Assembly (NCBI GenBank): GCA_011364975.1
Contig: RDOE01000002.1
Coordinates: 1-64,000, forward strand
Length of the DNA stretch: 64,000 bases
Direction of reading: 5' to 3'
DNA from: Promethearchaeota archaeon
GTDB taxonomy: Archaea; Asgardarchaeota; Lokiarchaeia; Sigyniarchaeales; SOKP01
The translations under genes and the position numbers were made by a program. Below are positions 1 to 64,000 of the stretch, piece by piece; within the stretch, counting starts at the first letter, position 1; each line of letters begins with the position of its first letter. The notes beneath the pieces are model-generated. The model was not told the origin of the DNA. It ran no database searches and saw nothing but the letters and a program-made list of their open reading frames with translations.

Positions 1-1
1 A

Positions 2-784
2 CCCATCGGTAGCTGGGATGTTTCGAGTGTTAACTCTATGTACTATATGTTCTCTGGAGCTTCTTCATTTAACCAGCCTATTGGTAGTTGGGACGTCTCG
101 AGCGTATCAGATATGAACGGAATGTTTTCTCATGCTTCTTCATTTAACCAGCCTATTGGTAGTTGGGATGTTTCGAGCGTATCAAACATGTGGCTTATGT
201 TTGAGGAAATTACATTATCAACGCCTAATTATGATAATTTATTATTAGGCTGGTCACAATTAACCTTACAAACTGGCGTATTCTTTCACGCAGGTTTTTC
301 TAAATACAGCAGTGCCGCTGCGAATGCTCGACAAGAAATCATTACAAATTTTGCATGGACGATTACAGATGGTGGACTCGCACCAGAACTACCAGGATCA
401 TTCATACTTTCATCAGATGCCAGCACTCCTGATACTGATGGTTCCTTTATTCTCACGTGGACTAGTTCTGTTAGAGCAGATGACTACTCTGTGTATCGTT
501 ATTCTTGTTATATAACAGAAATTAATGGGAGTTTAAACCTTTTAGAAGAAAAGATCACCGATTTAAACTTGGATTTAAATGGTTATTTGGATGGAACATA
601 TTACTTTATTGTAGTTGCTCACAATAATTATGGAGATACTCTTTCAAACTGCATTCAGGTTATAGTAAAAAGGGAAGGACTTCCTGAACGTAATCCTCCC
701 GAAATTCCGGGTTATAATTTAGTGCTGATTGTTGCTGTATTAAGTATTACTATTTTGGTGATTAAAAAAAAATATGATATATAA
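2..784 (+). CDS. BspA-like (DUF285) repeat surface protein, C-terminal part
   Basis: The open frame runs in from the left edge ([13 protein letters not shown] precedes the first ATG), so the gene is 5'-truncated by the window. It has 25-residue DUF285/BspA-like repeats with [14 protein letters not shown] cores, then a repeat cap, a beta-rich Ig/fibronectin-like stretch (about residues 135-215 of the track ORF), one C-terminal membrane helix ([15 protein letters not shown]) and a short basic tail (KKKYDI). The layout fits a cell-surface protein anchored at its C terminus with the repeats outside. Such proteins are usually involved in adhesion or cell contact; the ligand is unknown. The family call is strong and the role is inferred. 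Confidence 0.88.
59..184 (+). repeat. Near-identical 51-bp DNA repeats, 75-bp period, inside the BspA-like gene
   Basis: The segments at 59-109 and 134-184 match at all but two positions, both silent C/T changes. The 75-bp spacing equals one 25-residue DUF285 repeat. The partial copy at the left edge is more diverged. This points to recent duplication or conversion of repeat units. Confidence 0.85.
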
Positions 785-966
785 TAGTAAATCTAAATCC
801 TATTTTTTATTATCTCTTCAATTTTTCTTTCTTGATTTGAAATTCATTAATTTATTAAACCTCTTCCTTTTATCAAATATCAAGAAAAATGAAATACTTA
901 TTATAATTTTGCTCCTATTTGAAAAAGGGAAGATAGGGGAATAGAACTTTTTTTCTTTAATTAAGT

Positions 967-1017
967 AAACGTGTTCAAAAATATTAAAAGACTACCTAAT
1001 CTTTTATGAACATGTTC
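967..1017. promoter_or_regulatory. Palindrome GAACATGTTC with a second similar site, candidate operator
   Basis: GAACATGTTC at 1008-1017 is a perfect 10-bp palindrome 39 bp upstream of the ferredoxin-type gene. A similar decamer, AAACGTGTTC (8 of 10 identical), lies at 967-976, 41 bp away, about four helical turns. The spacing and position suggest a repressor or activator site. No regulator can be assigned; the HTH gene downstream of the ferredoxin gene is only a guess. Confidence 0.35.
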
Positions 1018-1056
1018 GAAGTCAAAATTATATGATCCGTTCTATTCTTTTTTATT

Positions 1057-1842
1057 ATGACTGAAGCAAAACAGCAAAAAATAGTTAAAAGAAAGATTAT
1101 CAAAATTGATGAGGAGCTCTGTACTGGATGCGGAAATTGCGTAGTTTCGTGTGCTGAGGGTGCTTTACAAATAATCGATGGAAAAGCGAAAGTGGTAAAT
1201 GAAATATTCTGTGATGGTCTTGGAGCCTGCATTGGAGGATGTCCTGAAGGAGCTCTTGAAATTATTGAACGTGAAGCGTTAGAATTTGACGAAGAAGCCG
1301 TAGAAAAACACCTAGAGACCATGAAACATAATGAAGCAGCAGAAATTGAGGAAATCAAACAAATAGTGAATGAGCATACGCATCAATGTGGTTGTCCTTC
1401 AGCTCAAACAATGGTATTTAGCCAATCCGAAAGTTTGACTGAAAATCCAGGAGATGTTCCTTCTGCTTTACGCCAATGGCCAGTTCAAATGCACTTAATT
1501 AATCCTCTCGCGCCATATTTTCAAGGAGCTGACGTTCTACTAACAGCAGATTGTGTTGCCTATGCTTTAGGCGGATATCATAAAGATTTTCTAAAAAACA
1601 AATCTGTTGCGATAGCATGTCCTAAACTAGACCAGGGAAAAGAAATCTATATCGAAAAAATTAGATCTTGGTTTGATAATGCGAAAATTAATACATTGAC
1701 CGTTATGATGATGGAAGTCCCATGTTGTGGTGGTTTATTAGCGTTAGCTAAAGAAGCCGCAAAAAAGGCGAGTCGAAAGGTTCCTATAAAATATGTTGTT
1801 GTTGGTATAAAAGGAGATATAATAAAAGAAGAATGGCTTTAA
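1057..1842 (+). CDS. 4Fe-4S ferredoxin-domain protein
   Basis: The N-terminal 75 residues form a two-cluster ferredoxin domain: CTGCGNCVVSC supplies one binding motif and CDGLGACIGGCPEG the second, somewhat altered, motif. The remaining 170 residues carry more cysteines (QCGCPS, DCVAYA, ACPKLD, PCCGG), so more metal or thiol chemistry is likely. This architecture is common in anaerobic archaea and bacteria as a stand-alone electron-transfer protein of unknown partner. It is probably cytoplasmic. The neighbouring NADPH:FMN-type flavoprotein and glutaredoxins suggest a redox role. The start follows a T-rich leader without a clear ribosome binding site. Confidence 0.8.
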   Translation: MTEAKQQKIVKRKIIKIDEELCTGCGNCVVSCAEGALQIIDGKAKVVNEIFCDGLGACIGGCPEGALEIIEREALEFDEEAVEKHLETMKHNEAAEIEEIKQIVNEHTHQCGCPSAQTMVFSQSESLTENPGDVPSALRQWPVQMHLINPLAPYFQGADVLLTADCVAYALGGYHKDFLKNKSVAIACPKLDQGKEIYIEKIRSWFDNAKINTLTVMMMEVPCCGGLLALAKEAAKKASRKVPIKYVVVGIKGDIIKEEWL

Positions 1843-1860
1843 AAGTTTAAAGTTTCATAT

Positions 1861-2520
1861 TTAATTTTCTTTTTCAAAAACTACTTTTTTCTTAATAATT
1901 TTTCTTAGCATAACGGATAACGCAGATTTAGATTTGCCCAGCCGATTCGCTAAATCTTCCAAAGAGATGTCTCTTGGAATTTCAAAGAACCCTAGCTCTA
2001 TGGCTTTATCCAAAACTTCCGATTCTTCTAATGTTAATTTAGCTTTTTCATCTTCTAATGGATATGGAGAATTTCCAATTCTTAATAATTCGAAATTAAT
2101 ATGTTTTTTTTCAAAAAGGGATAATAATTTATCGATTCGATCCCTACTTGATATTATACGCCAATAAGCATAACCCTCTCTAACATTAACTGGGAAATCG
2201 ACTAACGCTCCACAATTAATCACGGCATATAATAAATAAGGATCTTTGGTTTTTACATTAAACTTAATGCGATTTTCCTCTTGTTCTAAAAGGCTAAATT
2301 CCAAAACTGACCTATGATTTTTAATCTCTTCAATAATAGGATTTAGATTATAATGTATTATTTCAACGATTGCATTTCCTATTGACTTTTCAAGATCATA
2401 AGGAAGAAAGTATTCGATTTCCATTCGAACATCATGGAATTTTTTAAAAATCTCAGAAATCCATATATCATCTGGAAATTTAATTTTTATTCTAGCTAGG
2501 CTTAATCTTTGAGAATCCAT
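1861..2520 (-). CDS. Bat-type HTH (HTH_10) transcriptional regulator
   Basis: The C-terminal 55 residues match the HTH_10 domain of bacterio-opsin-activator-type regulators: LTLEESEVLDKAIELGFFEIPR leads to the recognition segment LANRLGKSKSALSVMLR. The N-terminal 160 residues form a mixed alpha/beta region typical of the ligand- or signal-sensing half of these archaeal factors. It faces the ferredoxin gene tail-to-tail, with 18 bp between the stop codons, and diverges from the flavoprotein gene at 2602, which it could regulate. Target and signal are unknown. Confidence 0.8.
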   Translation of the reverse strand: MDSQRLSLARIKIKFPDDIWISEIFKKFHDVRMEIEYFLPYDLEKSIGNAIVEIIHYNLNPIIEEIKNHRSVLEFSLLEQEENRIKFNVKTKDPYLLYAVINCGALVDFPVNVREGYAYWRIISSRDRIDKLLSLFEKKHINFELLRIGNSPYPLEDEKAKLTLEESEVLDKAIELGFFEIPRDISLEDLANRLGKSKSALSVMLRKIIKKKVVFEKEN

Positions 2521-2571
2521 CGTAAATACTAGTTAAGAAGAATATAAAACATTTTATGCTAATTTAATAAT

Positions 2572-2581
2572 TAATATATAA
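2572..2581 (+). promoter_or_regulatory. Candidate TATA box for the flavoprotein gene
   Basis: TAATATATAA ends about 20 bp upstream of the ATG at 2602, and no ribosome binding site is visible. That geometry fits an archaeal promoter giving a leaderless transcript. It could be chance in AT-rich DNA. Confidence 0.4.
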
Positions 2582-2601
2582 TCAATGTAATTTGTATTAT
2601 T

Positions 2602-3207
2602 ATGGTAGAAAATAGGAATCTTATCCTAGGTATTTGTGGAAGTCCTCGTAAGCAAGCAACAGAGTTTGCAGTTCAATATGCACTAAAATACGCCGCTGAG
2701 AAATATCATTTTGATACGGATTTTTGGACAGTAAGAGCTAAGGAGATAAAGTTCTGTATTCATTGTGATTATTGTATTCGGGAAAAAAAAGGATGTGTTC
2801 ATAAAGACGATATGCAGGAATTGTATCCTAAACTAGAATCCGCTAAATTCTTACTTCTCGGTACGCCTGTTTTCCAAGGAACTCTATCCGGTCAATTAAA
2901 AACGATTATGGACAGATGTAGAGCAATTATTGCTAAAGATTCTGAAGTATTTAAGAATAAGTTTGGTATGGCTCTCGCAGTTGGCGGAGATAGAAGTGGA
3001 GGCCAAGAAATCGCTATTCGAAGTATATTAGACTTTTTCCAACAAAACCATATTATATCTTTATCTGGAGGCGCTTTCGGAGCGAATATTGGAGCGTCTC
3101 TTTGGACTCATGATAAGGGGAAGGAAGGGGTAGAACAGGATGAAGAAGGGTTACGTTCTATAAGAAAGGTGATTAAAAGATTAGCTGAATTCAGATCTAT
3201 GCCATAA
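2602..3207 (+). CDS. NADPH-dependent FMN reductase-like / iron-sulfur flavoprotein
   Basis: The protein opens with a flavodoxin-fold FMN phosphate loop (GICGSPRKQATEF). A cysteine motif, CIHCDYCIREKKGC, follows at about residues 53-66, then the LLGTPVFQGTLSGQLKTIMDR segment typical of this superfamily. The compact cysteine cluster resembles iron-sulfur flavoproteins that bind FMN and a 4Fe-4S cluster and take electrons from ferredoxin. It is probably a cytoplasmic electron carrier or reductase. A second member of the superfamily lies at 15360. Start chosen at the ATG just before the conserved loop. Confidence 0.85.
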   Translation: MVENRNLILGICGSPRKQATEFAVQYALKYAAEKYHFDTDFWTVRAKEIKFCIHCDYCIREKKGCVHKDDMQELYPKLESAKFLLLGTPVFQGTLSGQLKTIMDRCRAIIAKDSEVFKNKFGMALAVGGDRSGGQEIAIRSILDFFQQNHIISLSGGAFGANIGASLWTHDKGKEGVEQDEEGLRSIRKVIKRLAEFRSMP

Positions 3208-3298
3208 TTTTTTTATTTTGTATGATAAAATAACAAGACTAAATAAAGAATAGTAACTTTGATTTTTATGGAGAAAAAAGATAAATAAAAAATAATAA

Positions 3299-3592
3299 TT
3301 ATTTAACTTCAAATAATTTTTTAGCTTCTTTTTCTCTTAAACCAATTTGAGAAAATAGTTCCTTAAACCAGTATTTTCCTTTATAGATTACTACGGGTGT
3401 GTTGACAATGCATCCATCCTCATCGCAAAAAGTTGTAAGAAAGTTCCCGTCATGCAAGAGCTGATGAACAAATTCTTCATCATTAATATCTCGTTCTATG
3501 TAATTCACTTCATTTTTATCTAGCCATTCTTTAAGTGCATGACACCTAGGACAGTCTTCTTTTGTGATAATAATTGGTACTTTCGATTCCAT
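3299..3592 (-). CDS. Glutaredoxin-like thioredoxin-fold protein
   Basis: This 97-residue protein has an N-terminal thioredoxin-fold dithiol motif (IITKEDCPRCHALKEWL) followed by NYIERDIND, a common glutaredoxin pattern. A cis-proline is likely at NTPVVIYKG. It probably acts as a thiol-disulfide carrier or NrdH-like electron donor. Two more cysteines (FCDEDGC) lie in the middle, unusual for a plain glutaredoxin, and could bind metal or form a second disulfide. Confidence 0.8.
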   Translation of the reverse strand: MESKVPIIITKEDCPRCHALKEWLDKNEVNYIERDINDEEFVHQLLHDGNFLTTFCDEDGCIVNTPVVIYKGKYWFKELFSQIGLREKEAKKLFEVK

Positions 3593-3773
3593 ATTCTTAA
3601 ATTATCTAATCTGAATAAAAAAGATTTACCTTCTAAGTTATAAATATCGTTCAGACAAATTTATTTTTAAAAAATAAAGATATCTTCCACGAATTACTAA
3701 ATATATCTTTGATAAGTGAAATCCTCATAAAAAAGAACTTTATATTTAAATTAATTCAAATCAAAAATTACAT

Positions 3774-4226
3774 ATGTTAAGTTTAAAAAAAAAGAATATC
3801 ATTAAACAAGTAAAAAGTGCGCGATTTATTGGTAAACAACTTTCTCGAATCAAAATGGGCCAATCCTATTATTCTATTGCGGTATCAACTGTTAGTGCAA
3901 TTTCGCTTATCTCATTGGCATTTAGGATTGAATTTTGGATGCTTATTGTCGCATTTCCAATTCTTCTCTTAATGACGTTCACAATCGGCTACTTTTTGGA
4001 CATTTATAATATTAACACAATGGATACTCTTAAAGCAAATGAAATAACACATAGATATCTTACTACTAGTGATCTTAAAAGTCAAGAATTTCAACTTCTA
4101 CAAACCGAGATAATTCTTGAGGCAATAAAGGCTATACAAGAGCAGAGAAAATTAGAACCAGATAAATTACTAAAAAAGTATCAGGACTATTTTGATCGGT
4201 GGAAATCTCCTCAGAAAGTGCTTTAG
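3774..4226 (+). CDS. Small two-TM membrane protein, unknown function
   Basis: I do not recognise a family. A basic N terminus of about 35 residues leads into two hydrophobic helices (around residues 37-57 and 60-83), then a polar helical tail of about 65 residues with heptad-like character (LLQTEIILEAIKAIQEQ). The hairpin probably sits in the cytoplasmic membrane with both ends in the cytoplasm. The gene stands alone on this strand. The frame is free of stops, has a normal protein-like composition, and starts at an ATG after an AT-rich leader. Confidence 0.6.
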   Translation: MLSLKKKNIIKQVKSARFIGKQLSRIKMGQSYYSIAVSTVSAISLISLAFRIEFWMLIVAFPILLLMTFTIGYFLDIYNINTMDTLKANEITHRYLTTSDLKSQEFQLLQTEIILEAIKAIQEQRKLEPDKLLKKYQDYFDRWKSPQKVL

Positions 4227-4387
4227 AAGCTTTGTTTTTCCTGAAAGTAACTATGCTGGATAAAAATGATTACAGATGTATTTTTGATTCATATGATAAT
4301 AATTCTTCTTCAAAGATTTCATCGCTACAATAAAACAATTAAAAAGCATGAATTGGATTAAGGGATTTATTATGGGTGCTTTAAGGG

Positions 4388-5431
4388 TTATAAAAGATTT
4401 TTTGTTAACCACTGAATTGCATAAATGATTTGATCATCATCGCTTAACACATTAAAGCAAAATAATTTAATTGGCAAACCACATTGTTCTAATTCATCCT
4501 TATTATACTTTTCATAAATAAAATCAGGTGAGAGTTCTTCTTTATCATCAAATTTATTTCCAATTACTAATATAGGCATTATTTGATCATTTTCTGTACA
4601 TCTATTCAATACTAATTGAAACATATCAAAAGCCTCTTGTTTCGAATCCATTTTAGAAGCGTCGTACATTAGAATGAAGCCTTGAGAATTATCTATACAT
4701 TCTTGATAAAAATTTTTGTTATCAGATTGGGTTTCCTCTTCAATACATTCATAAGTCAAAATTTCAATATTATCAATTATAAAATCATAGATTTTACTAA
4801 CCAGATCTCGCTTCATTTCATTGTTTTTATAATGGAGAAATTGAATTGCTTCAAGATTTTTTAGAAGGGTATTTCTTCCCGAATTTGGTGGTCCAAAGAT
4901 ATAAATTTTTTTTAGATTTTGTTTAGTAATCAAGGGTGCTGTGATATTAAGTTTGGGTGTAATTTGCTCATAATATTTATTATAAAGACTTAGAAATGCC
5001 TTTTTGAATTTTTCAGGAGCATTACTTAAAAGATCTCTTTTACTACTAGTTCTTTTATTACTGTGAAGTATAATAGTTATGTTTTTTAAGTTTTTTAACT
5101 CAGCAGCGAATTCCTCAAGATCCGGCGTTTTAGATAATAAAAAGTTATAAATATCTGTTATTTCGTCCTTAAAATACGCAGCTCTAATCATATAAGTTAT
5201 CATAAGGATTTCTTTACCTCCTCGCGCGTATTCAGAATTAATATAGAAAATATGATTAATCGTTTGATATTTTCTATATGTGAATATAAAGTTCCCCTCA
5301 GTTTCGCTAAATTCCAGAATTCTCGCCAAATCAGGATGTTCGGCCTTATTTAATGGGTCACTGCAATAAAACAGATTTGGTCCTATGACAGTATCGAAAT
5401 ACGTAACGCATAGAATAGATTCATTTGTCAT
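4388..5431 (-). CDS. Longin-like domain fused to a Ras-like GTPase domain with a degenerate P-loop
   Basis: The first 120 residues resemble a longin/roadblock-type platform: a buried strand (ILCVTYFDTVIGPNLFYC), a middle strand (HIFYINSEYARGG) and a long helix. A P-loop GTPase domain follows at about residue 170. Its Walker A is GPPNSGRNTLL, with Arg and Asn in place of the usual Lys-Ser/Thr. The G4 motif NKFD is intact (VIGNKFDD), but no clear DxxG switch II motif is seen. It may bind nucleotide weakly or act as a pseudo-GTPase in a membrane or trafficking-like complex. Both domain types are expanded in Asgard archaea. Domain calls are by pattern, not by search. Confidence 0.75.
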   Translation of the reverse strand: MTNESILCVTYFDTVIGPNLFYCSDPLNKAEHPDLARILEFSETEGNFIFTYRKYQTINHIFYINSEYARGGKEILMITYMIRAAYFKDEITDIYNFLLSKTPDLEEFAAELKNLKNITIILHSNKRTSSKRDLLSNAPEKFKKAFLSLYNKYYEQITPKLNITAPLITKQNLKKIYIFGPPNSGRNTLLKNLEAIQFLHYKNNEMKRDLVSKIYDFIIDNIEILTYECIEEETQSDNKNFYQECIDNSQGFILMYDASKMDSKQEAFDMFQLVLNRCTENDQIMPILVIGNKFDDKEELSPDFIYEKYNKDELEQCGLPIKLFCFNVLSDDDQIIYAIQWLTKNLL

Positions 5432-5597
5432 AGTGATAAAGATTGGAAATTGTTTTTATCTAAAGTATATTAAAGAAATTATCTATTTTATATAAAACGC
5501 TTTTATTTAACAAAATTAAATTTCTCATTTGCTCTGGTTTTTTTAATAATTTATAAAAATCAAATTTTAATGTTTAGCTTTTATTTCTTCATTATAA

Positions 5598-6038
5598 ATG
5601 AATGTTCAAGATGAAGAATTTAATCAAGCAGTGAAGAATTTATTTCGTGGCGAGACCATGGAGCGTGCTTCCGCAGCAAGAAAATTAGGTCATTTTAAGC
5701 AAGGAAGAGCAACAAATTTATTGATAAAAGCAATTAAATCCGAAAAGGATCCAGTAGTTATTAATCGAATTATTGAAGCCATGGGAGAAATTAAGGACGC
5801 AAAAGCAACTCTTTCGATTATTGATTATTTGAAGAATGAAGTTGAAAAGCCGGAGGAAGAACAGGACCAAAACCGATTATTTTTAATCATTGAAAGTCTA
5901 ATGAAAATCGGAGATAAAAGAGCATTAAAACATTTAGGAATTCTTTTAGATACATGTAATAATGAGATAAAGACACTCACTGAAGAAGCACTTGAATGTA
6001 TTGACCCGAATTGGAAAAATAATATTAAAAGTAAATAA
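5598..6038 (+). CDS. HEAT-repeat (PBS-lyase-like) protein
   Basis: The 146 residues contain helical pairs of the HEAT/PBS-lyase type: MERASAARKLGHFKQGRATNLLIKAI, then DPVVINRIIEAMGEIKDAKATLSIIDYL, then a third unit with GDKRALKHLGILL. Such proteins act as small protein-binding scaffolds. It sits 41 bp ahead of the glutaredoxin/FTR pair on the same strand and could be cotranscribed with it, but there is no direct link to redox function. Confidence 0.75.
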   Translation: MNVQDEEFNQAVKNLFRGETMERASAARKLGHFKQGRATNLLIKAIKSEKDPVVINRIIEAMGEIKDAKATLSIIDYLKNEVEKPEEEQDQNRLFLIIESLMKIGDKRALKHLGILLDTCNNEIKTLTEEALECIDPNWKNNIKSK

Positions 6039-6079
6039 GATAAAATAAATTATAATATATCAACATAGAGGAGAATAAA

Positions 6080-6397
6080 ATGTTTCCAGAATTTATGATG
6101 GAATTGTTTAATGAAGTTGAAGGGAAAAATAGTAAGCAAGATGTATCCATATTCACTCTTTCAACATGCATGTGGTGCAAGAAATGTAAAACCTATCTTA
6201 AGGATAGAGATATTAAATATAAATATATTGATATAGACAGCATTACACCAGAACAGAAATCAAAAATATTAGCATATCTTAAAGAGAACTATAAACCAGA
6301 TAGAATTGCATATCCTTTTTTAGTATGTGATGATAAGTTTGTTGTGGGTTATGATCCTAATAAATATGAAGAATTAATGAAAAGTGGAGGTAATTAA
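6080..6397 (+). CDS. Glutaredoxin-like protein paired with FTR
   Basis: A thioredoxin-fold protein of 105 residues with the dithiol STCMWCKKCKTYL near residue 33 and a cis-proline region, AYPFLVCDDKFVVGY. GAGGAG lies just upstream of the ATG as a good ribosome binding site. The next gene encodes the ferredoxin:thioredoxin reductase catalytic subunit and begins at the end of this frame. The likely role is therefore as the substrate dithiol protein reduced by that FTR with electrons from ferredoxin. The third cysteine (CMWCKKC) is unusual. Confidence 0.85.
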   Translation: MFPEFMMELFNEVEGKNSKQDVSIFTLSTCMWCKKCKTYLKDRDIKYKYIDIDSITPEQKSKILAYLKENYKPDRIAYPFLVCDDKFVVGYDPNKYEELMKSGGN

Positions 6398-6398
6398 A

Positions 6399-6764
6399 GT
6401 GGACATGACAACAAAAGAAGGAATGAAGCAGTATGTAGAACAAGTAAGTAATAAAAATGATTGGATTTTAAACATGGACTCCAATACGTTTAATGATTTA
6501 ATTGATGGTTTAGTGGAAAACAAAAATAAATATGGATATCAATCATGCCCTTGCCGATTGGCTTCAGGTAAGAGAGATTTAGACAGAGATCTAATCTGTC
6601 CATGTGAGTATGCTAAATATGATGTAAAAGAATTTGGTGCTTGTTATTGTAACCTTTACTTACGTGTAAATTTTTATGAGACTGTTAAGAAGGACTATGT
6701 CATTGTACCTGAACGTCGTCCTGCTGAAAAAGAAAAAGCGGTACTAGAATTTTTTAATCAATAA
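6399..6764 (+). CDS. Ferredoxin:thioredoxin reductase catalytic subunit (FTR beta-like)
   Basis: The three signature cysteine groups of FTR are present: CPCRLASG, LICPCEYAKY and GACYCNLY, in the archaeal spacing. They hold a 4Fe-4S cluster beside a redox-active disulfide and pass electrons from ferredoxin to a thioredoxin or glutaredoxin partner. No variable subunit is present, as usual for archaeal and bacterial FTR. The track starts at GTG 6384, which overlaps the ribosome binding site GGAGG (6386-6390). The GTG at 6399, eight bases after it, or the ATG at 6405, is a better start. The gene is coupled to the glutaredoxin gene upstream. Confidence 0.88.
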   Translation: MDMTTKEGMKQYVEQVSNKNDWILNMDSNTFNDLIDGLVENKNKYGYQSCPCRLASGKRDLDRDLICPCEYAKYDVKEFGACYCNLYLRVNFYETVKKDYVIVPERRPAEKEKAVLEFFNQ

Positions 6765-6874
6765 ACTTTTTTATGTTATTTTTTTCGTAATTTAATTTAT
6801 TAGAGCATCCATAAGCATAATCTCAATTTTTTATAACTAAAAATCTTAAATATATCGGATTCTCTATAACATTT

Positions 6875-7033
6875 ATGACGGATAAAGAAATAACGGACGA
6901 TGAGTTAGAAGAGGAATTAGATAAAGCATTCAAGGCTAATGAAGCAAAAAAAGATCAATGCGGCACGGCCTTACCCATAAATAGAGAAGTAGGAGTTCAA
7001 CGAACTGACGTTAAAGTAAAAAAGAAAGATTAA
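6875..7033 (+). CDS. Small acidic/basic 52-aa protein, unknown
   Basis: Too short for the ORF track. The frame MTDKEITDDELEEELDKAFK... runs 52 codons from ATG to TAA. It has an acidic helical N terminus, a single cysteine (DQCGTALP) and a strongly basic tail (VKVKKKD). An AT-rich promoter-like stretch precedes it and two T-runs follow its stop. Codon use and the charge pattern look protein-like. No family is recognised. Confidence 0.5.
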   Translation: MTDKEITDDELEEELDKAFKANEAKKDQCGTALPINREVGVQRTDVKVKKKD

Positions 7034-7034
7034 A

Positions 7035-7053
7035 TTTTTTTTTAATTTTTTTT
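7035..7053 (+). terminator. Oligo-T terminator after the 52-aa ORF
   Basis: T9 and T8 runs directly follow the TAA at 7033. Oligo-T tracts on the coding strand are the usual archaeal termination signal. No stem-loop is evident. Confidence 0.5.
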
Positions 7054-7061
7054 ATAATGGA

Positions 7062-8114
7062 TTAATCTAGTAAAGTTAATTTAGTAATAGCTCCAATTTC
7101 ATTAAATTCTGAAGGTTCCATTCTTAATTCTTTTCCAGTTATTTTATTTGCCACAGATGCTGCAAAGATTGCCCAAGGGCAAACAGTATTGGTTAATTCC
7201 TCCTTAGTCATCACACTTCTTACTTGAGCAGTTGAACAATTGATAGATTCAATAGTAAATGCTTTTTCTGATTCCCATTTAATTATAACTTTCTCCGCCA
7301 TGCCAACTTTTTCAGCCATGCTCATAAATTCCTTCAAAGCATCAGGCAAACTCAACTTTTCTAATTTTTTCATATTTAATCCAGACATGGTCATCATTCT
7401 TTCAATAAACTCATAAGTTCTTGGGATTACATATTTAAACAAGGTAGGGGTTCCCAGTAGTTCTTTCGCAGACTTTTCATAACCAAAAGTTACACCATGT
7501 AATAAAAAGGCAATTTGATTAAAAGCAAACCGAGTCTTTTCTTTTATAGAGCTCTTTCTCTTATATAACACCAATAAAAAGAGCCCTGTAGCTCCGATAA
7601 ATGGTATAATTGCAGCCCAAATGAATGATATAGGCACAATAATGACATCAATTCCTATTGAGTTCCAGTATGGTAATACAACAAAATAGAAATTATAGAG
7701 ACTTGTCCAATGTGATAAACTCCAACCTAAAAATCCTACTGGACCGATATATTTCCCATAAATATAGATCTTATCTTTCTTAAACCTTGCCACGAGAAAC
7801 TTAAAGGTGACCAATATTGTTGCAATAAAACCACCAATCCAAGTATGAGTCCAGACGCCAGAAGGTATGAATAATAGAGGATCTGACGTGATTATGTGAG
7901 TATAAAGGCCATACATGCACTGACCAAATAAGATATAGAAAATGGAAATTTCTATCCAACCAAATCGCTTATGATAACGAACTAATACGAAATCTCCTTT
8001 CATTAGATTTAAATCTCTAATGTTATAAATACCTATGAATTCATTAGCTAATACAAAACAATACCCAATTAAAGTTTGGAGAATCATTAATTCAGTCCAT
8101 AATTCCATGAACAT
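7062..8114 (-). CDS. Multi-pass membrane protein with soluble cysteine-containing C-terminal domain
   Basis: About five hydrophobic helices fill the first 200 residues, some with histidines in or near the membrane (THTWIGG, LSHWTS, YHKRFGW), as in b-type cytochrome-like or sensor membrane domains. A soluble domain of about 150 residues follows. It includes ESINCSTAQVR and NTVCPWAIFA, where the paired cysteines resemble ligand- or metal-binding alpha/beta domains of the V4R or ATC-hydrolase type. I cannot assign a family. ATG 8114 or ATG 8108 could be the start. It may be a membrane redox or sensory protein. Confidence 0.6.
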   Translation of the reverse strand: MFMELWTELMILQTLIGYCFVLANEFIGIYNIRDLNLMKGDFVLVRYHKRFGWIEISIFYILFGQCMYGLYTHIITSDPLLFIPSGVWTHTWIGGFIATILVTFKFLVARFKKDKIYIYGKYIGPVGFLGWSLSHWTSLYNFYFVVLPYWNSIGIDVIIVPISFIWAAIIPFIGATGLFLLVLYKRKSSIKEKTRFAFNQIAFLLHGVTFGYEKSAKELLGTPTLFKYVIPRTYEFIERMMTMSGLNMKKLEKLSLPDALKEFMSMAEKVGMAEKVIIKWESEKAFTIESINCSTAQVRSVMTKEELTNTVCPWAIFAASVANKITGKELRMEPSEFNEIGAITKLTLLD

Positions 8115-8204
8115 TGCTAAGTTTCACATCTAATATTTTAAATATGATCTTTATTTTTAACTTAGAAAAAACCCAACTTTTAATTTAAAATTTATAATTA
8201 TAAT

Positions 8205-9311
8205 TTATTTTAACTGTTTATATATCGCTAAACAAATATTCTGGAGGAAATCAAAATCTTTAAAATCTTTAACATTTCCTATAAGTGTCAAGGCAAAATT
8301 GTTAAAATTAATACATATTGTTAGTATTCTTTCACCTCCAATTGCAGCATAAAATAAAACTCTATTATATATTTCAGTATTCACTTTCTTAGACGAGGTT
8401 AAAAAGCTAATTGTTTCAGGAATATACTCACTGCAATCATAATTCTTATCAAAAATCTTAGAATAAAGAACTTTTCCTACTAAATCAACTAGGTAGAGTT
8501 GTCGTATATTTAAATCCCAATGAATATTCTTAAATTTCTCAATTAATTTGTTAGGCTTTTTAAGATATTTTCCCTCTTCTTTAAAAAACTCCAATGATAA
8601 GAATTCTTTTTCAATATTATTTGATAAATTAAACTGCTTTACGATTACTATATTTTTTCTTGGTTCAACGACTATAGTTTCACTTTGAACACTATTTAAA
8701 AGAAACCAATTTAAAGGTTCATTAAGGTAATTCTGATACAACAATCTAGCTGAATTGAGAACAAGTGGAATTAAAAAACTTAACTTTTCTTTTTCTGTAT
8801 ATTGTTTAGCGTGAATGTAAAATACAGTTCCACTTTTAGGTTCAATATAAATGATAGCTTTTAAAGTGGACTCTTGTTCAATTTCCACTATATTTGATGC
8901 CAACACATCTAAGCCTAGAGCATAATTAATTTGATTTACATTTTCTTTAAATTTTTTATACGCTGTTATTTCTCCATCAAATTCCTTATTCAGGAGGGGT
9001 TCAAATTCAGCTATAAATTGATCCATTATTTGATGAATGAAAGAATGTAATAGCTCTGTTAACTCAGTATTCTTGGTAGTTACTACAAAGGTAAGTTTTT
9101 GATAGAGATCATCACGCTTTTCAAATATAATATAAGTTTCTCGGAGCTTTAATGATTTAATATCTTCTCCTCTTTCATATGTAGCAAAACTGTTTATTGC
9201 TGTTAAAAAACCACTTAATAAATCATCTTTACCATTTTCCTGTGCCCCTTCAGGATGCCAATTAAACAATAAAGAACCAGATTCATTAATTATCAACAAA
9301 TCATCAAGCAT
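8205..9311 (-). CDS. Longin-like domain protein, unknown function
   Basis: The first 120 residues look like an Asgard longin/roadblock-type domain: the strand LDDLLIINESGSLLFNWHP, the helix DLLSGFLTAINSFATYE, the strands ETYIIFEKRDDLYQKLTFVVTT and a long C-terminal helix. The remaining 240 residues contain a possible second domain of similar make-up (LRQLYLVDLVGKVLYSKIF, ERILTICINFNNFALTLIGN). Such domains serve as platforms for small GTPases in eukaryotes. A longin-GTPase fusion lies 2.8 kb away and a second GTPase at 23576. The tandem reading is by eye. Confidence 0.55.
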   Translation of the reverse strand: MLDDLLIINESGSLLFNWHPEGAQENGKDDLLSGFLTAINSFATYERGEDIKSLKLRETYIIFEKRDDLYQKLTFVVTTKNTELTELLHSFIHQIMDQFIAEFEPLLNKEFDGEITAYKKFKENVNQINYALGLDVLASNIVEIEQESTLKAIIYIEPKSGTVFYIHAKQYTEKEKLSFLIPLVLNSARLLYQNYLNEPLNWFLLNSVQSETIVVEPRKNIVIVKQFNLSNNIEKEFLSLEFFKEEGKYLKKPNKLIEKFKNIHWDLNIRQLYLVDLVGKVLYSKIFDKNYDCSEYIPETISFLTSSKKVNTEIYNRVLFYAAIGGERILTICINFNNFALTLIGNVKDFKDFDFLQNICLAIYKQLK

Positions 9312-9487
9312 TTTGATAAGTCATCTTGGGTTTAATTTTGAAATTAGAGAGGTTCATATTTAAAATGATAAGATTTAACATTTAAAATATTATATTCTGA
9401 AATAAAAATTATATCATATTAAAGGATCTAATAATCACTAAAAAAATTCTTATAAACGATGCCTATTTCGTTTTGTAGGTAAGATGT

Positions 9488-10471
9488 ATGAAGGAAAGAT
9501 TTAAAGGAAGAAAAAATTACCCGACTGAAGAGATCGACCCCAAAAATTTCTATAAAGATGATAAAGTTAGAGAATTAATACAGAAAAAGGAAGACTTTAA
9601 ATTCAATCAAGAAGATTATTTAAAACTTTATAATTGTGTCCATTGTGGAGAATGTGAAACTGAATTAGAGAGGATTGAACTAAAGCAAAAATTTTTAGAA
9701 GATGGAAACCAAGTGGAAGGCCTTACTGAAATGATAAATTGCTTTGAGAAATATAGAACACCATATCCATCAAATAAAATGCGTATAAGAAAACCAGAAG
9801 AAATTCCTAAAGAATCCGATACCCTTTTTTTTATGGGGTGTCTTTCTACTATACGAATTCCCAGATATACGGAACATGCGCTAGAATATTTATTAAAACA
9901 AAAAGTTGACTTTACTATTTTAGATACAGAAATCTGTTGCGGTTGGCCTTGGTTTGCGAGTGGGTCAAAAAGAGAATTCGAGATTTGTAAAAAAGAAAAT
10001 ATTGAAATTTTTCAAAAATATAATAAGGTAATATGCTTATGTCCTGCATGTTATTTTCTTTTCAACGAATATTATAAACCAGAAATGAAGAATCCCCCAA
10101 ATTTTGTATATATTTCTGATTACTTAAGACCCTCAGAAAAGAAAAAAAAGGGGAAAATTGGAATACAGCATCTTTGTCAATTGAAAAATAGAGGCAGGGA
10201 AGGAGTAGATACATTTGTTAACAGTATATTGGAAAAGAGCGGATATGATGTTAAGAATGTACCTCACTGGTGTTGTGGTGGTGGCTTGGGTTATATGCAT
10301 AGAACCGATATAATTGAAGCGATTGCTCAAAAGAGAATGGAAGATTTTGATGATTCGAATGCTGATTTCGTTACAACCTACTGTCCTTCATGTTGGTGGA
10401 TTTTACAAAGATTCAGTAAGATAAATAAGATTAATCCAAAAGCTAAAGATTTATTCGAGCTACTTTTATAG
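9488..10471 (+). CDS. CCG-domain Fe-S oxidoreductase (HdrB/HdrD/GlpC-like), copy 1
   Basis: Two cysteine-rich CCG domains are present. The first spans FFMGCLSTIR, EICCGWPW and CLCPACYF; the second spans IQHLCQL, HWCCGGGLGYM and YCPSCWW. These bind a noncubane iron-sulfur cluster in heterodisulfide reductase subunits. The N terminus has only CVHCGEC, a CxxCxxC remnant rather than two full ferredoxin motifs. It probably reduces disulfides or passes electrons in a soluble complex. A tandem paralog begins 9 bp downstream. GGTAAGATGT precedes the ATG. Confidence 0.82.
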   Translation: MKERFKGRKNYPTEEIDPKNFYKDDKVRELIQKKEDFKFNQEDYLKLYNCVHCGECETELERIELKQKFLEDGNQVEGLTEMINCFEKYRTPYPSNKMRIRKPEEIPKESDTLFFMGCLSTIRIPRYTEHALEYLLKQKVDFTILDTEICCGWPWFASGSKREFEICKKENIEIFQKYNKVICLCPACYFLFNEYYKPEMKNPPNFVYISDYLRPSEKKKKGKIGIQHLCQLKNRGREGVDTFVNSILEKSGYDVKNVPHWCCGGGLGYMHRTDIIEAIAQKRMEDFDDSNADFVTTYCPSCWWILQRFSKINKINPKAKDLFELLL

Positions 10472-10480
10472 GTAAAACTC

Positions 10481-11479
10481 ATGAAAGAAGAATACGTATG
10501 TCCTTGTCGCGATATTGATCCCAAGAATTTCCTGGAAAATGAGGAAGTCATAAAACTTTTAGAAACTAAAGAGGAATTTAAATTTACTCAAAAAGATTAC
10601 CTCAAATTGTATAATTGTATTCATTGTAATGATTGTGGGATTTCAGAAGAAAGGTTTATGCTAAAGCAAAAATTTCTTGATGATGGGAATAAAATAGAAG
10701 GCTTAAAGGAAATGATTCAAGTTCTCGAGACATATGGAACCCCATTTAAAATTAATAAAAGCAGGATTAAACCTATTCCAGGTGTTTCAAAACATAGCAG
10801 TACTTTATTATACCTTGGTTGTTTTACAACCGTTAAAACACCTCAATACGGAGTGAATGCGATAAAATATCTTTTAAGTCAAAAGATTAAATTTTGTATC
10901 TTAGAGGAAGAAATATGTTGTGGATATCCTATTTTATGTACTGGATCAATAAATATTTATGAGAAGTTAGTGGATAAAAATCTAAAATTATTTAAGGGAA
11001 GAGGATTTAGCGAGATAATCACAGTATGCCCAAGCTGTTTTATGGTTTTTAAAAAACATTATAGTAAAGAGAATATTAGGATAAGATATTTCACAGAATA
11101 TCTTAAACCTTCAGAAAAGAAAAAATCTGGGAATTTAATCATTCAGCATGCATGTCCTTTAAGAAATGGTGAAATGCCTGGAATTGTAGAATATCTTGAA
11201 AAATTATATAAGGAAAGTGGATATAATGTTATAGATAAAATTCCTACACGTTGTTGTGGATTTGGTGTTGGACATCAATTGCGAATTGATATCTCGGAGG
11301 CAATCGCAGTAAAAAGAATGTTAGACTTTAAAGATGAGGGAGGTTTTTTGGAAGATTTGAAAGAAGGAGAAAATTATATTACAAGTTATTGTCCAGATGC
11401 TTATTGGGTTTTAAAAGCATATGGAAGGAAAAAAAAAGTTAAATTTAAAGTTAAGGATATGTGTGATTTGTTGTTATAA
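10481..11479 (+). CDS. CCG-domain Fe-S oxidoreductase, copy 2
   Basis: A tandem paralog of the preceding gene with the same layout: an N-terminal CIHCNDC motif, a first CCG domain (LGCFTTVK, EICCGYP, VCPSCFMVF) and a second one (IQHACPLR, TRCCGFGVG, YCPDAYW). In the second domain the final CxxC has lost a cysteine (CPDA), so that cluster site may be altered. The shared N-terminal pattern (ID-PKNF, then LYNC-HC) shows a common origin. The two subunits may form a heterodimer. A short AGGTA ribosome binding site precedes the ATG. Confidence 0.82.
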   Translation: MKEEYVCPCRDIDPKNFLENEEVIKLLETKEEFKFTQKDYLKLYNCIHCNDCGISEERFMLKQKFLDDGNKIEGLKEMIQVLETYGTPFKINKSRIKPIPGVSKHSSTLLYLGCFTTVKTPQYGVNAIKYLLSQKIKFCILEEEICCGYPILCTGSINIYEKLVDKNLKLFKGRGFSEIITVCPSCFMVFKKHYSKENIRIRYFTEYLKPSEKKKSGNLIIQHACPLRNGEMPGIVEYLEKLYKESGYNVIDKIPTRCCGFGVGHQLRIDISEAIAVKRMLDFKDEGGFLEDLKEGENYITSYCPDAYWVLKAYGRKKKVKFKVKDMCDLLL

Positions 11480-11498
11480 AGATTAATCCTCCGTTCTA

Positions 11499-12068
11499 TT
11501 ATTCAGGAGTCCACATTAGTTTACAATCTTCCCTCTCAGTATCATCCTCGTACATTTGAAACCACTCAAAAATTTCAAGCGCAAAATCGATGAATGCACT
11601 ACCTTTAGCAGTAATAATATTATTATCTTTAACTATTCGTTTTTCTATATAATTATTTCTAGGAAACGGATCAGTCTCTCGTTTTTCTTTATATTCTTCA
11701 GGTGTCATCGTAGTAGTATACTTTTTTGAGCCTAATATCCCTGATTTTGCGAAAAACTCTGGGCCTGCGCAAATTGCTGCTAATAATTTATTCTCATTAT
11801 TAAGTCTAATAATTAATTGTTTTAATTCAGGTTTAAATGGTCTTTCATGGCCTCCAGGAATAATCAATCCTTCTATATTATCAATCTTGATTGCTTCCTT
11901 AACGGTCATATCAGGATGAACTTTCATTCCCGCTCTACTTGAAACAGGAGTCTTCTCATAAGAAATATATGTAAGTTGAAAATTTTCATCTTCATTTATA
12001 TAATAACATGCGAGCGTTATTTCAAAATCAACATAAGTATCATAGAGAAAACAGAGAACTTTTTTCAT
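11499..12068 (-). CDS. DJ-1/PfpI family protein
   Basis: The nucleophile elbow AAICAGPEFFAKSG with its cysteine and the upstream GLIIPGGHE motif identify the DJ-1/PfpI class I glutamine amidotransferase-like fold. Members act as chaperones, glyoxalases, proteases or amidases; none can be singled out here. The protein has the usual length near 190 residues. ATG 12068 gives the family-typical MKKVLCFLYD start. A GGTGA ribosome binding site at 12086-12090 lies far from that ATG but close to an in-frame ATT at 12080, so the true start is uncertain. Confidence 0.85.
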   Translation of the reverse strand: MKKVLCFLYDTYVDFEITLACYYINEDENFQLTYISYEKTPVSSRAGMKVHPDMTVKEAIKIDNIEGLIIPGGHERPFKPELKQLIIRLNNENKLLAAICAGPEFFAKSGILGSKKYTTTMTPEEYKEKRETDPFPRNNYIEKRIVKDNNIITAKGSAFIDFALEIFEWFQMYEDDTEREDCKLMWTPE

Positions 12069-12263
12069 AACAGTTTGAATTAATGTCACCAAAAAAGTAT
12101 TATTGAATTATACTTAAATATAAGTGAAGTCCAAAAAAGTGGTTTTTTGTTTTCCAAAATATAACGTAACCTTTAATTATATATTTCTATAAAGCATTAC
12201 CCTCCTTTATGTTACTGATTTGATAAATTAATTACAATTATAAACTAAGAAGGTGATAAAATA

Positions 12264-12602
12264 ATGATTTTGGTTCAATGGTCGTGTGAAGTTCCTCAGG
12301 TAAAGCTGGAAAGCTTCCTTATTTATGTTAAAGATAGACTATTACCATTTTATGAATCTTTTGGTTGTTTACGTTATGAACTCTTTTTCCCCATGATAAC
12401 AGATAAAAAATATTTCCCTTATCACATTTCAGAAGATAATAATCGATACACAGAGCAGTTACTATTTAAAGATTTAAAAGATTTTGATAAGTTCTACGAA
12501 AGAATAGAAAACGAACGGGCTGCTCAAGAGATTGTTGGCATGTATACAAAAGAATTCGGGATTAAAAATTGTAATTTTAAGATATTAATGCAAGTGGGTT
12601 AA
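12264..12602 (+). CDS. ABM-like dimeric alpha/beta barrel protein
   Basis: The 112-residue frame has the beta-alpha-beta pattern of antibiotic-biosynthesis-monooxygenase-like or stress-responsive ferredoxin-fold domains: an N-terminal strand ILVQWSCEV, a helix ESFLIYVKDRLLPFYESFG and a later TEQLLFKDLKDFDKFYE segment. These small homodimers have varied roles (monooxygenase, heme degradation, unknown). GAAGGTGAT stands nine bases before the ATG, fixing the start. No catalytic residue can be named. Confidence 0.6.
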   Translation: MILVQWSCEVPQVKLESFLIYVKDRLLPFYESFGCLRYELFFPMITDKKYFPYHISEDNNRYTEQLLFKDLKDFDKFYERIENERAAQEIVGMYTKEFGIKNCNFKILMQVG

Positions 12603-12927
12603 TCAGATTTATAAATTTGATTTTTTCCTACTTTTTCTTGAATTTATAAAGGAATTATTTGGAAGCTTTATTGATTTTAATTATAAGAAAAAGAAGTTAA
12701 ATTTATTTCTTAATTACATCTTTAATTAAGCCAGAAAAAATACCATGAATCAATGCCTTTAATATGATTCTTATCCCTTTTTGAGTATTTAAAACAAGAA
12801 TTTGAATCCCTTAAGATTATTTTTTATTGTATTTATGAGTGAACCAAAAACAATTGAGTTTTTTTATAAATTAAACGAATAAATATTTTAAGATTGAACA
12901 TAAATATTCATAATAGAAGGTGATTAG
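12603..12927. other. 325-bp intergenic region upstream of the disulfide oxidoreductase genes
   Basis: AT-rich DNA with no convincing gene. A minus-strand open stretch of about 36 codons (ending near 12708, IRIILKALIHGIFSGLIKDV) has no normal start and is not called. The last 70 bases probably contain the promoter of the 12928 gene. Confidence 0.5.
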
Positions 12928-13620
12928 ATGTTATTTTCAGAAAATGAGTTAGCAAATGTTAAAAGAGAAATGAGTAAACTGAAGAATGAAGTGACCTTAA
13001 AACTGTTCACTGATTTTAAAACTCAAGCAGGAGGATCGAAATTACGCAATTGTATGGCTTGCGAAGCCTCTTATGAATTATTGAAAACCTTAACTAATTA
13101 TTCTGAAGGAAAATTGAAGATTGAGGAATTTTCTATTATAGAGAATGAAGAAGAAGCAAAAAAATATGGAGTTTCTAGGATTCCCGCAATATTATTCGTA
13201 GATGAAGAAGGCAAGGAAGTTTTACGCTATTCCACTAATCCAACTGGTGCGGAGTTCGTACCTTTTTTAAATAGTATTCAATATTTCTCAGGTGTGCGGC
13301 CATATTATGCTGATCAAATAATAACTCACTTAAAAAAAATACCTAATTCGAAATCTAAGATATTTATCACCCCTACATGCCCTTATTGCCCTGCTACTGT
13401 CCCTGTATTAACATTGTTCGCGATTGTATCAAAAGGAAAGCTAACTGTAGATGTAATTGACGTTGATTTGAATCCAGATATTGCAATGAAATATCAAGTT
13501 CAAAGTGTGCCCCACACAGTTATTAATGAAAAAGAACACATTTTTGGAATGTTTACTCCTCAAGATTTATTAGATAAACTAACAAAGGGGCAAAGAGATT
13601 TTGGAGGAATGTATGCATAA
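12928..13620 (+). CDS. Protein disulfide oxidoreductase-like (tandem thioredoxin folds), copy 1
   Basis: Two thioredoxin-fold halves, as in archaeal protein disulfide oxidoreductase/Grx-like proteins. The N-terminal half has the dithiol CMACEA near residue 43 and the C-terminal half has TPTCPYCPATVP near residue 151. Each half has a cis-proline segment (RIPAILFV, SVPHTVI). It should catalyse thiol-disulfide exchange in the cytoplasm, probably reduced by the TrxR-like enzyme encoded at 16088. GAAGGTGATTAG before the ATG supports the start. First of three tandem paralogs. Confidence 0.88.
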   Translation: MLFSENELANVKREMSKLKNEVTLKLFTDFKTQAGGSKLRNCMACEASYELLKTLTNYSEGKLKIEEFSIIENEEEAKKYGVSRIPAILFVDEEGKEVLRYSTNPTGAEFVPFLNSIQYFSGVRPYYADQIITHLKKIPNSKSKIFITPTCPYCPATVPVLTLFAIVSKGKLTVDVIDVDLNPDIAMKYQVQSVPHTVINEKEHIFGMFTPQDLLDKLTKGQRDFGGMYA

Positions 13621-13648
13621 CCATATTATATGAGAGGTGATTTAAAAA

Positions 13649-14332
13649 ATGTCTCAAGATGATAGATACCGAGAAATAATAAAACGAGAAATGGCAAAAC
13701 TAACAAAACCAGTTCGGTTAAAAGTTTTTACATCTCAAAGAACAGAAGCAAATGGAAGTAAAATAAAAGCTTGTATGGATTGTGGACAGTTCATGGCATT
13801 GCTTAAAGTTTATGAAGAGAATTCTAATGGAATGTTATTCATCGAAGAATTATCTATCGATAATAACCCCGAATTTGCAAAAACATATGATATTCAACGA
13901 GTTCCAACGATTTTATTCATTGATAATCAAGGTAGGGAATTAATTCGCTATTTAGCAGCACCTCACGGCGGAGAGATTCAACCATTCATTCAAACATTGT
14001 TTACTTTTGCTGGGGCTCCAAATTATTATGAAGCCGCGATTAAGCAGAATCTTAATAGAATCAATAGTGCAACAATTAAAGTAATGATTACCAACTCGTG
14101 TCCTTATTGTCCTCAAGTTGTGACCATTGCCAATCAATTCGCGCTTGCTTCAGGAGGGAAAATAAGAACCATCATTATAGATATTATGGCAAACCCAGAT
14201 ATAGGACAATATTATGATGCTGCAGGTGTTCCTTACACGATTATTAACGATAGAAAACCATTAGTGGGTATGGTAGGTCCGAATGAAATTATGAGGGAAC
14301 TTATAGGGGGAAATATACGGGTTCAGTATTAG
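13649..14332 (+). CDS. Protein disulfide oxidoreductase-like, copy 2
   Basis: A paralog of the preceding gene, 28 bp downstream with its own GAGAGGTGAT ribosome binding site. It keeps both dithiols: CMDCGQ in the N-terminal half and NSCPYCPQVV in the C-terminal half. It is closer in sequence to copy 3 than to copy 1 (shared ENSNG, APNYYE and NSC-YCPQ segments). The same thiol-disulfide exchange role is expected, possibly with a different midpoint potential. Confidence 0.88.
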   Translation: MSQDDRYREIIKREMAKLTKPVRLKVFTSQRTEANGSKIKACMDCGQFMALLKVYEENSNGMLFIEELSIDNNPEFAKTYDIQRVPTILFIDNQGRELIRYLAAPHGGEIQPFIQTLFTFAGAPNYYEAAIKQNLNRINSATIKVMITNSCPYCPQVVTIANQFALASGGKIRTIIIDIMANPDIGQYYDAAGVPYTIINDRKPLVGMVGPNEIMRELIGGNIRVQY

Positions 14333-14535
14333 CTATTTCAAGAAATTTTCTTTCTACAAAAAATTGTGTTTGGCAAATAATAAACCATAATTTTTATATT
14401 TATAAGCTTTGATTCTGCTTTTTTAAATCTATAATTACTAAATTCGAATATACATTTTTTATGGAAAGAAAAATTAAACATCATAGTAATATTTCAAAAA
14501 TTATTACGTAAATTTAGATGTGAGATTATATCTTC

Positions 14536-15177
14536 ATGCCAGCTTCGTATGTTTTTAAGAGAATGATTAAGGATGAGATGAAAAAACTTTCAAAACCGAT
14601 TAAATTACGAGTGTTTATGGATAACAATGGGGAATCGCAAAAATATGCATATACAATGTCAATATTAAAGGCATATGAAGAGAATTCTAATGGGTTGTTA
14701 ACTATTGAAGAATACACCCTCAAGAATAATGCCGAATTAGCTCAAAAATACAAGGTTGATAGAAGCCCTACTATTCTTTTTATTGATGATGAGGAAAATG
14801 AGCTGATTCGATATTTATCAGCACCCCAAGGAAGTGAAATCCAACCGTTTATTCAAGCGTTATTAATATTCGGGGGAGCTCCAAATTACTATGAGTCCAC
14901 AATTAAAGAGAATTTGGACAATTTATCACCCTCAACGATCAAAATAATGGTGACTAACTCTTGCGCTTATTGTCCTCAGATGGTAAGTATAGTTTCCCAG
15001 TTCGCTCTTGCCTCAGAAGGGAAAATAAAGGTTATAATAATAGATATAATGGAAAACCCTGATCTAGGAGAAGCTTATGACACTTCAAGCGTTCCCTTAA
15101 CTATAATAAATAATGAAAAAATAATAACAGGCATGGTAGGAGCGAATGAAATATTTGATTACTTGTTTTGTAAATAA
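14536..15177 (+). CDS. Protein disulfide oxidoreductase-like, copy 3, N-terminal dithiol lost
   Basis: The third tandem paralog. The C-terminal half keeps a dithiol (NSCAYCPQMVS). In the N-terminal half the region that holds CxxC in the sister copies is shortened to DNNGESQKYAYTMS, with no cysteine. Only one active site remains, and the other half is presumably structural or substrate-binding. A 200-bp AT-rich gap with a promoter-like stretch separates it from copy 2, so it may be transcribed separately. Confidence 0.87.
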   Translation: MPASYVFKRMIKDEMKKLSKPIKLRVFMDNNGESQKYAYTMSILKAYEENSNGLLTIEEYTLKNNAELAQKYKVDRSPTILFIDDEENELIRYLSAPQGSEIQPFIQALLIFGGAPNYYESTIKENLDNLSPSTIKIMVTNSCAYCPQMVSIVSQFALASEGKIKVIIIDIMENPDLGEAYDTSSVPLTIINNEKIITGMVGANEIFDYLFCK

Positions 15178-15359
15178 AAACAATTTATTTTTTTATTATT
15201 CAAAGTTTAAGTCTTAGTCTAAGGATGCTTATCTTATTGGTAAGATTATCAATTTATATCTTCTCAGTTTATTTTATATCCATAAATTCTTAATTTTTAT
15301 AAATTTACTAACTTTTTATTACATTATTAAGAATATTACAAATTTAAAGAAGTTGTTAA

Positions 15360-15905
15360 ATGAAAATTGTAATCCTTCATGGGAGTCCAAGAAAAAATAG
15401 AAATTCAGATACTTTAGCAAAGTATTTTATTAAGGGAATAAATGAAAATAAAAATAACCAAATTAAGCATTTCTATTTAAATGATCTAAACATCAGTCCC
15501 TGTCAAGGATGTTTAAGTTGTGCGACATCCTTAAATCATAGCTGTGTCATTAATGATGATATGCAAGAAATTTACAGATCATATACAGATGCAGATATAA
15601 TTGTATTTGTAACACCTATGTACTGGGGCTACATGACTGCTCAATTAAAAACAGTAATGGATCGAATGGAAGCACTTGCATGGGAGCATTTTTATCATAA
15701 GCATTTTGTTATCATTATTACTTATCGTCACCATTATGAATCAACTGTAGCGTTCTTTAAACGAATAGCACCATTTTTTGATATCAAATTAGACTTTATA
15801 ATATGTCAAACTTATGATCCAGTATCGCAGAAAGACATTCCTATTGAAAATATTAAAGAAAAATTAGAAGATGCATACAAGCTTGGAAAGAAATTATTTT
15901 TTTAA
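15360..15905 (+). CDS. NADPH-dependent FMN reductase family flavoprotein
   Basis: A flavodoxin-fold protein of normal length (181 residues) with the FMN loop ILHGSPRKNRNSDT, a cysteine pair SPCQGCLSCAT with a further cysteine (HSCVINDDMQEIY), and VFVTPMYWGYMTAQLKTVMDRM. The family comprises NAD(P)H:flavin/quinone reductases and iron-sulfur flavoproteins. The cysteine pattern is shared with the protein at 2602. It lies between the disulfide oxidoreductases and thioredoxin reductase, consistent with redox homeostasis. No ribosome binding site is clear. Confidence 0.85.
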   Translation: MKIVILHGSPRKNRNSDTLAKYFIKGINENKNNQIKHFYLNDLNISPCQGCLSCATSLNHSCVINDDMQEIYRSYTDADIIVFVTPMYWGYMTAQLKTVMDRMEALAWEHFYHKHFVIIITYRHHYESTVAFFKRIAPFFDIKLDFIICQTYDPVSQKDIPIENIKEKLEDAYKLGKKLFF

Positions 15906-16087
15906 ACTTTATGTCTTTGTGAATTTAAATTTTTAGAAATTATATTTTTAAGGATTTCTTTAATGTTTTGTTATTTATGAAATAATAAAGAAAGGTTTTT
16001 TATTCCTTATTATTTACTAATAGTTTGAATTAGTTTTAGGAATTAATTATTCAATAAAGAATTAAAGATAAAAAGAAGTTTAGAATC

Positions 16088-17032
16088 ATGTTTAATGTTG
16101 ATATGGAAGGGCTGGATTTAGAGAAGAAATATGATCTAATCATTCTAGGTGGAGGTCCAACCGCTATTGGATGTGCAATCTACGCAGCACGATTTGCAAT
16201 GGAGGTACTAGTAATAGGAAAAACATTTGGTGGCTTAATAGCAACCACACATCTGGTAGAAAATTACCCTGCCATAACAAGTACAAGCGGACAAGGATTA
16301 ATGGACATGTTTAAGGAACATATGGACTCACTCAGTATCCCTTATATCTCAGATGAAATACAGAGTATCGAAAAAGGAGAGGTTGATTTTACTTTACATT
16401 CCTTTTTTCAGAAATTTAACGCACATAGTATTTGTATCGCTACTGGTTCAGAACGTAAAAAATTAGGAATTCCCGGTGAGGACCAGTTTCTTGGGCGAGG
16501 TGTTTCTTATTGTGCTACTTGCGATGGCCCTTTTTATAAAGATAGGATCGTATGTGTGATTGGAGGCAGTGATTCAGCGGCTAAGGAAGCTTTGTTTTTG
16601 GCTCAAAACACCAAGAAAGTTTACATCATTTATCGAGGAGAAGATATTAGAGCTGAACCTATTAATAAACAACGAGTGCTTCAAAACGACAAAATTGAGA
16701 TAATTTATAATACTAATGTAGTTGAGATTAAAGGAGAAAATAATGTAAAATCCGTTGTTTTCGAAAATGGTACTCAACTAACGATCGATGGAGTATTTAT
16801 CGAGATTGGATCTATTCCAAACTCAAAACTAGCCAAAAGGATTGGAGTTAAGGTTAATAATAAGGAAGAGATTCTAATTAATCGAAAATCTGAAACCAAC
16901 ATACCGGGTATTTTTGCTGCAGGAGATGTTGCAGATGCTCCCTTTAAACAAGCTATTACGGGTGTTGCTGAAGGCGTTATAGCAGCATACTCTGCATTTG
17001 ATTATATAAAGGGCATGAATATTGATTATTAA
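16088..17032 (+). CDS. trxB: Thioredoxin reductase-like FAD/NAD(P) oxidoreductase
   Basis: A low-molecular-weight thioredoxin reductase of typical length (314 residues). It has an FAD-binding loop (ILGGGPTAIGCAIYAARF), the redox-active YCATCDGPF dithiol near residue 143, a pyridine-nucleotide loop (VIGGSDSAAKEALFLA) and the C-terminal FAD motif IFAAGDVAD. The enzyme passes electrons from NAD(P)H through FAD to thioredoxin-fold partners; the three disulfide oxidoreductases just upstream are natural substrates. The NADPH-specifying HRR-type arginines are not obvious (YRGEDIRAE), so cofactor choice is open. Confidence 0.92.
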   Translation: MFNVDMEGLDLEKKYDLIILGGGPTAIGCAIYAARFAMEVLVIGKTFGGLIATTHLVENYPAITSTSGQGLMDMFKEHMDSLSIPYISDEIQSIEKGEVDFTLHSFFQKFNAHSICIATGSERKKLGIPGEDQFLGRGVSYCATCDGPFYKDRIVCVIGGSDSAAKEALFLAQNTKKVYIIYRGEDIRAEPINKQRVLQNDKIEIIYNTNVVEIKGENNVKSVVFENGTQLTIDGVFIEIGSIPNSKLAKRIGVKVNNKEEILINRKSETNIPGIFAAGDVADAPFKQAITGVAEGVIAAYSAFDYIKGMNIDY

Positions 17033-17064
17033 ATAATAAACAATTAAAAGAAAATAGTAATTAA

Positions 17065-17373
17065 TTATTCTATTTTTACATCTATAGCATCTTCCATGGG
17101 ATCTTTGAAAGGTACGTCTATTTTCAAGATACCATTTTTATAACTGGCTTTTGTCTCTTCAGCTTTTACAGGACAACAAATTGCATATGACCCTACATAA
17201 ACTGTATTATCAGTTTCTCCGCTAATAAAGAAAGAATCTTCATGGATTTTTAACTTAATTTTATCTTTCTCAACACCAGGTAAGGTCACTTCAATATGAT
17301 AAGTATCATGCTCATCATCTGCCCATGCGCATGTCTCTGGAGATCTTATAAATTTTTCTTTTGCTTCAGTCAT
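17065..17373 (-). CDS. Small heat shock protein (Hsp20/alpha-crystallin)
   Basis: The alpha-crystallin domain is recognisable from EVTLPGVEKDKIKLKIHEDSF to the closing motif ASYKNGILKIDVPF. It is an ATP-independent holdase chaperone forming cytoplasmic oligomers. At 103 residues it is short, with almost no N-terminal arm. Cysteines are unusual for the family (CAWADDEHDT, AICCPVKAEET). The track starts at GTG inside the ribosome binding site GAAGGTGAT; the ATG at 17373 (MTEAKEK) is the better start. Confidence 0.9.
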   Translation of the reverse strand: MTEAKEKFIRSPETCAWADDEHDTYHIEVTLPGVEKDKIKLKIHEDSFFISGETDNTVYVGSYAICCPVKAEETKASYKNGILKIDVPFKDPMEDAIDVKIE

Positions 17374-17562
17374 TAATATCACCTTCGTTTTTCTTTTTCA
17401 TTAAACTATTCAAAACAAAACAGATGAATAGAAGTATTAAAAATTAGCATAATAAATTAGAACAAAAAACAGGAAATTCCTTTCCTTTATGAATACTTAT
17501 GAGATTTTGTTTTTAATTTATAAATTATTGAAATAAAATCGATTTTTCTCTAAAAGTAAATA

Positions 17563-18231
17563 TTAAAAATCACAGAGTGGAATATTTCCTCTATAATAAA
17601 TTGTTTCTCCATCAAAACTTATTCTTATAGCAAAAATTTTAATATTTTTCTCCTTCGCTTCTGATAATGCTTTAAAAAATTTAGGATCTGTTTCATAATT
17701 CGGTTTTAAACAGCTTGCTTCACGAAATATTAGAAATAGAAGCATTCCATTGTACTTAATTATTTCTCTTACATGTCTAGTTCCTCTTTCAGTTGGAGCA
17801 TCTGGGAACAAAGCTAACCCATCTTCAACTAAAGTGACTCCTTTAACTTCAAGATATCTACCATCTAACATGAAATCAATTCTACTTTTTCCTAATGGAA
17901 CCTCCCTCCTAATATCTTGCACCTTAGAAAATTCTGTTAGATATTGAAAAACTAAAGAAGCAATTTTAGAATGGAGGGATGTATCGATAATTACCCATTC
18001 ATTTTTGGCTTTTACAGCTTTAACATAATAATCTAATTTTCCCTTAGATTCAGCAAATAAAATTTCACTTCCTTTAATCAATAATTCTGTCAATCGTCCC
18101 GGATCATGTATGTGAGCAAGTTTCACAACCTTGTTATATTCAATTTCACTTACAAAGCGATTCGGTCTAGATAAAAATTTTCCTTTTCTTAAGTTCTCTA
18201 ATTTAAAGAGTGTAATTTTTAGATCTGCCAT
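17563..18231 (-). CDS. sfsA: SfsA-like DNA/RNA nuclease
   Basis: The SfsA family is clear: LENLRKGKFLSRPNRFVSEI near the N terminus, AHIHDPGRLTELL, and the nuclease-like SRIDFMLDGRYLEVKGVTLVEDGLALFPDAPTERG block with D...E-x-K residues (shown here in shortened form). Originally named for sugar fermentation stimulation in E. coli, these proteins have an OB-fold N domain and a PD-(D/E)XK-type C domain. Their physiological role in archaea is not known. Length (222) and start are normal. Confidence 0.92.
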   Translation of the reverse strand: MADLKITLFKLENLRKGKFLSRPNRFVSEIEYNKVVKLAHIHDPGRLTELLIKGSEILFAESKGKLDYYVKAVKAKNEWVIIDTSLHSKIASLVFQYLTEFSKVQDIRREVPLGKSRIDFMLDGRYLEVKGVTLVEDGLALFPDAPTERGTRHVREIIKYNGMLLFLIFREASCLKPNYETDPKFFKALSEAKEKNIKIFAIRISFDGETIYYRGNIPLCDF

Positions 18232-18347
18232 TTTTAGCTTTCAATAATTAATCTATTTAATAAGCATTATTAGGATACGATTTAATAATATTTTGTTATA
18301 TATTATAAACTAAAGAGATAAAATTTACTCTAAATATAGTTATATTG

Positions 18348-18587
18348 ATGAGCAACGCCGAGGAACAAAAAAATATCGCGAATTATAAGTTCCATCATAT
18401 TGATCTTGATAAGTGCAAAATTTGTAAGGACTTTTCTTGTGAAAATGCATGTTTTAGGGGCATATATGAGGTTATTGATAAGGAAAGTATGCCAAAATGC
18501 ACTGTTATAGAAGATCGAGAAGATAGATGTGTAAAATGCCATATTTGCACGACTTTATGTAAATTACGTGCAATTTTAATCGATTAG
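18348..18587 (+). CDS. Small ferredoxin-like Fe-S protein
   Basis: 79 residues with two cysteine groups: DKCKICKDFSCENAC and DRCVKCHICTTLC. The pattern resembles a 2[4Fe-4S]-type fold or a degenerate ferredoxin and suggests an electron carrier or a small subunit of a redox complex. ATG 18348 is preferred over the TTG three bases upstream that the track uses. It sits alone between sfsA (divergent) and an Lrp-type regulator. Confidence 0.75.
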   Translation: MSNAEEQKNIANYKFHHIDLDKCKICKDFSCENACFRGIYEVIDKESMPKCTVIEDREDRCVKCHICTTLCKLRAILID

Positions 18588-18741
18588 TTTAAATATTTCT
18601 CCTTAAGTGACTTAATTGTTGACATATTTTATAAATCAGACTTTTTGATAAAAAGTAACGCTTTTCTATCTGAACTTATAAAATATAAATTATTTACATT
18701 ATTAATCATATATAGACTAATTACATAATTTGTGAACTTTT

Positions 18742-19281
18742 ATGATATCAGAAAAGTTAAAGCTAGATGATATTGATCGTCAGATAATTTCTTTAGTACA
18801 AGAGGACCCTAGTTTAACCCATACTCAGATTGCTGAAAAAATAAATCGCTCGCAACCTACTGTTGGAATGAGAATAAAAAAGTTGGAAAAAGAGGGAATT
18901 CTGCAATTTCAACCAGGCATTAATTTTAAAAAAGTTGAGTTGAATTTAGCTACTGTTGAAGTGAAATGCACTAATCCCGATGAAATTATGGAAATGGCCT
19001 CTTGTTGCCCTTTCATGCTTAATGCATTCCGATTAAGCGGAGAACATAATATATGTATTCTTCTTGCAAGTTCAAAATTGAATAAACTGGATGCTATAGT
19101 AAATTATCATTTCCGCAAAAATCCAGAAGTATCTTCTGTTTCTATGGAGATCGTCACTGATATTGCCAGGGATTTTATTTTACCTATCGATTTTGACAGC
19201 GAAAATCATGAACCTAATGAAGAAGAAGGATGCGGAGAGAAGTGTAAGTTTAAGATTGCTAAAAAGAAAGGAGAAATTTAG
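18742..19281 (+). CDS. Lrp/AsnC-type transcriptional regulator with C-terminal CG-x2-C
   Basis: An N-terminal winged HTH of AsnC type (LDDIDRQIISLVQEDPSLTH, then AEKINRSQPTVGMRIKKLE) and a RAM-like alpha/beta C domain. The tail after the RAM-like domain is acidic and ends in a cysteine motif, EEGCGEKCKFK. A further CCPF motif lies in the C domain. The convergent neighbour has the same features, so this is a small paralogous pair that may sense metal or thiol state. Target genes are unknown; the small ferredoxin gene upstream is possible. Confidence 0.85.
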   Translation: MISEKLKLDDIDRQIISLVQEDPSLTHTQIAEKINRSQPTVGMRIKKLEKEGILQFQPGINFKKVELNLATVEVKCTNPDEIMEMASCCPFMLNAFRLSGEHNICILLASSKLNKLDAIVNYHFRKNPEVSSVSMEIVTDIARDFILPIDFDSENHEPNEEEGCGEKCKFKIAKKKGEI

Positions 19282-19285
19282 ATTT

Positions 19286-19861
19286 TTACTCTGCTTCCTC
19301 TTCTTTTTCTTTCTCAAATTTATATTTTGGTAGATTTACATTGAGATTGCAATCTGCACCACAACTATTTGAGTGATAATCAAACTTTTCAATTTCAAAA
19401 TCGATTGGTACAACAAAATCATGCACAGATTCAATCAAAATATTAGTTTTAACATTAATTACGTTAGGATCTTTTCTAAAACATAAATCTACCAATTTTT
19501 CAATAGTTTGGAGATCTGAAGCAGCAATAAAACAAAGTAAATTAAATTCACCGGAAATCTTAAAAGCATGATTTATAAAGGGACAATGAATTATTTTCTC
19601 AACAATACTTTCCACATCCTTGGTTGATATAAAGACAATCGCAACCTTAATATCTACTTTTTTAATATTAAATCCTACTTGTTTCGTAAGAAGGCTCTTT
19701 CGTTCAAGTTTAATGATTCGTGCCCCTACTGCGGGTTGAGATTTCTCTATTTCGTGTGCTATGTCTGAATGCGTTATATTTGGATTTTTTTCAATCATTT
19801 CTATTATTTTGTAATCATCATCGTCAATACCTAAAATTTCCTTAAAAGTTTTTTTAATCAT
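19286..19861 (-). CDS. Lrp/AsnC-type regulator, convergent paralog
   Basis: A paralog of the preceding gene, on the opposite strand with only 4 bp between the stop codons. It has the same HTH (DDDYKIIEMIEKNPNITHSD, EKSQPAVGARIIKLERK), the same HCPF motif in the RAM-like domain and the same style of cysteine tail (NSCGADCNLN). The two could form heterodimers and probably arose by inverted duplication. Effector and targets are unknown. Confidence 0.85.
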   Translation of the reverse strand: MIKKTFKEILGIDDDDYKIIEMIEKNPNITHSDIAHEIEKSQPAVGARIIKLERKSLLTKQVGFNIKKVDIKVAIVFISTKDVESIVEKIIHCPFINHAFKISGEFNLLCFIAASDLQTIEKLVDLCFRKDPNVINVKTNILIESVHDFVVPIDFEIEKFDYHSNSCGADCNLNVNLPKYKFEKEKEEEAE

Positions 19862-20081
19862 AGTCTTGTTCCTAGAGATGCAATATTAATTTAAATTTTG
19901 TTTTAATGGATTTAAAATTTACTTATAAAATTACTTTAAGAATTTGGTTAGATTGCATAAAGATATTTTATTTTATAAATCATTTTATAAAAAGCATTAA
20001 TAACTAAAAAGAATGATTTTGTTCTTACTTAATAGAATTAAGTTCCTAATTTTAAAGCATGAATATCTTGAAAATAAAAAA

Positions 20082-21044
20082 CTAAGTTAGACTCGTAAAT
20101 AGGTTAATGATAAATATAATTATGGTGTATCCAATAAATCCGATTAAGAAATATAATGGTTTTCCCTTTTCTTTCTCAGGAATAACTTCTCTTACCACAG
20201 TATACAGGATTACTCCCGAAATAAATGAATAGAGAATATAAAATAATTCGGTATACTCAAAATAGAATAATTCCAATAATAAACCTATTATTACCCCCAT
20301 TAATGTAGCAAAAGATAGGAGAAATTTTTTAACCTGGTTCTGTTCAATATCATATGTTTCATATATTTCTAAATCCGTAAATATAATATGAGCTTCAGAT
20401 CTTTTTGTAATGATTGCCCTAAACCAAGCAAAAATGAAGAAAAGGATGCCAGGAATGAGATTAATAGTTAAAAGTCCCACTACAATTATTCCAACTAGTA
20501 AATGATAGGTAAAATTGGTAAAAAATCGTAAATTTCCAAGATCTTCATTAATACGGTTTTGAATTTTGGTTTTATACTTATCAATTTCTTTCTTTATGTC
20601 CACTTCTTGTTCATTTAATGTAGTTATAGTTCGTGCAAGATCTTTTAATGCAGACGGCTCTAAATCTTCATTATTAATTTCTCTTGTAAGAGTTTGTTCC
20701 ATATTTTTTTCAACTTCTTCTAAGGTCTTTTCTTTTATCAATAATTTTCTCATCCTCTTCTGAGATCTTAATTCAACTTTTTGCAGAATAAGCTTTTCAG
20801 TAATGTGAACAAAGGCAAATCCAATAACTACATATAAAAATTCAAAGAGTTTTAGATTTAATGGATAATCTGGTTGATTTTCAGAGATTTCTGGGAGTAA
20901 TACCAAAAAAAAGTAAGCAATTGAGATACCTGCGATAAACGAAACATGTAATTGAGGGTGTTTATGTTCAAAAAAATCAACAATAAAAAATAAACTAGCA
21001 AAAATAAGAGATAAGCAAATTATTAAGAAGTAATTTGTACTCAT
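20082..21044 (-). CDS. Multi-pass membrane protein with a central coiled coil
   Basis: Three N-terminal hydrophobic helices, then a charged helical segment (about residues 88-165, KEKTLEEVEKNMEQTLTRE) likely to form a coiled coil in the cytoplasm, then about four more helices. Motifs such as HKHPQLHVSFIAGISIAYFF and LVLLPEISE recall ZIP-like transporter membrane segments, but the metal-binding histidines of ZIP helices 4 and 5 are not seen. It may be a diverged ZIP-like or unrelated membrane protein. Confidence 0.55.
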   Translation of the reverse strand: MSTNYFLIICLSLIFASLFFIVDFFEHKHPQLHVSFIAGISIAYFFLVLLPEISENQPDYPLNLKLFEFLYVVIGFAFVHITEKLILQKVELRSQKRMRKLLIKEKTLEEVEKNMEQTLTREINNEDLEPSALKDLARTITTLNEQEVDIKKEIDKYKTKIQNRINEDLGNLRFFTNFTYHLLVGIIVVGLLTINLIPGILFFIFAWFRAIITKRSEAHIIFTDLEIYETYDIEQNQVKKFLLSFATLMGVIIGLLLELFYFEYTELFYILYSFISGVILYTVVREVIPEKEKGKPLYFLIGFIGYTIIIFIINLFTSLT

Positions 21045-21160
21045 TAGATAAAGGTATAGAGCTTTAACTTTTTAAATTTTTCAAAAAGCGTCTAAAAAAT
21101 TAATAATTCTTTATGTCTTTTTAAAATACAACGAAAAAATATATTTTAAGGTTAGAGTTT

Positions 21161-22057
21161 ATGGATTTTTTAATTTTACATTCATCAGAAGATAACGCTT
21201 CAATGAATATACGAGAAAGATTTTTAAATTCGATGCAATATCAGTTCCAAGAGACACATTTGACTATTAATAATCAACAGTTAATTGAATTAAAAGGGAA
21301 AAGGTTTGACCTAGATATGGAGAATCGTATTTATTTAGGATTAGTCGATGTTCCACTAATTTTTTTAGAAGATTTAAGTTTTAGCAATAATAAATTTCTA
21401 CCCGACTTGCTAATCTTTGCTAGTAGACATCGATCAGAAACTGCTCGTCCTGCATTCTTAGTGCATTCTACTGGTAATTGGACCGCAGATACGGAGTTTG
21501 GAGGAAAACCTTTTCAATTATCTAAAACAAGTGCTTTATTGCTTAAGGCGGGTTTTATTGCATTAGCACAACAATTCAAAGTTTCAAATTTAAATAAATT
21601 TGTAATTGATCTTGAGGTAACTCACCATGGTCCAACAGCTTTAAAAATCCCGTTAATATTTATGGAATTAGGGAGTAGTGATAGTGAGTGGGTAATTAAG
21701 GAAGCGGGAGAGTTAGTCTCAAAAGCTATAGTTAATGCAATTGAGAAATATATTGAATTAAGAGAAAGAAAAACCCAATTAGTCGGTTTAGGATTTGGAG
21801 GGACTCATTATGCGCCCAACTTTAGTCGAATACTATCGAATAACGATATCGCATTGTCTTTTATTTGTCCAAAATATTTTATATTGAATCTAAATTACGA
21901 TATGATAAAAAACATGATTAATAACACTTTAGAACCTGTTGATTATTTCATTATTGATTGGAAAGGAACTAGTTCGGATGATAAGAAACATCTAATTCCA
22001 CTACTAGAAGAATTTGATAAACCAATAGTAAAAACTAAGGATTTTAAATCAGATTAA
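21161..22057 (+). CDS. dtdA: D-aminoacyl-tRNA deacylase, archaeal type (DTD2/GEK1)
   Basis: The archaeal/plant-type deacylase is recognised by SRHRSETARPAFLVHSTGNW, VTHHGPTALKIPLIFMELG and LGFGGTHYAPNF. It hydrolyses D-amino acids wrongly attached to tRNA and is also linked to clearing aldehyde-modified D-aminoacyl-tRNA in plants. The fold resembles peptidyl-tRNA hydrolase, and zinc binding has been reported for the family. Length (298) is normal. It is a cytoplasmic quality-control enzyme with no operon partner visible. Confidence 0.93.
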   Translation: MDFLILHSSEDNASMNIRERFLNSMQYQFQETHLTINNQQLIELKGKRFDLDMENRIYLGLVDVPLIFLEDLSFSNNKFLPDLLIFASRHRSETARPAFLVHSTGNWTADTEFGGKPFQLSKTSALLLKAGFIALAQQFKVSNLNKFVIDLEVTHHGPTALKIPLIFMELGSSDSEWVIKEAGELVSKAIVNAIEKYIELRERKTQLVGLGFGGTHYAPNFSRILSNNDIALSFICPKYFILNLNYDMIKNMINNTLEPVDYFIIDWKGTSSDDKKHLIPLLEEFDKPIVKTKDFKSD

Positions 22058-22080
22058 GGATTAAAATTTCTAATTAAATA

Positions 22081-22947
22081 TTATGACGCTTCTTTTATTT
22101 TTTGATAATAATTAACTAAGTTCTTAAAAACATAATGAGATGCAACATAGCCTTGTGTTGCTGCTTTTAATAATATATCATTCAAATAATCACTTTCTTT
22201 AATATCTTTATCAACAGTAACATTCAATTCTCTTATATTATAATAACTTCTCCAAAAAAGAGTTGGCCATTCAACCAATGGACGAATAGTTTGATTATAC
22301 ACTAACATAGCATCTGCAGAAAGAGCTAATTCGAGATTAAGATCATAATAAAAATATCTACCTCGTCTAGTTTTGTTTAGGAATCCATCATTAACAATAT
22401 CATCTAATATATTTTTAAGTTCAGCAAGTTCTATTTCAATTTTTACTTTCTTCATATTTTCAAGTATATCAATATCTTTCTGACCCTTTAATTTAATCAT
22501 CGTATAATTTCTTGCTAGGATATTAAATTTTAATGGCACTGTTTCATGATCGAGTTGATTATATTGAATTAAATTTCCAAGAATTTCTTTGGCTACTAGA
22601 TACTTTAAGATTAATTGATCATGATCATTAAAGTCTCTTTTAAACTCTGTAGAATCCTTAAAGTAGTGGTTATATAGCGTATTAAGAAGGCTTCTAATTG
22701 AATTGAAACCATCTTCGAAAGAAAGTCTAACAGTATCAAGAATGTTAATTCTATAGTCAATTTCATTTAAAAATTTATCTTTAAGCACAGGAATTTGACG
22801 AACTAAATGTGGAGTTTGGTTTAGAGAAGTTAAATTCTCATCCCATTCTTTCTTGAAGCGGTAAGATTGCGTTTTTGCAATGCCTGAAAGTTTATATACT
22901 ACTTCATATAATTTTTGTAAAAATATCTCACCACTGACATTGGTCAT
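22081..22947 (-). CDS. Helical protein of unknown function
   Basis: I do not recognise this 288-residue protein. It is predicted to be largely alpha-helical, with no membrane segments and no cysteines. A segment near residues 178-205 (ELAELKNILDDIVNDGFLNKTRRGRYFYY) has the look of a winged-helix wing, so a DNA-binding domain embedded in a helical protein is possible. It is convergent with dtdA, 23 bp away. No functional clue comes from neighbours. Confidence 0.55.
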   Translation of the reverse strand: MTNVSGEIFLQKLYEVVYKLSGIAKTQSYRFKKEWDENLTSLNQTPHLVRQIPVLKDKFLNEIDYRINILDTVRLSFEDGFNSIRSLLNTLYNHYFKDSTEFKRDFNDHDQLILKYLVAKEILGNLIQYNQLDHETVPLKFNILARNYTMIKLKGQKDIDILENMKKVKIEIELAELKNILDDIVNDGFLNKTRRGRYFYYDLNLELALSADAMLVYNQTIRPLVEWPTLFWRSYYNIRELNVTVDKDIKESDYLNDILLKAATQGYVASHYVFKNLVNYYQKIKEAS

Positions 22948-23141
22948 ATGATAATATCCTACCTTAAAGTATCAAATAATACTCAATTAATAATTATTAA
23001 ACTCTAAAGGCTTTTAAACTTTCATTTAGACTATTTAAAATTATCAAAATTCAAGGAAGTATTGTAGATTAGATCAATTATTAATATAAAAAAATCCTTT
23101 TCTGTAAATAATGCTCATAATATTTTATTGAACAACTCAAG

Positions 23142-23525
23142 ATGCGAATTGAACATATTGCGATTGCTTCTAAATCAGAAGAGGAAAGTGAAGAATTCTT
23201 TTCTAAATTATTAGGTCTTAAGAAGATTAGAGAATTTGTAATATCAGCAGATTTAACGGAACAGTTTTTTAATGTGCATAAAGATCAGAAGATTATTAGA
23301 TATAGTAATAATGAAATGGAAGTAGAAGTCTTCATAACAGATGATGAAAGTAGAAAAAAAGATATTTATACCCATACATGCATAATTGTGAAGGATAAAA
23401 TGAAGTTGATAGAAAAAGCGGATTTAATGGGGTATAATGTAATCAAAGTAGCTCGAAAAGGTAATGATGATTTTTACTTATTTCTTAAAGATAAATTTGG
23501 AAATTTATATGAGATAAAATCATAG
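23142..23525 (+). CDS. VOC (glyoxalase/dioxygenase) superfamily protein
   Basis: 127 residues with the VOC start RIEHIAIASKSEEESEEFFSKLLG and end FLKDKFGNLYEI. The likely metal ligands are His4 and the C-terminal glutamate of YEIKS, with another histidine at YTHTC. Family members include glyoxalase I, methylmalonyl-CoA epimerase and extradiol dioxygenases; the substrate cannot be told. It lies 50 bp upstream of the GTPase gene on the same strand. Confidence 0.8.
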   Translation: MRIEHIAIASKSEEESEEFFSKLLGLKKIREFVISADLTEQFFNVHKDQKIIRYSNNEMEVEVFITDDESRKKDIYTHTCIIVKDKMKLIEKADLMGYNVIKVARKGNDDFYLFLKDKFGNLYEIKS

Positions 23526-23575
23526 TAAAACTTATTAGATTAGTTTAGTATTTTTAGCATTGATATTAATTTTTC

Positions 23576-24409
23576 ATGCTCACTATTGTATGGAGTGGAT
23601 GTCAATTGCCTAAACAATTTAAACTTAAGCTTGTATTAGGTGGAGCTAAAGGATCAGGTAAGACTTCATTCATTAGTGGAAATTATAAAGAAGATACACC
23701 AATCGGTGTTTCATTCGAATCAATTGAATGTTATGCAAATCAGGGAGATTTGTATAAATTTGTAATATGGGATCTGAAAGATAAACCAAGATTTGAATTT
23801 CTATTTCCTCTTTTTTGTCGTGGTGCATGTGCTGGGCTTCTATGTTTTGATATTAATGATCAACAATCATTTTATGATTTAAAAAGATGGATAAAGTTAT
23901 TGAGAGATGTAGTTGTTGACATTCCGATAATAATAATAGGTACTAAATTAGATTTAGGTAAAGAAAAAGTTAGTGATGAAGAAATTGATGAATTATTAGT
24001 AAGTGAAAATCTTGAAGATGTTTTTTTTGTCTCTCGTTTCAACCTCCCCGAAAAAAGAGAAGAAATTTTTAAACGAATTGTACAAATCATCGATAAGGAT
24101 TATTATATACGTGAATTTTATATTCCAAATTATATAGATGATCAAGAATTTAAAAATTTAGAACATTTATTCGATCACTGTCCTATATGTAAAAAGAAGA
24201 ACCATGGAAGTGGAGAATTGAGAAATATATTCTTTAATAGAAATAATCCTTTTACAATGAGATTTAGAGAGAGTTTATTAAGACTAATAGATAACATTGA
24301 TATTCTGAACATTGCCTATCCTAATAAAATATCATTAGGAATTCCTTGTTGTGATTGCTATAAAAAGATCTTTAATGAAAATCCAAGATCTTTAATCAAT
24401 AATCCCTGA
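23576..24409 (+). CDS. Ras-like small GTPase with cysteine-rich C-terminal extension
   Basis: A Rab/Ras-like G domain: P-loop GGAKGSGKTSF (residues 22-32), a switch II-like WDLKDKPRFEFL in place of WDxAGQ, hydrophobic core GLLCFDINDQQSFYDLKRW and G4 GTKLD. After about residue 190 a non-Ras extension carries HCPICKKKNH and GIPCCDCYKK, probably a zinc-binding module in place of a lipidated tail. Eukaryote-like small GTPases are expanded in Asgard archaea. The start is uncertain: ATG 23576, or a TTG further in after GGATG that would give MPKQFKLKLV. Confidence 0.82.
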   Translation: MLTIVWSGCQLPKQFKLKLVLGGAKGSGKTSFISGNYKEDTPIGVSFESIECYANQGDLYKFVIWDLKDKPRFEFLFPLFCRGACAGLLCFDINDQQSFYDLKRWIKLLRDVVVDIPIIIIGTKLDLGKEKVSDEEIDELLVSENLEDVFFVSRFNLPEKREEIFKRIVQIIDKDYYIREFYIPNYIDDQEFKNLEHLFDHCPICKKKNHGSGELRNIFFNRNNPFTMRFRESLLRLIDNIDILNIAYPNKISLGIPCCDCYKKIFNENPRSLINNP

Positions 24410-24808
24410 AGCCTTTATAATATGGTAATGATCAAATGCTAATGTTAAGGAAGAAAGCTTTTTTAATGGAATAATTTCAATACTTTTAGCATCATCTTTT
24501 GCTTTTGGATTTTCATCCATACTCGAAGGTTTGCATAAAAATGCAATGGAGATATTATGCCCCCGTGGATCACGTTTAGGATCAGAAAATACACCGATTA
24601 GATTAATTATTTTAATATGAATGTTTGTCTCTTCATATGTTTCTCTAATACACGCTTCTTCAACAGTTTCTCCAATATCGACAAATCCTCCAGGTAATGC
24701 TAATACTCCTTTAAACGGATCATTTTTTCTATGAATTAAAACAATTGAATTATTCTCATATATGATTACAGCATCAACTGTGACTAATGGAGTTTTAGGC
24801 ATTGGCAT
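24392..24808 (-). CDS. NUDIX hydrolase
   Basis: The Nudix box is complete: GGFVDIGETVEEACIRETYEE with the G-x5-E-x7-RE-x2-EE spacing (ending EET). It hydrolyses nucleoside diphosphates linked to another moiety using Mg or Mn on the box glutamates. Residues after the box (GVFSDPKRDPRGHNISIAFLC) resemble ADP-ribose or nucleotide-sugar pyrophosphatases. The 3' end overlaps the convergent GTPase gene by 18 bp. Confidence 0.9.
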   Translation of the reverse strand: MPMPKTPLVTVDAVIIYENNSIVLIHRKNDPFKGVLALPGGFVDIGETVEEACIRETYEETNIHIKIINLIGVFSDPKRDPRGHNISIAFLCKPSSMDENPKAKDDAKSIEIIPLKKLSSLTLAFDHYHIIKASGIID

Positions 24809-24834
24809 GATAGTTTTACTGGTTTGGTATTAGT

Positions 24835-25656
24835 TTATTCATCCCATACTTCTGAAGTTAATAAATGTTCTATTCGTGTTCTTCGAGGTCTTACAAATTT
24901 TGTTAAGCCTTCTCTACGTTCTAGTAGTAAATTTTTTTCAAGATTAGTAGAGTTTACCATATATACTTCCAAATCTCCCTTTTCAAGAAATATATGATTG
25001 AAACATGGAGAATCATTTGCTCTTACTTTATTCGAAGTAGAGGTGCCACAGTATAAGAATATTGTATCAGTTCTATTATTATCAAAAATATAAGCATGCG
25101 GTACATGACGATGACCCATTAATACTAAGTCCACTTCAAATAATTGGGTTAATTCAAGTATTTCACCTGCATCTCTTACAGTTGTAAACTTCTGACCGGA
25201 TAAAGGAGGAGGAATTAAATGGTGATGCAATGCAAGTATTCTATTTTCTAGGTTTTTATTAAAACATCTTCCTGTGAAATCTAGTTGTTCATCACCAATC
25301 ATACCTTCACTCATATCATCCCTTGCAGAGCAGATTCCTACTAATATGGTATCTTTATCATCTAATAACATTCTCGAACGGCGTGGCCCTATAATTTTTT
25401 CATAATAAACCAAACCTGAGTTTTTTGCGTCGTGATTTCCAGGAACAGCTACAAATCTAGTAATCTCTCTTATTTTCTGAATGTAGGGAAGAATTGCCTT
25501 AAATTCTTTTATTCTTCCTTTATGAACAAGATCTCCAGTACAAATGACAACATCTGGTTTTGCATCCTCTATATATTTAATGATATTATCAAAATATTCT
25601 CCTACAAATTCACTTCCATAATGTAAATCACTTATATGAATAATTTCAACCATCAT
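24835..25656 (-). CDS. Calcineurin-like metallophosphoesterase
   Basis: All signature motifs of the two-metal phosphoesterase fold are seen in order: HISDLHYG, CTGDLVHKG, VPGNHDAKN, LALHHHLIP and MGHRHVPHA. Substrates in the family range from cyclic nucleotides to phosphoproteins and nucleic acids; none is indicated here. It lies 26 bp upstream of the Nudix gene on the same strand, so the two may form an operon for nucleotide hydrolysis. ATG 25656 or 25653 may be used. Confidence 0.9.
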   Translation of the reverse strand: MMVEIIHISDLHYGSEFVGEYFDNIIKYIEDAKPDVVICTGDLVHKGRIKEFKAILPYIQKIREITRFVAVPGNHDAKNSGLVYYEKIIGPRRSRMLLDDKDTILVGICSARDDMSEGMIGDEQLDFTGRCFNKNLENRILALHHHLIPPPLSGQKFTTVRDAGEILELTQLFEVDLVLMGHRHVPHAYIFDNNRTDTIFLYCGTSTSNKVRANDSPCFNHIFLEKGDLEVYMVNSTNLEKNLLLERREGLTKFVRPRRTRIEHLLTSEVWDE

Positions 25657-25922
25657 ATACCATCTCTAAAATAAAATTCACTTAAATTTAATCTTAATTT
25701 AATTTACAAACTTTTTTTTTGTTATTCTTATTGTTAAATCTTGTTCTTCTATGAACGATTATCTAAATAAATAATAATAAGTTCTATATTTAAAATATTT
25801 TTAATTTTCGAAAGAACCAAGTATAAATTATTAAAGTGGTCCCAATAGAAGAAAAATTAAATAGTTTTTATAAAATAATATAGAATGTTCTACTAAATAA
25901 AAATTTCTTAAAAAGAGTTCAA

Positions 25923-26090
25923 TTAATTCTCAATATATATCTCTTTATTCAAAAAAATGTTGGTTTTTCGGATTTGCGAGATTTTTAGGAGATTCCTCCT
26001 ATCTTGACAATCTACACATATATCTTCGAGTTTCAACCATTTAAATTGCTTACATTCTGGGCAGTAAAATTCTTTAAATATTAATTTCAT
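25923..26090 (-). CDS. Small zinc-ribbon protein (55 aa), not in the ORF track
   Basis: Read on the minus strand from ATG 26090: MKLIFKEFYCPECKQFKWLK then ICVDCQDRRN, a 55-codon frame ending at TAA. CPEC and CVDC form a compact zinc-ribbon-like pair 12 residues apart. AGGTGA lies 11 bases upstream as a ribosome binding site in the style used elsewhere in the window. Similar mini zinc ribbons are common in archaea and may bind nucleic acid or partner proteins. The flanking 266-bp and 290-bp stretches show no other gene. Confidence 0.72.
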   Translation of the reverse strand: MKLIFKEFYCPECKQFKWLKLEDICVDCQDRRNLLKISQIRKTNIFLNKEIYIEN

Positions 26091-26380
26091 TTAATTTTTT
26101 CACCTAAATTTGTAATAAATTAATTATTTTGTTAATATCTTGATTAATGTGATTTAAAAAATAGTCAATTGAAGCTTCAGGCCGTGTAGAATATATTTCT
26201 TCTTAAAGAACTAAATACTCTAGTTTCTGCTTTATTAAGGTATTTAATATTACTTCAAACAATATATAGACGTTATCATTAGTTTAATCTTATGTTAAAT
26301 TAGGAGATAAGTAAATAAAAAAACTTACTTTATACTATATATTATCTATATTGAAATATATATAGTATATACTAAGAACT

Positions 26381-29335
26381 CTAGATCTTTAATTCATCTT
26401 GGATTGATTTTATAACTCGATTTAAGGAAATTTTTTTGTTTTCAATAAAACCTTGGCCGTAATCCTTACGACCTCCGCCCTTGCCATCAAATTTTTCTGA
26501 AACATTCTTAATTAAATCACCAATATCCAGAGTAAGGTTTTCAGCAACTTTTTTACCTAACATACCCATTATAAGTATTCCGCTCTTGGTTTTATCAATA
26601 AATATGGTGATTAATTCATTAGAATTTTTATGTAATTTTTTGCCTAAATTTTGAAGCTCTTTCTGGGATATATCCTCAAAATGCTGAATTATCAATTTAA
26701 ATCCCTTATAATCTTTTGAATTTTCAATTAGTTCATTAAGGAAATCATCACTAAGAAGATCCTTCATATATTTTAATTTTTCTTTTGCCTGACTCCATTC
26801 ATAATGAAAGTTTTGTATTCGATTATAAATATCATCTTCTTTAACCCCTAAAATTGTGGTTAATTCTTTTATAATTTCTCCCCTAAATGTCTCTTTCGAA
26901 TTTAAAATTAAATCCTGCTTAGATATAGTGCCAGTTTCTAAAGCTTTATTGAGATTTTTCCACTTTTCAATAAGTTCTTTTACTCTACCAACTACTTGAT
27001 CTTTTGGAACTTGTAATAATGCTATTAATCGTCCTAAAAGTTCAGTTTGTTGGTCTACAATTTCATCAGTAGCTTTACCTGCAGTGAACGTTAATCTAAC
27101 TACTCCATCAGAAATTTTCTGTGATTTAATTATTTTTATTGTTCCCGCTTCTGACGTATTATTTAAATGAGTTCCACCACATGCCTCTACATCTAATCCA
27201 GGGATTTCAACGATCCGAAGATACTTACCGGGTACAGCACCGCCTTGATAGATTGACATACCATATCTCTGTTCAGCTTCAGCACGTGGTATAAAATCTA
27301 AGTGTAAGTCAATCTTTTTATTTACTATCTCATTTGCTCGGTTTTCTATTTCTTTCAATTTATCATATGGGATCTGCTCATAATGAGTAATATCCAGATT
27401 AGAATTATCCAAGGTTTTTTTTGCTCCTGCTTGGTTTATATGAGACCCTAATATTTCTCTTGCTGCTGCATTGACAATATGAGTAGCTGTATGATGTTGA
27501 GAAAGTTGGGTTCTCCATTCCTTGTCCACTTGAATTTCTACTGTATCTCCTTCATTAAATTTAGGTTTCTCATCCAAAACATGGATGACATGATTACCTT
27601 GTTTAAATACATCACTGAACTTTTGATTGTTGATAGTTCCGATGTCATGTAATTGTCCTCCAGAGGTAGGATAAGCCACAGACTGATCCAGAACTACAAA
27701 ATTATTGATAATCTTTAAAACTCGAGCTTTATTATTCGTTTCGTTATAATTGTAATAATAAAGCGATTTTGTCTCTGGGATGTTTTTTAAATCTAAATTG
27801 ATTAGTTTTTCAGTTGCATATATCCGTTCTCCTTGTTCATGTCGCTCCACAACTAAACTATAAAAATTGTCCGGTATTCTTACTTTTTTTCCATACTTCG
27901 TTGCAACTTCTTTAACCATCTCAGGATTGATCCCTTTTGAATCATATAATTCGATTAATTTATCTTCATTAATCATCCCTTCAGAAAGTAATTTTTCGAG
28001 AAGTGTACTTGCCTTTTTCTTTGTCTTATAATACTTACTTTTTTCAACATCTAAAATACTCCGAACTTCATCTAAATGCTCTGAAACTTCAGGAAAAAGG
28101 TCTTGTAACTCTTCCGCATGCCATTCACACACGTTAGCTATATCTATATTCCACTTAAATTCGTCAATGAAACCAATTGCCCGTCTAAAAATCACCCTTA
28201 AATTATATCCGCCCCCAACGTTGGAAGGTAATTTACCATCATTTATCGCAAACAAAAGACTCCTAGCATGCTCTGCAATTGAATATAATGCAGTCATAGG
28301 CAACATTTTCGCTTTTAAGATATCTACTTCCATGTTTAACTTTTTTCCTACCTTTGCCCAAGCTTCATCAAGGTTATCCACCTCATCTATATTCAAATAA
28401 GCAGAATATTTTGAAAATTCACTATACAAATTATAATCTAACTTTATGTTTGTAATGGATTTTAATTTGGATAAAACGCCTGGAAACGTCGCTTCATAGA
28501 TGTTGGGGGTACCTTGAGAGAACCATGCAACCCGTTCTTGACCTAACCCCATATCTAATACTTTTAATCCCAACTCTTTTGGGCCTTGAGGTGTTTGCTC
28601 GAACATAGTATATACTTGATTGAAAAGTTCAACGCCTCTGCTAAAGAACTCAAGACTGCACCCAAAAGATCCTCCCCCAGCCCAGGAATCTTCATGGATA
28701 GTTATTTCTTCTTTGGGTAATCCTACTCCTTTATGAATGAAATCATGAATATCTAGAAAAAACTGGTCTTGATCCCATTCTTCTGGAGTGCCGAAAAAAT
28801 GCTGTCCGATCATTACGAATCCGGTATTATGTGAAAATGTCACACCTACGTTTTCGATATCATTAAAACGCAAACAAAATTGAGGAATTATTAATTTTTT
28901 TGCAGGGGGCTCGATTTCACCGGTAATTACATAGGGTTGAAAGGCAGATATGGATGCAATTGTAAATTCTGAGGTAGGATTCCATCGAGCTACACAAGGA
29001 TAGCGTTTTATAGGCATATATCCCCTTGGTTCAAGAATTTCAACAATTTTTTTCCAAACTTCTACATAACTTAATTTAATAGGAGAAGGATTGTTAATAA
29101 CTACTTGAAATCCACCCGAACACACTGGATCTCCACAAACATCTCTTTCCTTTAAAGTAGTCCAGAAAAAAACTCCACATATTTTACACTGTTTCCTCAT
29201 ATAACCTAGTTTTTTTAGTTCTTGCGTAGGAAAGTATTCATCAGGATTTTTTGAAGCAATAGATTTAAAAACTTTTTTTAGTTCTTTATCAGTTCGAGCT
29301 CCTTTGAGCTTATCCTTGTCTTTATTAGTTAGCAT
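26381..29335 (-). CDS. alaS: Alanyl-tRNA synthetase (archaeal type)
   Basis: Full-length class II synthetase (984 residues). The archaeal N-terminal zinc element CKICGVFFW...CGDPVCSG comes first, then the catalytic core (DSWAGGGSFGCSLEFFSRG), the editing domain with QHHTATHIVNAAA and EACGGTHLNNT metal-binding motifs, and a C-Ala domain with GKGGGRKDYGQGF. It charges tRNA-Ala and clears Ser/Gly mischarging. The upstream sequence shows no ribosome binding site. It stands alone on the minus strand. Confidence 0.97.
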   Translation of the reverse strand: MLTNKDKDKLKGARTDKELKKVFKSIASKNPDEYFPTQELKKLGYMRKQCKICGVFFWTTLKERDVCGDPVCSGGFQVVINNPSPIKLSYVEVWKKIVEILEPRGYMPIKRYPCVARWNPTSEFTIASISAFQPYVITGEIEPPAKKLIIPQFCLRFNDIENVGVTFSHNTGFVMIGQHFFGTPEEWDQDQFFLDIHDFIHKGVGLPKEEITIHEDSWAGGGSFGCSLEFFSRGVELFNQVYTMFEQTPQGPKELGLKVLDMGLGQERVAWFSQGTPNIYEATFPGVLSKLKSITNIKLDYNLYSEFSKYSAYLNIDEVDNLDEAWAKVGKKLNMEVDILKAKMLPMTALYSIAEHARSLLFAINDGKLPSNVGGGYNLRVIFRRAIGFIDEFKWNIDIANVCEWHAEELQDLFPEVSEHLDEVRSILDVEKSKYYKTKKKASTLLEKLLSEGMINEDKLIELYDSKGINPEMVKEVATKYGKKVRIPDNFYSLVVERHEQGERIYATEKLINLDLKNIPETKSLYYYNYNETNNKARVLKIINNFVVLDQSVAYPTSGGQLHDIGTINNQKFSDVFKQGNHVIHVLDEKPKFNEGDTVEIQVDKEWRTQLSQHHTATHIVNAAAREILGSHINQAGAKKTLDNSNLDITHYEQIPYDKLKEIENRANEIVNKKIDLHLDFIPRAEAEQRYGMSIYQGGAVPGKYLRIVEIPGLDVEACGGTHLNNTSEAGTIKIIKSQKISDGVVRLTFTAGKATDEIVDQQTELLGRLIALLQVPKDQVVGRVKELIEKWKNLNKALETGTISKQDLILNSKETFRGEIIKELTTILGVKEDDIYNRIQNFHYEWSQAKEKLKYMKDLLSDDFLNELIENSKDYKGFKLIIQHFEDISQKELQNLGKKLHKNSNELITIFIDKTKSGILIMGMLGKKVAENLTLDIGDLIKNVSEKFDGKGGGRKDYGQGFIENKKISLNRVIKSIQDELKI

Positions 29336-29574
29336 TTTATTTCAAGAGGATGTATTATATCTAACCATTTACTATTGAATGATAAAATCAATATTCTCCT
29401 ATAATTTTTTCTTTAAATTTTAAAAATTTCACTTAAGCATGAAATGTATGGGTTTTATTTCATATGAAATATCTGACTAAAACGTAAAAGAATTTAAAAG
29501 AATTTATCATATCTTGCTTTACCCATTAATATTTTAAAATTTAAAACAAAATAAATAGATAGGTGAAATTCCAA

Positions 29575-29871
29575 ATGGTTTACGTAATGAGTATTGTTAA
29601 ATATCCTCCTCATATCGCTAAAGAATTAATTAAGTTTTATGTTTCAGGTAAAGCTCCAAAATACCCTGATTTCGTAAAGAGAACTCATCAATGGGTCGTT
29701 TCGGATTACCATTATAAGACTTACAACATATATGAAATACCGAAGGATAAATTATATGAGGGAATTAAGGGTATAGCTAAGCGTCTTTCTGCTTTCACTG
29801 AATTTGAAGGATACGTTTATAAAGTTATCCCATTAATGGAAGGTCCAGAAGCTATGGAAATGATAAAATAA
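29575..29871 (+). CDS. Small conserved-looking protein, unknown function
   Basis: 98 residues, probably a ferredoxin-like alpha/beta fold: a strand MVYVMSIVKYP, a helix AKELIKFYVSG, strands HQWVVSDYHYKTYNIYEIP, a helix KLYEGIKGIAKRLSAFTEFEG and a strand YVYKVIPLM. This resembles small dimeric alpha/beta-barrel proteins, but no family is recognised. The start is set to ATG 29575 because AGGTGA (29561-29566) lies at the right distance; the GTG used by the track falls inside that site. Confidence 0.6.
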   Translation: MVYVMSIVKYPPHIAKELIKFYVSGKAPKYPDFVKRTHQWVVSDYHYKTYNIYEIPKDKLYEGIKGIAKRLSAFTEFEGYVYKVIPLMEGPEAMEMIK

Positions 29872-29889
29872 TTTTTTTCTTTTTTTTTT
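29872..29889 (+). terminator. Oligo-T terminator between convergent genes
   Basis: T7-C-T10 directly after the TAA at 29871 and just before the stop of the convergent gene at 29888. It fits an archaeal T-tract terminator for the plus-strand gene. Confidence 0.5.
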
Positions 29890-30325
29890 ATAATTCTAAT
29901 ATTTGAAAGCGTGAAAATCCTCTTTGAGCCATACTATAATCAAGAAATTCAATCTTTTCAGGTATTATTTTTAAAATAAGTTGTCTTTTTCCAAAGACTA
30001 TTTTTTGTGCATGTTCAAATTCGGAATCTCCTTCTTTTAAAAAAATTAATCTATTTTTTCCCGTTGCAGTAATTTGCATTCCCTGAATCTTACCTGTATC
30101 CATTGGTGTGTAAATTCCTATACTTACAATTGGATTTTCTTCGATATTTTTTACTTTCCTTCCGGGAGTGGGTCCTACATAAATATTAAAATTATTATCC
30201 CCTTCTTCCATGTAAAAATCCATTGGTGTAGCTCTTGGAATATTATTTGAGGAAGTACATAGCACCAATACTTTTCGTTGGTTTAAAAATTGGCGAATTT
30301 CTTTTTTTAATTGCTCTTCTGGCAT
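29888..30325 (-). CDS. Pyridoxamine 5'-phosphate oxidase-like FMN-binding split-barrel protein
   Basis: 145 residues with the split-barrel pattern: an N-terminal helix, the strands RKVLVLCTSSNNIPRATPMDFYM and FNIYVGPTPGRKVKNIEENP, then VSIGIYTPM. The family binds FMN, heme or F420. Given F420 biosynthesis genes in this window, an F420-dependent or FMN-dependent reductase is possible, but the cofactor cannot be read from the sequence. It is not true PdxH. Confidence 0.82.
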   Translation of the reverse strand: MPEEQLKKEIRQFLNQRKVLVLCTSSNNIPRATPMDFYMEEGDNNFNIYVGPTPGRKVKNIEENPIVSIGIYTPMDTGKIQGMQITATGKNRLIFLKEGDSEFEHAQKIVFGKRQLILKIIPEKIEFLDYSMAQRGFSRFQILEL

Positions 30326-30441
30326 CTTTTTAGCTATATTAATTCACCCATATTAATTATATGATTAAAAATAAGGTAACCTAGTTAAAAAATTAATCCT
30401 ATTAAAAAATGATGGTGAAGAATGTTAATTGATTGAAAATT

Positions 30442-31596
30442 TTAAAATGAAGTTAAATTTGATTGAGGAAATTGAGATTCTTCCCCTGCAGCTTGAACAT
30501 AGGGGGAGATTGGTCCTCGTCCTAGAGCCATAATTCGAATTTTTGATCCTAACATCGGATTTAGAGCAGTCCCAAATTTTAGGGTTGCATCTTCAGGGAT
30601 TTCATTTGAAATCGCAGATACAATCTTATCGATCTTTGATAAAGAAAGTTGATGATCTCCTGTAACAGAAATAATGCATCGATCTACGTTATCGGTATTT
30701 AATTCTAAAAGGGGATTATGGAGAGCCAGTCTAGCCTTTCTGATTAAATCCTTCTCTTCTCCCAAGGATTCCGTAATCCCTATCAATCCTGAGGGATATT
30801 CTCCCTTTTTTTCAAGAACTTTTCTAACATCAGCATAATCGATATTGATTAAACCACAGTTATTGATAAGATTGATAATTTCATTGATACTTCTAATGAG
30901 AACTTCATCCATTATTTTAAAACCAGTTAAAATTGGCATCTTTTGATTAAATCGAAGTAAATTATCATTGGGTATTGGTATTAAAGTATCGGTATAGTTT
31001 AAAAGATCTTTTAAGCCTCTCTGGGCTCTTAAAATTCGCTCTTTACCCTCAGAAGTGAACGGGATTGAGCAGAAGCTTACTACTGTTGCATCGTTTTTCT
31101 TAGCTTCTCTTGCTACTATTGGAGCGGCCCCTGTTCCCGTACCTCCACCTAAACCAAATGTTAAAAATACAACATCAGCATTCAGAACTTGAGCTAATCT
31201 TTCCACATCCTCTTCTGCTGCATTTTTACCCACATCAGGATCATTTCCAGACCCTAATCCGCTGCAAGTTTCCTTTCCAATTAATACTTTCTGTTTTGCG
31301 TTTGAGTAATATAAATCATGAGCATCTGTATTAATATTGAGAGTTTCAATGAATTTAGAACCTAAATCTTGCATTCTTGAGATGGTATTATTACCCGCCC
31401 CTCCAATACCTACCACTAGGGACTTAATCTTTAAGACTTTAAGTAAGTCAGCTAAGTATTTATCACTATCCAAATTTGTAGATCCTTTATCATTTAAATT
31501 TTGACGGGCAATTTCTTGAAATCTTGACCTCACAGACATTCTTGATTTGGCTATTTCGGTTAAATTAAGCTCATCCTCAGTCATAATTTTATCCAT
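30442..31596 (-). CDS. ftsZ: Cell division GTPase FtsZ
   Basis: Tubulin-family GTPase with the nucleotide-binding N motif VGIGGAGNNTISRM, the tubulin signature GLGGGTGTGAAP, the PNDNLL segment and the T7-loop region GLINIDYADVR. It polymerises into the division ring. The ORF track adds 22 hydrophobic residues at the front (MHITILYYLD...) that do not belong to the family; the start is placed at ATG 31596 (MDKIMTEDEL), with ATG 31584 as an alternative. A TATA-like box lies about 20 bp upstream, so the mRNA may be leaderless. Confidence 0.96.
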   Translation of the reverse strand: MDKIMTEDELNLTEIAKSRMSVRSRFQEIARQNLNDKGSTNLDSDKYLADLLKVLKIKSLVVGIGGAGNNTISRMQDLGSKFIETLNINTDAHDLYYSNAKQKVLIGKETCSGLGSGNDPDVGKNAAEEDVERLAQVLNADVVFLTFGLGGGTGTGAAPIVAREAKKNDATVVSFCSIPFTSEGKERILRAQRGLKDLLNYTDTLIPIPNDNLLRFNQKMPILTGFKIMDEVLIRSINEIINLINNCGLINIDYADVRKVLEKKGEYPSGLIGITESLGEEKDLIRKARLALHNPLLELNTDNVDRCIISVTGDHQLSLSKIDKIVSAISNEIPEDATLKFGTALNPMLGSKIRIMALGRGPISPYVQAAGEESQFPQSNLTSF

Positions 31597-31936
31597 AAAG
31601 TAGAAGTAATTCTTATATAATACGAGTATTATATCCAAATAATATAGGATAGTAATATGCATGTAATATCGCTCTTAAAATTAAATGCAACTAGTGCTAT
31701 GGAGATAACATATTTTTTCAAATATTATAAGGAAAATATCTCATTAGTATTATAATAACATATATGTCAATTTGAGAGCTATTAGCAATAGTAGATAAAT
31801 CCCATTTAGGTTATTAGATACTTCGAACCCCATGATATTTAGCTCTAATTATTCGTGGGAAAAAAATGATTGGTTCTAAAGTGAATAAATTTATAAGATT
31901 ATATTTTCACTTGTATTATGTTAGGGGTTTAAAGAA
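31597..31936. other. 340-bp divergent intergenic region between ftsZ and a small zinc-motif gene
   Basis: AT-rich, no ORF worth calling. It presumably contains two back-to-back promoters: the ftsZ TATA candidate at 31613-31620, and a plus-strand promoter near AATTTATAAG (about 31887) for the small gene at 31937. Confidence 0.5.
31613..31620 (-). promoter_or_regulatory. Candidate TATA box of ftsZ
   Basis: TTATATAA ends 16 bp upstream of ATG 31596 with no ribosome binding site between, consistent with a leaderless ftsZ transcript. Visual match only. Confidence 0.4.
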
Positions 31937-32176
31937 ATGGAAATTGATTTGAATAGGAACTCTACAGGTAAAACGTTGGAAGAATCTGAACAGGCTGATT
32001 TAATAAAAGTTAGAGCCTTAATTTCTTGCCCTAATGGAGATTATAGTAAGAAATTTCGTAATCAGTTTCCGAGGAATCAACTAGAATTGTTTATAGTAGC
32101 AGCAAAAGTGTTTGATTTCATGACTTGCCCTAAGTGTGGAGAGATTCTAAAGTTAGATTTAGAATTTAATATATAA
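31937..32176 (+). CDS. Small protein with CPxCG zinc knuckle
   Basis: 79 residues, mostly polar, with one C-terminal zinc-knuckle-like motif (TCPKCGEIL) and one earlier cysteine (ISCPNGDYS), together able to bind one zinc. The central part is basic and helical (KKFRNQFPRNQLELFIVAAKVF). No family is recognised. It is divergent from ftsZ and ends 40 bp before the stop of the convergent EndoQ gene. Confidence 0.6.
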   Translation: MEIDLNRNSTGKTLEESEQADLIKVRALISCPNGDYSKKFRNQFPRNQLELFIVAAKVFDFMTCPKCGEILKLDLEFNI

Positions 32177-32216
32177 ATTATATTTCCTTTATTTTTCGAG
32201 TAGTAGCTACTACTTA

Positions 32217-33533
32217 TCATTCTAATATATCAAGCTTAATTTCTCCATATGTACCTCCGCCACCAGGGGTATAATCAATATTGTTTGATCGAAAAGCATC
32301 GATTACAGAGGCTATTTTTTCATCAAACTGCGAAATTTTTTGAATTGGAATATCAATTAAAATTTCATATTCAGTTCCTAATTGTTCAGTAATTTTTTGA
32401 TAGATGCTTAATACGGTTTTGCTAGTTGCACTTTTGATATGCTTTACAGATCTAATGATGTTGACTAATTGTATTGCATTTATATAAGTTGGTCTGTGAT
32501 TTGGATGATTTGGTTCTTTGTATGAAGATATAACGTTGATTCTTTCGCTTACTCCGAGTTTAATTTTAACATTTTTTTTATTTTGTTCCTTGCAAGAGGG
32601 ACAAATTGCTTTTTCTTTTGAAACCATATTAATATATACATTCTTAGCTTTTTTTGGGTCAGCAGAGAAATAGATTATGAAATTGTCTGATATTGAATAT
32701 TGATTAAAAATATTTGAAGTTCTAGTGTTAGTCTTCTTAAATATTACGCGTCTTCTGCATTTATTACAGAACATATTATAATATTTCCCTAATTTTGGAT
32801 GAAGTCCAACATTTAAAGTAATTTTTCGATTACTTTTTCTATTAATAGCAAGATTTATTTCCTCAAAAGAGGGATTATCGATTTCAAATCTATTAAATTC
32901 TCTACCCAAAGAAAGAGGACTTTCTGAATGTGCATCACTATTACTAAGGAAAGTAACATGTTTTAAACAATCAAGACGATCTGCTAAATCAGTATTAGCA
33001 GATAAACCTAATTCAATGAATTTTACATGTTTTATTGCATCTTGATAACACTGCTCCAAAGAGTCGAATTTATTTTGGCGAAATATTGCTTTAAAAGGAG
33101 TAAAAGCATGAGCTGGCCCAATTAATGCCCCCGATTCTGAAACTAATTCTACTAATTCTGCAGGGGATAAATTAACCCTGGGACGACCACCCCATTCATC
33201 AAGTAGATTTTTGGAATATGGAAGCATCTTGTTCTGAAGTTCTTTTACTGTTTTAAAATCTGGAAATAGAATTATTTCATGTATACTTTCCTTATCTTCA
33301 ATTTCAGTTTGTAAAATAAAGGAAATATCCTTATAAGTAAAAGCTCCTTCTTTATCTTTTTTAAGGTTAGTTTCTAAATATTTTAACCAATCTGGCTGTA
33401 GCACATCACCAGTTCCCAAAATTTGAAGCCCTTTCTTTTTACACGTTTCAACCATCGTGTCTAAATTTAACGATTTAGATACTGCTATGGAGTGAGGAGA
33501 ATGAATATGTAAATCAGCATTGAAGATATCCAT
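32217..33533 (-). CDS. Endonuclease Q-like PHP-domain DNA repair nuclease
   Basis: The N-terminal PHP domain carries DLHIHSPHS, GTGDVLQPDW, GPAHAFTPF and SNSDAHSESPLSLG, the metal-binding set of this fold. A zinc element follows (CNKCRRR and CPSCKEQ), then a C domain ending in TPGGGGTYGEI. This layout and length (438) match archaeal EndoQ, which nicks DNA 5' of deaminated bases such as uracil and hypoxanthine. It is probably a cytoplasmic repair enzyme. It is followed upstream by a TPR gene on the same strand. Confidence 0.85.
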   Translation of the reverse strand: MDIFNADLHIHSPHSIAVSKSLNLDTMVETCKKKGLQILGTGDVLQPDWLKYLETNLKKDKEGAFTYKDISFILQTEIEDKESIHEIILFPDFKTVKELQNKMLPYSKNLLDEWGGRPRVNLSPAELVELVSESGALIGPAHAFTPFKAIFRQNKFDSLEQCYQDAIKHVKFIELGLSANTDLADRLDCLKHVTFLSNSDAHSESPLSLGREFNRFEIDNPSFEEINLAINRKSNRKITLNVGLHPKLGKYYNMFCNKCRRRVIFKKTNTRTSNIFNQYSISDNFIIYFSADPKKAKNVYINMVSKEKAICPSCKEQNKKNVKIKLGVSERINVISSYKEPNHPNHRPTYINAIQLVNIIRSVKHIKSATSKTVLSIYQKITEQLGTEYEILIDIPIQKISQFDEKIASVIDAFRSNNIDYTPGGGGTYGEIKLDILE

Positions 33534-33636
33534 TTGATATAAGAAAGGGTTAATACAATAAAAAGTTTAATTCAATAGTTATTAATAATATAATAGGGTC
33601 TAATTTTACCCAGCTTCATCTTAAAAATAATAAAGT

Positions 33637-34659
33637 TTACAGAGATTCGCCCAATTTTTTATTACATGAAACTAATAACACTTTAATCTCATCATCATTG
33701 GGATCCAATGATAATACTTGTTTATAATAAACAATTGCTTGAGTATAATCCTTCTTTATAGTTAAATAGATATTCCCAAGCTTTTTTAAATTAGATATAT
33801 TTTCAGGTTCAAGTCGAAGAGCTTCTTTATAATAAAATATTGCGTTGTCAAAATCTTCTATATTACAATAACTGAAAGCAATATTTTCAAATAATATTGT
33901 ATCTTGTGAACTTAAAGTGAGTGCTTTTTCATAACACTCAATTGATTTTTGATAATTATTTAGTAAGGTATAAGAAAGACCTAAATTATTCCATGCCTCA
34001 ATGAAGTAAGGATTGATATCAGTTGCTTTGGAATAAGATTTTACTGCTAAATCATAATCATTTTTCTCATAAGCAACATCACCCAAATCAAACCATATAT
34101 CCTCATTGTCCGGATCTAATTCTAAGGCTTTATTATAGAATTTTATAGCATTTTCAAAATCTTCAATATCAAAATAGATATTTGCTAAATTATTATAGAG
34201 AATAGGCTCATCAGGGTTAATTCTAATAGATTTTTCATAACATTCAATTGCTTTATCAAAATCTTCCATATCACGGTAAAGTAATGCAATATTGTTCCAC
34301 ACATCGGTATAACTTGGTTCATATTCCAAAGCGATCTTATAATATTTTAAAGCATTATCCAGATCTCCAAGATCTTCATAAGCGAACCCAAGATTATAGT
34401 AAGTTACTGCATCTTCGGGATCAAGCTCTAAAGCTTTTTCATAGCACAGAATAGCGTTCTTATAATCCCTTATCATCCCGTATGATAATCCTAGGTTGTT
34501 CCATACCTCTGAAAAGTAAGGGTTAATTTCTATAGCTCTTTTATAAGATTCGATTGCCTCCTCATAACTATTCGTATCATAATAGGCATCTCCTAAATTG
34601 ATCCAAGCATCGGCGTCATTAGGATCAAGTTCCACTGATTTTTTATATCTTTCAATCAT
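33637..34659 (-). CDS. TPR repeat protein (about ten repeats)
   Basis: Nearly the whole 340 residues are tetratricopeptide repeats of the W-N-LG-Y...A---Y-KA-ELDP type, such as DAWINLGDAYYDTNSYEEAI and EVWNNLGLSYGMIRDYKNAI. Units are 34 residues and acidic. It has no signal peptide and no catalytic domain, so it is likely a cytoplasmic protein-binding scaffold. It lies between EndoQ and the nucleotidyltransferase on the same strand. Confidence 0.93.
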   Translation of the reverse strand: MIERYKKSVELDPNDADAWINLGDAYYDTNSYEEAIESYKRAIEINPYFSEVWNNLGLSYGMIRDYKNAILCYEKALELDPEDAVTYYNLGFAYEDLGDLDNALKYYKIALEYEPSYTDVWNNIALLYRDMEDFDKAIECYEKSIRINPDEPILYNNLANIYFDIEDFENAIKFYNKALELDPDNEDIWFDLGDVAYEKNDYDLAVKSYSKATDINPYFIEAWNNLGLSYTLLNNYQKSIECYEKALTLSSQDTILFENIAFSYCNIEDFDNAIFYYKEALRLEPENISNLKKLGNIYLTIKKDYTQAIVYYKQVLSLDPNDDEIKVLLVSCNKKLGESL

Positions 34660-34736
34660 AATTTAAGGTTAGAACTATTGAAGATTAAAATGATATCTCT
34701 CTATTATTTTTTTATATTTTTGAAAATCATGAAAAC

Positions 34737-35777
34737 TTAAACCATTAGGAGCATTTTATCAATCTTTTGATCAGTTAAGAGTATTCTATAATATGGTTCA
34801 TTATTTTTATAAATAACCTCCTCTAATTTACCTAATACGAAAACTTTCTCCCCTTTAACTGCCTGTTCACAATATCTTCCTCGGTATGAAGTAATCTTAG
34901 TTATTTTATTCATATCGAGATGAGATATTTTTAGATGTTGTTCAATAATCTGGAAACATTTTATTGAATAGGAGCAGGGTGTAAAAATTGATTCAGAAGA
35001 ATCGATTATTTCACCTTTTACTGCGATGGTACCTAGATTCTTGAATTGATAATCATAATATGTTCCTTCCCAATCTTCAGGACTTTTAATATAACGAATA
35101 AAGAAATCAATATTAAGATATTTTCCTTGATGTTGTTTTCTTTGTTCACTTCTTAAGAAATCTTGAAATGAAACATCAGAGCCCCCAAATCTCCAATTGT
35201 AGTGAGATTTAAACTCATCAAGTTTATATTTTCTGCAGGAATTTGGTTTTTCATATATTTCTTTTAATTTATTTTGAAATTCTAAAGAATTTTGAGTACC
35301 ATAAATGATGATATCTATATCCGAATCTAAGTTACTTAATCCGATCATAGAAGATCCGGATATCCCAATAGAATTCTCTGAAAGAGAAGAGTTTTGTATA
35401 AATAGATCGCATAAATCAAAAGACATTAACTCTAATTTTGAAAGGTTTTCTTTATGATGTAAAAATTTGAAATAGTTTTTTGGAGTATAAATTTTTTTAA
35501 TATCTTCACATTTAACTCCTTGAAGTGGAATGTCAAGTTCTTTAGAATAGAATAAATATTGGGGAAATTTCTCTTTTAGTATCAAAAATCTATCATCAAA
35601 AGCATAGACTTTTTTGAATTTAATACCATTTTTTACACGATCTCCATTTTGATCTGGAAAAAATCGTAAAAAACAAATTTTTCGATCTTTTGGGTGATGA
35701 ATACCTTTTATATCAAAAAAAAGATTATCTTTTTTCGTTTCAAGGTAATCTCCTTCAATTCCTTTTGGAACTTCCAT
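34737..35777 (-). CDS. Nucleotidyltransferase-fold protein (polymerase-beta-like)
   Basis: The centre of the protein has a polymerase-beta-type nucleotidyltransferase active site, GISGSSMIGLSNLDSDIDIIIYG, with the GS motif and paired aspartates. The flanking N-terminal 130 residues and the C-terminal 150 residues are unfamiliar; the C-terminal end has an OB-like strand pattern (EKVFVLGKLEEVIYKNNEPYYRILL). Its substrate is unknown. It begins 21 bp after the stop of the coiled-coil gene, so the two are probably cotranscribed. Confidence 0.78.
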   Translation of the reverse strand: MEVPKGIEGDYLETKKDNLFFDIKGIHHPKDRKICFLRFFPDQNGDRVKNGIKFKKVYAFDDRFLILKEKFPQYLFYSKELDIPLQGVKCEDIKKIYTPKNYFKFLHHKENLSKLELMSFDLCDLFIQNSSLSENSIGISGSSMIGLSNLDSDIDIIIYGTQNSLEFQNKLKEIYEKPNSCRKYKLDEFKSHYNWRFGGSDVSFQDFLRSEQRKQHQGKYLNIDFFIRYIKSPEDWEGTYYDYQFKNLGTIAVKGEIIDSSESIFTPCSYSIKCFQIIEQHLKISHLDMNKITKITSYRGRYCEQAVKGEKVFVLGKLEEVIYKNNEPYYRILLTDQKIDKMLLMV

Positions 35778-35798
35778 ATCTTTTTTTAAAGATTTTAA

Positions 35799-36902
35799 TT
35801 AATAATTTGAAGGAGTCTTTGTTTTAATTTTATATTTTGGGATTTCTCTTACTTTTCTTAATTCTCTTTCAAAATCCTTCTTTTCTTGTAAAAATCTCTC
35901 TTTGTCTCGATCTAATTTCTCTCTTTCTCGTTTAATTATATTTTTTTCACTTTCAATTCGAGATTTTTCATTTTCTAATCGCTTAAATTGATTATTTAAT
36001 TCTTTTAATTTATTTTCTGAATTACGAATTTTATGTTCTAATGAAAAGTAAGTATCTTCAGCTTTAGGAACCTTGTAATTTAATTCCTTTAATTTTGCTT
36101 CTTGTTCTTTTCTCTTTCTTTCGAGGTTCTTTAATTCATCTTCTAGCTTGTCTTTAAATTTCTCTAATTCCGTTTTTTTCTTTTCTACTTCTCGGTTTTT
36201 AAGGTTTAAGTCTTTCTTTTTATATTTTACTCCTCGCTTTTCTTCTTGTAATTTTCTTTTCTCATCTTCAATTCGATTTCTTTCATCAATAATTTCTCTT
36301 TTCAAATCATTAATCTCTTTGTCTAAATTGTCTCTTTCTCTAGTTAGACTTTTTATTTCATTTCTTAACCGCATTAAATCGTTTTCTAGCTTTTCAATAG
36401 TTCGTTCTAATGCTTCCTCTCGTCTCTCCATTCCAGGTATTTTAGTTTTAATTTCCTTTATACGGTTTTGTGCTCCTTCTTTTTCTCTTTCTAATAGTCT
36501 TTTTTCCTCGGTTAAGTTTTCTTTTAATCGCTCTAATTGTTCTTGATATGCTCTTAAGTCTGACTTTTTTTGATTTAACTCTCTTTCTTTTTGATCAATC
36601 TTATTTCTACTCTCATATATTACATTTTTCATCGCATCCATTTCTTGCTTTAACTTCTCGCGCTGATCGAGTAGATCTCTGACTTCAAGTTCTTTTTCTT
36701 TTCTTTTATGTTCTAAATTTTTAATGTTTACTTGATAGTCTTCAAATTTCTTTATAACTCTTTCCCATTCGGTTTTTTCTCTGTTTAATTTAATTCTTTC
36801 TTCCTTAATTTTTTTCAATAATTTCGAATCTGGAATGCTTTCTATACTTTCTTCCGGTGTTTTCTCTCGAATTTGAAACTTTGGAATATTATTATCAGTC
36901 AT
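35799..36902 (-). CDS. Long coiled-coil protein
   Basis: About 320 of 367 residues form a continuous charged coiled coil (heptads of E, K, R, L, I), without ATPase motifs, so it is not a complete SMC/Rad50. The short ends are non-helical: KFQIREKTPEE at the N terminus and KYKIKTKTPSNY at the C terminus. The K-x-KTP pattern recurs in the linkers of both soluble ubiquitin-like proteins next door. It may be a tether or scaffold. It diverges from the first ubiquitin-like gene across 175 bp. Confidence 0.85.
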   Translation of the reverse strand: MTDNNIPKFQIREKTPEESIESIPDSKLLKKIKEERIKLNREKTEWERVIKKFEDYQVNIKNLEHKRKEKELEVRDLLDQREKLKQEMDAMKNVIYESRNKIDQKERELNQKKSDLRAYQEQLERLKENLTEEKRLLEREKEGAQNRIKEIKTKIPGMERREEALERTIEKLENDLMRLRNEIKSLTRERDNLDKEINDLKREIIDERNRIEDEKRKLQEEKRGVKYKKKDLNLKNREVEKKKTELEKFKDKLEDELKNLERKRKEQEAKLKELNYKVPKAEDTYFSLEHKIRNSENKLKELNNQFKRLENEKSRIESEKNIIKREREKLDRDKERFLQEKKDFERELRKVREIPKYKIKTKTPSNY

Positions 36903-37077
36903 ACTAACTTAATAACTCAATTTTTCGTTTAATTAAACTATATTAATACAGGCTCTAAAGTGTTTGCACTTTCAATTTTAGATAAATTTCTACTTGTTAA
37001 TTATTTATATATCTTAATTTCCATAACTTACTAGAAGTATAATAAAAAGATCATTCAAAAATTATGGTGTTTCTATA

Positions 37078-37500
37078 ATGGAATTTGATGAGGAGTTTGA
37101 TGAAGAGTTTGATGAAGAGTTTGATGAGGAGTTTGATGAGGATTTAGATGAAGATCTAGATGAGCAATCATCAGAACCTCCTGGAAAAATTCCAGATGAT
37201 GATGTTAAAACCAAAACCCCTGAACCTAAAGTAATTCAGGAAGGGAAAAAGATTTCAGTCTACTTCATGTCAACTATAGGTCCAGGTGAAAAAAAGCAAA
37301 AACTGTTAATTAACACGGGAAATAAGGTTGGTGATGTAAAAGAAACCGCTGCAAATTTGTTTGGTTTAGATCCTGCTGACTTTCATTTATCCTCGAGTGG
37401 GGTTACGATGGATGAAAATTCAAGCTTAAACGATTATAATATAGCTGATGGAGATGATATTCTTTTGATTCCGGCAAGCACCGCGGGATTAAAATGTTAA
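37078..37500 (+). CDS. Ubiquitin-like protein 1, with acidic repeat N terminus
   Basis: The C-terminal 85 residues are a beta-grasp ubiquitin-like domain: ISVYFMSTIGPGEKKQKLLI, then a helix GDVKETAANLFGL, then HLSSSGVTMDENSSLNDYN and ADGDDILLIPA. The end is STAGLKC, so a mature C terminus at STAG would need removal of three residues. There is no di-glycine. The N terminus is EFDE repeated, giving a highly acidic arm, followed by the linker VKTKTPEPK. It is probably a protein modifier activated by the E1 encoded downstream. Confidence 0.85.
   Translation: MEFDEEFDEEFDEEFDEEFDEDLDEDLDEQSSEPPGKIPDDDVKTKTPEPKVIQEGKKISVYFMSTIGPGEKKQKLLINTGNKVGDVKETAANLFGLDPADFHLSSSGVTMDENSSLNDYNIADGDDILLIPASTAGLKC
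37081..37164 (+). repeat. 12-bp in-frame tandem repeat coding for (EFDE/DLDE)x7
   Basis: Seven 12-bp units close to GARTTTGATGAR encode five EFDE and two DLDE tetrapeptides. The second ubiquitin-like protein has a shorter related start (SFDNDFDEELE), so the array is an expansion of an ancestral acidic arm. It may vary in copy number between strains. Confidence 0.85.
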
Positions 37501-37517
37501 TTAAATTTATAAAATAA

Positions 37518-38339
37518 TTAGCTTTTTCCATTAATTTTTTTTCTGGTAGGAATTAGAGCTAATTCATCATCATCTTCAATATTGTAGTCAATAATTTTTA
37601 AATCATCATCTAACAAGATTCCTCCAGAGGAAATTAGAAAACCATCTGGATTATAATCAAATAAAACACCTATTTTCTGTTTGATTATATTTATCAATTC
37701 CGATGTATCAATTATCATTATTTTCGTTTTCTCACCAGGTTCAATTAATGATCGAACATAAACACGTATTTTCTCATCAATTTCAACAATTCTTTTTGGT
37801 GGGGTATAATTTATAGGATCGTCTGTGACACTTCTGTTTTTTATCATAGTTTCAATTAGTTGAATTCTCTCATCAGGATCGAAGTATAATAATTCTCTAA
37901 TGAAAAAAATTTTATCCATTTTTGAAAGTCCCAATAGGTTTATTTTCTCTAAATCTTCTTTTTTAAATACAGAAAAGATATAGTCATTAATTTTTGGAAT
38001 ATCTTCAAATGATTCATTTGAATCAGCATAACTATCAATTAAAGGATTTGCCTCAAAGTAGTCTTCAATAAATTGATTAGCTAGATTTTTTAATGATTTC
38101 TTTTGAGGTTGATATTTTTGTTGAGGTAGCGCTTTTTTCTTTCCTAAAAACTTATATGAGCTCTCTTTTGACTGAATAATGGTATAAGCAGTACTAGTAG
38201 ATAATACAGCTACACTACTAATAGTTAAAAAGAGATATAAAGGAATACTCTCTACCCTCGAAAGGAACAATATTATATAAATACAAGTTACAACAATGTA
38301 GAGAGTTATTAAACCAAATGCTCTATTTTTATTTCTCAT
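37518..38339 (-). CDS. Membrane-anchored protein with C-terminal ubiquitin-like domain
   Basis: Two N-terminal membrane helices (about 9-27 and 32-55) are followed by a basic linker, a helical middle region (80-170) and a beta-grasp domain at 186-265. That domain lines up with the soluble ubiquitin-like proteins next door: IRVYVRSLIEPGEKTKIMII, LFDYNPDGFLISSGGILLDDD, IIDYNIEDDDELALIP. It ends TRKKINGKS, lacking STAG, so it is unlikely to be conjugated. It could recruit E1/E2 or readers to the membrane. It is convergent with ubiquitin-like gene 1, 17 bp apart. Confidence 0.82.
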   Translation of the reverse strand: MRNKNRAFGLITLYIVVTCIYIILFLSRVESIPLYLFLTISSVAVLSTSTAYTIIQSKESSYKFLGKKKALPQQKYQPQKKSLKNLANQFIEDYFEANPLIDSYADSNESFEDIPKINDYIFSVFKKEDLEKINLLGLSKMDKIFFIRELLYFDPDERIQLIETMIKNRSVTDDPINYTPPKRIVEIDEKIRVYVRSLIEPGEKTKIMIIDTSELINIIKQKIGVLFDYNPDGFLISSGGILLDDDLKIIDYNIEDDDELALIPTRKKINGKS

Positions 38340-38420
38340 AATTTTTATACTATTATTCTAAATTTCTAATGTATTATTCAAAATTTAAATTCCATTGGTA
38401 TAAATCTGAAATTTTATAAC

Positions 38421-39092
38421 CTACTCACCCACAATAGAGTTCATTATTTTTGTATATTTCTCAGTATCTAATCTAAATAATATTCTTTTATTATCTTTTT
38501 CAACCTTTATAATCCTTAATTTATGAAGAATTTTAAGATACTTTTTAATTGTATTGTAATTCTTCTTTAAATTCTTCGCTAATTGGGTAGCTTTTAAGCT
38601 ATTTTCTTCTTTTAACATAAATTCGATTATTTCTTGGATAATTACTTGTTTTAAATAATAAGATAACTCGTCGTATTCGGGATTTGACTCATAGTGAAAG
38701 ATTATTCTTTGATTATCAATTTTTTTTGATCTAGTAAATCCAAATTTTTCTAAGCAAGATAAATGCCATAATACTTGATTGCTACCAATATTTATCGCTT
38801 TCATAATTTCATTGATATTGGCAGGTTGTTTCTTGATATAATTATAAATTTCATTTCTGATTGGATGTTCGATAATATTATTTTTCATTAATTTAGTTCC
38901 TGGTATTAGGATTCTTTTTTTAATTAGTTTTTTTATAATTTTTTCAATACTATTTTTATTCAAATTTGGGTTAAATTTCACCCTATTATTTATATAAACA
39001 ACAATATCCTCAATTGAAAAAAATGGCTTCTTTTTTAAATACTCCTTTATTAGATCACAAACAATAGCTTGAAGGGTATCAGAAGAGCTCAT
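38421..39092 (-). CDS. Double winged-helix DNA-binding protein
   Basis: 223 residues with two or three winged-HTH units: IRNEIYNYIKKQPANINEIM followed by NQVLWHLSCLEKFGF (ArsR-like), and IQEIIEFMLKEENSLKATQL followed by YNTIKKYLKILHKLRII (second wing). It is basic, with no effector domain. It lies between the membrane ubiquitin-like gene (82 bp downstream on the same strand) and the divergent second ubiquitin-like gene, so it is a natural candidate regulator of the cluster. Confidence 0.8.
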   Translation of the reverse strand: MSSSDTLQAIVCDLIKEYLKKKPFFSIEDIVVYINNRVKFNPNLNKNSIEKIIKKLIKKRILIPGTKLMKNNIIEHPIRNEIYNYIKKQPANINEIMKAINIGSNQVLWHLSCLEKFGFTRSKKIDNQRIIFHYESNPEYDELSYYLKQVIIQEIIEFMLKEENSLKATQLAKNLKKNYNTIKKYLKILHKLRIIKVEKDNKRILFRLDTEKYTKIMNSIVGE

Positions 39093-39357
39093 AAACTTTA
39101 ATTTTTTTTTGTTAAAATACCTTGATTTTTAAACTAAATCTTCTTTCTAAACAGTATTTCCAATAATTATATATTAATAAGCCTACACTCAATTTATAAA
39201 TATATTTTCCTAAGAATGCTTTTGAAACTTTAGTACTTATTTGAGAAATTTTTAATATTTCAAATTCATTCCAAATGGTTTTTTAATATCAGATTTGCGT
39301 GTTATTATTAAAAAATAAAATAAAATTAATATTTAAAAATATAAGAATGTGATTTGA

Positions 39358-39690
39358 ATGAGTTTTGACAACGATTTTGATGAAGAATTAGAGCCTGTTA
39401 AATCTAAAACTCCATCAAGTAAAACACCCACAACAGGTAAAAAGTTGACTTTATACTTTATGTCAACTATTGGTCCTGGTGAAAAGAAAGAGAAATTAAC
39501 AGTGAATGACGCTAACCGTGTAAGTGATATCAAACAAACATTAGGAAATTTATTTGGACTCGATCCTGATGAATTTCACCTTTCATCTGGTGGAGTAACT
39601 ATGGATGAAAGTAATCAACTAAAAGATTATAATGTTAATGATGGCGATGATATCCTTCTGATCCCAGCGAGTACTGCGGGATACTTTTAA
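39358..39690 (+). CDS. Ubiquitin-like protein 2, adjacent to E1
   Basis: A 110-residue protein with a short acidic start (FDNDFDEELEP), a KSKTPSSKTPTTG linker and a beta-grasp domain almost identical in pattern to protein 1: LTLYFMSTIGPGEKKEKLTV, DEFHLSSGGVTMDESNQLKDY, NDGDDILLIPASTAGYF. The end STAG-YF has no di-glycine; trimming YF, for example by the JAMM protease, would expose a single glycine. Its position directly before the E1 suggests it is the main modifier. GTGATTTGA before the ATG is a weak ribosome binding site. Confidence 0.88.
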   Translation: MSFDNDFDEELEPVKSKTPSSKTPTTGKKLTLYFMSTIGPGEKKEKLTVNDANRVSDIKQTLGNLFGLDPDEFHLSSGGVTMDESNQLKDYNVNDGDDILLIPASTAGYF

Positions 39691-39716
39691 ATAATTCTTT
39701 TCATAAAATCTAATAT

Positions 39717-39751
39717 AAGGGCATTAAGCCCTTTAATTTTTTTATTTTTTT
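39717..39751 (+). terminator. Stem-loop plus T-tracts between ubiquitin-like gene 2 and E1
   Basis: AAGGGC-ATTAA-GCCCTT forms a perfect 6-bp stem with a 5-base loop, followed by T7 and another T7. It resembles an intrinsic terminator or attenuator. It lies 26 bp after the ubiquitin-like stop and about 10 bp before the E1 ribosome binding site, so it could set a high modifier-to-E1 ratio. Confidence 0.65.
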
Positions 39752-39774
39752 GATTAACATTTAAGGTGATAATA

Positions 39775-40998
39775 TTGGATAAGGATTCAGATTTTTTTGC
39801 AAAAGGAATGTCAGCGGAAGAGAGAGATCTGTATGATCGCCAATTTCGTTTAGAAGGATGGTCTCAGAAATTGGTAAAAAACTCGAGAGTCTTAATAGCA
39901 GGTGTTGGTGGATTAGGTTGTGAAATTGCAAAAAATCTAGCGATGTTAGGAGTAGGTCATTTAGATCTTGTTGATTTAGACATTATTGAGCATTCTAATT
40001 TAAATCGTCAAATTTTATTTACAGGCGCTAAGTTAGGGGCACCAAAAGCAATTGTCGCGGCTCAAAAATTAACCGAGATTAATCCAAATATTGTTGTGAA
40101 AGGATATCATTCTTCTTTAGAACGGTTAGACCCTGCTTTATACTATGCTGCTGATGTTATTATTGGAGGCCTTGATTCAATGAATGCCCGCTTGAATTTA
40201 AATGCTCAGTGTATACGCTTTAGAAAGCCGTTTGTAGATGGTGGAGTATCTGGTTATCATGGGCATATGTATTCGATCTTTCCTTATCAAAATGCTTGTT
40301 ATGAATGTAATCCACTTCCAGTATCGGAAAGTGATGAAATGGCGGCCTGTACTGTAGTAGGGGTTCCTCGAAAACGTATTCATTGTCTTTTTAAAGGAGA
40401 TATGGCCTTTAAAGAAAAATTTGATAGAGATCCAAATCCAAAAAATATAACAGATATTGAATTTATTCAAAAAGTTGCAAATGAATTAGTAAATAAACAT
40501 AATTTCTTACCAGAATATACAATAGATGATATTGTTAAAATCATTAATCGCCACGATCCTGGGATCATCACGATTAATGCGGTAATATCTGCTTTAGAAT
40601 CTCATGAGGCTGTTAAAATATTGCATTGGAAAAAAGGTCATAAGGGTTTAGGACACCCTATTGCGAGTTATGTAATATTTAATGCAATGACAATGAAACT
40701 TTATCACATAGAAAAGAAGAGAAATCCAGAATGTTCTCAATGTGGTAAAAATACAAGGCGTGTGGTCATAAAGATGAGAGCTCAATCACCATGTTTGAAT
40801 ATAATTCGAACATTAAAAAAGAATGGGTTTGAATTAGAGCCTGAATTTGAACCAGTTCTAACCCTGCAAGATTATAATGATATCTTGGTTTTAGATTTAG
40901 AGCAGAGTTTGATTGAGAATGGTTTGAGGAATTACGAATTTTTAACTGTTGCAGGGTTTAAGGGTGGAGAAATTTATGTTACCTTAAAATTAATTTAA
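39775..40998 (+). CDS. E1-like ubiquitin-activating enzyme (UBA3-like ThiF/E1)
   Basis: The adenylation domain has VLIAGVGGLGCEIAKNLAM, the acidic strand DLVDLDIIE and the arginine motif SNLNRQILF. The zinc pair NACYECNPL and the later PECSQCG match E1 zinc sites. AACTVVGVPRKRIHC aligns with the catalytic cysteine region of eukaryotic UBA3 (CT-x4-PR), so Cys near 192 is the likely thioester site. About 90 C-terminal residues may form an E2-binding UFD-like domain. TTG 39775 is preferred: AAGGTGAT lies just upstream, and the track's GTG falls inside it. Confidence 0.92.
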   Translation: MDKDSDFFAKGMSAEERDLYDRQFRLEGWSQKLVKNSRVLIAGVGGLGCEIAKNLAMLGVGHLDLVDLDIIEHSNLNRQILFTGAKLGAPKAIVAAQKLTEINPNIVVKGYHSSLERLDPALYYAADVIIGGLDSMNARLNLNAQCIRFRKPFVDGGVSGYHGHMYSIFPYQNACYECNPLPVSESDEMAACTVVGVPRKRIHCLFKGDMAFKEKFDRDPNPKNITDIEFIQKVANELVNKHNFLPEYTIDDIVKIINRHDPGIITINAVISALESHEAVKILHWKKGHKGLGHPIASYVIFNAMTMKLYHIEKKRNPECSQCGKNTRRVVIKMRAQSPCLNIIRTLKKNGFELEPEFEPVLTLQDYNDILVLDLEQSLIENGLRNYEFLTVAGFKGGEIYVTLKLI

Positions 40999-41090
40999 AG
41001 TTTAATTTAAAAATGATTGGTATCTAAAATTTATCAATAAAAGAAAAGTATGATAAAAAAATTATAATTATAATAAAAAAGGTTAAGAAA

Positions 41091-41618
41091 ATGAGTATAA
41101 GAAGTAGTCGGATTTCTCAAGATTTTGCAGGATTAAAAAAGTTACTCAAGGATGGTACTATTATTCAATTAAAACCTTTTAATCCAAAAAAGAAAAGCAT
41201 TGATCATTTAGCAATTACGCTCAAAGGACCTAAAAATACAGCATATGCAGGAGGCTTGTTTAAATTGGAGATGAGTTTCCCTGCTCAATATCCTAAGCAA
41301 CCACCATTTGTAAGAATGCACACTCCGATATGGCATCCAAATTTTTGGCCAAAACCAAATGAATATAAGGGACAGAGAAATATTTGTTTAGCATTAGTGG
41401 ATCCTTCTTTAGCAGGTAAAAAAGGAGGATGGAGTCCTTCAAAAACTGCTGTCACCATTGTTCAAGCCATAATTGCTATGTTAAATACCAGTGGTAAATA
41501 TGTAAATCCTACTGATGTGTTTAATAAGAAAGCTGCAATGGAAATGATGAAAGATCCAAAGTTTTTCGATAAAAAGGTTAAAAATTTAGTAAAGAAGTAT
41601 GCAAAGGATAAATGGTGA
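41091..41618 (+). CDS. E2-like ubiquitin-conjugating enzyme
   Basis: A UBC-fold protein of 175 residues with YAGGLFKLEMSFPAQYPKQPP, the HPN triad (residues 82-84, IWHPNF) and the catalytic cysteine at residue 99 (RNICLALVD), followed by WSPSKTAVTIVQAIIAML as in eukaryotic E2s. An insertion (PKPNEYKGQ) separates HPN from the cysteine loop. It accepts the modifier from the E1 upstream and passes it to lysines directly or with an E3. AAAAGGTTAAG precedes the ATG. The JAMM gene starts 6 bp after its stop. Confidence 0.95.
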   Translation: MSIRSSRISQDFAGLKKLLKDGTIIQLKPFNPKKKSIDHLAITLKGPKNTAYAGGLFKLEMSFPAQYPKQPPFVRMHTPIWHPNFWPKPNEYKGQRNICLALVDPSLAGKKGGWSPSKTAVTIVQAIIAMLNTSGKYVNPTDVFNKKAAMEMMKDPKFFDKKVKNLVKKYAKDKW

Positions 41619-41624
41619 ATCTAA

Positions 41625-42446
41625 ATGAATGAAGATGATAAGATTAGTATCTCGATTAAGGAAGCAGTTAAGCAAAAAATTAAAGAGAAAATTAAAAAAG
41701 AATTACTTGAAGAGATATATAATGAACTAAAGTTAGAAGAAGAATTAGAGGAAGAAATAACATTTGAGTTAATAGATACCAAACCGTTAGAACACTCAGA
41801 AAGTATTAAGGAAAAACTCGAACCCATTCCTATGGTGCCAGTAAAAACTACCGCTAATAGTGATAAAATTAAAGCACAAATTGTGATAACTGTTAAAGCT
41901 GTTCTAAAGATCGCAAGTCATTCTTTAAAGTACGCTCACTCTAAAATTCCACGAGAAGATTGGGTTGAAGTGATCGGCTTGTTGGCAGGAAAATACGATA
42001 ACGCAAAGGGAGTGTTATATGTTGAAGATGCTTATCCTATGGGTCATGGCACAGCTGTCTACGCAGAGATTAATGTTGAAAGGAATCGAAAGTCTGGTCA
42101 TGAACGAGCGTATGAAGAAATTATCAAAAAGGGGTTATTCATTTGTGGATGGTATCATTCTCATCCTTCCTATGGTTGTTTTATGTCTAGAGAAGATTTA
42201 GGAACTCAAGCACGGTATCAAAAGTTATGGGATAAAGCTATAGCTTTAGTTATAGATCCATATCAAATTAATGGATTATCATTAGGATTTGAAATATATC
42301 GTGCAAATTTTAAAACTAAAAAATGGTTTTCGGTACCTTTTGACATCAAGGGGTACTTAGACGTAAAAATGTTACCTGAGATATTAGACTTTATGAATCC
42401 AATAATTGAGGGAAGAGCAGCCTATTTAGAATATGATGAAGAATAA
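41625..42446 (+). CDS. RPN11-like JAMM/MPN+ deubiquitinase
   Basis: The zinc metalloprotease motif is complete: Glu116 (DWVEVIGLL), HSHP (His178, His180), Ser188 and Asp191 (CFMSREDL). The core ends near residue 240. An N-terminal helical arm of about 45 charged residues precedes it. Such enzymes cut isopeptide bonds or trim modifier precursors; here it could both mature the STAG-tailed modifiers and remove them from substrates. GGTGA overlaps the E2 stop, so translation is coupled to E2. Confidence 0.94.
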   Translation: MNEDDKISISIKEAVKQKIKEKIKKELLEEIYNELKLEEELEEEITFELIDTKPLEHSESIKEKLEPIPMVPVKTTANSDKIKAQIVITVKAVLKIASHSLKYAHSKIPREDWVEVIGLLAGKYDNAKGVLYVEDAYPMGHGTAVYAEINVERNRKSGHERAYEEIIKKGLFICGWYHSHPSYGCFMSREDLGTQARYQKLWDKAIALVIDPYQINGLSLGFEIYRANFKTKKWFSVPFDIKGYLDVKMLPEILDFMNPIIEGRAAYLEYDEE

Positions 42447-42475
42447 TTTTTGAGTTGAAAGGGGTTAATTAAATC

Positions 42476-43672
42476 ATGGTAAAAAAGAAGGGAATAGCAA
42501 TAATATTTATTCTATTTCTCCTAATAGGACTTATCCATGGTTTAATTTCAATTTCACTAAATATTTCTTTAACCTGGATATTAATTGGATTGTGGATAAT
42601 AGTTTCCTTAAAAATTATAGAAAATATAAGAAGACATCGCGAGTTTAATTCTCCTCATAATACTGCCTTTTTTGTTGTAATCCCTTTATTCATGGGGATT
42701 TTTTATTCCATTTGGGGGTATTTTACGGGTATTTTTGGAGAAAATCTTATCGAAGGTTCGAATCTTTATTTTAGTGGTTGGAGTCTTATTTTTGGATTTC
42801 CTTATGTAACATATGGTTCCTACTCATTATATCGTTGCTTTAAGAAATATAATGTTATTTATTTTGGGGCAAAATCTATAAAAGCTAAGACTTTTGGATT
42901 TATTTTAGCTTTTGTGGTACTTAGCTTTATTATAACTTATTGGATAATATTTTATTCAATATTTGATTATTTTGAGACAATATTAATACCACTTCATTTG
43001 TCGTTAAATCTTAATCTTTTAATATTATTTATTAGTTCTATTTTAATATTAACTATATTTGGATTTTTTGCTTCACAGAGAACCCTACCTGCATTAACTA
43101 ATGATTATATAGAACAACGAACGAGAAAAATAAATTCTTTAGCGAATGCTTCACCGTCATCTTTGCCCAGAACTCAGAGACGACAAGTAACAAATAGACA
43201 CTCAATCCAAACGCCCTCCAGTAAAACTGAAACTATTGCTTCAAGAACTCGAACTAATTCATCAAGAACTACTCCAACCTCTCAAAGAAAGACTCAAAGG
43301 ACCAAGATAACTTATAAAACGAATTCAACAAGAAAAACCTCTGGAACATCACAAAATCGAGGAAAAAAAATGCGAAATTTAGATATATACAAACCTATAG
43401 CAGCATTACTTTCACCAGAAGATTTTAAATGTATTTTCTGCTTTAAATTACCAAAACTCCCCGAAGATAGAAGTAGAGGTATCATTTTATGCCCAAATTG
43501 TAAATATCCTGCACATGCAGATGAGTTCAAAGATTGGGTAAGAACTTCGAATCTCTGTTCAAGATGCAGTACACCAATTTCCTCTAGCTTCAGAAACAAT
43601 CCTAAAATTATTAGCGTAAAAAATTATATGGTAATTTATAAATACTTTTTAAACAAGAAAAATAAAAAATAG
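42476..43672 (+). CDS. Six-TM membrane protein with C-terminal RING-like zinc domain, candidate E3
   Basis: About six hydrophobic helices fill residues 5-205. A basic Ser/Thr-rich linker (about 212-305) follows, then a zinc domain: CIFC, 16 residues, LCPNC, KYPAH, 13 residues, CSRC. Seven of eight RING-type ligands are present, and HADEFKDW places a glutamate where the eighth cysteine would be, with the Trp after it as in RING E3s. It is 29 bp after the JAMM gene in the same operon. A membrane E3 ligase is the best reading; zinc binding and activity are inferred. Confidence 0.78.
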   Translation: MVKKKGIAIIFILFLLIGLIHGLISISLNISLTWILIGLWIIVSLKIIENIRRHREFNSPHNTAFFVVIPLFMGIFYSIWGYFTGIFGENLIEGSNLYFSGWSLIFGFPYVTYGSYSLYRCFKKYNVIYFGAKSIKAKTFGFILAFVVLSFIITYWIIFYSIFDYFETILIPLHLSLNLNLLILFISSILILTIFGFFASQRTLPALTNDYIEQRTRKINSLANASPSSLPRTQRRQVTNRHSIQTPSSKTETIASRTRTNSSRTTPTSQRKTQRTKITYKTNSTRKTSGTSQNRGKKMRNLDIYKPIAALLSPEDFKCIFCFKLPKLPEDRSRGIILCPNCKYPAHADEFKDWVRTSNLCSRCSTPISSSFRNNPKIISVKNYMVIYKYFLNKKNKK

Positions 43673-43691
43673 ATGTATGTCCTACTAAAAT

Positions 43692-44651
43692 TTAGTGGGG
43701 CAATTTTACGCTTTTGGTTAATTCTCCTATTGTAGTTTCTAATTCAGAGTATACGTTATGGGGGTGAATCGACTCATAACTTTCAATTTTAAAAATTATT
43801 TTAAAATTGTCTTCTAAATTGGGAAAATTGCGTAAAATGAAATTTTTTGCCATTTCTCTTATAACATCCTCAGCAAATAGAGGCTTTAAATGAGCAGTTC
43901 TCACTAATTTTGCCTCTTCAGGTCGCTTTAAGACTGATTGCATTTTCCCACTCATTGATTCTTCGATTACATCAATTATATCTAAAACATCAATTTTATG
44001 GTGGTTTAAATCTTTGATTTGCACAATAATTGTTCCCAATGATCTCTGATTATGAGAACTAAAAGGTAAAATATTTAGCAATTTTTTGACGATCTCAGGT
44101 GACAAGTCGATATCTTTTCTATTTTTAATGATTTCCTCAGCATATTCCTGGCTCATTTCCTTTGCACAAGGGCATACAGTCATTCCTAAAGCGCTCGCTC
44201 CGATATAATAATTGAAATCAACACTCTGATCTTCTTTCTTTATTGCTTTAACAGATGAACTTATATCATATGCCTTTTGAATAGTTCGTTGTTGGTCATC
44301 CTTAGCTAACACAATTATCTTTCCTTCAAGATTTACATGCACTTTTTCTGTATAAGGATGTTTTTCAAGCAATTTCCTAGCTATTCTATCTCCAACCGCC
44401 TCAACTGAAGGTGTTGATTTAAAAATTACCTCATTAATTATCTCTTCAATTGTTTCTGAAGTTCTCGACATATGAATTCCTCTTTGTTGAGCAGGAAGGG
44501 AAATTAAAGCAGAAATTTTAGGATAAAAAGAATATTTTTTATTCTGTTGAACGATATCAACCTTTTTTTCAACACCTACAATACCCACTTTATCAATTGA
44601 TATATCAATAATGGACCCTGAATCTTGTAAATCTTTTTTAAATTGATGAAT
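43692..44651 (-). CDS. mptA: GTP cyclohydrolase IV-like MptA (FolE2 family)
   Basis: The fold and metal motifs of the FolE2/MptA family are seen: QQRGIHMSRTSETIEE, SALGMTVCPCAKEM (cysteine ligand) and SSHNQRSLGTI. It converts GTP to 7,8-dihydroneopterin 2',3'-cyclic phosphate, the first step to tetrahydromethanopterin. The track starts at an internal GTG (44588). The frame continues upstream with DLQDSGS...IDKVGIVGV, which matches the family N terminus (DVQ...VGV), up to an ATT at 44651 preceded by a stop and by GGTGG. AUU initiation, or a one-base deletion after ATG 44655, is likely. Confidence 0.92.
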   Translation of the reverse strand: MHQFKKDLQDSGSIIDISIDKVGIVGVEKKVDIVQQNKKYSFYPKISALISLPAQQRGIHMSRTSETIEEIINEVIFKSTPSVEAVGDRIARKLLEKHPYTEKVHVNLEGKIIVLAKDDQQRTIQKAYDISSSVKAIKKEDQSVDFNYYIGASALGMTVCPCAKEMSQEYAEEIIKNRKDIDLSPEIVKKLLNILPFSSHNQRSLGTIIVQIKDLNHHKIDVLDIIDVIEESMSGKMQSVLKRPEEAKLVRTAHLKPLFAEDVIREMAKNFILRNFPNLEDNFKIIFKIESYESIHPHNVYSELETTIGELTKSVKLPH

Positions 44652-44757
44652 TCATAACCACCGATTTTTTCTCTATTTATAAAGATATCTCAATTTTTAT
44701 AATATATATTCGATTATATTATTTTTTGAAATAATAGAAAAAGAATTGTAGTAACTC

Positions 44758-45930
44758 ATGTCTAATTTAATAATTAAGAGTGATTTTGGGTTTATAGGTG
44801 AGGATTTAGAGCTAAAAGCAGAGATATCCATCACCATCAACGAAAAAGGAAGGATTAAAGATATAGATTGTAAAGATATAGGGGATTCAAACAACATAAA
44901 GTATAATGAAAATTCCTCGTTAATCATTCCTGGATTAATTAACTCTCACATTCATATTGGTGATAGCTTTGCGAGAGAATTAGGATATAATAAACATTTA
45001 ATTGATGTTGTTGCGCCACCAAATGGATTAAAACATAAACTTTTGAATATAGTTGACAGAAATCTTATGATAAAAGGTATAAAAACAGCTATAGCTGAAA
45101 TGTTATCATATGGAATTACATTTTTCATTGATTATCGGGAAAATGGTTTGGATGGTATTAAGATACTTCAAGAAGCTCTTAAAGACACTTCCATTAGAAG
45201 GATGATACTAGGAAGACCGAATTATGATAAAGAGTTAGAAACGATATATAAGGAAGCCGATGGAGTAGGGTTTGCAAGTTATAATCATGTGTCAAATAAA
45301 ATCAGAGAGAAACTTAAACTAATAAAAAAGACAATTCCTGGAAAAATTATATCTTGTCATGATGGTGAATTAGAAAGAAATGAGGAATTATTCGATAAAT
45401 TAGTTAACGATAGGTTAATTAATGTTATAATCCATGGTACTCATTATAATGAGCAAGATTTAGAGGCAATAAAACAAAGAGCCATTTCATTGGTATTATG
45501 CCCTAGAAGTAATGGATATTTTGGATTGGGATTTCCTCCGATTTCCCAAATTATTAGGCTGCGTATTCCAATAAGCATAGGAACTGATAATGTGATGGTA
45601 AACAACCTTGATTTATTCGAAGAATTACGTTATTTATATCGGATATACAGGGTATTAGATAAGGATAAAAAAAATCCACTCTTACCATCCAGAGAACTAC
45701 TAAAAATGATTACTATTAATGCCGCGAGAAATTTCAAAATAGAGGAAGATCATGGTTCCATATCCAAAGGTAAGTTTGCAGATTTTTTTAAGGTAAATCT
45801 AGCTGCAACTAACTTTTACAGCATTTATACAAATACAGCGCATTTCTGTGACTTATTAGTTCAAAGATTAAAGTCAAATAACATTAGCAAAGTATATATT
45901 GGAGGTAAGACGGTTTATGAAAGAGATTGA
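44758..45930 (+). CDS. Amidohydrolase (aminohydrolase type), candidate pyrimidine deaminase
   Basis: A complete amidohydrolase metal site is visible: HIHIGDS (HxH), the HxxE motif CHDGELE typical of deaminases, IHGTHYNE and the catalytic aspartate in IGTDNVM. It resembles the cytosine/guanine deaminase and ATZ/TRZ group. The last 14 bases overlap the arfC-like gene, which is followed by cofG and cofH. Context therefore suggests deamination of a riboflavin/F420 pyrimidine precursor. No other deaminase is present here; the substrate is inferred from position only. Confidence 0.82.
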   Translation: MSNLIIKSDFGFIGEDLELKAEISITINEKGRIKDIDCKDIGDSNNIKYNENSSLIIPGLINSHIHIGDSFARELGYNKHLIDVVAPPNGLKHKLLNIVDRNLMIKGIKTAIAEMLSYGITFFIDYRENGLDGIKILQEALKDTSIRRMILGRPNYDKELETIYKEADGVGFASYNHVSNKIREKLKLIKKTIPGKIISCHDGELERNEELFDKLVNDRLINVIIHGTHYNEQDLEAIKQRAISLVLCPRSNGYFGLGFPPISQIIRLRIPISIGTDNVMVNNLDLFEELRYLYRIYRVLDKDKKNPLLPSRELLKMITINAARNFKIEEDHGSISKGKFADFFKVNLAATNFYSIYTNTAHFCDLLVQRLKSNNISKVYIGGKTVYERD

Positions 45931-46588
45931 ACGACCATATATAATTTTAAGTTGTGCAATGACTATAGATGGAAAAATAGCATCTAAAATAGGTGATACC
46001 GAGTTATCTGATGAGATAGATTGGAGAGAGGTACATAAGCTTAGAAGCAAAGTAGACGCAATCCTTGTGGGAAAAGGGACAATTATAAAAGACAATCCGA
46101 AACTTCATATTAAATTTGTAGATCATCAAGGATATTACAGACTGGTTGTTGATAGTAACCTTTCAATACCTATTGATGCACAAGTTATTAAGTATAAACC
46201 AGATCTCTATCCTACAATAATAATTACTACTGAAAATATAAAGTTGAATAAAGTTGCTCAATATGAAAAAGCGGGAGTTAAAATTATAAAATCAGGCAAA
46301 CAAGAAAGGGTAGATATTATTAAATTAATGCCTTTACTTTATCAAAAAGGAATTCATAAAATATTATTAGAAGGAGGCGGTAATCTAAATTGGAGTTTTA
46401 TTAAGGCGAAATTAGTAGATGAATTGCGAATAACTATAGCTCCTTGGATTATTGGTGGTGAAAATGCTGTAAGTATAGTTGAAGGAGATGGCTTTTTAAA
46501 GATGATTGAATGTCCTAGGTTTAGATTAATAGAAACAAAACAATGGAATAATTATATTACCTTATTTTATGAAAAGGATTATGAATGA
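45917..46588 (+). CDS. Diaminopyrimidine reductase of the RibD C-domain/ArfC type
   Basis: The RibD reductase-domain fold is recognised by YIILSCAMTIDGKIASK, HKLRSKVDAILVGKGTIIKDNP, RLVVDSNLSIP and ILLEGGGNLNWSFIK. Archaeal ArfC enzymes reduce 2,5-diamino-6-ribosylaminopyrimidinone 5'-phosphate with NAD(P)H on the way to riboflavin and F420. GGAGGTAAG lies 10 bp before ATG 45917, which is preferred to the TTG at 45899 used by the track. It overlaps the amidohydrolase upstream and cofG downstream. Confidence 0.9.
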   Translation: MKEIERPYIILSCAMTIDGKIASKIGDTELSDEIDWREVHKLRSKVDAILVGKGTIIKDNPKLHIKFVDHQGYYRLVVDSNLSIPIDAQVIKYKPDLYPTIIITTENIKLNKVAQYEKAGVKIIKSGKQERVDIIKLMPLLYQKGIHKILLEGGGNLNWSFIKAKLVDELRITIAPWIIGGENAVSIVEGDGFLKMIECPRFRLIETKQWNNYITLFYEKDYE

Positions 46589-47693
46589 AGAGAAGAATCA
46601 GATCGAGAAATTAAAGACTTTAAGTTTAAAGAAACTAAAAACTTTAGTAAAAGAGATTAAATCACAATTACCAGAAAAGGATCAGAATATTATTACCTAT
46701 TCTAAAAATTTTACTTTAGTTCTTTCAACGTATTGTTCAAATAGATGTAGTTATTGTTATTTTAATCATAGAATTCAGAAAGAACAAGAAGATGATAATG
46801 TAACTCTATTAGAAAAAGAAAAAGTAGTATCTACTTTATTGATCGCAAAACAATATGATTGTAAAGAAGCTCTTTTAATGTCAGGAGAGTGTTCTGATCA
46901 TTTTAAAGAAGTAAGAGAGGAATTATTAAAAAGTAATTATCAAAGTTTTATTGAATATGTAAGTAGTTTATGTGAAAGGTTATTACAACAAAATTTCTTA
47001 CCCCATACAAATATAGGTACTCTTAATTATCAAGATTTAAAGGAGTTGAAAAAATACAATGCAAGTATGGGATTGATGTTAGAAAGTACAAATAATAAAT
47101 TATGTAAACCAGGAGGAGTACATCAATATTCACCTGATAAAGCACCTGAAAGAAGGATAAAACATATTGAAGATGCAGGTGAACTGAAAATACCATTTAC
47201 TACTGGATTATTACTTGGAATTGGAGAAACAATTGAAGATAGAATTAATGATTTATTTCTCATTAAGCAACTCAATGAAAGATATGGCCATATCCAAGAA
47301 ATTATTATTCAGAATTTTATTCCACATCAAGGGATTTCATATGAACCAAAGCATTTAATCACAATAAAAGAAACTTTAAGAACCGCTGCTTTAGCAAAAA
47401 TCATATGTGGAAATGATATTTCTATTCAAGTACCTCCAAATTTAATCAGAGAATATGAAAGCTTTGCTATTGATCTTGGGATAGATGATTTTGGTGGTAT
47501 ATCTCCATTTACTAAGGATTATATAAATCCCAAACATCCATGGCCTCAAATTACATACTTAAAGGAAATATGTGAATCCAAAGGGGTAATTTTTAAAGAA
47601 AGATATCCTATTTATGACAAATTTATAGAAAAATCTGAATTTTGTCCAGAAAATATTAAAAATACAATAAATAATATTAAGCAAAATGAATAG
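46569..47693 (+). CDS. cofG: F420 chromophore (FO) synthase subunit CofG, radical SAM
   Basis: A radical SAM enzyme with the cluster motif STYCSNRCSYCYF and the CofG-type segments ALLMSGECSDHF, LMLESTN, KAPERRIKHIEDAGELKIPFT and GLLLGIGE. With CofH it joins tyrosine and 5-amino-6-ribitylaminouracil to make FO. It begins inside the end of the arfC-like gene (20-bp overlap from the first ATG; ATG 46581 is an alternative) and overlaps cofH by 8 bp, showing a tight operon. Confidence 0.94.
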   Translation: MKRIMNEEKNQIEKLKTLSLKKLKTLVKEIKSQLPEKDQNIITYSKNFTLVLSTYCSNRCSYCYFNHRIQKEQEDDNVTLLEKEKVVSTLLIAKQYDCKEALLMSGECSDHFKEVREELLKSNYQSFIEYVSSLCERLLQQNFLPHTNIGTLNYQDLKELKKYNASMGLMLESTNNKLCKPGGVHQYSPDKAPERRIKHIEDAGELKIPFTTGLLLGIGETIEDRINDLFLIKQLNERYGHIQEIIIQNFIPHQGISYEPKHLITIKETLRTAALAKIICGNDISIQVPPNLIREYESFAIDLGIDDFGGISPFTKDYINPKHPWPQITYLKEICESKGVIFKERYPIYDKFIEKSEFCPENIKNTINNIKQNE

Positions 47694-48810
47694 CAGAGAA
47701 ATTATAATTGATCCTAAAATTAGGTCTATTTTAAAGAAAGCGGAAGATTCAGAGGAAATTTCTCCTCAAGAGGGTTTAGTTTTGTTAAAAGTTACGGGGA
47801 AGGAGTTTTTCGCTTTACAACAGACCGCAGATCGTTTATGTTTTGAAAAAAAAGAAAATGTTGTTACTTTTGTGATCAACCGGAATATAAATTTTACTAA
47901 TATATGTTATCAAGGTTGTAAATTTTGTTCATTTAGCGTTCATAATAAGCATGAAGATGGGTACCTTTTAACAATTGAACAAGTAAGAAACAAAACAGAA
48001 CAAGCTAAAGATGTTGGTTGTACTGAGGTATGTATTCAAGGAGGAATTAATCCAAATTTAGATATTGATTATTACTTAAATATTCTTAAAACGGTTAAAC
48101 AAGTTGATTCTAAGATCCATACGCACGCTTTTTCACCTCAGGAAGTATATTCCATGTCAAATTTATATCAAACTTCAATAGAAGAGACATTAAAAGAATT
48201 AAAAAGTGCAGGGTTGGATTCTATGCCGGGAACTGCTGCTGAGATATTAGTAGATAAAATTAGACACATAATCTGTCCAAATAAAATTACAAGCTCACAA
48301 TGGATTGAAATCATTAAACAAGCTCATATCTTAGGGATTCCCACAACTTCTACAATTATGTATGGTCATATTGAAGAACTAAAAGATCGTATTAGTCATC
48401 TTGAAATTATAAGAGAGCTACAAAGAGAAACAGGTGGGTTTACAGAATTTGTGCCACTTCCATTTGTAAGAGAAAACCCCGCATTATCAAAATTACCTGA
48501 ATTTCCTTTAAGGCCCAGTTATGGAATGGCGGACCTAAAATTATTTTGTGTAGCACGCTTATTTTTTAATAATTATATTGATAATATTCAGTGTTCATGG
48601 GTTAAATTAGGTCCAAAATTTGCCCAAGTTTCTCTTAATTATGGAGTAAATGATTTTTCTGGAACTCTAATGGAAGAGAATATTTCTAAAAGCGCAGGAG
48701 CAGAATTTGGAGAATATTTAAAACCTCAAGAAATAATAAATATCATTAAAGATGCCGCAAAAAAACCAGCGCAGAGGGATACTCTTTATAAAATTTTAAA
48801 ATATTTTTAA
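47686..48810 (+). CDS. cofH: F420 chromophore (FO) synthase subunit CofH, radical SAM
   Basis: Radical SAM motif ICYQGCKFCSFSV, then VCIQGGINPNLDIDYY, HAFSPQEVYSM and the C-terminal WVKLGPKFAQVSLNYGVNDFSGT, all typical of CofH/MqnC-like enzymes. Paired with CofG immediately upstream, the F420 role is preferred over the menaquinone (MqnC/MqnE) role. It generates the tyrosine-derived radical adduct with the ribitylaminouracil. Its start overlaps the end of cofG by 8 bp. Confidence 0.93.
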   Translation: MNSREIIIDPKIRSILKKAEDSEEISPQEGLVLLKVTGKEFFALQQTADRLCFEKKENVVTFVINRNINFTNICYQGCKFCSFSVHNKHEDGYLLTIEQVRNKTEQAKDVGCTEVCIQGGINPNLDIDYYLNILKTVKQVDSKIHTHAFSPQEVYSMSNLYQTSIEETLKELKSAGLDSMPGTAAEILVDKIRHIICPNKITSSQWIEIIKQAHILGIPTTSTIMYGHIEELKDRISHLEIIRELQRETGGFTEFVPLPFVRENPALSKLPEFPLRPSYGMADLKLFCVARLFFNNYIDNIQCSWVKLGPKFAQVSLNYGVNDFSGTLMEENISKSAGAEFGEYLKPQEIINIIKDAAKKPAQRDTLYKILKYF

Positions 48811-48845
48811 AACTTAAAAGATAAATAAACAATTAATTTTTTAAT

Positions 48846-50699
48846 TTAATCTTGTAGGAAATTTAAAATATATCGTTGAGCAATAAGATCTGAGCTGATT
48901 TTTCCAAGAACTTTTCCTTCTAATACTATAGGCATGGCAGAAATTTGGTATTGTTCAAACTCTCTAACAATATCTAGTATAGAAAGATTTGGAGATGCTG
49001 AAATAACATCTTTTGTCATAATTTCATTTACACTTGCATCACAAACACCTTCAGCAGATGCTTTAGTGATATCCCAGTCCGTTACTACGCCTACAAGTTT
49101 TTCATTTGATATTACTGCTATAATTCCGCTATTATTATCAATCATGGACTTAGCGGCTTCCTGGATTGTAGAATCGACTTCAATTATGGGAATAGAGATC
49201 ATAATATCTTTAGCAGTCAATTCATTCTCTTTAACTTTTAATCGTTGCAAACTTATCTGCTCAGCAGCCTGAGAAGGTAAGGTATCAGGCGATTTTGTTA
49301 AAATATCAACTAATTCAATCATATTATGATGAATTACATTTTTTCGATATTCTTCTCCTGCTCTTAAACGTTTTTGAGAAAGTTGAACAAATTCATCGGA
49401 ATGATCTTTAAGCCATTTATTTACCGCATCTTTTTTACCTAACAATTTTTCAGGAATTTGAATATGTTCTGGAGTTTTTACAATATGTTCTTGAGCAGCA
49501 AAAATTACTCCGCCTGAATTTACTAAATAATCATTTGCTATCATAACACCCTTCTCACGATATACTATTTGTTCCATGCGTGTTCTTGCTGCTTTTCTAT
49601 TTGGATCTGGGGAGTAAGTATTTGCGCCCTCAATGATTATATTCCATTTTCCCATGTGATCAACAATCATTGATGCATTATCGGAAGGTCTAACTCCAAG
49701 ATAATTAAATATTGGGGCTGCAGGGATAAAGCAAAAAGCATCTTCACGTAATAGATCATTCGAATTAGTTGAAAATTTAACGGGATGTTTATATCCCTGT
49801 GATAGCATTTTTTGTTTAAAATAGATGTTTGTAACAAGGCCTTTTTCATGCCATAAATCAAATAGATCTTCTATTGGGAGCCCAAATTCATTATATAGAT
49901 ATCCCTCTAAATCACTTATCCCTATCACTTTCACTTCTGGAATCGAACTTCTTAATATTCTTGCTACGTGAGCACCAACAGCTCCAAATCCTTGAATTAG
50001 TATTGTAAGATCTTTACTTTCAGGTATTTCTATATTTTCAAATTGAGATAAAACTCTCATTCTTGGAAGAATTTCTAAAAGTGTCTGAAGTGCGGTCACA
50101 ACACCTCCCGCAGCAGCACCTAACTCGTCTATTCTATTTCCACCCATATCTGCAGTCTTAGAAACAGCACTATCAAGCCCATTTTCAATCGCAATTAATT
50201 TCATATCCGCATCATTAGTACCTACATCAGGACCGGGGACATAAATCTCTTTATATCTTCTAATTAATCGTGCAAATCCTCGTACAATTTCTTCATGAAT
50301 TTCTAGGGGTAAATCCCTTTCAGCTACAATTCCAGATTTGCCTCCCCCATAAGGAAGGTTCGCCGCAGCATTTTTTAAAGTCATACCGCGAGCTAAATTA
50401 TGGATATCAGATGGAGTAATGTTAGGTAACATTCTTATTCCTCCCATAGAGGGCTTTCCCATTGAAAGATTATCTACGACTACAAAACCTCCGATCTCCA
50501 ATTTTGAGGTCTCATCCCATATGCATGCGACTAACTGTGGCCCCAGAGAGTCTCTAATAATTCCTAATCTTGATAATAATTGCTCATCAATATTACTAAA
50601 CTCTAAGTAGCATTTTCCGTCCTCTTTTTTAAGACGATTTTTTAATGTAATTTCTGGAAGTCGTTCTTTAAGAAATCTATCCATTGCTTTTGGTATCAT
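48846..50699 (-). CDS. Glutamate (Glu/Leu/Phe/Val) dehydrogenase fused to tandem CBS domains
   Basis: Residues 1-450 are an amino-acid dehydrogenase: the substrate-lysine motif LPYGGGKSGI, PDVGTNDADM, the dinucleotide loop IQGFGAVGAHVARIL and IIEGANTYSPDP. Residues 495-617 form two CBS motifs (AKDIMISIPIIEVDSTIQE, VNEIMTKDVISASPNLSI), which in other proteins bind adenosine nucleotides. Ordinary GDHs have about 420 residues and no CBS part, so this fusion suggests energy-charge control of nitrogen/carbon flux. Exact substrate preference is not readable. Confidence 0.92.
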   Translation of the reverse strand: MIPKAMDRFLKERLPEITLKNRLKKEDGKCYLEFSNIDEQLLSRLGIIRDSLGPQLVACIWDETSKLEIGGFVVVDNLSMGKPSMGGIRMLPNITPSDIHNLARGMTLKNAAANLPYGGGKSGIVAERDLPLEIHEEIVRGFARLIRRYKEIYVPGPDVGTNDADMKLIAIENGLDSAVSKTADMGGNRIDELGAAAGGVVTALQTLLEILPRMRVLSQFENIEIPESKDLTILIQGFGAVGAHVARILRSSIPEVKVIGISDLEGYLYNEFGLPIEDLFDLWHEKGLVTNIYFKQKMLSQGYKHPVKFSTNSNDLLREDAFCFIPAAPIFNYLGVRPSDNASMIVDHMGKWNIIIEGANTYSPDPNRKAARTRMEQIVYREKGVMIANDYLVNSGGVIFAAQEHIVKTPEHIQIPEKLLGKKDAVNKWLKDHSDEFVQLSQKRLRAGEEYRKNVIHHNMIELVDILTKSPDTLPSQAAEQISLQRLKVKENELTAKDIMISIPIIEVDSTIQEAAKSMIDNNSGIIAVISNEKLVGVVTDWDITKASAEGVCDASVNEIMTKDVISASPNLSILDIVREFEQYQISAMPIVLEGKVLGKISSDLIAQRYILNFLQD

Positions 50700-50838
50700 A
50701 ATTATTCAATAAAATCTGAATTTCATTTTTTAAATCTAATTATATTTTCATATATGAATCTCTTAAATTTAAAATTGTTCTCTATTAAAAAATGTCAAGT
50801 TAAATTAGAAATGTTAAATGTTAAATAATAGAGAGTAG

Positions 50839-52686
50839 ATGATGAAGGGATCAAAAAAATTATTACTAATAGGTATTGATCAAGCTATTCCTTGTTTGCT
50901 TAATAAGTTCCTTGATACTAATATCTTACCTAATATAGCTAAACTCCGGGAAAATGGAGTAATGACTGAAGCGTTTTCTTGTCCTCCGTGTGATACACCA
51001 ACTAATTGGACTACAATCGCAACAGGAGCTACAACTGCTATTCATGGAGCAACCAGTTTTTATATGCATAATTCCGGAGATTCTTTTGAAGAAGGATTAA
51101 AATTTCGATCTAGAACGCAATTATCTCGATATTGTAAAGCGGAATATATATGGAACGTTGTGGATAAGAGTTCATTAATTCCATTTGTATTTAATTACCC
51201 TTCAGGATGGCCAAATAATTTTAAAAAAGGAGTTATGAGTTTATTCACTTGGGAGATACCTGAATCATATCCTATATTGATGTCTACATCAAAAACATAT
51301 AAATTTGATATAGAAGATAACAAAAAGTCAATCCAACTAAATATCAGTATTAAAAATAAGAATTTTAAATGCAATTACAATAAAGAGGTATTCTTGATCA
51401 ATTTAAAGGGGAATAAATTTGATGCTTTGAAACTATTAATAAGTGAGAAGTTAGGATGGCAAACTATTAGGGAAAAAGAATGGAGCAATTGGATAGAAGC
51501 AATCATAAATACAAACATTGGTCAATTACCTTGCTTATTTAAAATAAAGTTACAAGAGATAGATTATGAGGAAAAATATGTTAAAATTAAACGCTCTACT
51601 GTATATAATATTAAAGGTTGGGCATATCCTGAGACTTTTGGTGATAAATTAATCAAAAATGTTTTTGAATATGATTTACCCGAAAAACATGATGTTGAGT
51701 TTATGATGTATGAGGGGATAAAAAAGTACTTAATATCTGCAAGGGAAGAAAGTTTAACTTTGGCTAAAACTATAAATTTTGCTAAAACGGACTTTAACTG
51801 GGATGTATGCTTTTTTCATTATCATCCTTTAGACACTATTAATCATAATTCTCTCGCATTTTTATTTAATAAATCACCATTTTATGAGGAGGATAAAGCC
51901 AAGAAAACACTCAAGAATGTTGAAACTGCTTATAAAATCGTTGATGAGCTTATTGGTAATTTATTCAAAACTTGTGTTGATCAAAATACTATTGTTTGTT
52001 TTGTTTCAGACCATGGGGCAATCCCTATATGGAAAATAGTAAATCTTCCTCATTTTTTTATAAAATCTGGGTTACTTAAATATAAATGGAGTTCTAAAGA
52101 AAATTGCTATATTATAGATTGGAAAAAAACAAAAGTATTCCCTTATATAGAGCCACCCTTTATTTGGATTAATTTAGAAGGACGAGATCCAAAGGGAATA
52201 GTAAAACATTCTGAATATGACGATTTAAAAGATGAAGTTATCAAGATACTTTATGATATAAGAGATCCTTACACTAACGAAAAATTGATTGATTTGGCAA
52301 TAAAGAAGGAAGATGCTGATTATCTTGGTCTAAATGGTGAAAGAATTGGTGATATAATATATTTTTTAAAACCCCCCTATAGTTTATTCGATGGGAATCT
52401 AGAGATGCTTAATGCCTCTCGCCTTTCAAAAAACCTTTTTAATAAACCAGAGGTTTATAATTCCCAATCATTTTTTGGAGCACATGCTTATTTCCTTCCG
52501 AAAACTAAATTTGGAGAATATTCAATCAGCGTCCCATTGATTTTATCTGGACCAGGAATTAAAAAAGGGGAGATGTTGAAAAAACCAGTAAATCTTGTCA
52601 ATTTGGCACCCACATTTTCTCATTTACTGCAAATTCCGAAACCTAAAGATTCTCAAGCTAGGGTCCTTTATGAAATAATGGAATAA
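50839..52686 (+). CDS. Alkaline-phosphatase-fold phosphodiesterase / nucleotide pyrophosphatase-like
   Basis: The N terminus GIDQAIPCLLNKFLDTNILPNI and the nucleophile region CDTPTNWTTIATGATTAIHG match type I phosphodiesterase/pyrophosphatase enzymes, with a metal aspartate near the start. FVSDHGAIP supplies the conserved second metal site. A middle insertion of about 150 residues is unlike the standard fold. No signal peptide is seen, so it is cytoplasmic. The substrate may be a nucleotide, a phospholipid head group or a phosphonate. Confidence 0.85.
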   Translation: MMKGSKKLLLIGIDQAIPCLLNKFLDTNILPNIAKLRENGVMTEAFSCPPCDTPTNWTTIATGATTAIHGATSFYMHNSGDSFEEGLKFRSRTQLSRYCKAEYIWNVVDKSSLIPFVFNYPSGWPNNFKKGVMSLFTWEIPESYPILMSTSKTYKFDIEDNKKSIQLNISIKNKNFKCNYNKEVFLINLKGNKFDALKLLISEKLGWQTIREKEWSNWIEAIINTNIGQLPCLFKIKLQEIDYEEKYVKIKRSTVYNIKGWAYPETFGDKLIKNVFEYDLPEKHDVEFMMYEGIKKYLISAREESLTLAKTINFAKTDFNWDVCFFHYHPLDTINHNSLAFLFNKSPFYEEDKAKKTLKNVETAYKIVDELIGNLFKTCVDQNTIVCFVSDHGAIPIWKIVNLPHFFIKSGLLKYKWSSKENCYIIDWKKTKVFPYIEPPFIWINLEGRDPKGIVKHSEYDDLKDEVIKILYDIRDPYTNEKLIDLAIKKEDADYLGLNGERIGDIIYFLKPPYSLFDGNLEMLNASRLSKNLFNKPEVYNSQSFFGAHAYFLPKTKFGEYSISVPLILSGPGIKKGEMLKKPVNLVNLAPTFSHLLQIPKPKDSQARVLYEIME

Positions 52687-52787
52687 TAATAACGAGAAAC
52701 TTGGTTTTTTGAATTCTAAATATTATTATAATTTAAGTAAAGTGTATAATTTAATAATATTAAATCAATTTTGGAGATCTTATAAAA

Positions 52788-53078
52788 ATGGTTACTTTAA
52801 TAGCAACTCTCAAAATAAAAGAAGGCAAAATGCCTGAAGCCATTCAAGTACTTAAAGAGATGGCAGCAAACATAAAATCATCTGAACCTGGGACTTTGGA
52901 ATATATCCCTCATACGGTAAAAGGAGAAGGATTAGAAAATACAATAATTTTCTATGAAAAATATGAAACTGAAGAAGCAATGAAATTCCATAGTAAAAAT
53001 TTAGTTAAAACAGCAATTAGGTTGGCTCCACTTTTAGATCCAGGAAGGGATATAAAAGTCTGTAAAGAGATTATTTAA
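52788..53078 (+). CDS. ABM-domain (antibiotic biosynthesis monooxygenase-like) protein
   Basis: 96 residues of the dimeric alpha/beta-barrel type: VTLIATLKIKEGKMPEAIQVLKEM, then EPGTLEYIPHTV and IIFYEKYETEEAMKFHSKN, a standard YgiN/ABM pattern. The function in archaea is unknown; homologs act as quinol monooxygenases or heme-related enzymes. The start follows a promoter-like AT stretch; no close ribosome binding site. Confidence 0.88.
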   Translation: MVTLIATLKIKEGKMPEAIQVLKEMAANIKSSEPGTLEYIPHTVKGEGLENTIIFYEKYETEEAMKFHSKNLVKTAIRLAPLLDPGRDIKVCKEII

Positions 53079-53096
53079 GTTTAGTTAATCTAAATT

Positions 53097-54692
53097 TTAT
53101 TTATTTTTTTTAAATAATAACTCATCTTGAATATATGGTCTTCCGGTATATAAACAAAGCTCTGCTTTACTTAATTCTCTCCCTAAGTAATTTAAATGAT
53201 AAATATCATCGGTTATGCGTAATTCCATAACCTTTTTACTTAAAGTTTCTGCATTCTTTCCTATTATAAGATTGAGTAGCTCATCGTTATTAGAATAAAA
53301 TAATATATAAATTTGTTTTGAATAGTGATCCACAAAAAACCTAAAATAACCTTTTTTATCAGAAATGTAATCTGGGTTTTCAGGATCGACGAAAATGGCT
53401 TTTGTCTCATCAATTTGAGGGAAATCCTGACTAACTTTTCCCTTTGCTTTAAATATTGAAATGCCATGATTAATAGGAGGTGTTTTTTTACATTTTGCTA
53501 AATAATTAAGTTTAATAGATTCTTTTAATTCACGAACTCCGCCCATAAGTTTTATACTATGTTCTACGGTAAATAAAACGCCCATCTCTAATTCTATTGC
53601 TATACAAGCTAATAATCCATTAATACCGATGGAATCAATGTCCATTAATTCAACAACGTTTGAAATTCCAAAAAATAATGGTAATTCAATGCTTTTATCT
53701 CTTATTTGAGAGACTTTCTTTTTATATAAAAAATAAGCTTCCAAAGAATTTGTAAACCCAGGACTTATTGGAGTCTCAAGCAGAGGATCAGCTATCAGTT
53801 TTTGAAATCCCAGATTTTGCAATTCCTCTGTAAAGTAAAGTAAATTTTCAACTCTTAATGCAGGTTCTTTTGGAAAATACGCTGCTTTAATATTCGTGGG
53901 AAGAATTACAATCGGTATATCTTTTGGAATATTTAGTAGCTGTTTGTAATTTCCTTTATCAAAACTTAGAATCATATCAATCCCTTCATCTATTGCGGAC
54001 CTTATTTCTTCTTTTTCCATTGAATCTATACTTATTAAAGTATTAAATTTAGATTGAATGAGATTAATAACTTCACGAACCCTTTCAGGATTAGGTTTAT
54101 TAGCTATACATCCTATATCAATAATATCTGCTCCTGAGTCTAAATAATGCTTCACTTTTCTAAGTATTGACTCATTAGGCTTCTCTGGACAATTTACTAT
54201 CTCAGCGATTATGGGAGGGGGTAAATCGCGACCAATTATTAAATCGGATTTTTGTCTATTAATATAAAAAGTATGAGTCCCAATATTTTCTTTAGCTAAT
54301 TTAATTTTTTCAGATAGGATATCATTATATTCTCGAATTCCAGATAATTGGATTAACTTATTAGCTGCAATATTGGTAGATAATTGAATTGAGTCTAAAT
54401 TATTTAATATAAAAGGCAAATCAGACGCAAATTCTGGGCCTTTTTTAATTTCAATTGAAAATTCTTTTTCTAGATTAAAAGTATCCCATTGAACAAATCC
54501 AGGCAATAATATAATATCATAATTAGATTTGGAGATTTTTTTCAAAATCTCTTTAGTTAAATCTTCCGATAGAAAGGCTGAAATTGTTATAGGTGCTTTG
54601 TATACTTCGATTTCATTCTTATGTATATCTTTTATAAGGTTATTAATTATGGGATAACTATTAAGACCGGTTATAATTAATATTCTTTTAAT
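53097..54692 (-). CDS. DUF6513 dihydropteroate-synthase-related protein, probable AUU start
   Basis: The core (about 120-380 with the extended start) is a pterin-binding TIM barrel: IIAEIVNCPEKPNES, GADIIDIGCIANKP and LISIDSMEKEE resemble dihydropteroate synthase. The C-terminal part has an extra domain. Such proteins accompany tetrahydromethanopterin genes. The track starts at TTG 54545, but 49 codons upstream continue the family N terminus (KRILIITGLNSYP... into LLPGF). The frame opens at ATT 54692, overlapping the DUF1464-like stop as ATTAA, with a stop codon just before it. Confidence 0.86.
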   Translation of the reverse strand: MKRILIITGLNSYPIINNLIKDIHKNEIEVYKAPITISAFLSEDLTKEILKKISKSNYDIILLPGFVQWDTFNLEKEFSIEIKKGPEFASDLPFILNNLDSIQLSTNIAANKLIQLSGIREYNDILSEKIKLAKENIGTHTFYINRQKSDLIIGRDLPPPIIAEIVNCPEKPNESILRKVKHYLDSGADIIDIGCIANKPNPERVREVINLIQSKFNTLISIDSMEKEEIRSAIDEGIDMILSFDKGNYKQLLNIPKDIPIVILPTNIKAAYFPKEPALRVENLLYFTEELQNLGFQKLIADPLLETPISPGFTNSLEAYFLYKKKVSQIRDKSIELPLFFGISNVVELMDIDSIGINGLLACIAIELEMGVLFTVEHSIKLMGGVRELKESIKLNYLAKCKKTPPINHGISIFKAKGKVSQDFPQIDETKAIFVDPENPDYISDKKGYFRFFVDHYSKQIYILFYSNNDELLNLIIGKNAETLSKKVMELRITDDIYHLNYLGRELSKAELCLYTGRPYIQDELLFKKNK

Positions 54693-55779
54693 CTAAATCA
54701 CTTAATAATCTCTCTTTATTGAATGGAATATAAATATCGTCTAATATTGAGCCCTTAGCTTCTCTAACTCGTAGATTATTTACAATGGATTCAAATTTGC
54801 CTCCCAGCAAACCGTTAGCTATAAAGGCTGCTCCTTGGGCAGCATGTTTTGATAAATGGCTATATGATTTCATTAGTCTTACTGGAGCAATTTCACTTAA
54901 ATTATTAATCATTTTCTGATCTAAATATTTTAGTTCTGCTCCTCTCCCTGCTATTAAAATTTCACATATCTTTTTTCGGTTAGTAAATGAAGCAGAGATA
55001 CCATAAACTGCTTTTTTGACATCTGATAAATACGCATCAAGAGCCATCTTAGTTTGGTCATCCTTTTGTGCTAGTAATATTATCTCATCTAAGCTCAAAT
55101 CTTGATAACCTGCAATAAAAGACACTCCGCCTTTATAAATATTCTTCTTTTTTATGTCTTTAATTAAATAAGCTAACTCTCCATCAAGACTACCGCATGC
55201 TCGAAATCCCATTATATTTGATCCTCCAATACCGTCGATGATTTGACCATTTTCAATTGCAAGTACAGCAGTAAATCCGTAACCTATTTCTACCATGATA
55301 AAATTTACGTCTTCAGGGCGGTTATTTTTTCGTTCCATCTGATCCCTTATACCTGTAACAGCAGTACATAATTTATCTGCCGTCCCCATGTCAATTTTGT
55401 TAATTTTTCGATAATTTGGAACAGTTGGTAAATGTTTAACACCTGGAACAATAACTCCTGGAATATTTTCAGCTTTAATAAGCCTAAGAACATTACCAAG
55501 ACCAATTAATTTATCCTTTTCTTTTTTCTCGAATTTGAGTACTGTAAAAAATATATCTTTCTCTGTTAAATCTTTTACACTCTTTAATGGTAACCCAAAA
55601 CCGCTTGGCGCTACCATTAAATCAATATTTTCCATTGATTTGATAACTGCAATAGCTTTTTTTGGATCTTCAATTAACTCTTTTGATGGTAATGAGGTGT
55701 CTAATATTATTTCATCCTCATCTAAGCCACAAAAATCCCACGAAAGTGACCCCGGATCAATTCCAAGTACCCTATACAC
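54688..55779 (-). CDS. DUF1464-type ASKHA-fold (predicted kinase-like) protein
   Basis: The N-terminal VLGIDPGSLSWDF is the first phosphate-binding loop of the acetate/sugar-kinase/actin fold. VEIGYGFTAVLAIENGQIIDGIGG is the second, and EILIAGRGAELKYLD the adenosine-binding part. The 363-residue protein fits DUF1464, sometimes annotated as predicted butyrate kinase without proof. Its translational overlap with the DUF6513 gene suggests a shared role in pterin or C1 metabolism. Confidence 0.78.
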   Translation of the reverse strand: MYRVLGIDPGSLSWDFCGLDEDEIILDTSLPSKELIEDPKKAIAVIKSMENIDLMVAPSGFGLPLKSVKDLTEKDIFFTVLKFEKKEKDKLIGLGNVLRLIKAENIPGVIVPGVKHLPTVPNYRKINKIDMGTADKLCTAVTGIRDQMERKNNRPEDVNFIMVEIGYGFTAVLAIENGQIIDGIGGSNIMGFRACGSLDGELAYLIKDIKKKNIYKGGVSFIAGYQDLSLDEIILLAQKDDQTKMALDAYLSDVKKAVYGISASFTNRKKICEILIAGRGAELKYLDQKMINNLSEIAPVRLMKSYSHLSKHAAQGAAFIANGLLGGKFESIVNNLRVREAKGSILDDIYIPFNKERLLSDLD

Positions 55780-55960
55780 TAATAATCAGATCTTATATAA
55801 TGCTCAATTTATAAAAGTTCAATAATTCATTTTATATTTATTAATTTTTAATAGTTCTTCTTAAAATCTAAAGAATAAATTTTAACTAGAAAAAATTAAT
55901 ACTCATATAATTTGATTAATAATTTTTTCCATTGGAGTAAGAATTCTTTTATATATCATT

Positions 55961-56701
55961 ATGAATATGGATTATAAATCTATAGGACTAGAAGAGAATT
56001 CATTGTATGAAGTCTTAGCGACAACTTTTTCAATTGAAAGTGAAAATCAATTTGTTCCTAATACGGCATCTATGGGAATTAGAATATTGAATAATGGTTT
56101 AATTAGTATGAGCCCTTATCCTTCAACAAAAACTTTTCAAAATTTGAATCAAATACCCCTTGTAACGCTTAATTTTGTAGATAATATCTTTTTATACGCT
56201 TTAACTTCATTAAAAGGTTCAAATATGCTTAATAATATTAAAGGAGAAAAGGAAAATTTTTATGATTATTATCAATTAAAATCATTGACTCATTTTAAGG
56301 ATCAACTTAAAGCTAAAAAACTCCAAGAAAGTTTCTCAATTCCTTTTATAAAAGATTCTTGGGCAATAATTATTAGTGAAGTAAAAATGAGAAATAATAG
56401 ACATAAAGAAGATGAGTTTGGAATGCTGAAATTAACGGAATTTTTACTAAGCCCAATTTTAATTAAAAAATTTAGAGAATCATACAAACTTTTTAATAGA
56501 GCAGAAAATATTACTTTAGAAACTATAATTTTAGCAACAAGATTAAAGGTTGCCTTTGAAGTAAAAGATAAAAGCTCTTTAGATCAAATCAACTATAAAA
56601 TCGCAGAAAATGTAAAAACAATAAACAGATTTAGTAAAAATGAAAGGGTGTTGAGATCCTTAGAATATATTCAGCAATATATTGAGAAATTTAAAGATTA
56701 A
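55961..56701 (+). CDS. DUF447 family flavin-binding-like protein
   Basis: The N-terminal half (GLEENSLYEVLATTFSIESE, FVPNTASMGIRILNNGLISM, SPYPSTKTFQNL) is the split-barrel-like DUF447 domain that recurs in tetrahydromethanopterin gene clusters of archaea and methylotrophs. The second half is helical. The cofactor may be FMN. The gene is convergent with mptD and their stop codons overlap by 4 bp. The exact enzymatic role in H4MPT synthesis is unknown. Confidence 0.82.
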   Translation: MNMDYKSIGLEENSLYEVLATTFSIESENQFVPNTASMGIRILNNGLISMSPYPSTKTFQNLNQIPLVTLNFVDNIFLYALTSLKGSNMLNNIKGEKENFYDYYQLKSLTHFKDQLKAKKLQESFSIPFIKDSWAIIISEVKMRNNRHKEDEFGMLKLTEFLLSPILIKKFRESYKLFNRAENITLETIILATRLKVAFEVKDKSSLDQINYKIAENVKTINRFSKNERVLRSLEYIQQYIEKFKD

Positions 56702-57093
56702 TCCTTTACTTTAATGGTTTCAATATACATTAAGGGATACTTTAGGGTATCAATCCACTTAATAAAGGCAGTTACTTCAACAGATTCAAATTCAATAATT
56801 ACTTTAGCATTTATGATTTTTCCAGTTACTTCATCATAGTCAAACTCGGTAGATTTATCACCAGAGATTTTAGTTTTATCAATATCGATTTTCACAAATT
56901 TGACATATGGTTGGCATGATATTGCAGCTTCTATTCCTTTTTCAATAGATTCAATAACTGCTGAATCTGAACGTATTGGTATACCACATAAAATGTGATA
57001 AAGTGCTCCTAATTTTATTCCAACTTCAAAGCAAGCTCTTTCTCTAATACTCAGGTTAGGATCAAAGAAAGACCGTTCATCAGTAAGAGGCAT
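56698..57093 (-). CDS. mptD: Archaeal dihydroneopterin aldolase MptD
   Basis: A 131-residue protein with the MptD pattern: RACFEVGIKLGALYHILCGIP near the start and AISCQPYVKFVKIDIDKTKI in the middle. It cleaves 7,8-dihydroneopterin to 6-hydroxymethyl-7,8-dihydropterin and glycolaldehyde on the tetrahydromethanopterin route. The glutamate in FEVGIKLG is a likely catalytic residue. Its ATG overlaps the mptG stop by one base (TAATG), so the two are translationally coupled. Confidence 0.88.
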   Translation of the reverse strand: MPLTDERSFFDPNLSIRERACFEVGIKLGALYHILCGIPIRSDSAVIESIEKGIEAAISCQPYVKFVKIDIDKTKISGDKSTEFDYDEVTGKIINAKVIIEFESVEVTAFIKWIDTLKYPLMYIETIKVKD

Positions 57094-58106
57094 TAAATAT
57101 CATCCAAATACTCAATTTTTGCTCCATCATTATTTGGTTTACAGATGTAAATATGACCACCTATAGGTTTCAGACGCATTTGCACTTCTTTTAATAAGGC
57201 ATTTGCTTCTTCATCTGATTCGACAATTCCAACTATACTTGGACCAAATGAAGACATAGCATATGCTTTTAATCCAAATTCCTCAAAAAATTTAAGAATC
57301 CCCTTAACAATGTCGTGTTGTAGAGAAATCTCGATTTTCTTGAATCCAATTTTTTGAATACTTTTTAACCCTTCTCCGAAACATTTTAAATCGTTTTTAA
57401 TAATTCCTGGAATAACTTTCATTAAAATTTGATGAGAAACTTCTGTGACTTCTGATTTAGGTATTGGGGCATTAGATTGAAAAATACTCACTTCTTCATC
57501 CCCATAAGCACCTTTTTTTACATTTGGTATAACTAAAACAAATCTCCAATTTTCAGGGATGGGATATCTTAAAATTGTAATTGCAGGATCTACTTCGGTT
57601 GATGCTGAAGATGGCAAAAAGGTTTCTTTTTCTTTTCCTATTCCAAAATCATGCCCTGCATCTAATATGAAACCCCCGTTTTCAAAACCTCTCCAGCCTA
57701 TTCCAGAAGTTCCTCCTCTTCCAACGAGTTTGGTTAATTCATTCGTATTTAAATTATTTATATTCTTTAGTTTGGTTATAGCTCGAGCAATAGCTAAGGA
57801 TAATTGGGTTTTTGAGCCTAACCCTACGTGGCTGGGGTAATATCTTATAAGATTAAAATGAAAATTTTTATTACTTATATTAAACGCTTTAAATACCCTT
57901 GATGCAATTTCGTTTATTACCTCGATTGATTCTCGATAATATTTATTTGCTTTAATTTTGAATTCTTCAGCATTGTTTGAAGCTTCGAAAACAACATTTG
58001 GACGGTCTAACATAAGACCTATCCCTCCATCTACCCTTCCCGTGAAACCATTCTCATCAATTAAGGAAAGATGAATACGACAGGGCGTAATTATTCTAAT
58101 TTTCAT
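57093..58106 (-). CDS. mptG: Beta-ribofuranosylaminobenzene 5'-phosphate synthase MptG
   Basis: A GHMP-kinase-fold enzyme, with CRIHLSLIDENGFTGRVDGGIG at the N terminus, HVGLGSKTQLSLAIARAI as the phosphate loop region, and GRGGTSGIGWRGFENGGFILDAG. It condenses p-hydroxybenzoate or p-aminobenzoate with PRPP, releasing CO2, to form the arylamine part of tetrahydromethanopterin. Length (337) is typical. It heads the mptG-mptD pair on the minus strand. Confidence 0.93.
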   Translation of the reverse strand: MKIRIITPCRIHLSLIDENGFTGRVDGGIGLMLDRPNVVFEASNNAEEFKIKANKYYRESIEVINEIASRVFKAFNISNKNFHFNLIRYYPSHVGLGSKTQLSLAIARAITKLKNINNLNTNELTKLVGRGGTSGIGWRGFENGGFILDAGHDFGIGKEKETFLPSSASTEVDPAITILRYPIPENWRFVLVIPNVKKGAYGDEEVSIFQSNAPIPKSEVTEVSHQILMKVIPGIIKNDLKCFGEGLKSIQKIGFKKIEISLQHDIVKGILKFFEEFGLKAYAMSSFGPSIVGIVESDEEANALLKEVQMRLKPIGGHIYICKPNNDGAKIEYLDDI

Positions 58107-58447
58107 TTTATCTTAAATAAGAAAAGTTTCAAACTAAATGTAAGAATCTTTAAAATAATTTAAATTTAATATAAATTCATGGTTTTTTTAATATTATGGA
58201 ATATAATAGATTTTATTAATGATTAAACTTTGATGAAAATTCGACCAAAACAAACAGTTATAAAAGAAACATTCTATATTATAACTTAAAGACTTCTAAA
58301 TGACTATCTATTAACAAAACTGTCAGGTAGTATATGCCATCTTGATAGTACTTGATGGATTAATGTGTTATTTGTTTAAATAATATGATTAAAAGGGTAA
58401 TGCAAAGTTTAAGTAATTTAGATATAATTTTTGGGGGTTAATTAAAG
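58107..58447. other. 341-bp divergent intergenic region
   Basis: AT-rich spacer between mptG and the response regulator gene. It holds a short imperfect inverted repeat (CCATC...GATGG at about 58339-58360) and the GGGGGT ribosome binding site of the regulator at 58433-58438. No small ORF is convincing. Confidence 0.5.
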
Positions 58448-58840
58448 ATTATCACTATTTTCGTAGTTGAGGATGACCATTCGTTAAGGATGCTTTACGA
58501 GAAAGCCCTAGAACTAAATGGATATACTGTTATAGGCGCCGCAAAGGATGGAGACGAAGCAGTAAAAATGTTTGTAGGTTTCACTTCTAAACCAAAGGTT
58601 ATTATAATGGATCATAGAATGCCTATAAAAAATGGAATTGAAGCAACGAAAGAAATTTTAGCAATATCTGATAATCCAAAACCCAAAATTATATTTGCGA
58701 GCGCTGATCTTTCAATTAAAGAAGAGGCTTTAGCGATTGGTGTTTCATGTTTTAAGGATAAACCATTTACACTAGAAAGATTATTTAGTAATATTGAAAA
58801 GGTAATAGCCAAGGATCAAATACTAAAAATTCAAAGTTGA
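58448..58840 (+). CDS. Single-domain response regulator (CheY-like), probable AUU start
   Basis: A receiver domain with the acidic pair in FVVEDDHSLRMLYEKAL, phosphoacceptor Asp in IIMDHRMPIKNG, the Thr/Ser region IIFASADLS and the lysine in CFKDKPF. There is no output domain, so it is a CheY-like or phosphorelay component. The track's ATG 58490 would remove strand 1 and the acidic pair. Upstream in frame after a stop there is only TTA AAG ATT ATC; ATT 58448, ten bases after GGGGGT, gives the normal start (M)ITIFVVEDD. Confidence 0.87.
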   Translation: MITIFVVEDDHSLRMLYEKALELNGYTVIGAAKDGDEAVKMFVGFTSKPKVIIMDHRMPIKNGIEATKEILAISDNPKPKIIFASADLSIKEEALAIGVSCFKDKPFTLERLFSNIEKVIAKDQILKIQS

Positions 58841-58855
58841 AAAAAACTATGCTTA

Positions 58856-58864
58856 TTTTTTTTT
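58856..58864 (+). terminator. T9 terminator after the response regulator
   Basis: A run of nine T follows the stop codon by 15 bp, consistent with archaeal T-tract termination. No hairpin is seen. Confidence 0.45.
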
Positions 58865-58990
58865 AGTTTTATAGCAATAATTTAACAATAGGATCCTAAA
58901 TTCTATATATTTTCTATTCTTTATTTTTATGATATTTAGAAAGAATAAATTTGATTAAAAAGGATAAATCAACGTAAAAGGCGTATTTTT

Positions 58991-60385
58991 TTGAGTGATT
59001 TGGAAGGATTAACTAGAAGATTATTAAAACGAGGAAAAAATGATGAAGAAATTATTAGTAGAATTATCCAAGAGTACCTCGATTTTAAAGATATTAACGA
59101 AGATGAAGCTAAAAAATATTCTAAAGCTATTTTAGATGAATGCAAAAGGAGTGATCTTAGTTATATTTCTAATCGATTTATTAAAGAGCTTTTAGAAGTT
59201 GAAATTGCTGATGTTACTATTGGAAGGCAGGGTGTGGGGTGTAGAGGAGCAGGCGACTTTTTTGTGCATAAATTAATTGCAGAATTATCTGAAACCACAC
59301 AAAAGCCATTCTTAGCCCCAAATTCCCTCGATGATGCAGGAGCAGTAAAACTATCTGAAATAAAAGGTTTTGAAAAATACGAAGATATTATTGTTGTTTC
59401 AAAGATGGAGGGCATTCATAGTCGTTTAAGCGACTTTCCATTTATTTGTGGATTCCATGTTACAAGAGCATGCTTACGAGATTTATATGTCAAAGGTGCG
59501 AAACCAATCTCCATTATGGTTGATGTTCATTTAGGAGATGATGCTGATGTGGGTAAATTATTTGATTTTATGGCGGGAATATCTAGTATATCAGAATTAA
59601 CAAATGTACCAATCACCGCAGGTTCTACACTAAGAATAGGAGGTGATATGGTAATCGGAGATCGCTTAGTAGGAGGTTTAAGTGCCGTTGGCGTTCTTAC
59701 TGATAATATATTAGCTCGACGAAACATTCAAATAGGGGATAAAATTCTGATGACCGAAGGGGCAGGGGGTGGGACAATTGCTACTACAGCTATTTATTCT
59801 GGAAATCATGAAGTCGTAAAAGAAACCTTGAACATAAAATTCCTTGAAGCATGCGAATTAATTCTTGAAAGTGATTATCGTAAGCATATTCGAGCAATGT
59901 GTGATGTTACAAACGGTGGATTACGTGGAGATTTATATGAGATCAATTACGAGGCAAATTGTGGTGTATTAATCTATGAAGATAAAGTAAGGAAGTTGGT
60001 TAATCCCAATGTTCTAAACTTATTAGAAAAAGTGGGTGTAGATTATTTAGGTGTTTCTTTAGATGCATTATTAATTTATTGTTCTGAAAGTGCTGTAAGT
60101 AAGATTATATCAGATTTAAGTAAAATTGATATTAAATGTTTCGAAATTGGTTATGTAGATAACTCAAAAGAAGTGAAAATGATACATATTGATGGAAAAG
60201 AGAAGACCATACTCCCTCGTTTTAGAGAATCTGCTTATACTAAAATAAAGCAAGTAATAGGAGAAGATACGCCTGAAAAAAAAGATATTATGGAAAAGAA
60301 GATTGAAATTGCAGCTGAAAAATCTTTAGAAAAACGCAAAAATATAATTAATTATATTAAAACTAATTCAAAAATAAAAAATTAA
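58991..60385 (+). CDS. AIR-synthase-related (PurM/HypE/SelD superfamily) protein
   Basis: A two-domain PurM-like fold. The first half has DDAGAVKLSE and MVDVHLGDDADVGKLFDFMAG, the second GDKILMTEGAGGGTIATTAIY and MCDVTNGGLRGDLYEIN, matching ATP-binding members of this superfamily. An extra 85-residue helical start (GLTRRLLKRGKNDEEII) and a charged tail are outside the core. Related archaeal proteins are annotated as HypE-like or methanogenesis-marker-like; the substrate is unknown. TTG 58991 is used. Confidence 0.85.
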   Translation: MSDLEGLTRRLLKRGKNDEEIISRIIQEYLDFKDINEDEAKKYSKAILDECKRSDLSYISNRFIKELLEVEIADVTIGRQGVGCRGAGDFFVHKLIAELSETTQKPFLAPNSLDDAGAVKLSEIKGFEKYEDIIVVSKMEGIHSRLSDFPFICGFHVTRACLRDLYVKGAKPISIMVDVHLGDDADVGKLFDFMAGISSISELTNVPITAGSTLRIGGDMVIGDRLVGGLSAVGVLTDNILARRNIQIGDKILMTEGAGGGTIATTAIYSGNHEVVKETLNIKFLEACELILESDYRKHIRAMCDVTNGGLRGDLYEINYEANCGVLIYEDKVRKLVNPNVLNLLEKVGVDYLGVSLDALLIYCSESAVSKIISDLSKIDIKCFEIGYVDNSKEVKMIHIDGKEKTILPRFRESAYTKIKQVIGEDTPEKKDIMEKKIEIAAEKSLEKRKNIINYIKTNSKIKN

Positions 60386-60406
60386 AAAAAAATTTATTTG
60401 ATAAAT

Positions 60407-61435
60407 TTAGACTTTATATTTCTGTAATTTGAAGATTTTATAGAAATCCTCGATTGTTGTAAGACATACTATGACAATTAAAGCAACAAAACCTAACTGA
60501 TATTCATCATAGAATTCTACAGGAATTCCAACATGAACCCAAGGCTCTGAGAAGTAAGGAAATATAGCTGGATTAAACATTAAATATAGAAACAGTGGTA
60601 TCCATAAGAATTTTATAATTATTATAAAAACATGGAGTACCTGGTGGGTTTCTGGTTTTCTATTACCGATAATTCCACGGGAAACATCTAAAATGCCTTC
60701 AATGATCAATAGCAAACCCGCAAATCTGAGAACCACTAAGAAATCAGGGATAAACATAAATGTCGGGAATGGCTGAAATAGTAATAAAACTCCAAATATT
60801 AAACCAATGCTAGCAGCAATAACTTCACCAATTGGTTTAATGAAGGGTTTTAGAGGTTTAGCTAGTACTTCTGACACAGGTGTACCTGCTTCAGCAGCTT
60901 TTTCTAATTCCAGTTTTCTTAACTTCTGTTCTTTTTTGGATTTAAAATCTTCTGGGAAATATCCTTCCATGGATAAAACTACAAATATGATTGATATTAT
61001 AACAAATGATGCAAGTAAACCCATTTGGATTCCCGTTACAAATCCATCAATTAATTGTTCTAAAGAAACAACCTCAGTTAAGATGCTAGCAATCATCCCT
61101 ACTAAATTTAGAATGATAATTACTGCAAATACAATTCCTAATACTCGAGTATAAAGAGGCCACATTTCTTTGGTAATGTAGACTTTTGGTTCACCACGGC
61201 GTTTGTACTCTTTAGCTATACTTTTAGGTGTTCCCATCTGAACAATTGCTTTTCTAACTGATTGTTCGGTAGGTTGTCCAGTTTCAGATATTTCTGTTGC
61301 TTTCTGCCATATATGCTCTTCTAGTTCAGTCAAAACGTCTTTATGTTCCTTTTTATCTTTTAGCCAATCAGGAAGAGCTTTCTTCACTTTCTTCATAAAG
61401 TCTTTAACTAAATCTTCTTTACTTTGTTGGTTCAT
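60407..61435 (-). CDS. HAAS-domain multi-TM membrane protein
   Basis: The N-terminal 75 residues (ALPDWLKDKKEHKDVLTELEEHIW, IVQMGTPKSIAKEYKRRGEP) match the HAAS/DUF1700-type domain that typically partners PadR-like regulators. About seven membrane helices follow, with a charged cytoplasmic loop (KSKKEQKLRKLELEKAAEAG). It is probably the membrane sensor or target of the PadR protein encoded just upstream, overlapping by 17 bp. Confidence 0.82.
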   Translation of the reverse strand: MNQQSKEDLVKDFMKKVKKALPDWLKDKKEHKDVLTELEEHIWQKATEISETGQPTEQSVRKAIVQMGTPKSIAKEYKRRGEPKVYITKEMWPLYTRVLGIVFAVIIILNLVGMIASILTEVVSLEQLIDGFVTGIQMGLLASFVIISIIFVVLSMEGYFPEDFKSKKEQKLRKLELEKAAEAGTPVSEVLAKPLKPFIKPIGEVIAASIGLIFGVLLLFQPFPTFMFIPDFLVVLRFAGLLLIIEGILDVSRGIIGNRKPETHQVLHVFIIIIKFLWIPLFLYLMFNPAIFPYFSEPWVHVGIPVEFYDEYQLGFVALIVIVCLTTIEDFYKIFKLQKYKV

Positions 61436-61958
61436 TCTTATAACCTCGTGATATTAATTCATTTTCAATATTATGCCCACAAACATCGCAAAATCGAAGC
61501 TCAACATTAGAGAGATCTATTCTGTTAGCACACATCGGACAGAAGAGATAGCGATCTTGCTTTAAATTTACATTAACGTCAAATAGTGGTGCGATAGCTT
61601 CTGTTAATTTAGAAAAAAATCCCTCTAAATAGTTGAATACTTTTGTTCCATAATTTGTCATCGAATAAAACTTTTTTCTTCTTCCCGTCTTCTCTCGTTC
61701 GGACTTTATAATCCCGTCCTCTTCAAGCTTCCTCAATATAGGATATAAAGTTCCTTCCTCAATTACAAGAATTTTGTTCGTAAATTCTAATAAATCTTTT
61801 GAAATTTGATATCCATGTACACCTTCATAACTATAACGTTTTATAATCGCCAAAATACACAACGTAGAAATCCCTCTATTGAGCTCTGACTCTAGTTTAG
61901 AGGCATATTCTTGAAATTCTGGATCTAATCCTTTAAGACTTTTTATCATTTCATTCAA
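61419..61958 (-). CDS. PadR-family transcriptional regulator with C-terminal zinc ribbon
   Basis: The PadR winged helix is clear: YEGVHGYQISKDLLEFTNKI, EGTLYPILRKLEEDGIIKSE and GRRKKFYSMTNYGTKVF. A C-terminal zinc ribbon (FCPMCANRID and CDVCGHN) is added to the usual domain. It likely represses its own operon with the HAAS membrane protein. The CPBP protease gene on the same strand lies 15 bp upstream, so all three may be cotranscribed. Confidence 0.92.
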   Translation of the reverse strand: MNEMIKSLKGLDPEFQEYASKLESELNRGISTLCILAIIKRYSYEGVHGYQISKDLLEFTNKILVIEEGTLYPILRKLEEDGIIKSEREKTGRRKKFYSMTNYGTKVFNYLEGFFSKLTEAIAPLFDVNVNLKQDRYLFCPMCANRIDLSNVELRFCDVCGHNIENELISRGYKNEPTK

Positions 61959-61973
61959 CTCCTTAATTTATTT

Positions 61974-62822
61974 TCATTTTTTATTTGGTTGGAATGAAAT
62001 CTCATCCCTTATTGAAATTATTTCTAAATTTAATTTATTCCTTTTCCATTCGAAAGTTCTCAAAACTATTATTGCAATCAAGAAGATCAATAACACATAA
62101 ATATTTTGTGATTGGTATATGTAATTATAGGTTATAATAGCAGAGCTATGGGCAAACATGGCACTTAATAGATTTTTGCTTGATAGGTTATAGATCGAAT
62201 CGAATAGAAAAGAATGACTTAACATAATCAGATAAGAATAGAAGTTTACTTCTAATCCATTTGCGATATTAATTGGTTGATGCCAAAGCCACCAAAATGA
62301 GCCCAGAATTAAGCTTCCAATGTGTTTACCGAATTTATTTTGTAAGTGCCCCAATGCGAACCCTCTCCAACAAGGTTCTTCTAAAATAGGACTTGATAAT
62401 AATCCCGCAAAAAAAGTTAAAGGAATTATAGCAATTAACCAAAAACCTAAGGTATTCAGAGGGGCAATAGCAAGAATTCTTAATTCTCCTTCATTAATTA
62501 CCCAATAATTTAATAAGCTTCCACTGATTGTTGTTAAAGGTAGAATTAATGCCGCAGGAATTAACCATATTATATTTTTTCCTTTTATTCGAATACTGTC
62601 AAATATTTGTTTTATTCCATAACCTCCTTTTGTTATTTTGTCAAGCAAGATTAAAACGATTAAAGGAGCGATACCTCCAATACTTTGTCCAATAATTATG
62701 GGAACATTGAACTCAATTATTCCTAATCGTCCTAAAGCCATAGGTATCCATATTGACCAACTTGAGATGAGTGCGATAACTAAGAATAACAGCACTTTAT
62801 ATCTACTGATGAAGTTTTTCAT
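61974..62822 (-). CDS. CPBP/CAAX-type intramembrane metalloprotease
   Basis: A hydrophobic protein of about eight helices with the protease motifs LEEPCWRGFAL (EExxxR) and FWWLWHQPIN (second histidine element), as in CAAX prenyl protease 2/ABI family members. It acts within the membrane. The substrate is unknown; in archaea such genes are often near stress regulators. Here the PadR-HAAS pair follows on the same strand. Confidence 0.9.
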   Translation of the reverse strand: MKNFISRYKVLLFLVIALISSWSIWIPMALGRLGIIEFNVPIIIGQSIGGIAPLIVLILLDKITKGGYGIKQIFDSIRIKGKNIIWLIPAALILPLTTISGSLLNYWVINEGELRILAIAPLNTLGFWLIAIIPLTFFAGLLSSPILEEPCWRGFALGHLQNKFGKHIGSLILGSFWWLWHQPINIANGLEVNFYSYLIMLSHSFLFDSIYNLSSKNLLSAMFAHSSAIITYNYIYQSQNIYVLLIFLIAIIVLRTFEWKRNKLNLEIISIRDEISFQPNKK

Positions 62823-62984
62823 ATTTCCAACCTTTTTTTTATAACTTTATAGTTTTTTATAGTATTTTTTCAATACTGTTCTACGCATAGTATGTGATCG
62901 ATACTATTTAAATCTTTGGATAACTTATATTTTCACAAAATAAGTTTTTTAAAATTAATGAGATTCAAAATTATAAGGAATATT

Positions 62985-63815
62985 ATGTCCCTTAATGAAA
63001 ATATTAAGAACAAACTTAACGCTCTAATAACTTTTTTAGAGGAGCATAAAGTTATTTTAGCTTTTTCTGGAGGAGTAGACAGTAGTTTATTAGCATATTT
63101 GGCGAAAAAATATTCTAAAGATATGATAGCAATAACCGTAGAGTCAATACTTAATCCAGGTGATGATGTTTCTGAAGCAAAAAAATTTGCTGAACTATTT
63201 AAAATTCCGCAAATCGTTATTAGAAAAGAAGCATTAAAAAATGAGAAATTTATTCAAAATCCAAAGAATAGATGTTATATTTGTAAAAAAGATATTTTTA
63301 CAAGTATCTTGAAAATTAGGGATGAAAAAGGTTTTGATATCATAATAGATGGCTCGAATGTAGATGATCTTGGGGATTATCGTCCCGGAATACAGGCATT
63401 AAATGAATTGAATATAATTTCACCCTATATTAAATATGATGTTAATAAACAAGAAATTAGAGAGATCAGTAATTATTTTAATTTACCAACCCACAATAAA
63501 CCTTCTGGTGCTTGTTTAGCTTCCCGAATTCCATATGAAGAGGAAATTACAGAGAAGAAACTGTTAATGATAAAACAGGCGGAACATTTTTTAAGAGAAA
63601 GGTTTAATTTAGAACAGGTTCGGGTAAGACTGCATAAGGGATATCTTGCCAGAATAGAATTAATACCTCAAGATATAATTAATATCACAAATAAGGAGAA
63701 TTTAAATATTATTAATCAAAAATTTAAGAGTTTAGGCTTTTGCTATATTACTATTGATTTACAAGGGTTTCGCTCGGGGTCATTAAATGAAGTAATAGAT
63801 GCTAAAAGTGACTAG
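62985..63815 (+). CDS. larE: LarE-like ATP-dependent sulfur transferase
   Basis: A PP-loop ATP pyrophosphatase (FSGGVDSSLLAYLA) with the LarE cysteine region NPKNRCYICKKDIF, DGSNVDDLGDYRPG and PSGACLASRIPYEE. LarE donates sulfur in building the nickel-pincer cofactor of lactate racemase; archaeal homologs may serve other sulfur-transfer roles, and no larB/larC is seen here. ATG 62985 is chosen (AAGGA just upstream); the track's extra 23 residues are not family-like. Confidence 0.9.
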   Translation: MSLNENIKNKLNALITFLEEHKVILAFSGGVDSSLLAYLAKKYSKDMIAITVESILNPGDDVSEAKKFAELFKIPQIVIRKEALKNEKFIQNPKNRCYICKKDIFTSILKIRDEKGFDIIIDGSNVDDLGDYRPGIQALNELNIISPYIKYDVNKQEIREISNYFNLPTHNKPSGACLASRIPYEEEITEKKLLMIKQAEHFLRERFNLEQVRVRLHKGYLARIELIPQDIINITNKENLNIINQKFKSLGFCYITIDLQGFRSGSLNEVIDAKSD

Positions 63816-63890
63816 ATCTTCTAAATTATTATTAGAATATTTAAAACTTTTCTATAGTAGAACAATTAATCTAAAAAAGAGAGATGTGAA

Positions 63891-64000
63891 TTGGAAGATA
63901 TAATAAAATATGCAATTATCGCAGATATTCATGCAAATAAATATGCCTTAGAGAGTTTTCTTAATTTCATTGAAGAAGAAATTCCTGTGGATAAAATCTT
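63891..64000 (+). CDS. Metallophosphoesterase (YfcE-like), N-terminal part only
   Basis: The frame from TTG 63891 reads LEDIIKYAIIADIHANKYALESFLNF and runs off the right edge. IIADIHANKYAL is the first motif (DxH) of the YfcE/MJ0936-type metallophosphoesterase family. The TTG follows AGATGTGA, a weak ribosome binding site; no ATG fits. The rest of the gene lies outside the window. Confidence 0.75.
   Translation, partial: MEDIIKYAIIADIHANKYALESFLNFIEEEIPVDKI

Follow-up and report, generated by a model that had tools for sequence, protein, structure and literature searches.

A conserved AUU codon as the probable start of a dihydropteroate-synthase-like gene in a Lokiarchaeal family

Results

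A dihydropteroate-synthase-like gene lacking a usable canonical start

The window analysed here comprises 64,000 nucleotides from a Promethearchaeota archaeon (contig RDOE01000002.1, positions 1–64,000). Its minus strand carries a gene for a dihydropteroate-synthase-like (DHPS-like) protein at 53097–54692, open for 531 codons from an ATT triplet (54690–54692), the inferred start codon according to reading of the sequence and family comparison. The protein matches TIGR00284 at 289.9 bits (curated cut-off 256.65), with residues 3–524 aligned to model positions 2–495 of 497, a near full-length match. TIGR00284, dihydropteroate-synthase-like, is the best name for it; Pfam matches were to Pterin_bind and PterinBD-DUF4346 (E 0.001), and no model named DUF6513, the identity given to the gene in a sequence-only reading, was matched. 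The gene belongs to a pterin-cofactor group that includes a dihydroneopterin aldolase family protein (56698–57093) and beta-RFAP synthase (57093–58106). No phage match was found.

The upstream gene, DUF1464 (PF07318), occupies 54688–55779 of the minus strand, and its TAA stop (54690–54688) overlaps the ATT, giving an overlap of 5 nt. Read along the minus strand, the junction runs ...AGTGATTTAG, followed by ATT AAA AGA ATA TTA..., or, written with the division immediately before the start, ...TTAAGTGATTTAG and ATTAAAAGAATATTAATTATAACCGG...; it also contains a TTTAAAT-like word. An in-frame TAG (54693–54695) lies directly 5′ of the ATT and closes off an upstream GTG (54701–54699), while the first canonical codon downstream is the TTG of codon 50 (54543–54545), a start at which would lose the conserved ILIITG N terminus. 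Direct reading thus bore out the earlier description of 49 codons ahead of the first TTG, an in-frame stop before the ATT and no usable ATG, GTG or TTG.

A Shine-Dalgarno (SD) piece, GTGAT, is located at 54697–54701 (minus strand) and is followed by the 4-nt spacer TTAG and then ATT. The 3′ end of this organism's own 16S rRNA was sought in the assembly and is missing, and tails were taken from relatives. Those of the family end in GGATCACCTCCT, of which AUCAC pairs with GTGAT, placing a complement of the 16S tail (as found in relatives) 4 nt before the ATT.

Conservation of ATT in the family

DHPS-like homologues were found in 53 of 58 relatives and in 56 of the family's 65 genomes; named records were retrieved by an alignment-based search of genome contigs. 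The start region reads GTG-AT(H)-TA(A/G)-ATT in 44 of the 56 family loci (one with ATG as the second codon), and ATT comes next in all 44 loci that carry a stop at that place (25 TAA, 19 TAG). These 44 loci span five genera (g1, g3, g4, g5 and g8) and have no canonical start upstream, the next one downstream lying at codons 15–152. The other 12 loci have a sense codon instead of the stop, followed by ATT (5), ATA (4), GAT (2) or ACC (1). The ACC locus has ATT one codon further on; the two GAT loci have gained a TTG directly before, and G019 and G020, with TTG in the preceding codon, are the only losses of ATT/ATA in genus g1. Lineages differ in whether codon 3, counted from the GTG, is a stop or a sense codon, a freedom that fits a spacer. 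The ATT column aligns with the ATG of two class-level relatives (L038 and L041, MKKILIVTG), and the relatives with ATT are independent Candidatus Lokiarchaeota/Lokiarchaeia MAGs, including the chromosome-level CP070805 and CP070831. The gene thus combines the lack of a usable canonical start with a conserved near-cognate codon. On this comparison, the best explanation is that AUU is the ancestral, maintained start of the DHPS-like gene in the family. One genome (G025) contains two copies of the gene (L022, L034), both with GTG-ATN-TAA-ATT.

Among 39 sequences, codons 3–49 had a pN/pS of 0.39 vs 0.29 in the rest of the gene, 51% of their differences fell at third positions and they contained no indels. 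Judged by these substitution patterns, codons 3–49 are under purifying selection; together with the conserved N terminus, the pN/pS and the lack of indels indicate that the frame is translated from near the ATT. With ATT next in 44 of 44 loci that have the stop, these values make the arrangement more than a coincidence.

The SD word is retained across different upstream contexts

GTGAT is kept in 54–56 of 56 family loci, and most relatives have AGTGATTTAA-ATT. The upstream stop, by comparison, varies in position, lying 12 nt or 3 nt before the ATT or in other phases, and the AGTGAT-NNNN-ATT motif persists throughout. Specifically, the upstream gene ends in frame in L005, at −9 in L009–L011 and in the third phase in L024 and L094; all of these have lost the 5-nt overlap yet keep ATT. 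In a further group (L027), the gene upstream is unrelated and the motif word is kept, with ATA as start codon. Retention of AGTGAT across upstream phases and beside an unrelated neighbour argues for a translation signal rather than a mere by-product of the DUF1464 C terminus. Counting against the AUU reading, the SD is only 5 nt long, and in most genomes it overlaps the upstream coding sequence.

These loci also bear on the proposal that ATTAA mimics the common ATGA overlap and brings about coupled re-initiation. Both are stop/start overlaps of neighbouring genes, but the one described here measures 5 nt rather than four and is in another phase, and it is not conserved where AUU is. The ATTAA-driven form of coupling is not supported, the motif being kept at other stop phases and beside another neighbour; coupling to upstream translation in general may still occur, because the genes are adjacent.

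Other genes with probable AUU, AUA or CUG starts

We searched 443 kb of the organism's own genome for genes whose coding sequence extends upstream of any canonical start, and checked these candidates against their counterparts in relatives. Five automatic start columns (g36, g96, g207, g330 and g68), being either unclear or columns of Ile, were excluded from start counts. Within the window, an MptA-like GTP cyclohydrolase gene (PF02649; 43692–44651, minus strand) lacks a canonical start; its inferred start is ATT at 44651–44649, with GGTG at 44662–44659. In 13 genomes this column holds ATT in 10 (this genome and nine relatives) and ATA, ATC and ATG in one each. A response-regulator-like gene (58448–58840, plus strand) probably starts at ATT 58448, as a start at ATG 58490 would drop the acidic VVEDD motif. 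Two relatives have ATA or ATG in its start column and, with few orthologues, the case is suggestive only.

Outside the window, the ribosomal protein eS19 gene (L145, contig C169 of this genome) has ATT in 13, ATG in 16 and TTG in 1 of 30 genomes at the same codon, the ATT carriers being 12 members of its own genus and G081. The gene for ribosomal protein uL1 (L128, contig C106) shows CTG in this genome and G069, and ATG or TTG in 28 of 30. Tandem membrane-protein paralogues and an HTH-like gene (L128, 4730–7671, plus strand) have strong SDs, for example GGAGGTGATTTAAAGC-ATT, before the starts ATA, TTG, ATT, ATT and ATA. The paralogues gave no Pfam match; they share one column of ATA/ATT/TTG/ATG, and ATA is found again in about a dozen genomes. 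A further gene, preceded by AAGGTGAT, has ATA or ATT in 14 of 17 cases and ATG in 3.

An SD of at least 4 nt precedes 8 of 9 near-cognate starts vs 9 of 27 ATG starts (Fisher p 0.005), in a sample that is non-random because the near-cognate genes were picked by their absent canonical starts. In a genome-wide scan of the 443 kb and G076, ATT and ATA followed strong SDs 31 times, with about 18.5 expected, a modest excess. G076, of the same family, has similar near-cognate cases; in G042, from the same order, ATA is seen but ATT is not, and G057, of the same phylum, shows no excess. The sequence patterns are best explained by a broader tendency of these genomes to use near-cognate starts (AUU, AUA and sometimes CUG) led by an SD, of which the DHPS-like gene would be one instance. 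A stronger proposal, which we consider evenly balanced between right and wrong, is that in this Lokiarchaeal family AUU and AUA are regular SD-dependent starts, that several per cent of genes use them, among these conserved genes for ribosomal proteins and the pterin pathway, that they are kept over genus-level divergence, and that initiation tolerates the third codon position more freely than in any described archaeon.

Two further frames were observed. In G042, which belongs to another family of the order, a PIN-domain-like frame opens at ATA after AGGTGA, 76 codons before a canonical start (L255, 13578, plus strand), and in an HTH-type protein gene (L135, 16304–17249, plus strand) the coding signal spans 131 codons before any canonical start is reached.

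Initiator tRNA and decoding machinery

The initiator tRNA of relatives has the anticodon CAT only, and aIF1 is present. A special initiator tRNA reading AUU was considered and rejected, as the anticodon-loop matches to NAT other than CAT fall outside tRNA genes. The best PylS match scored 31.7 bits against a cut-off of 178, no pyrrolysine system was found, and the tRNA-Pyl calls proved to be two intron-containing Lys tRNAs, miscalled without an intron search.

Many tRNA genes of this genome contain introns (L061, L064, L066–L068, L070, L072 and L073). In addition, HdrA-like and VhuD-like genes have frames that open after an in-frame TGA (L141, 7176 and 9298, plus strand; L271, 3800, minus strand) and look like selenocysteine-encoding genes, which are known for Lokiarchaeota.

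Discussion

Taken together, the comparative data make it very probable that the DHPS-like gene is translated from AUU by SD-led near-cognate initiation with the ordinary CAU initiator tRNA. Family conservation, the conserved N terminus, a correctly spaced SD and other genes behaving alike uphold the start at AUU that had been proposed from the sequence alone, and the alignment of homologous N termini agrees with it, with ATT matching the ATG of class-level relatives and TIGR00284 aligning from residue 3. From position, conservation, SD match, N-terminal selection and parallel cases, all obtained by comparison, we infer actual initiation at AUU. In the proposed sequence of events, mRNA GUGAU would pair with AUCAC of the 16S tail and hold the 30S subunit, and this pairing would put the AUU, 4 nt downstream, in the P site. 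The ordinary methionyl initiator tRNA would then accept AUU despite the third-position mismatch, and the protein would begin with Met. The UAR triplet that precedes AUU in frame would act as spacer only, and a modest translation rate would be maintained for the gene. The CAT anticodon of the initiator, the presence of aIF1 and the absence of PylS make the usual initiator, with help from the SD, the probable reader of AUU.

The overlap with DUF1464 may have favoured AUU in particular. Where the common 5-nt overlap exists, the T of the upstream TAA doubles as the last base of the start codon. Only a start ending in T can therefore be used, and AUU is the sole one-mismatch variant of AUG with that ending. 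An AUG here would change TAA to GAA, and DUF1464 would lose its stop and gain 9 extra residues. This constraint explains the persistence of AUU only in part, because the codon is kept where the overlap is gone: the constraint is absent in L005, L009–L011 and L015–L016, and ATT is still there.

Several other readings of the junction were weighed. Translation might begin two codons upstream, at the conserved GTG, with readthrough of UAA or UAG at codon 3. That GTG is found in 56 of 56 loci and is open, and thus usable, in about 10–12 loci without the stop, and two relatives outside the family (L042, L046) have ATG at a similar spacing. We nevertheless consider readthrough very unlikely, given that both UAA (25) and UAG (19) occur, that neither PylS nor a true tRNA-Pyl was found, that the SD word GTGAT accounts for the conserved GTG, and that free switching between stop and sense at codon 3 is unlike translated sequence. 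A shorter protein starting at the internal TTG of codon 50 is what gene finders restricted to ATG/GTG/TTG would choose; it is hardly credible here, as the next canonical codon is scattered among loci (15 to 152) and the N terminus that would be lost is conserved, under purifying selection and within the TIGR00284 model. A programmed frameshift from DUF1464, yielding a fused protein, deserves equally little credence. The genes overlap and the junction has its TTTAAAT-like word, but this word leads to another frame, and the upstream gene has no fixed end point, stopping in frame in L005, at −9 in L009–L011 and in the third phase in L024 and L094, while in the L027 group another gene altogether lies there. 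Survival of the motif with the upstream stop in different phases refutes a frameshift fusion and rules out the ATTAA overlap as the cause. That a sequencing or assembly error conceals an ATG carries next to no probability. The window does come from a MAG of 200 contigs, but ATT occupies the same place in 44 loci from independent assemblies, which refutes an error for the family and makes an ATG in the reads very unlikely.

A different kind of alternative accepts the AUU start and assigns it a regulatory purpose, as in infC, such that a low level of aIF1 or another fidelity factor would raise pterin-gene output. Two genes of the same pathway, DHPS-like and MptA, have long kept AUU, and infC sets a precedent (PMC5472188); on the other side, AUU, AUA and CUG also start genes for ribosomal proteins and membrane paralogues. 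We regard regulation as rather unlikely; it would be compatible with SD-led initiation at AUU and would add one step to it.

Conserved near-cognate starts have precedents in bacteria, where infC, encoding IF3, starts at AUU in E. coli and sigR of Streptomyces at GTC (PMC5472188). As in those cases, a near-cognate start is conserved in a real gene and overlooked by gene finders. The present case differs in involving an archaeal ribosome, aIF1 in place of IF3 and several unrelated genes. Among Asgard archaea, the AtubA tubulin gene of Kariarchaeaceae has been inferred by the authors of its description to start at the rare codon ATT, plausibly spaced from a ribosome binding site (PMC13394414). 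That gene resembles the DHPS-like gene in its inferred ATT start, but it is a single inferred case from another Asgard lineage, without a family-wide test or a link to other genes. The mRNA leader of P. abyssi aEF1A reads GGAGGUGAUUUAA-AUG (PMC6237735) and thus has GUGAUUUAA at the same spacing to the start as most relatives studied here, differing in its AUG start and longer SD. A 2020 review named no archaeal start codons other than AUG, GUG and UUG (PMC7531240), and according to a 2021 review, elongation and termination are the only stages for which non-canonical events have been demonstrated in Archaea (PMC8211752). A search of the open-access literature revealed no archaeal AUU start conserved across a family.

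Standard gene finders miss true gene beginnings where rare starts such as AUU, AUA and CUG are used. A family-wide AUU start, with its AUU, AUA and CUG parallels, would therefore mean that many Asgard protein N termini are wrongly annotated, and correct N termini matter when the protein structures and evolution of eukaryotes' closest relatives are studied. Lokiarchaeal AUU starts would also offer a direct test of start-codon strictness in the archaeal aIF1 system.
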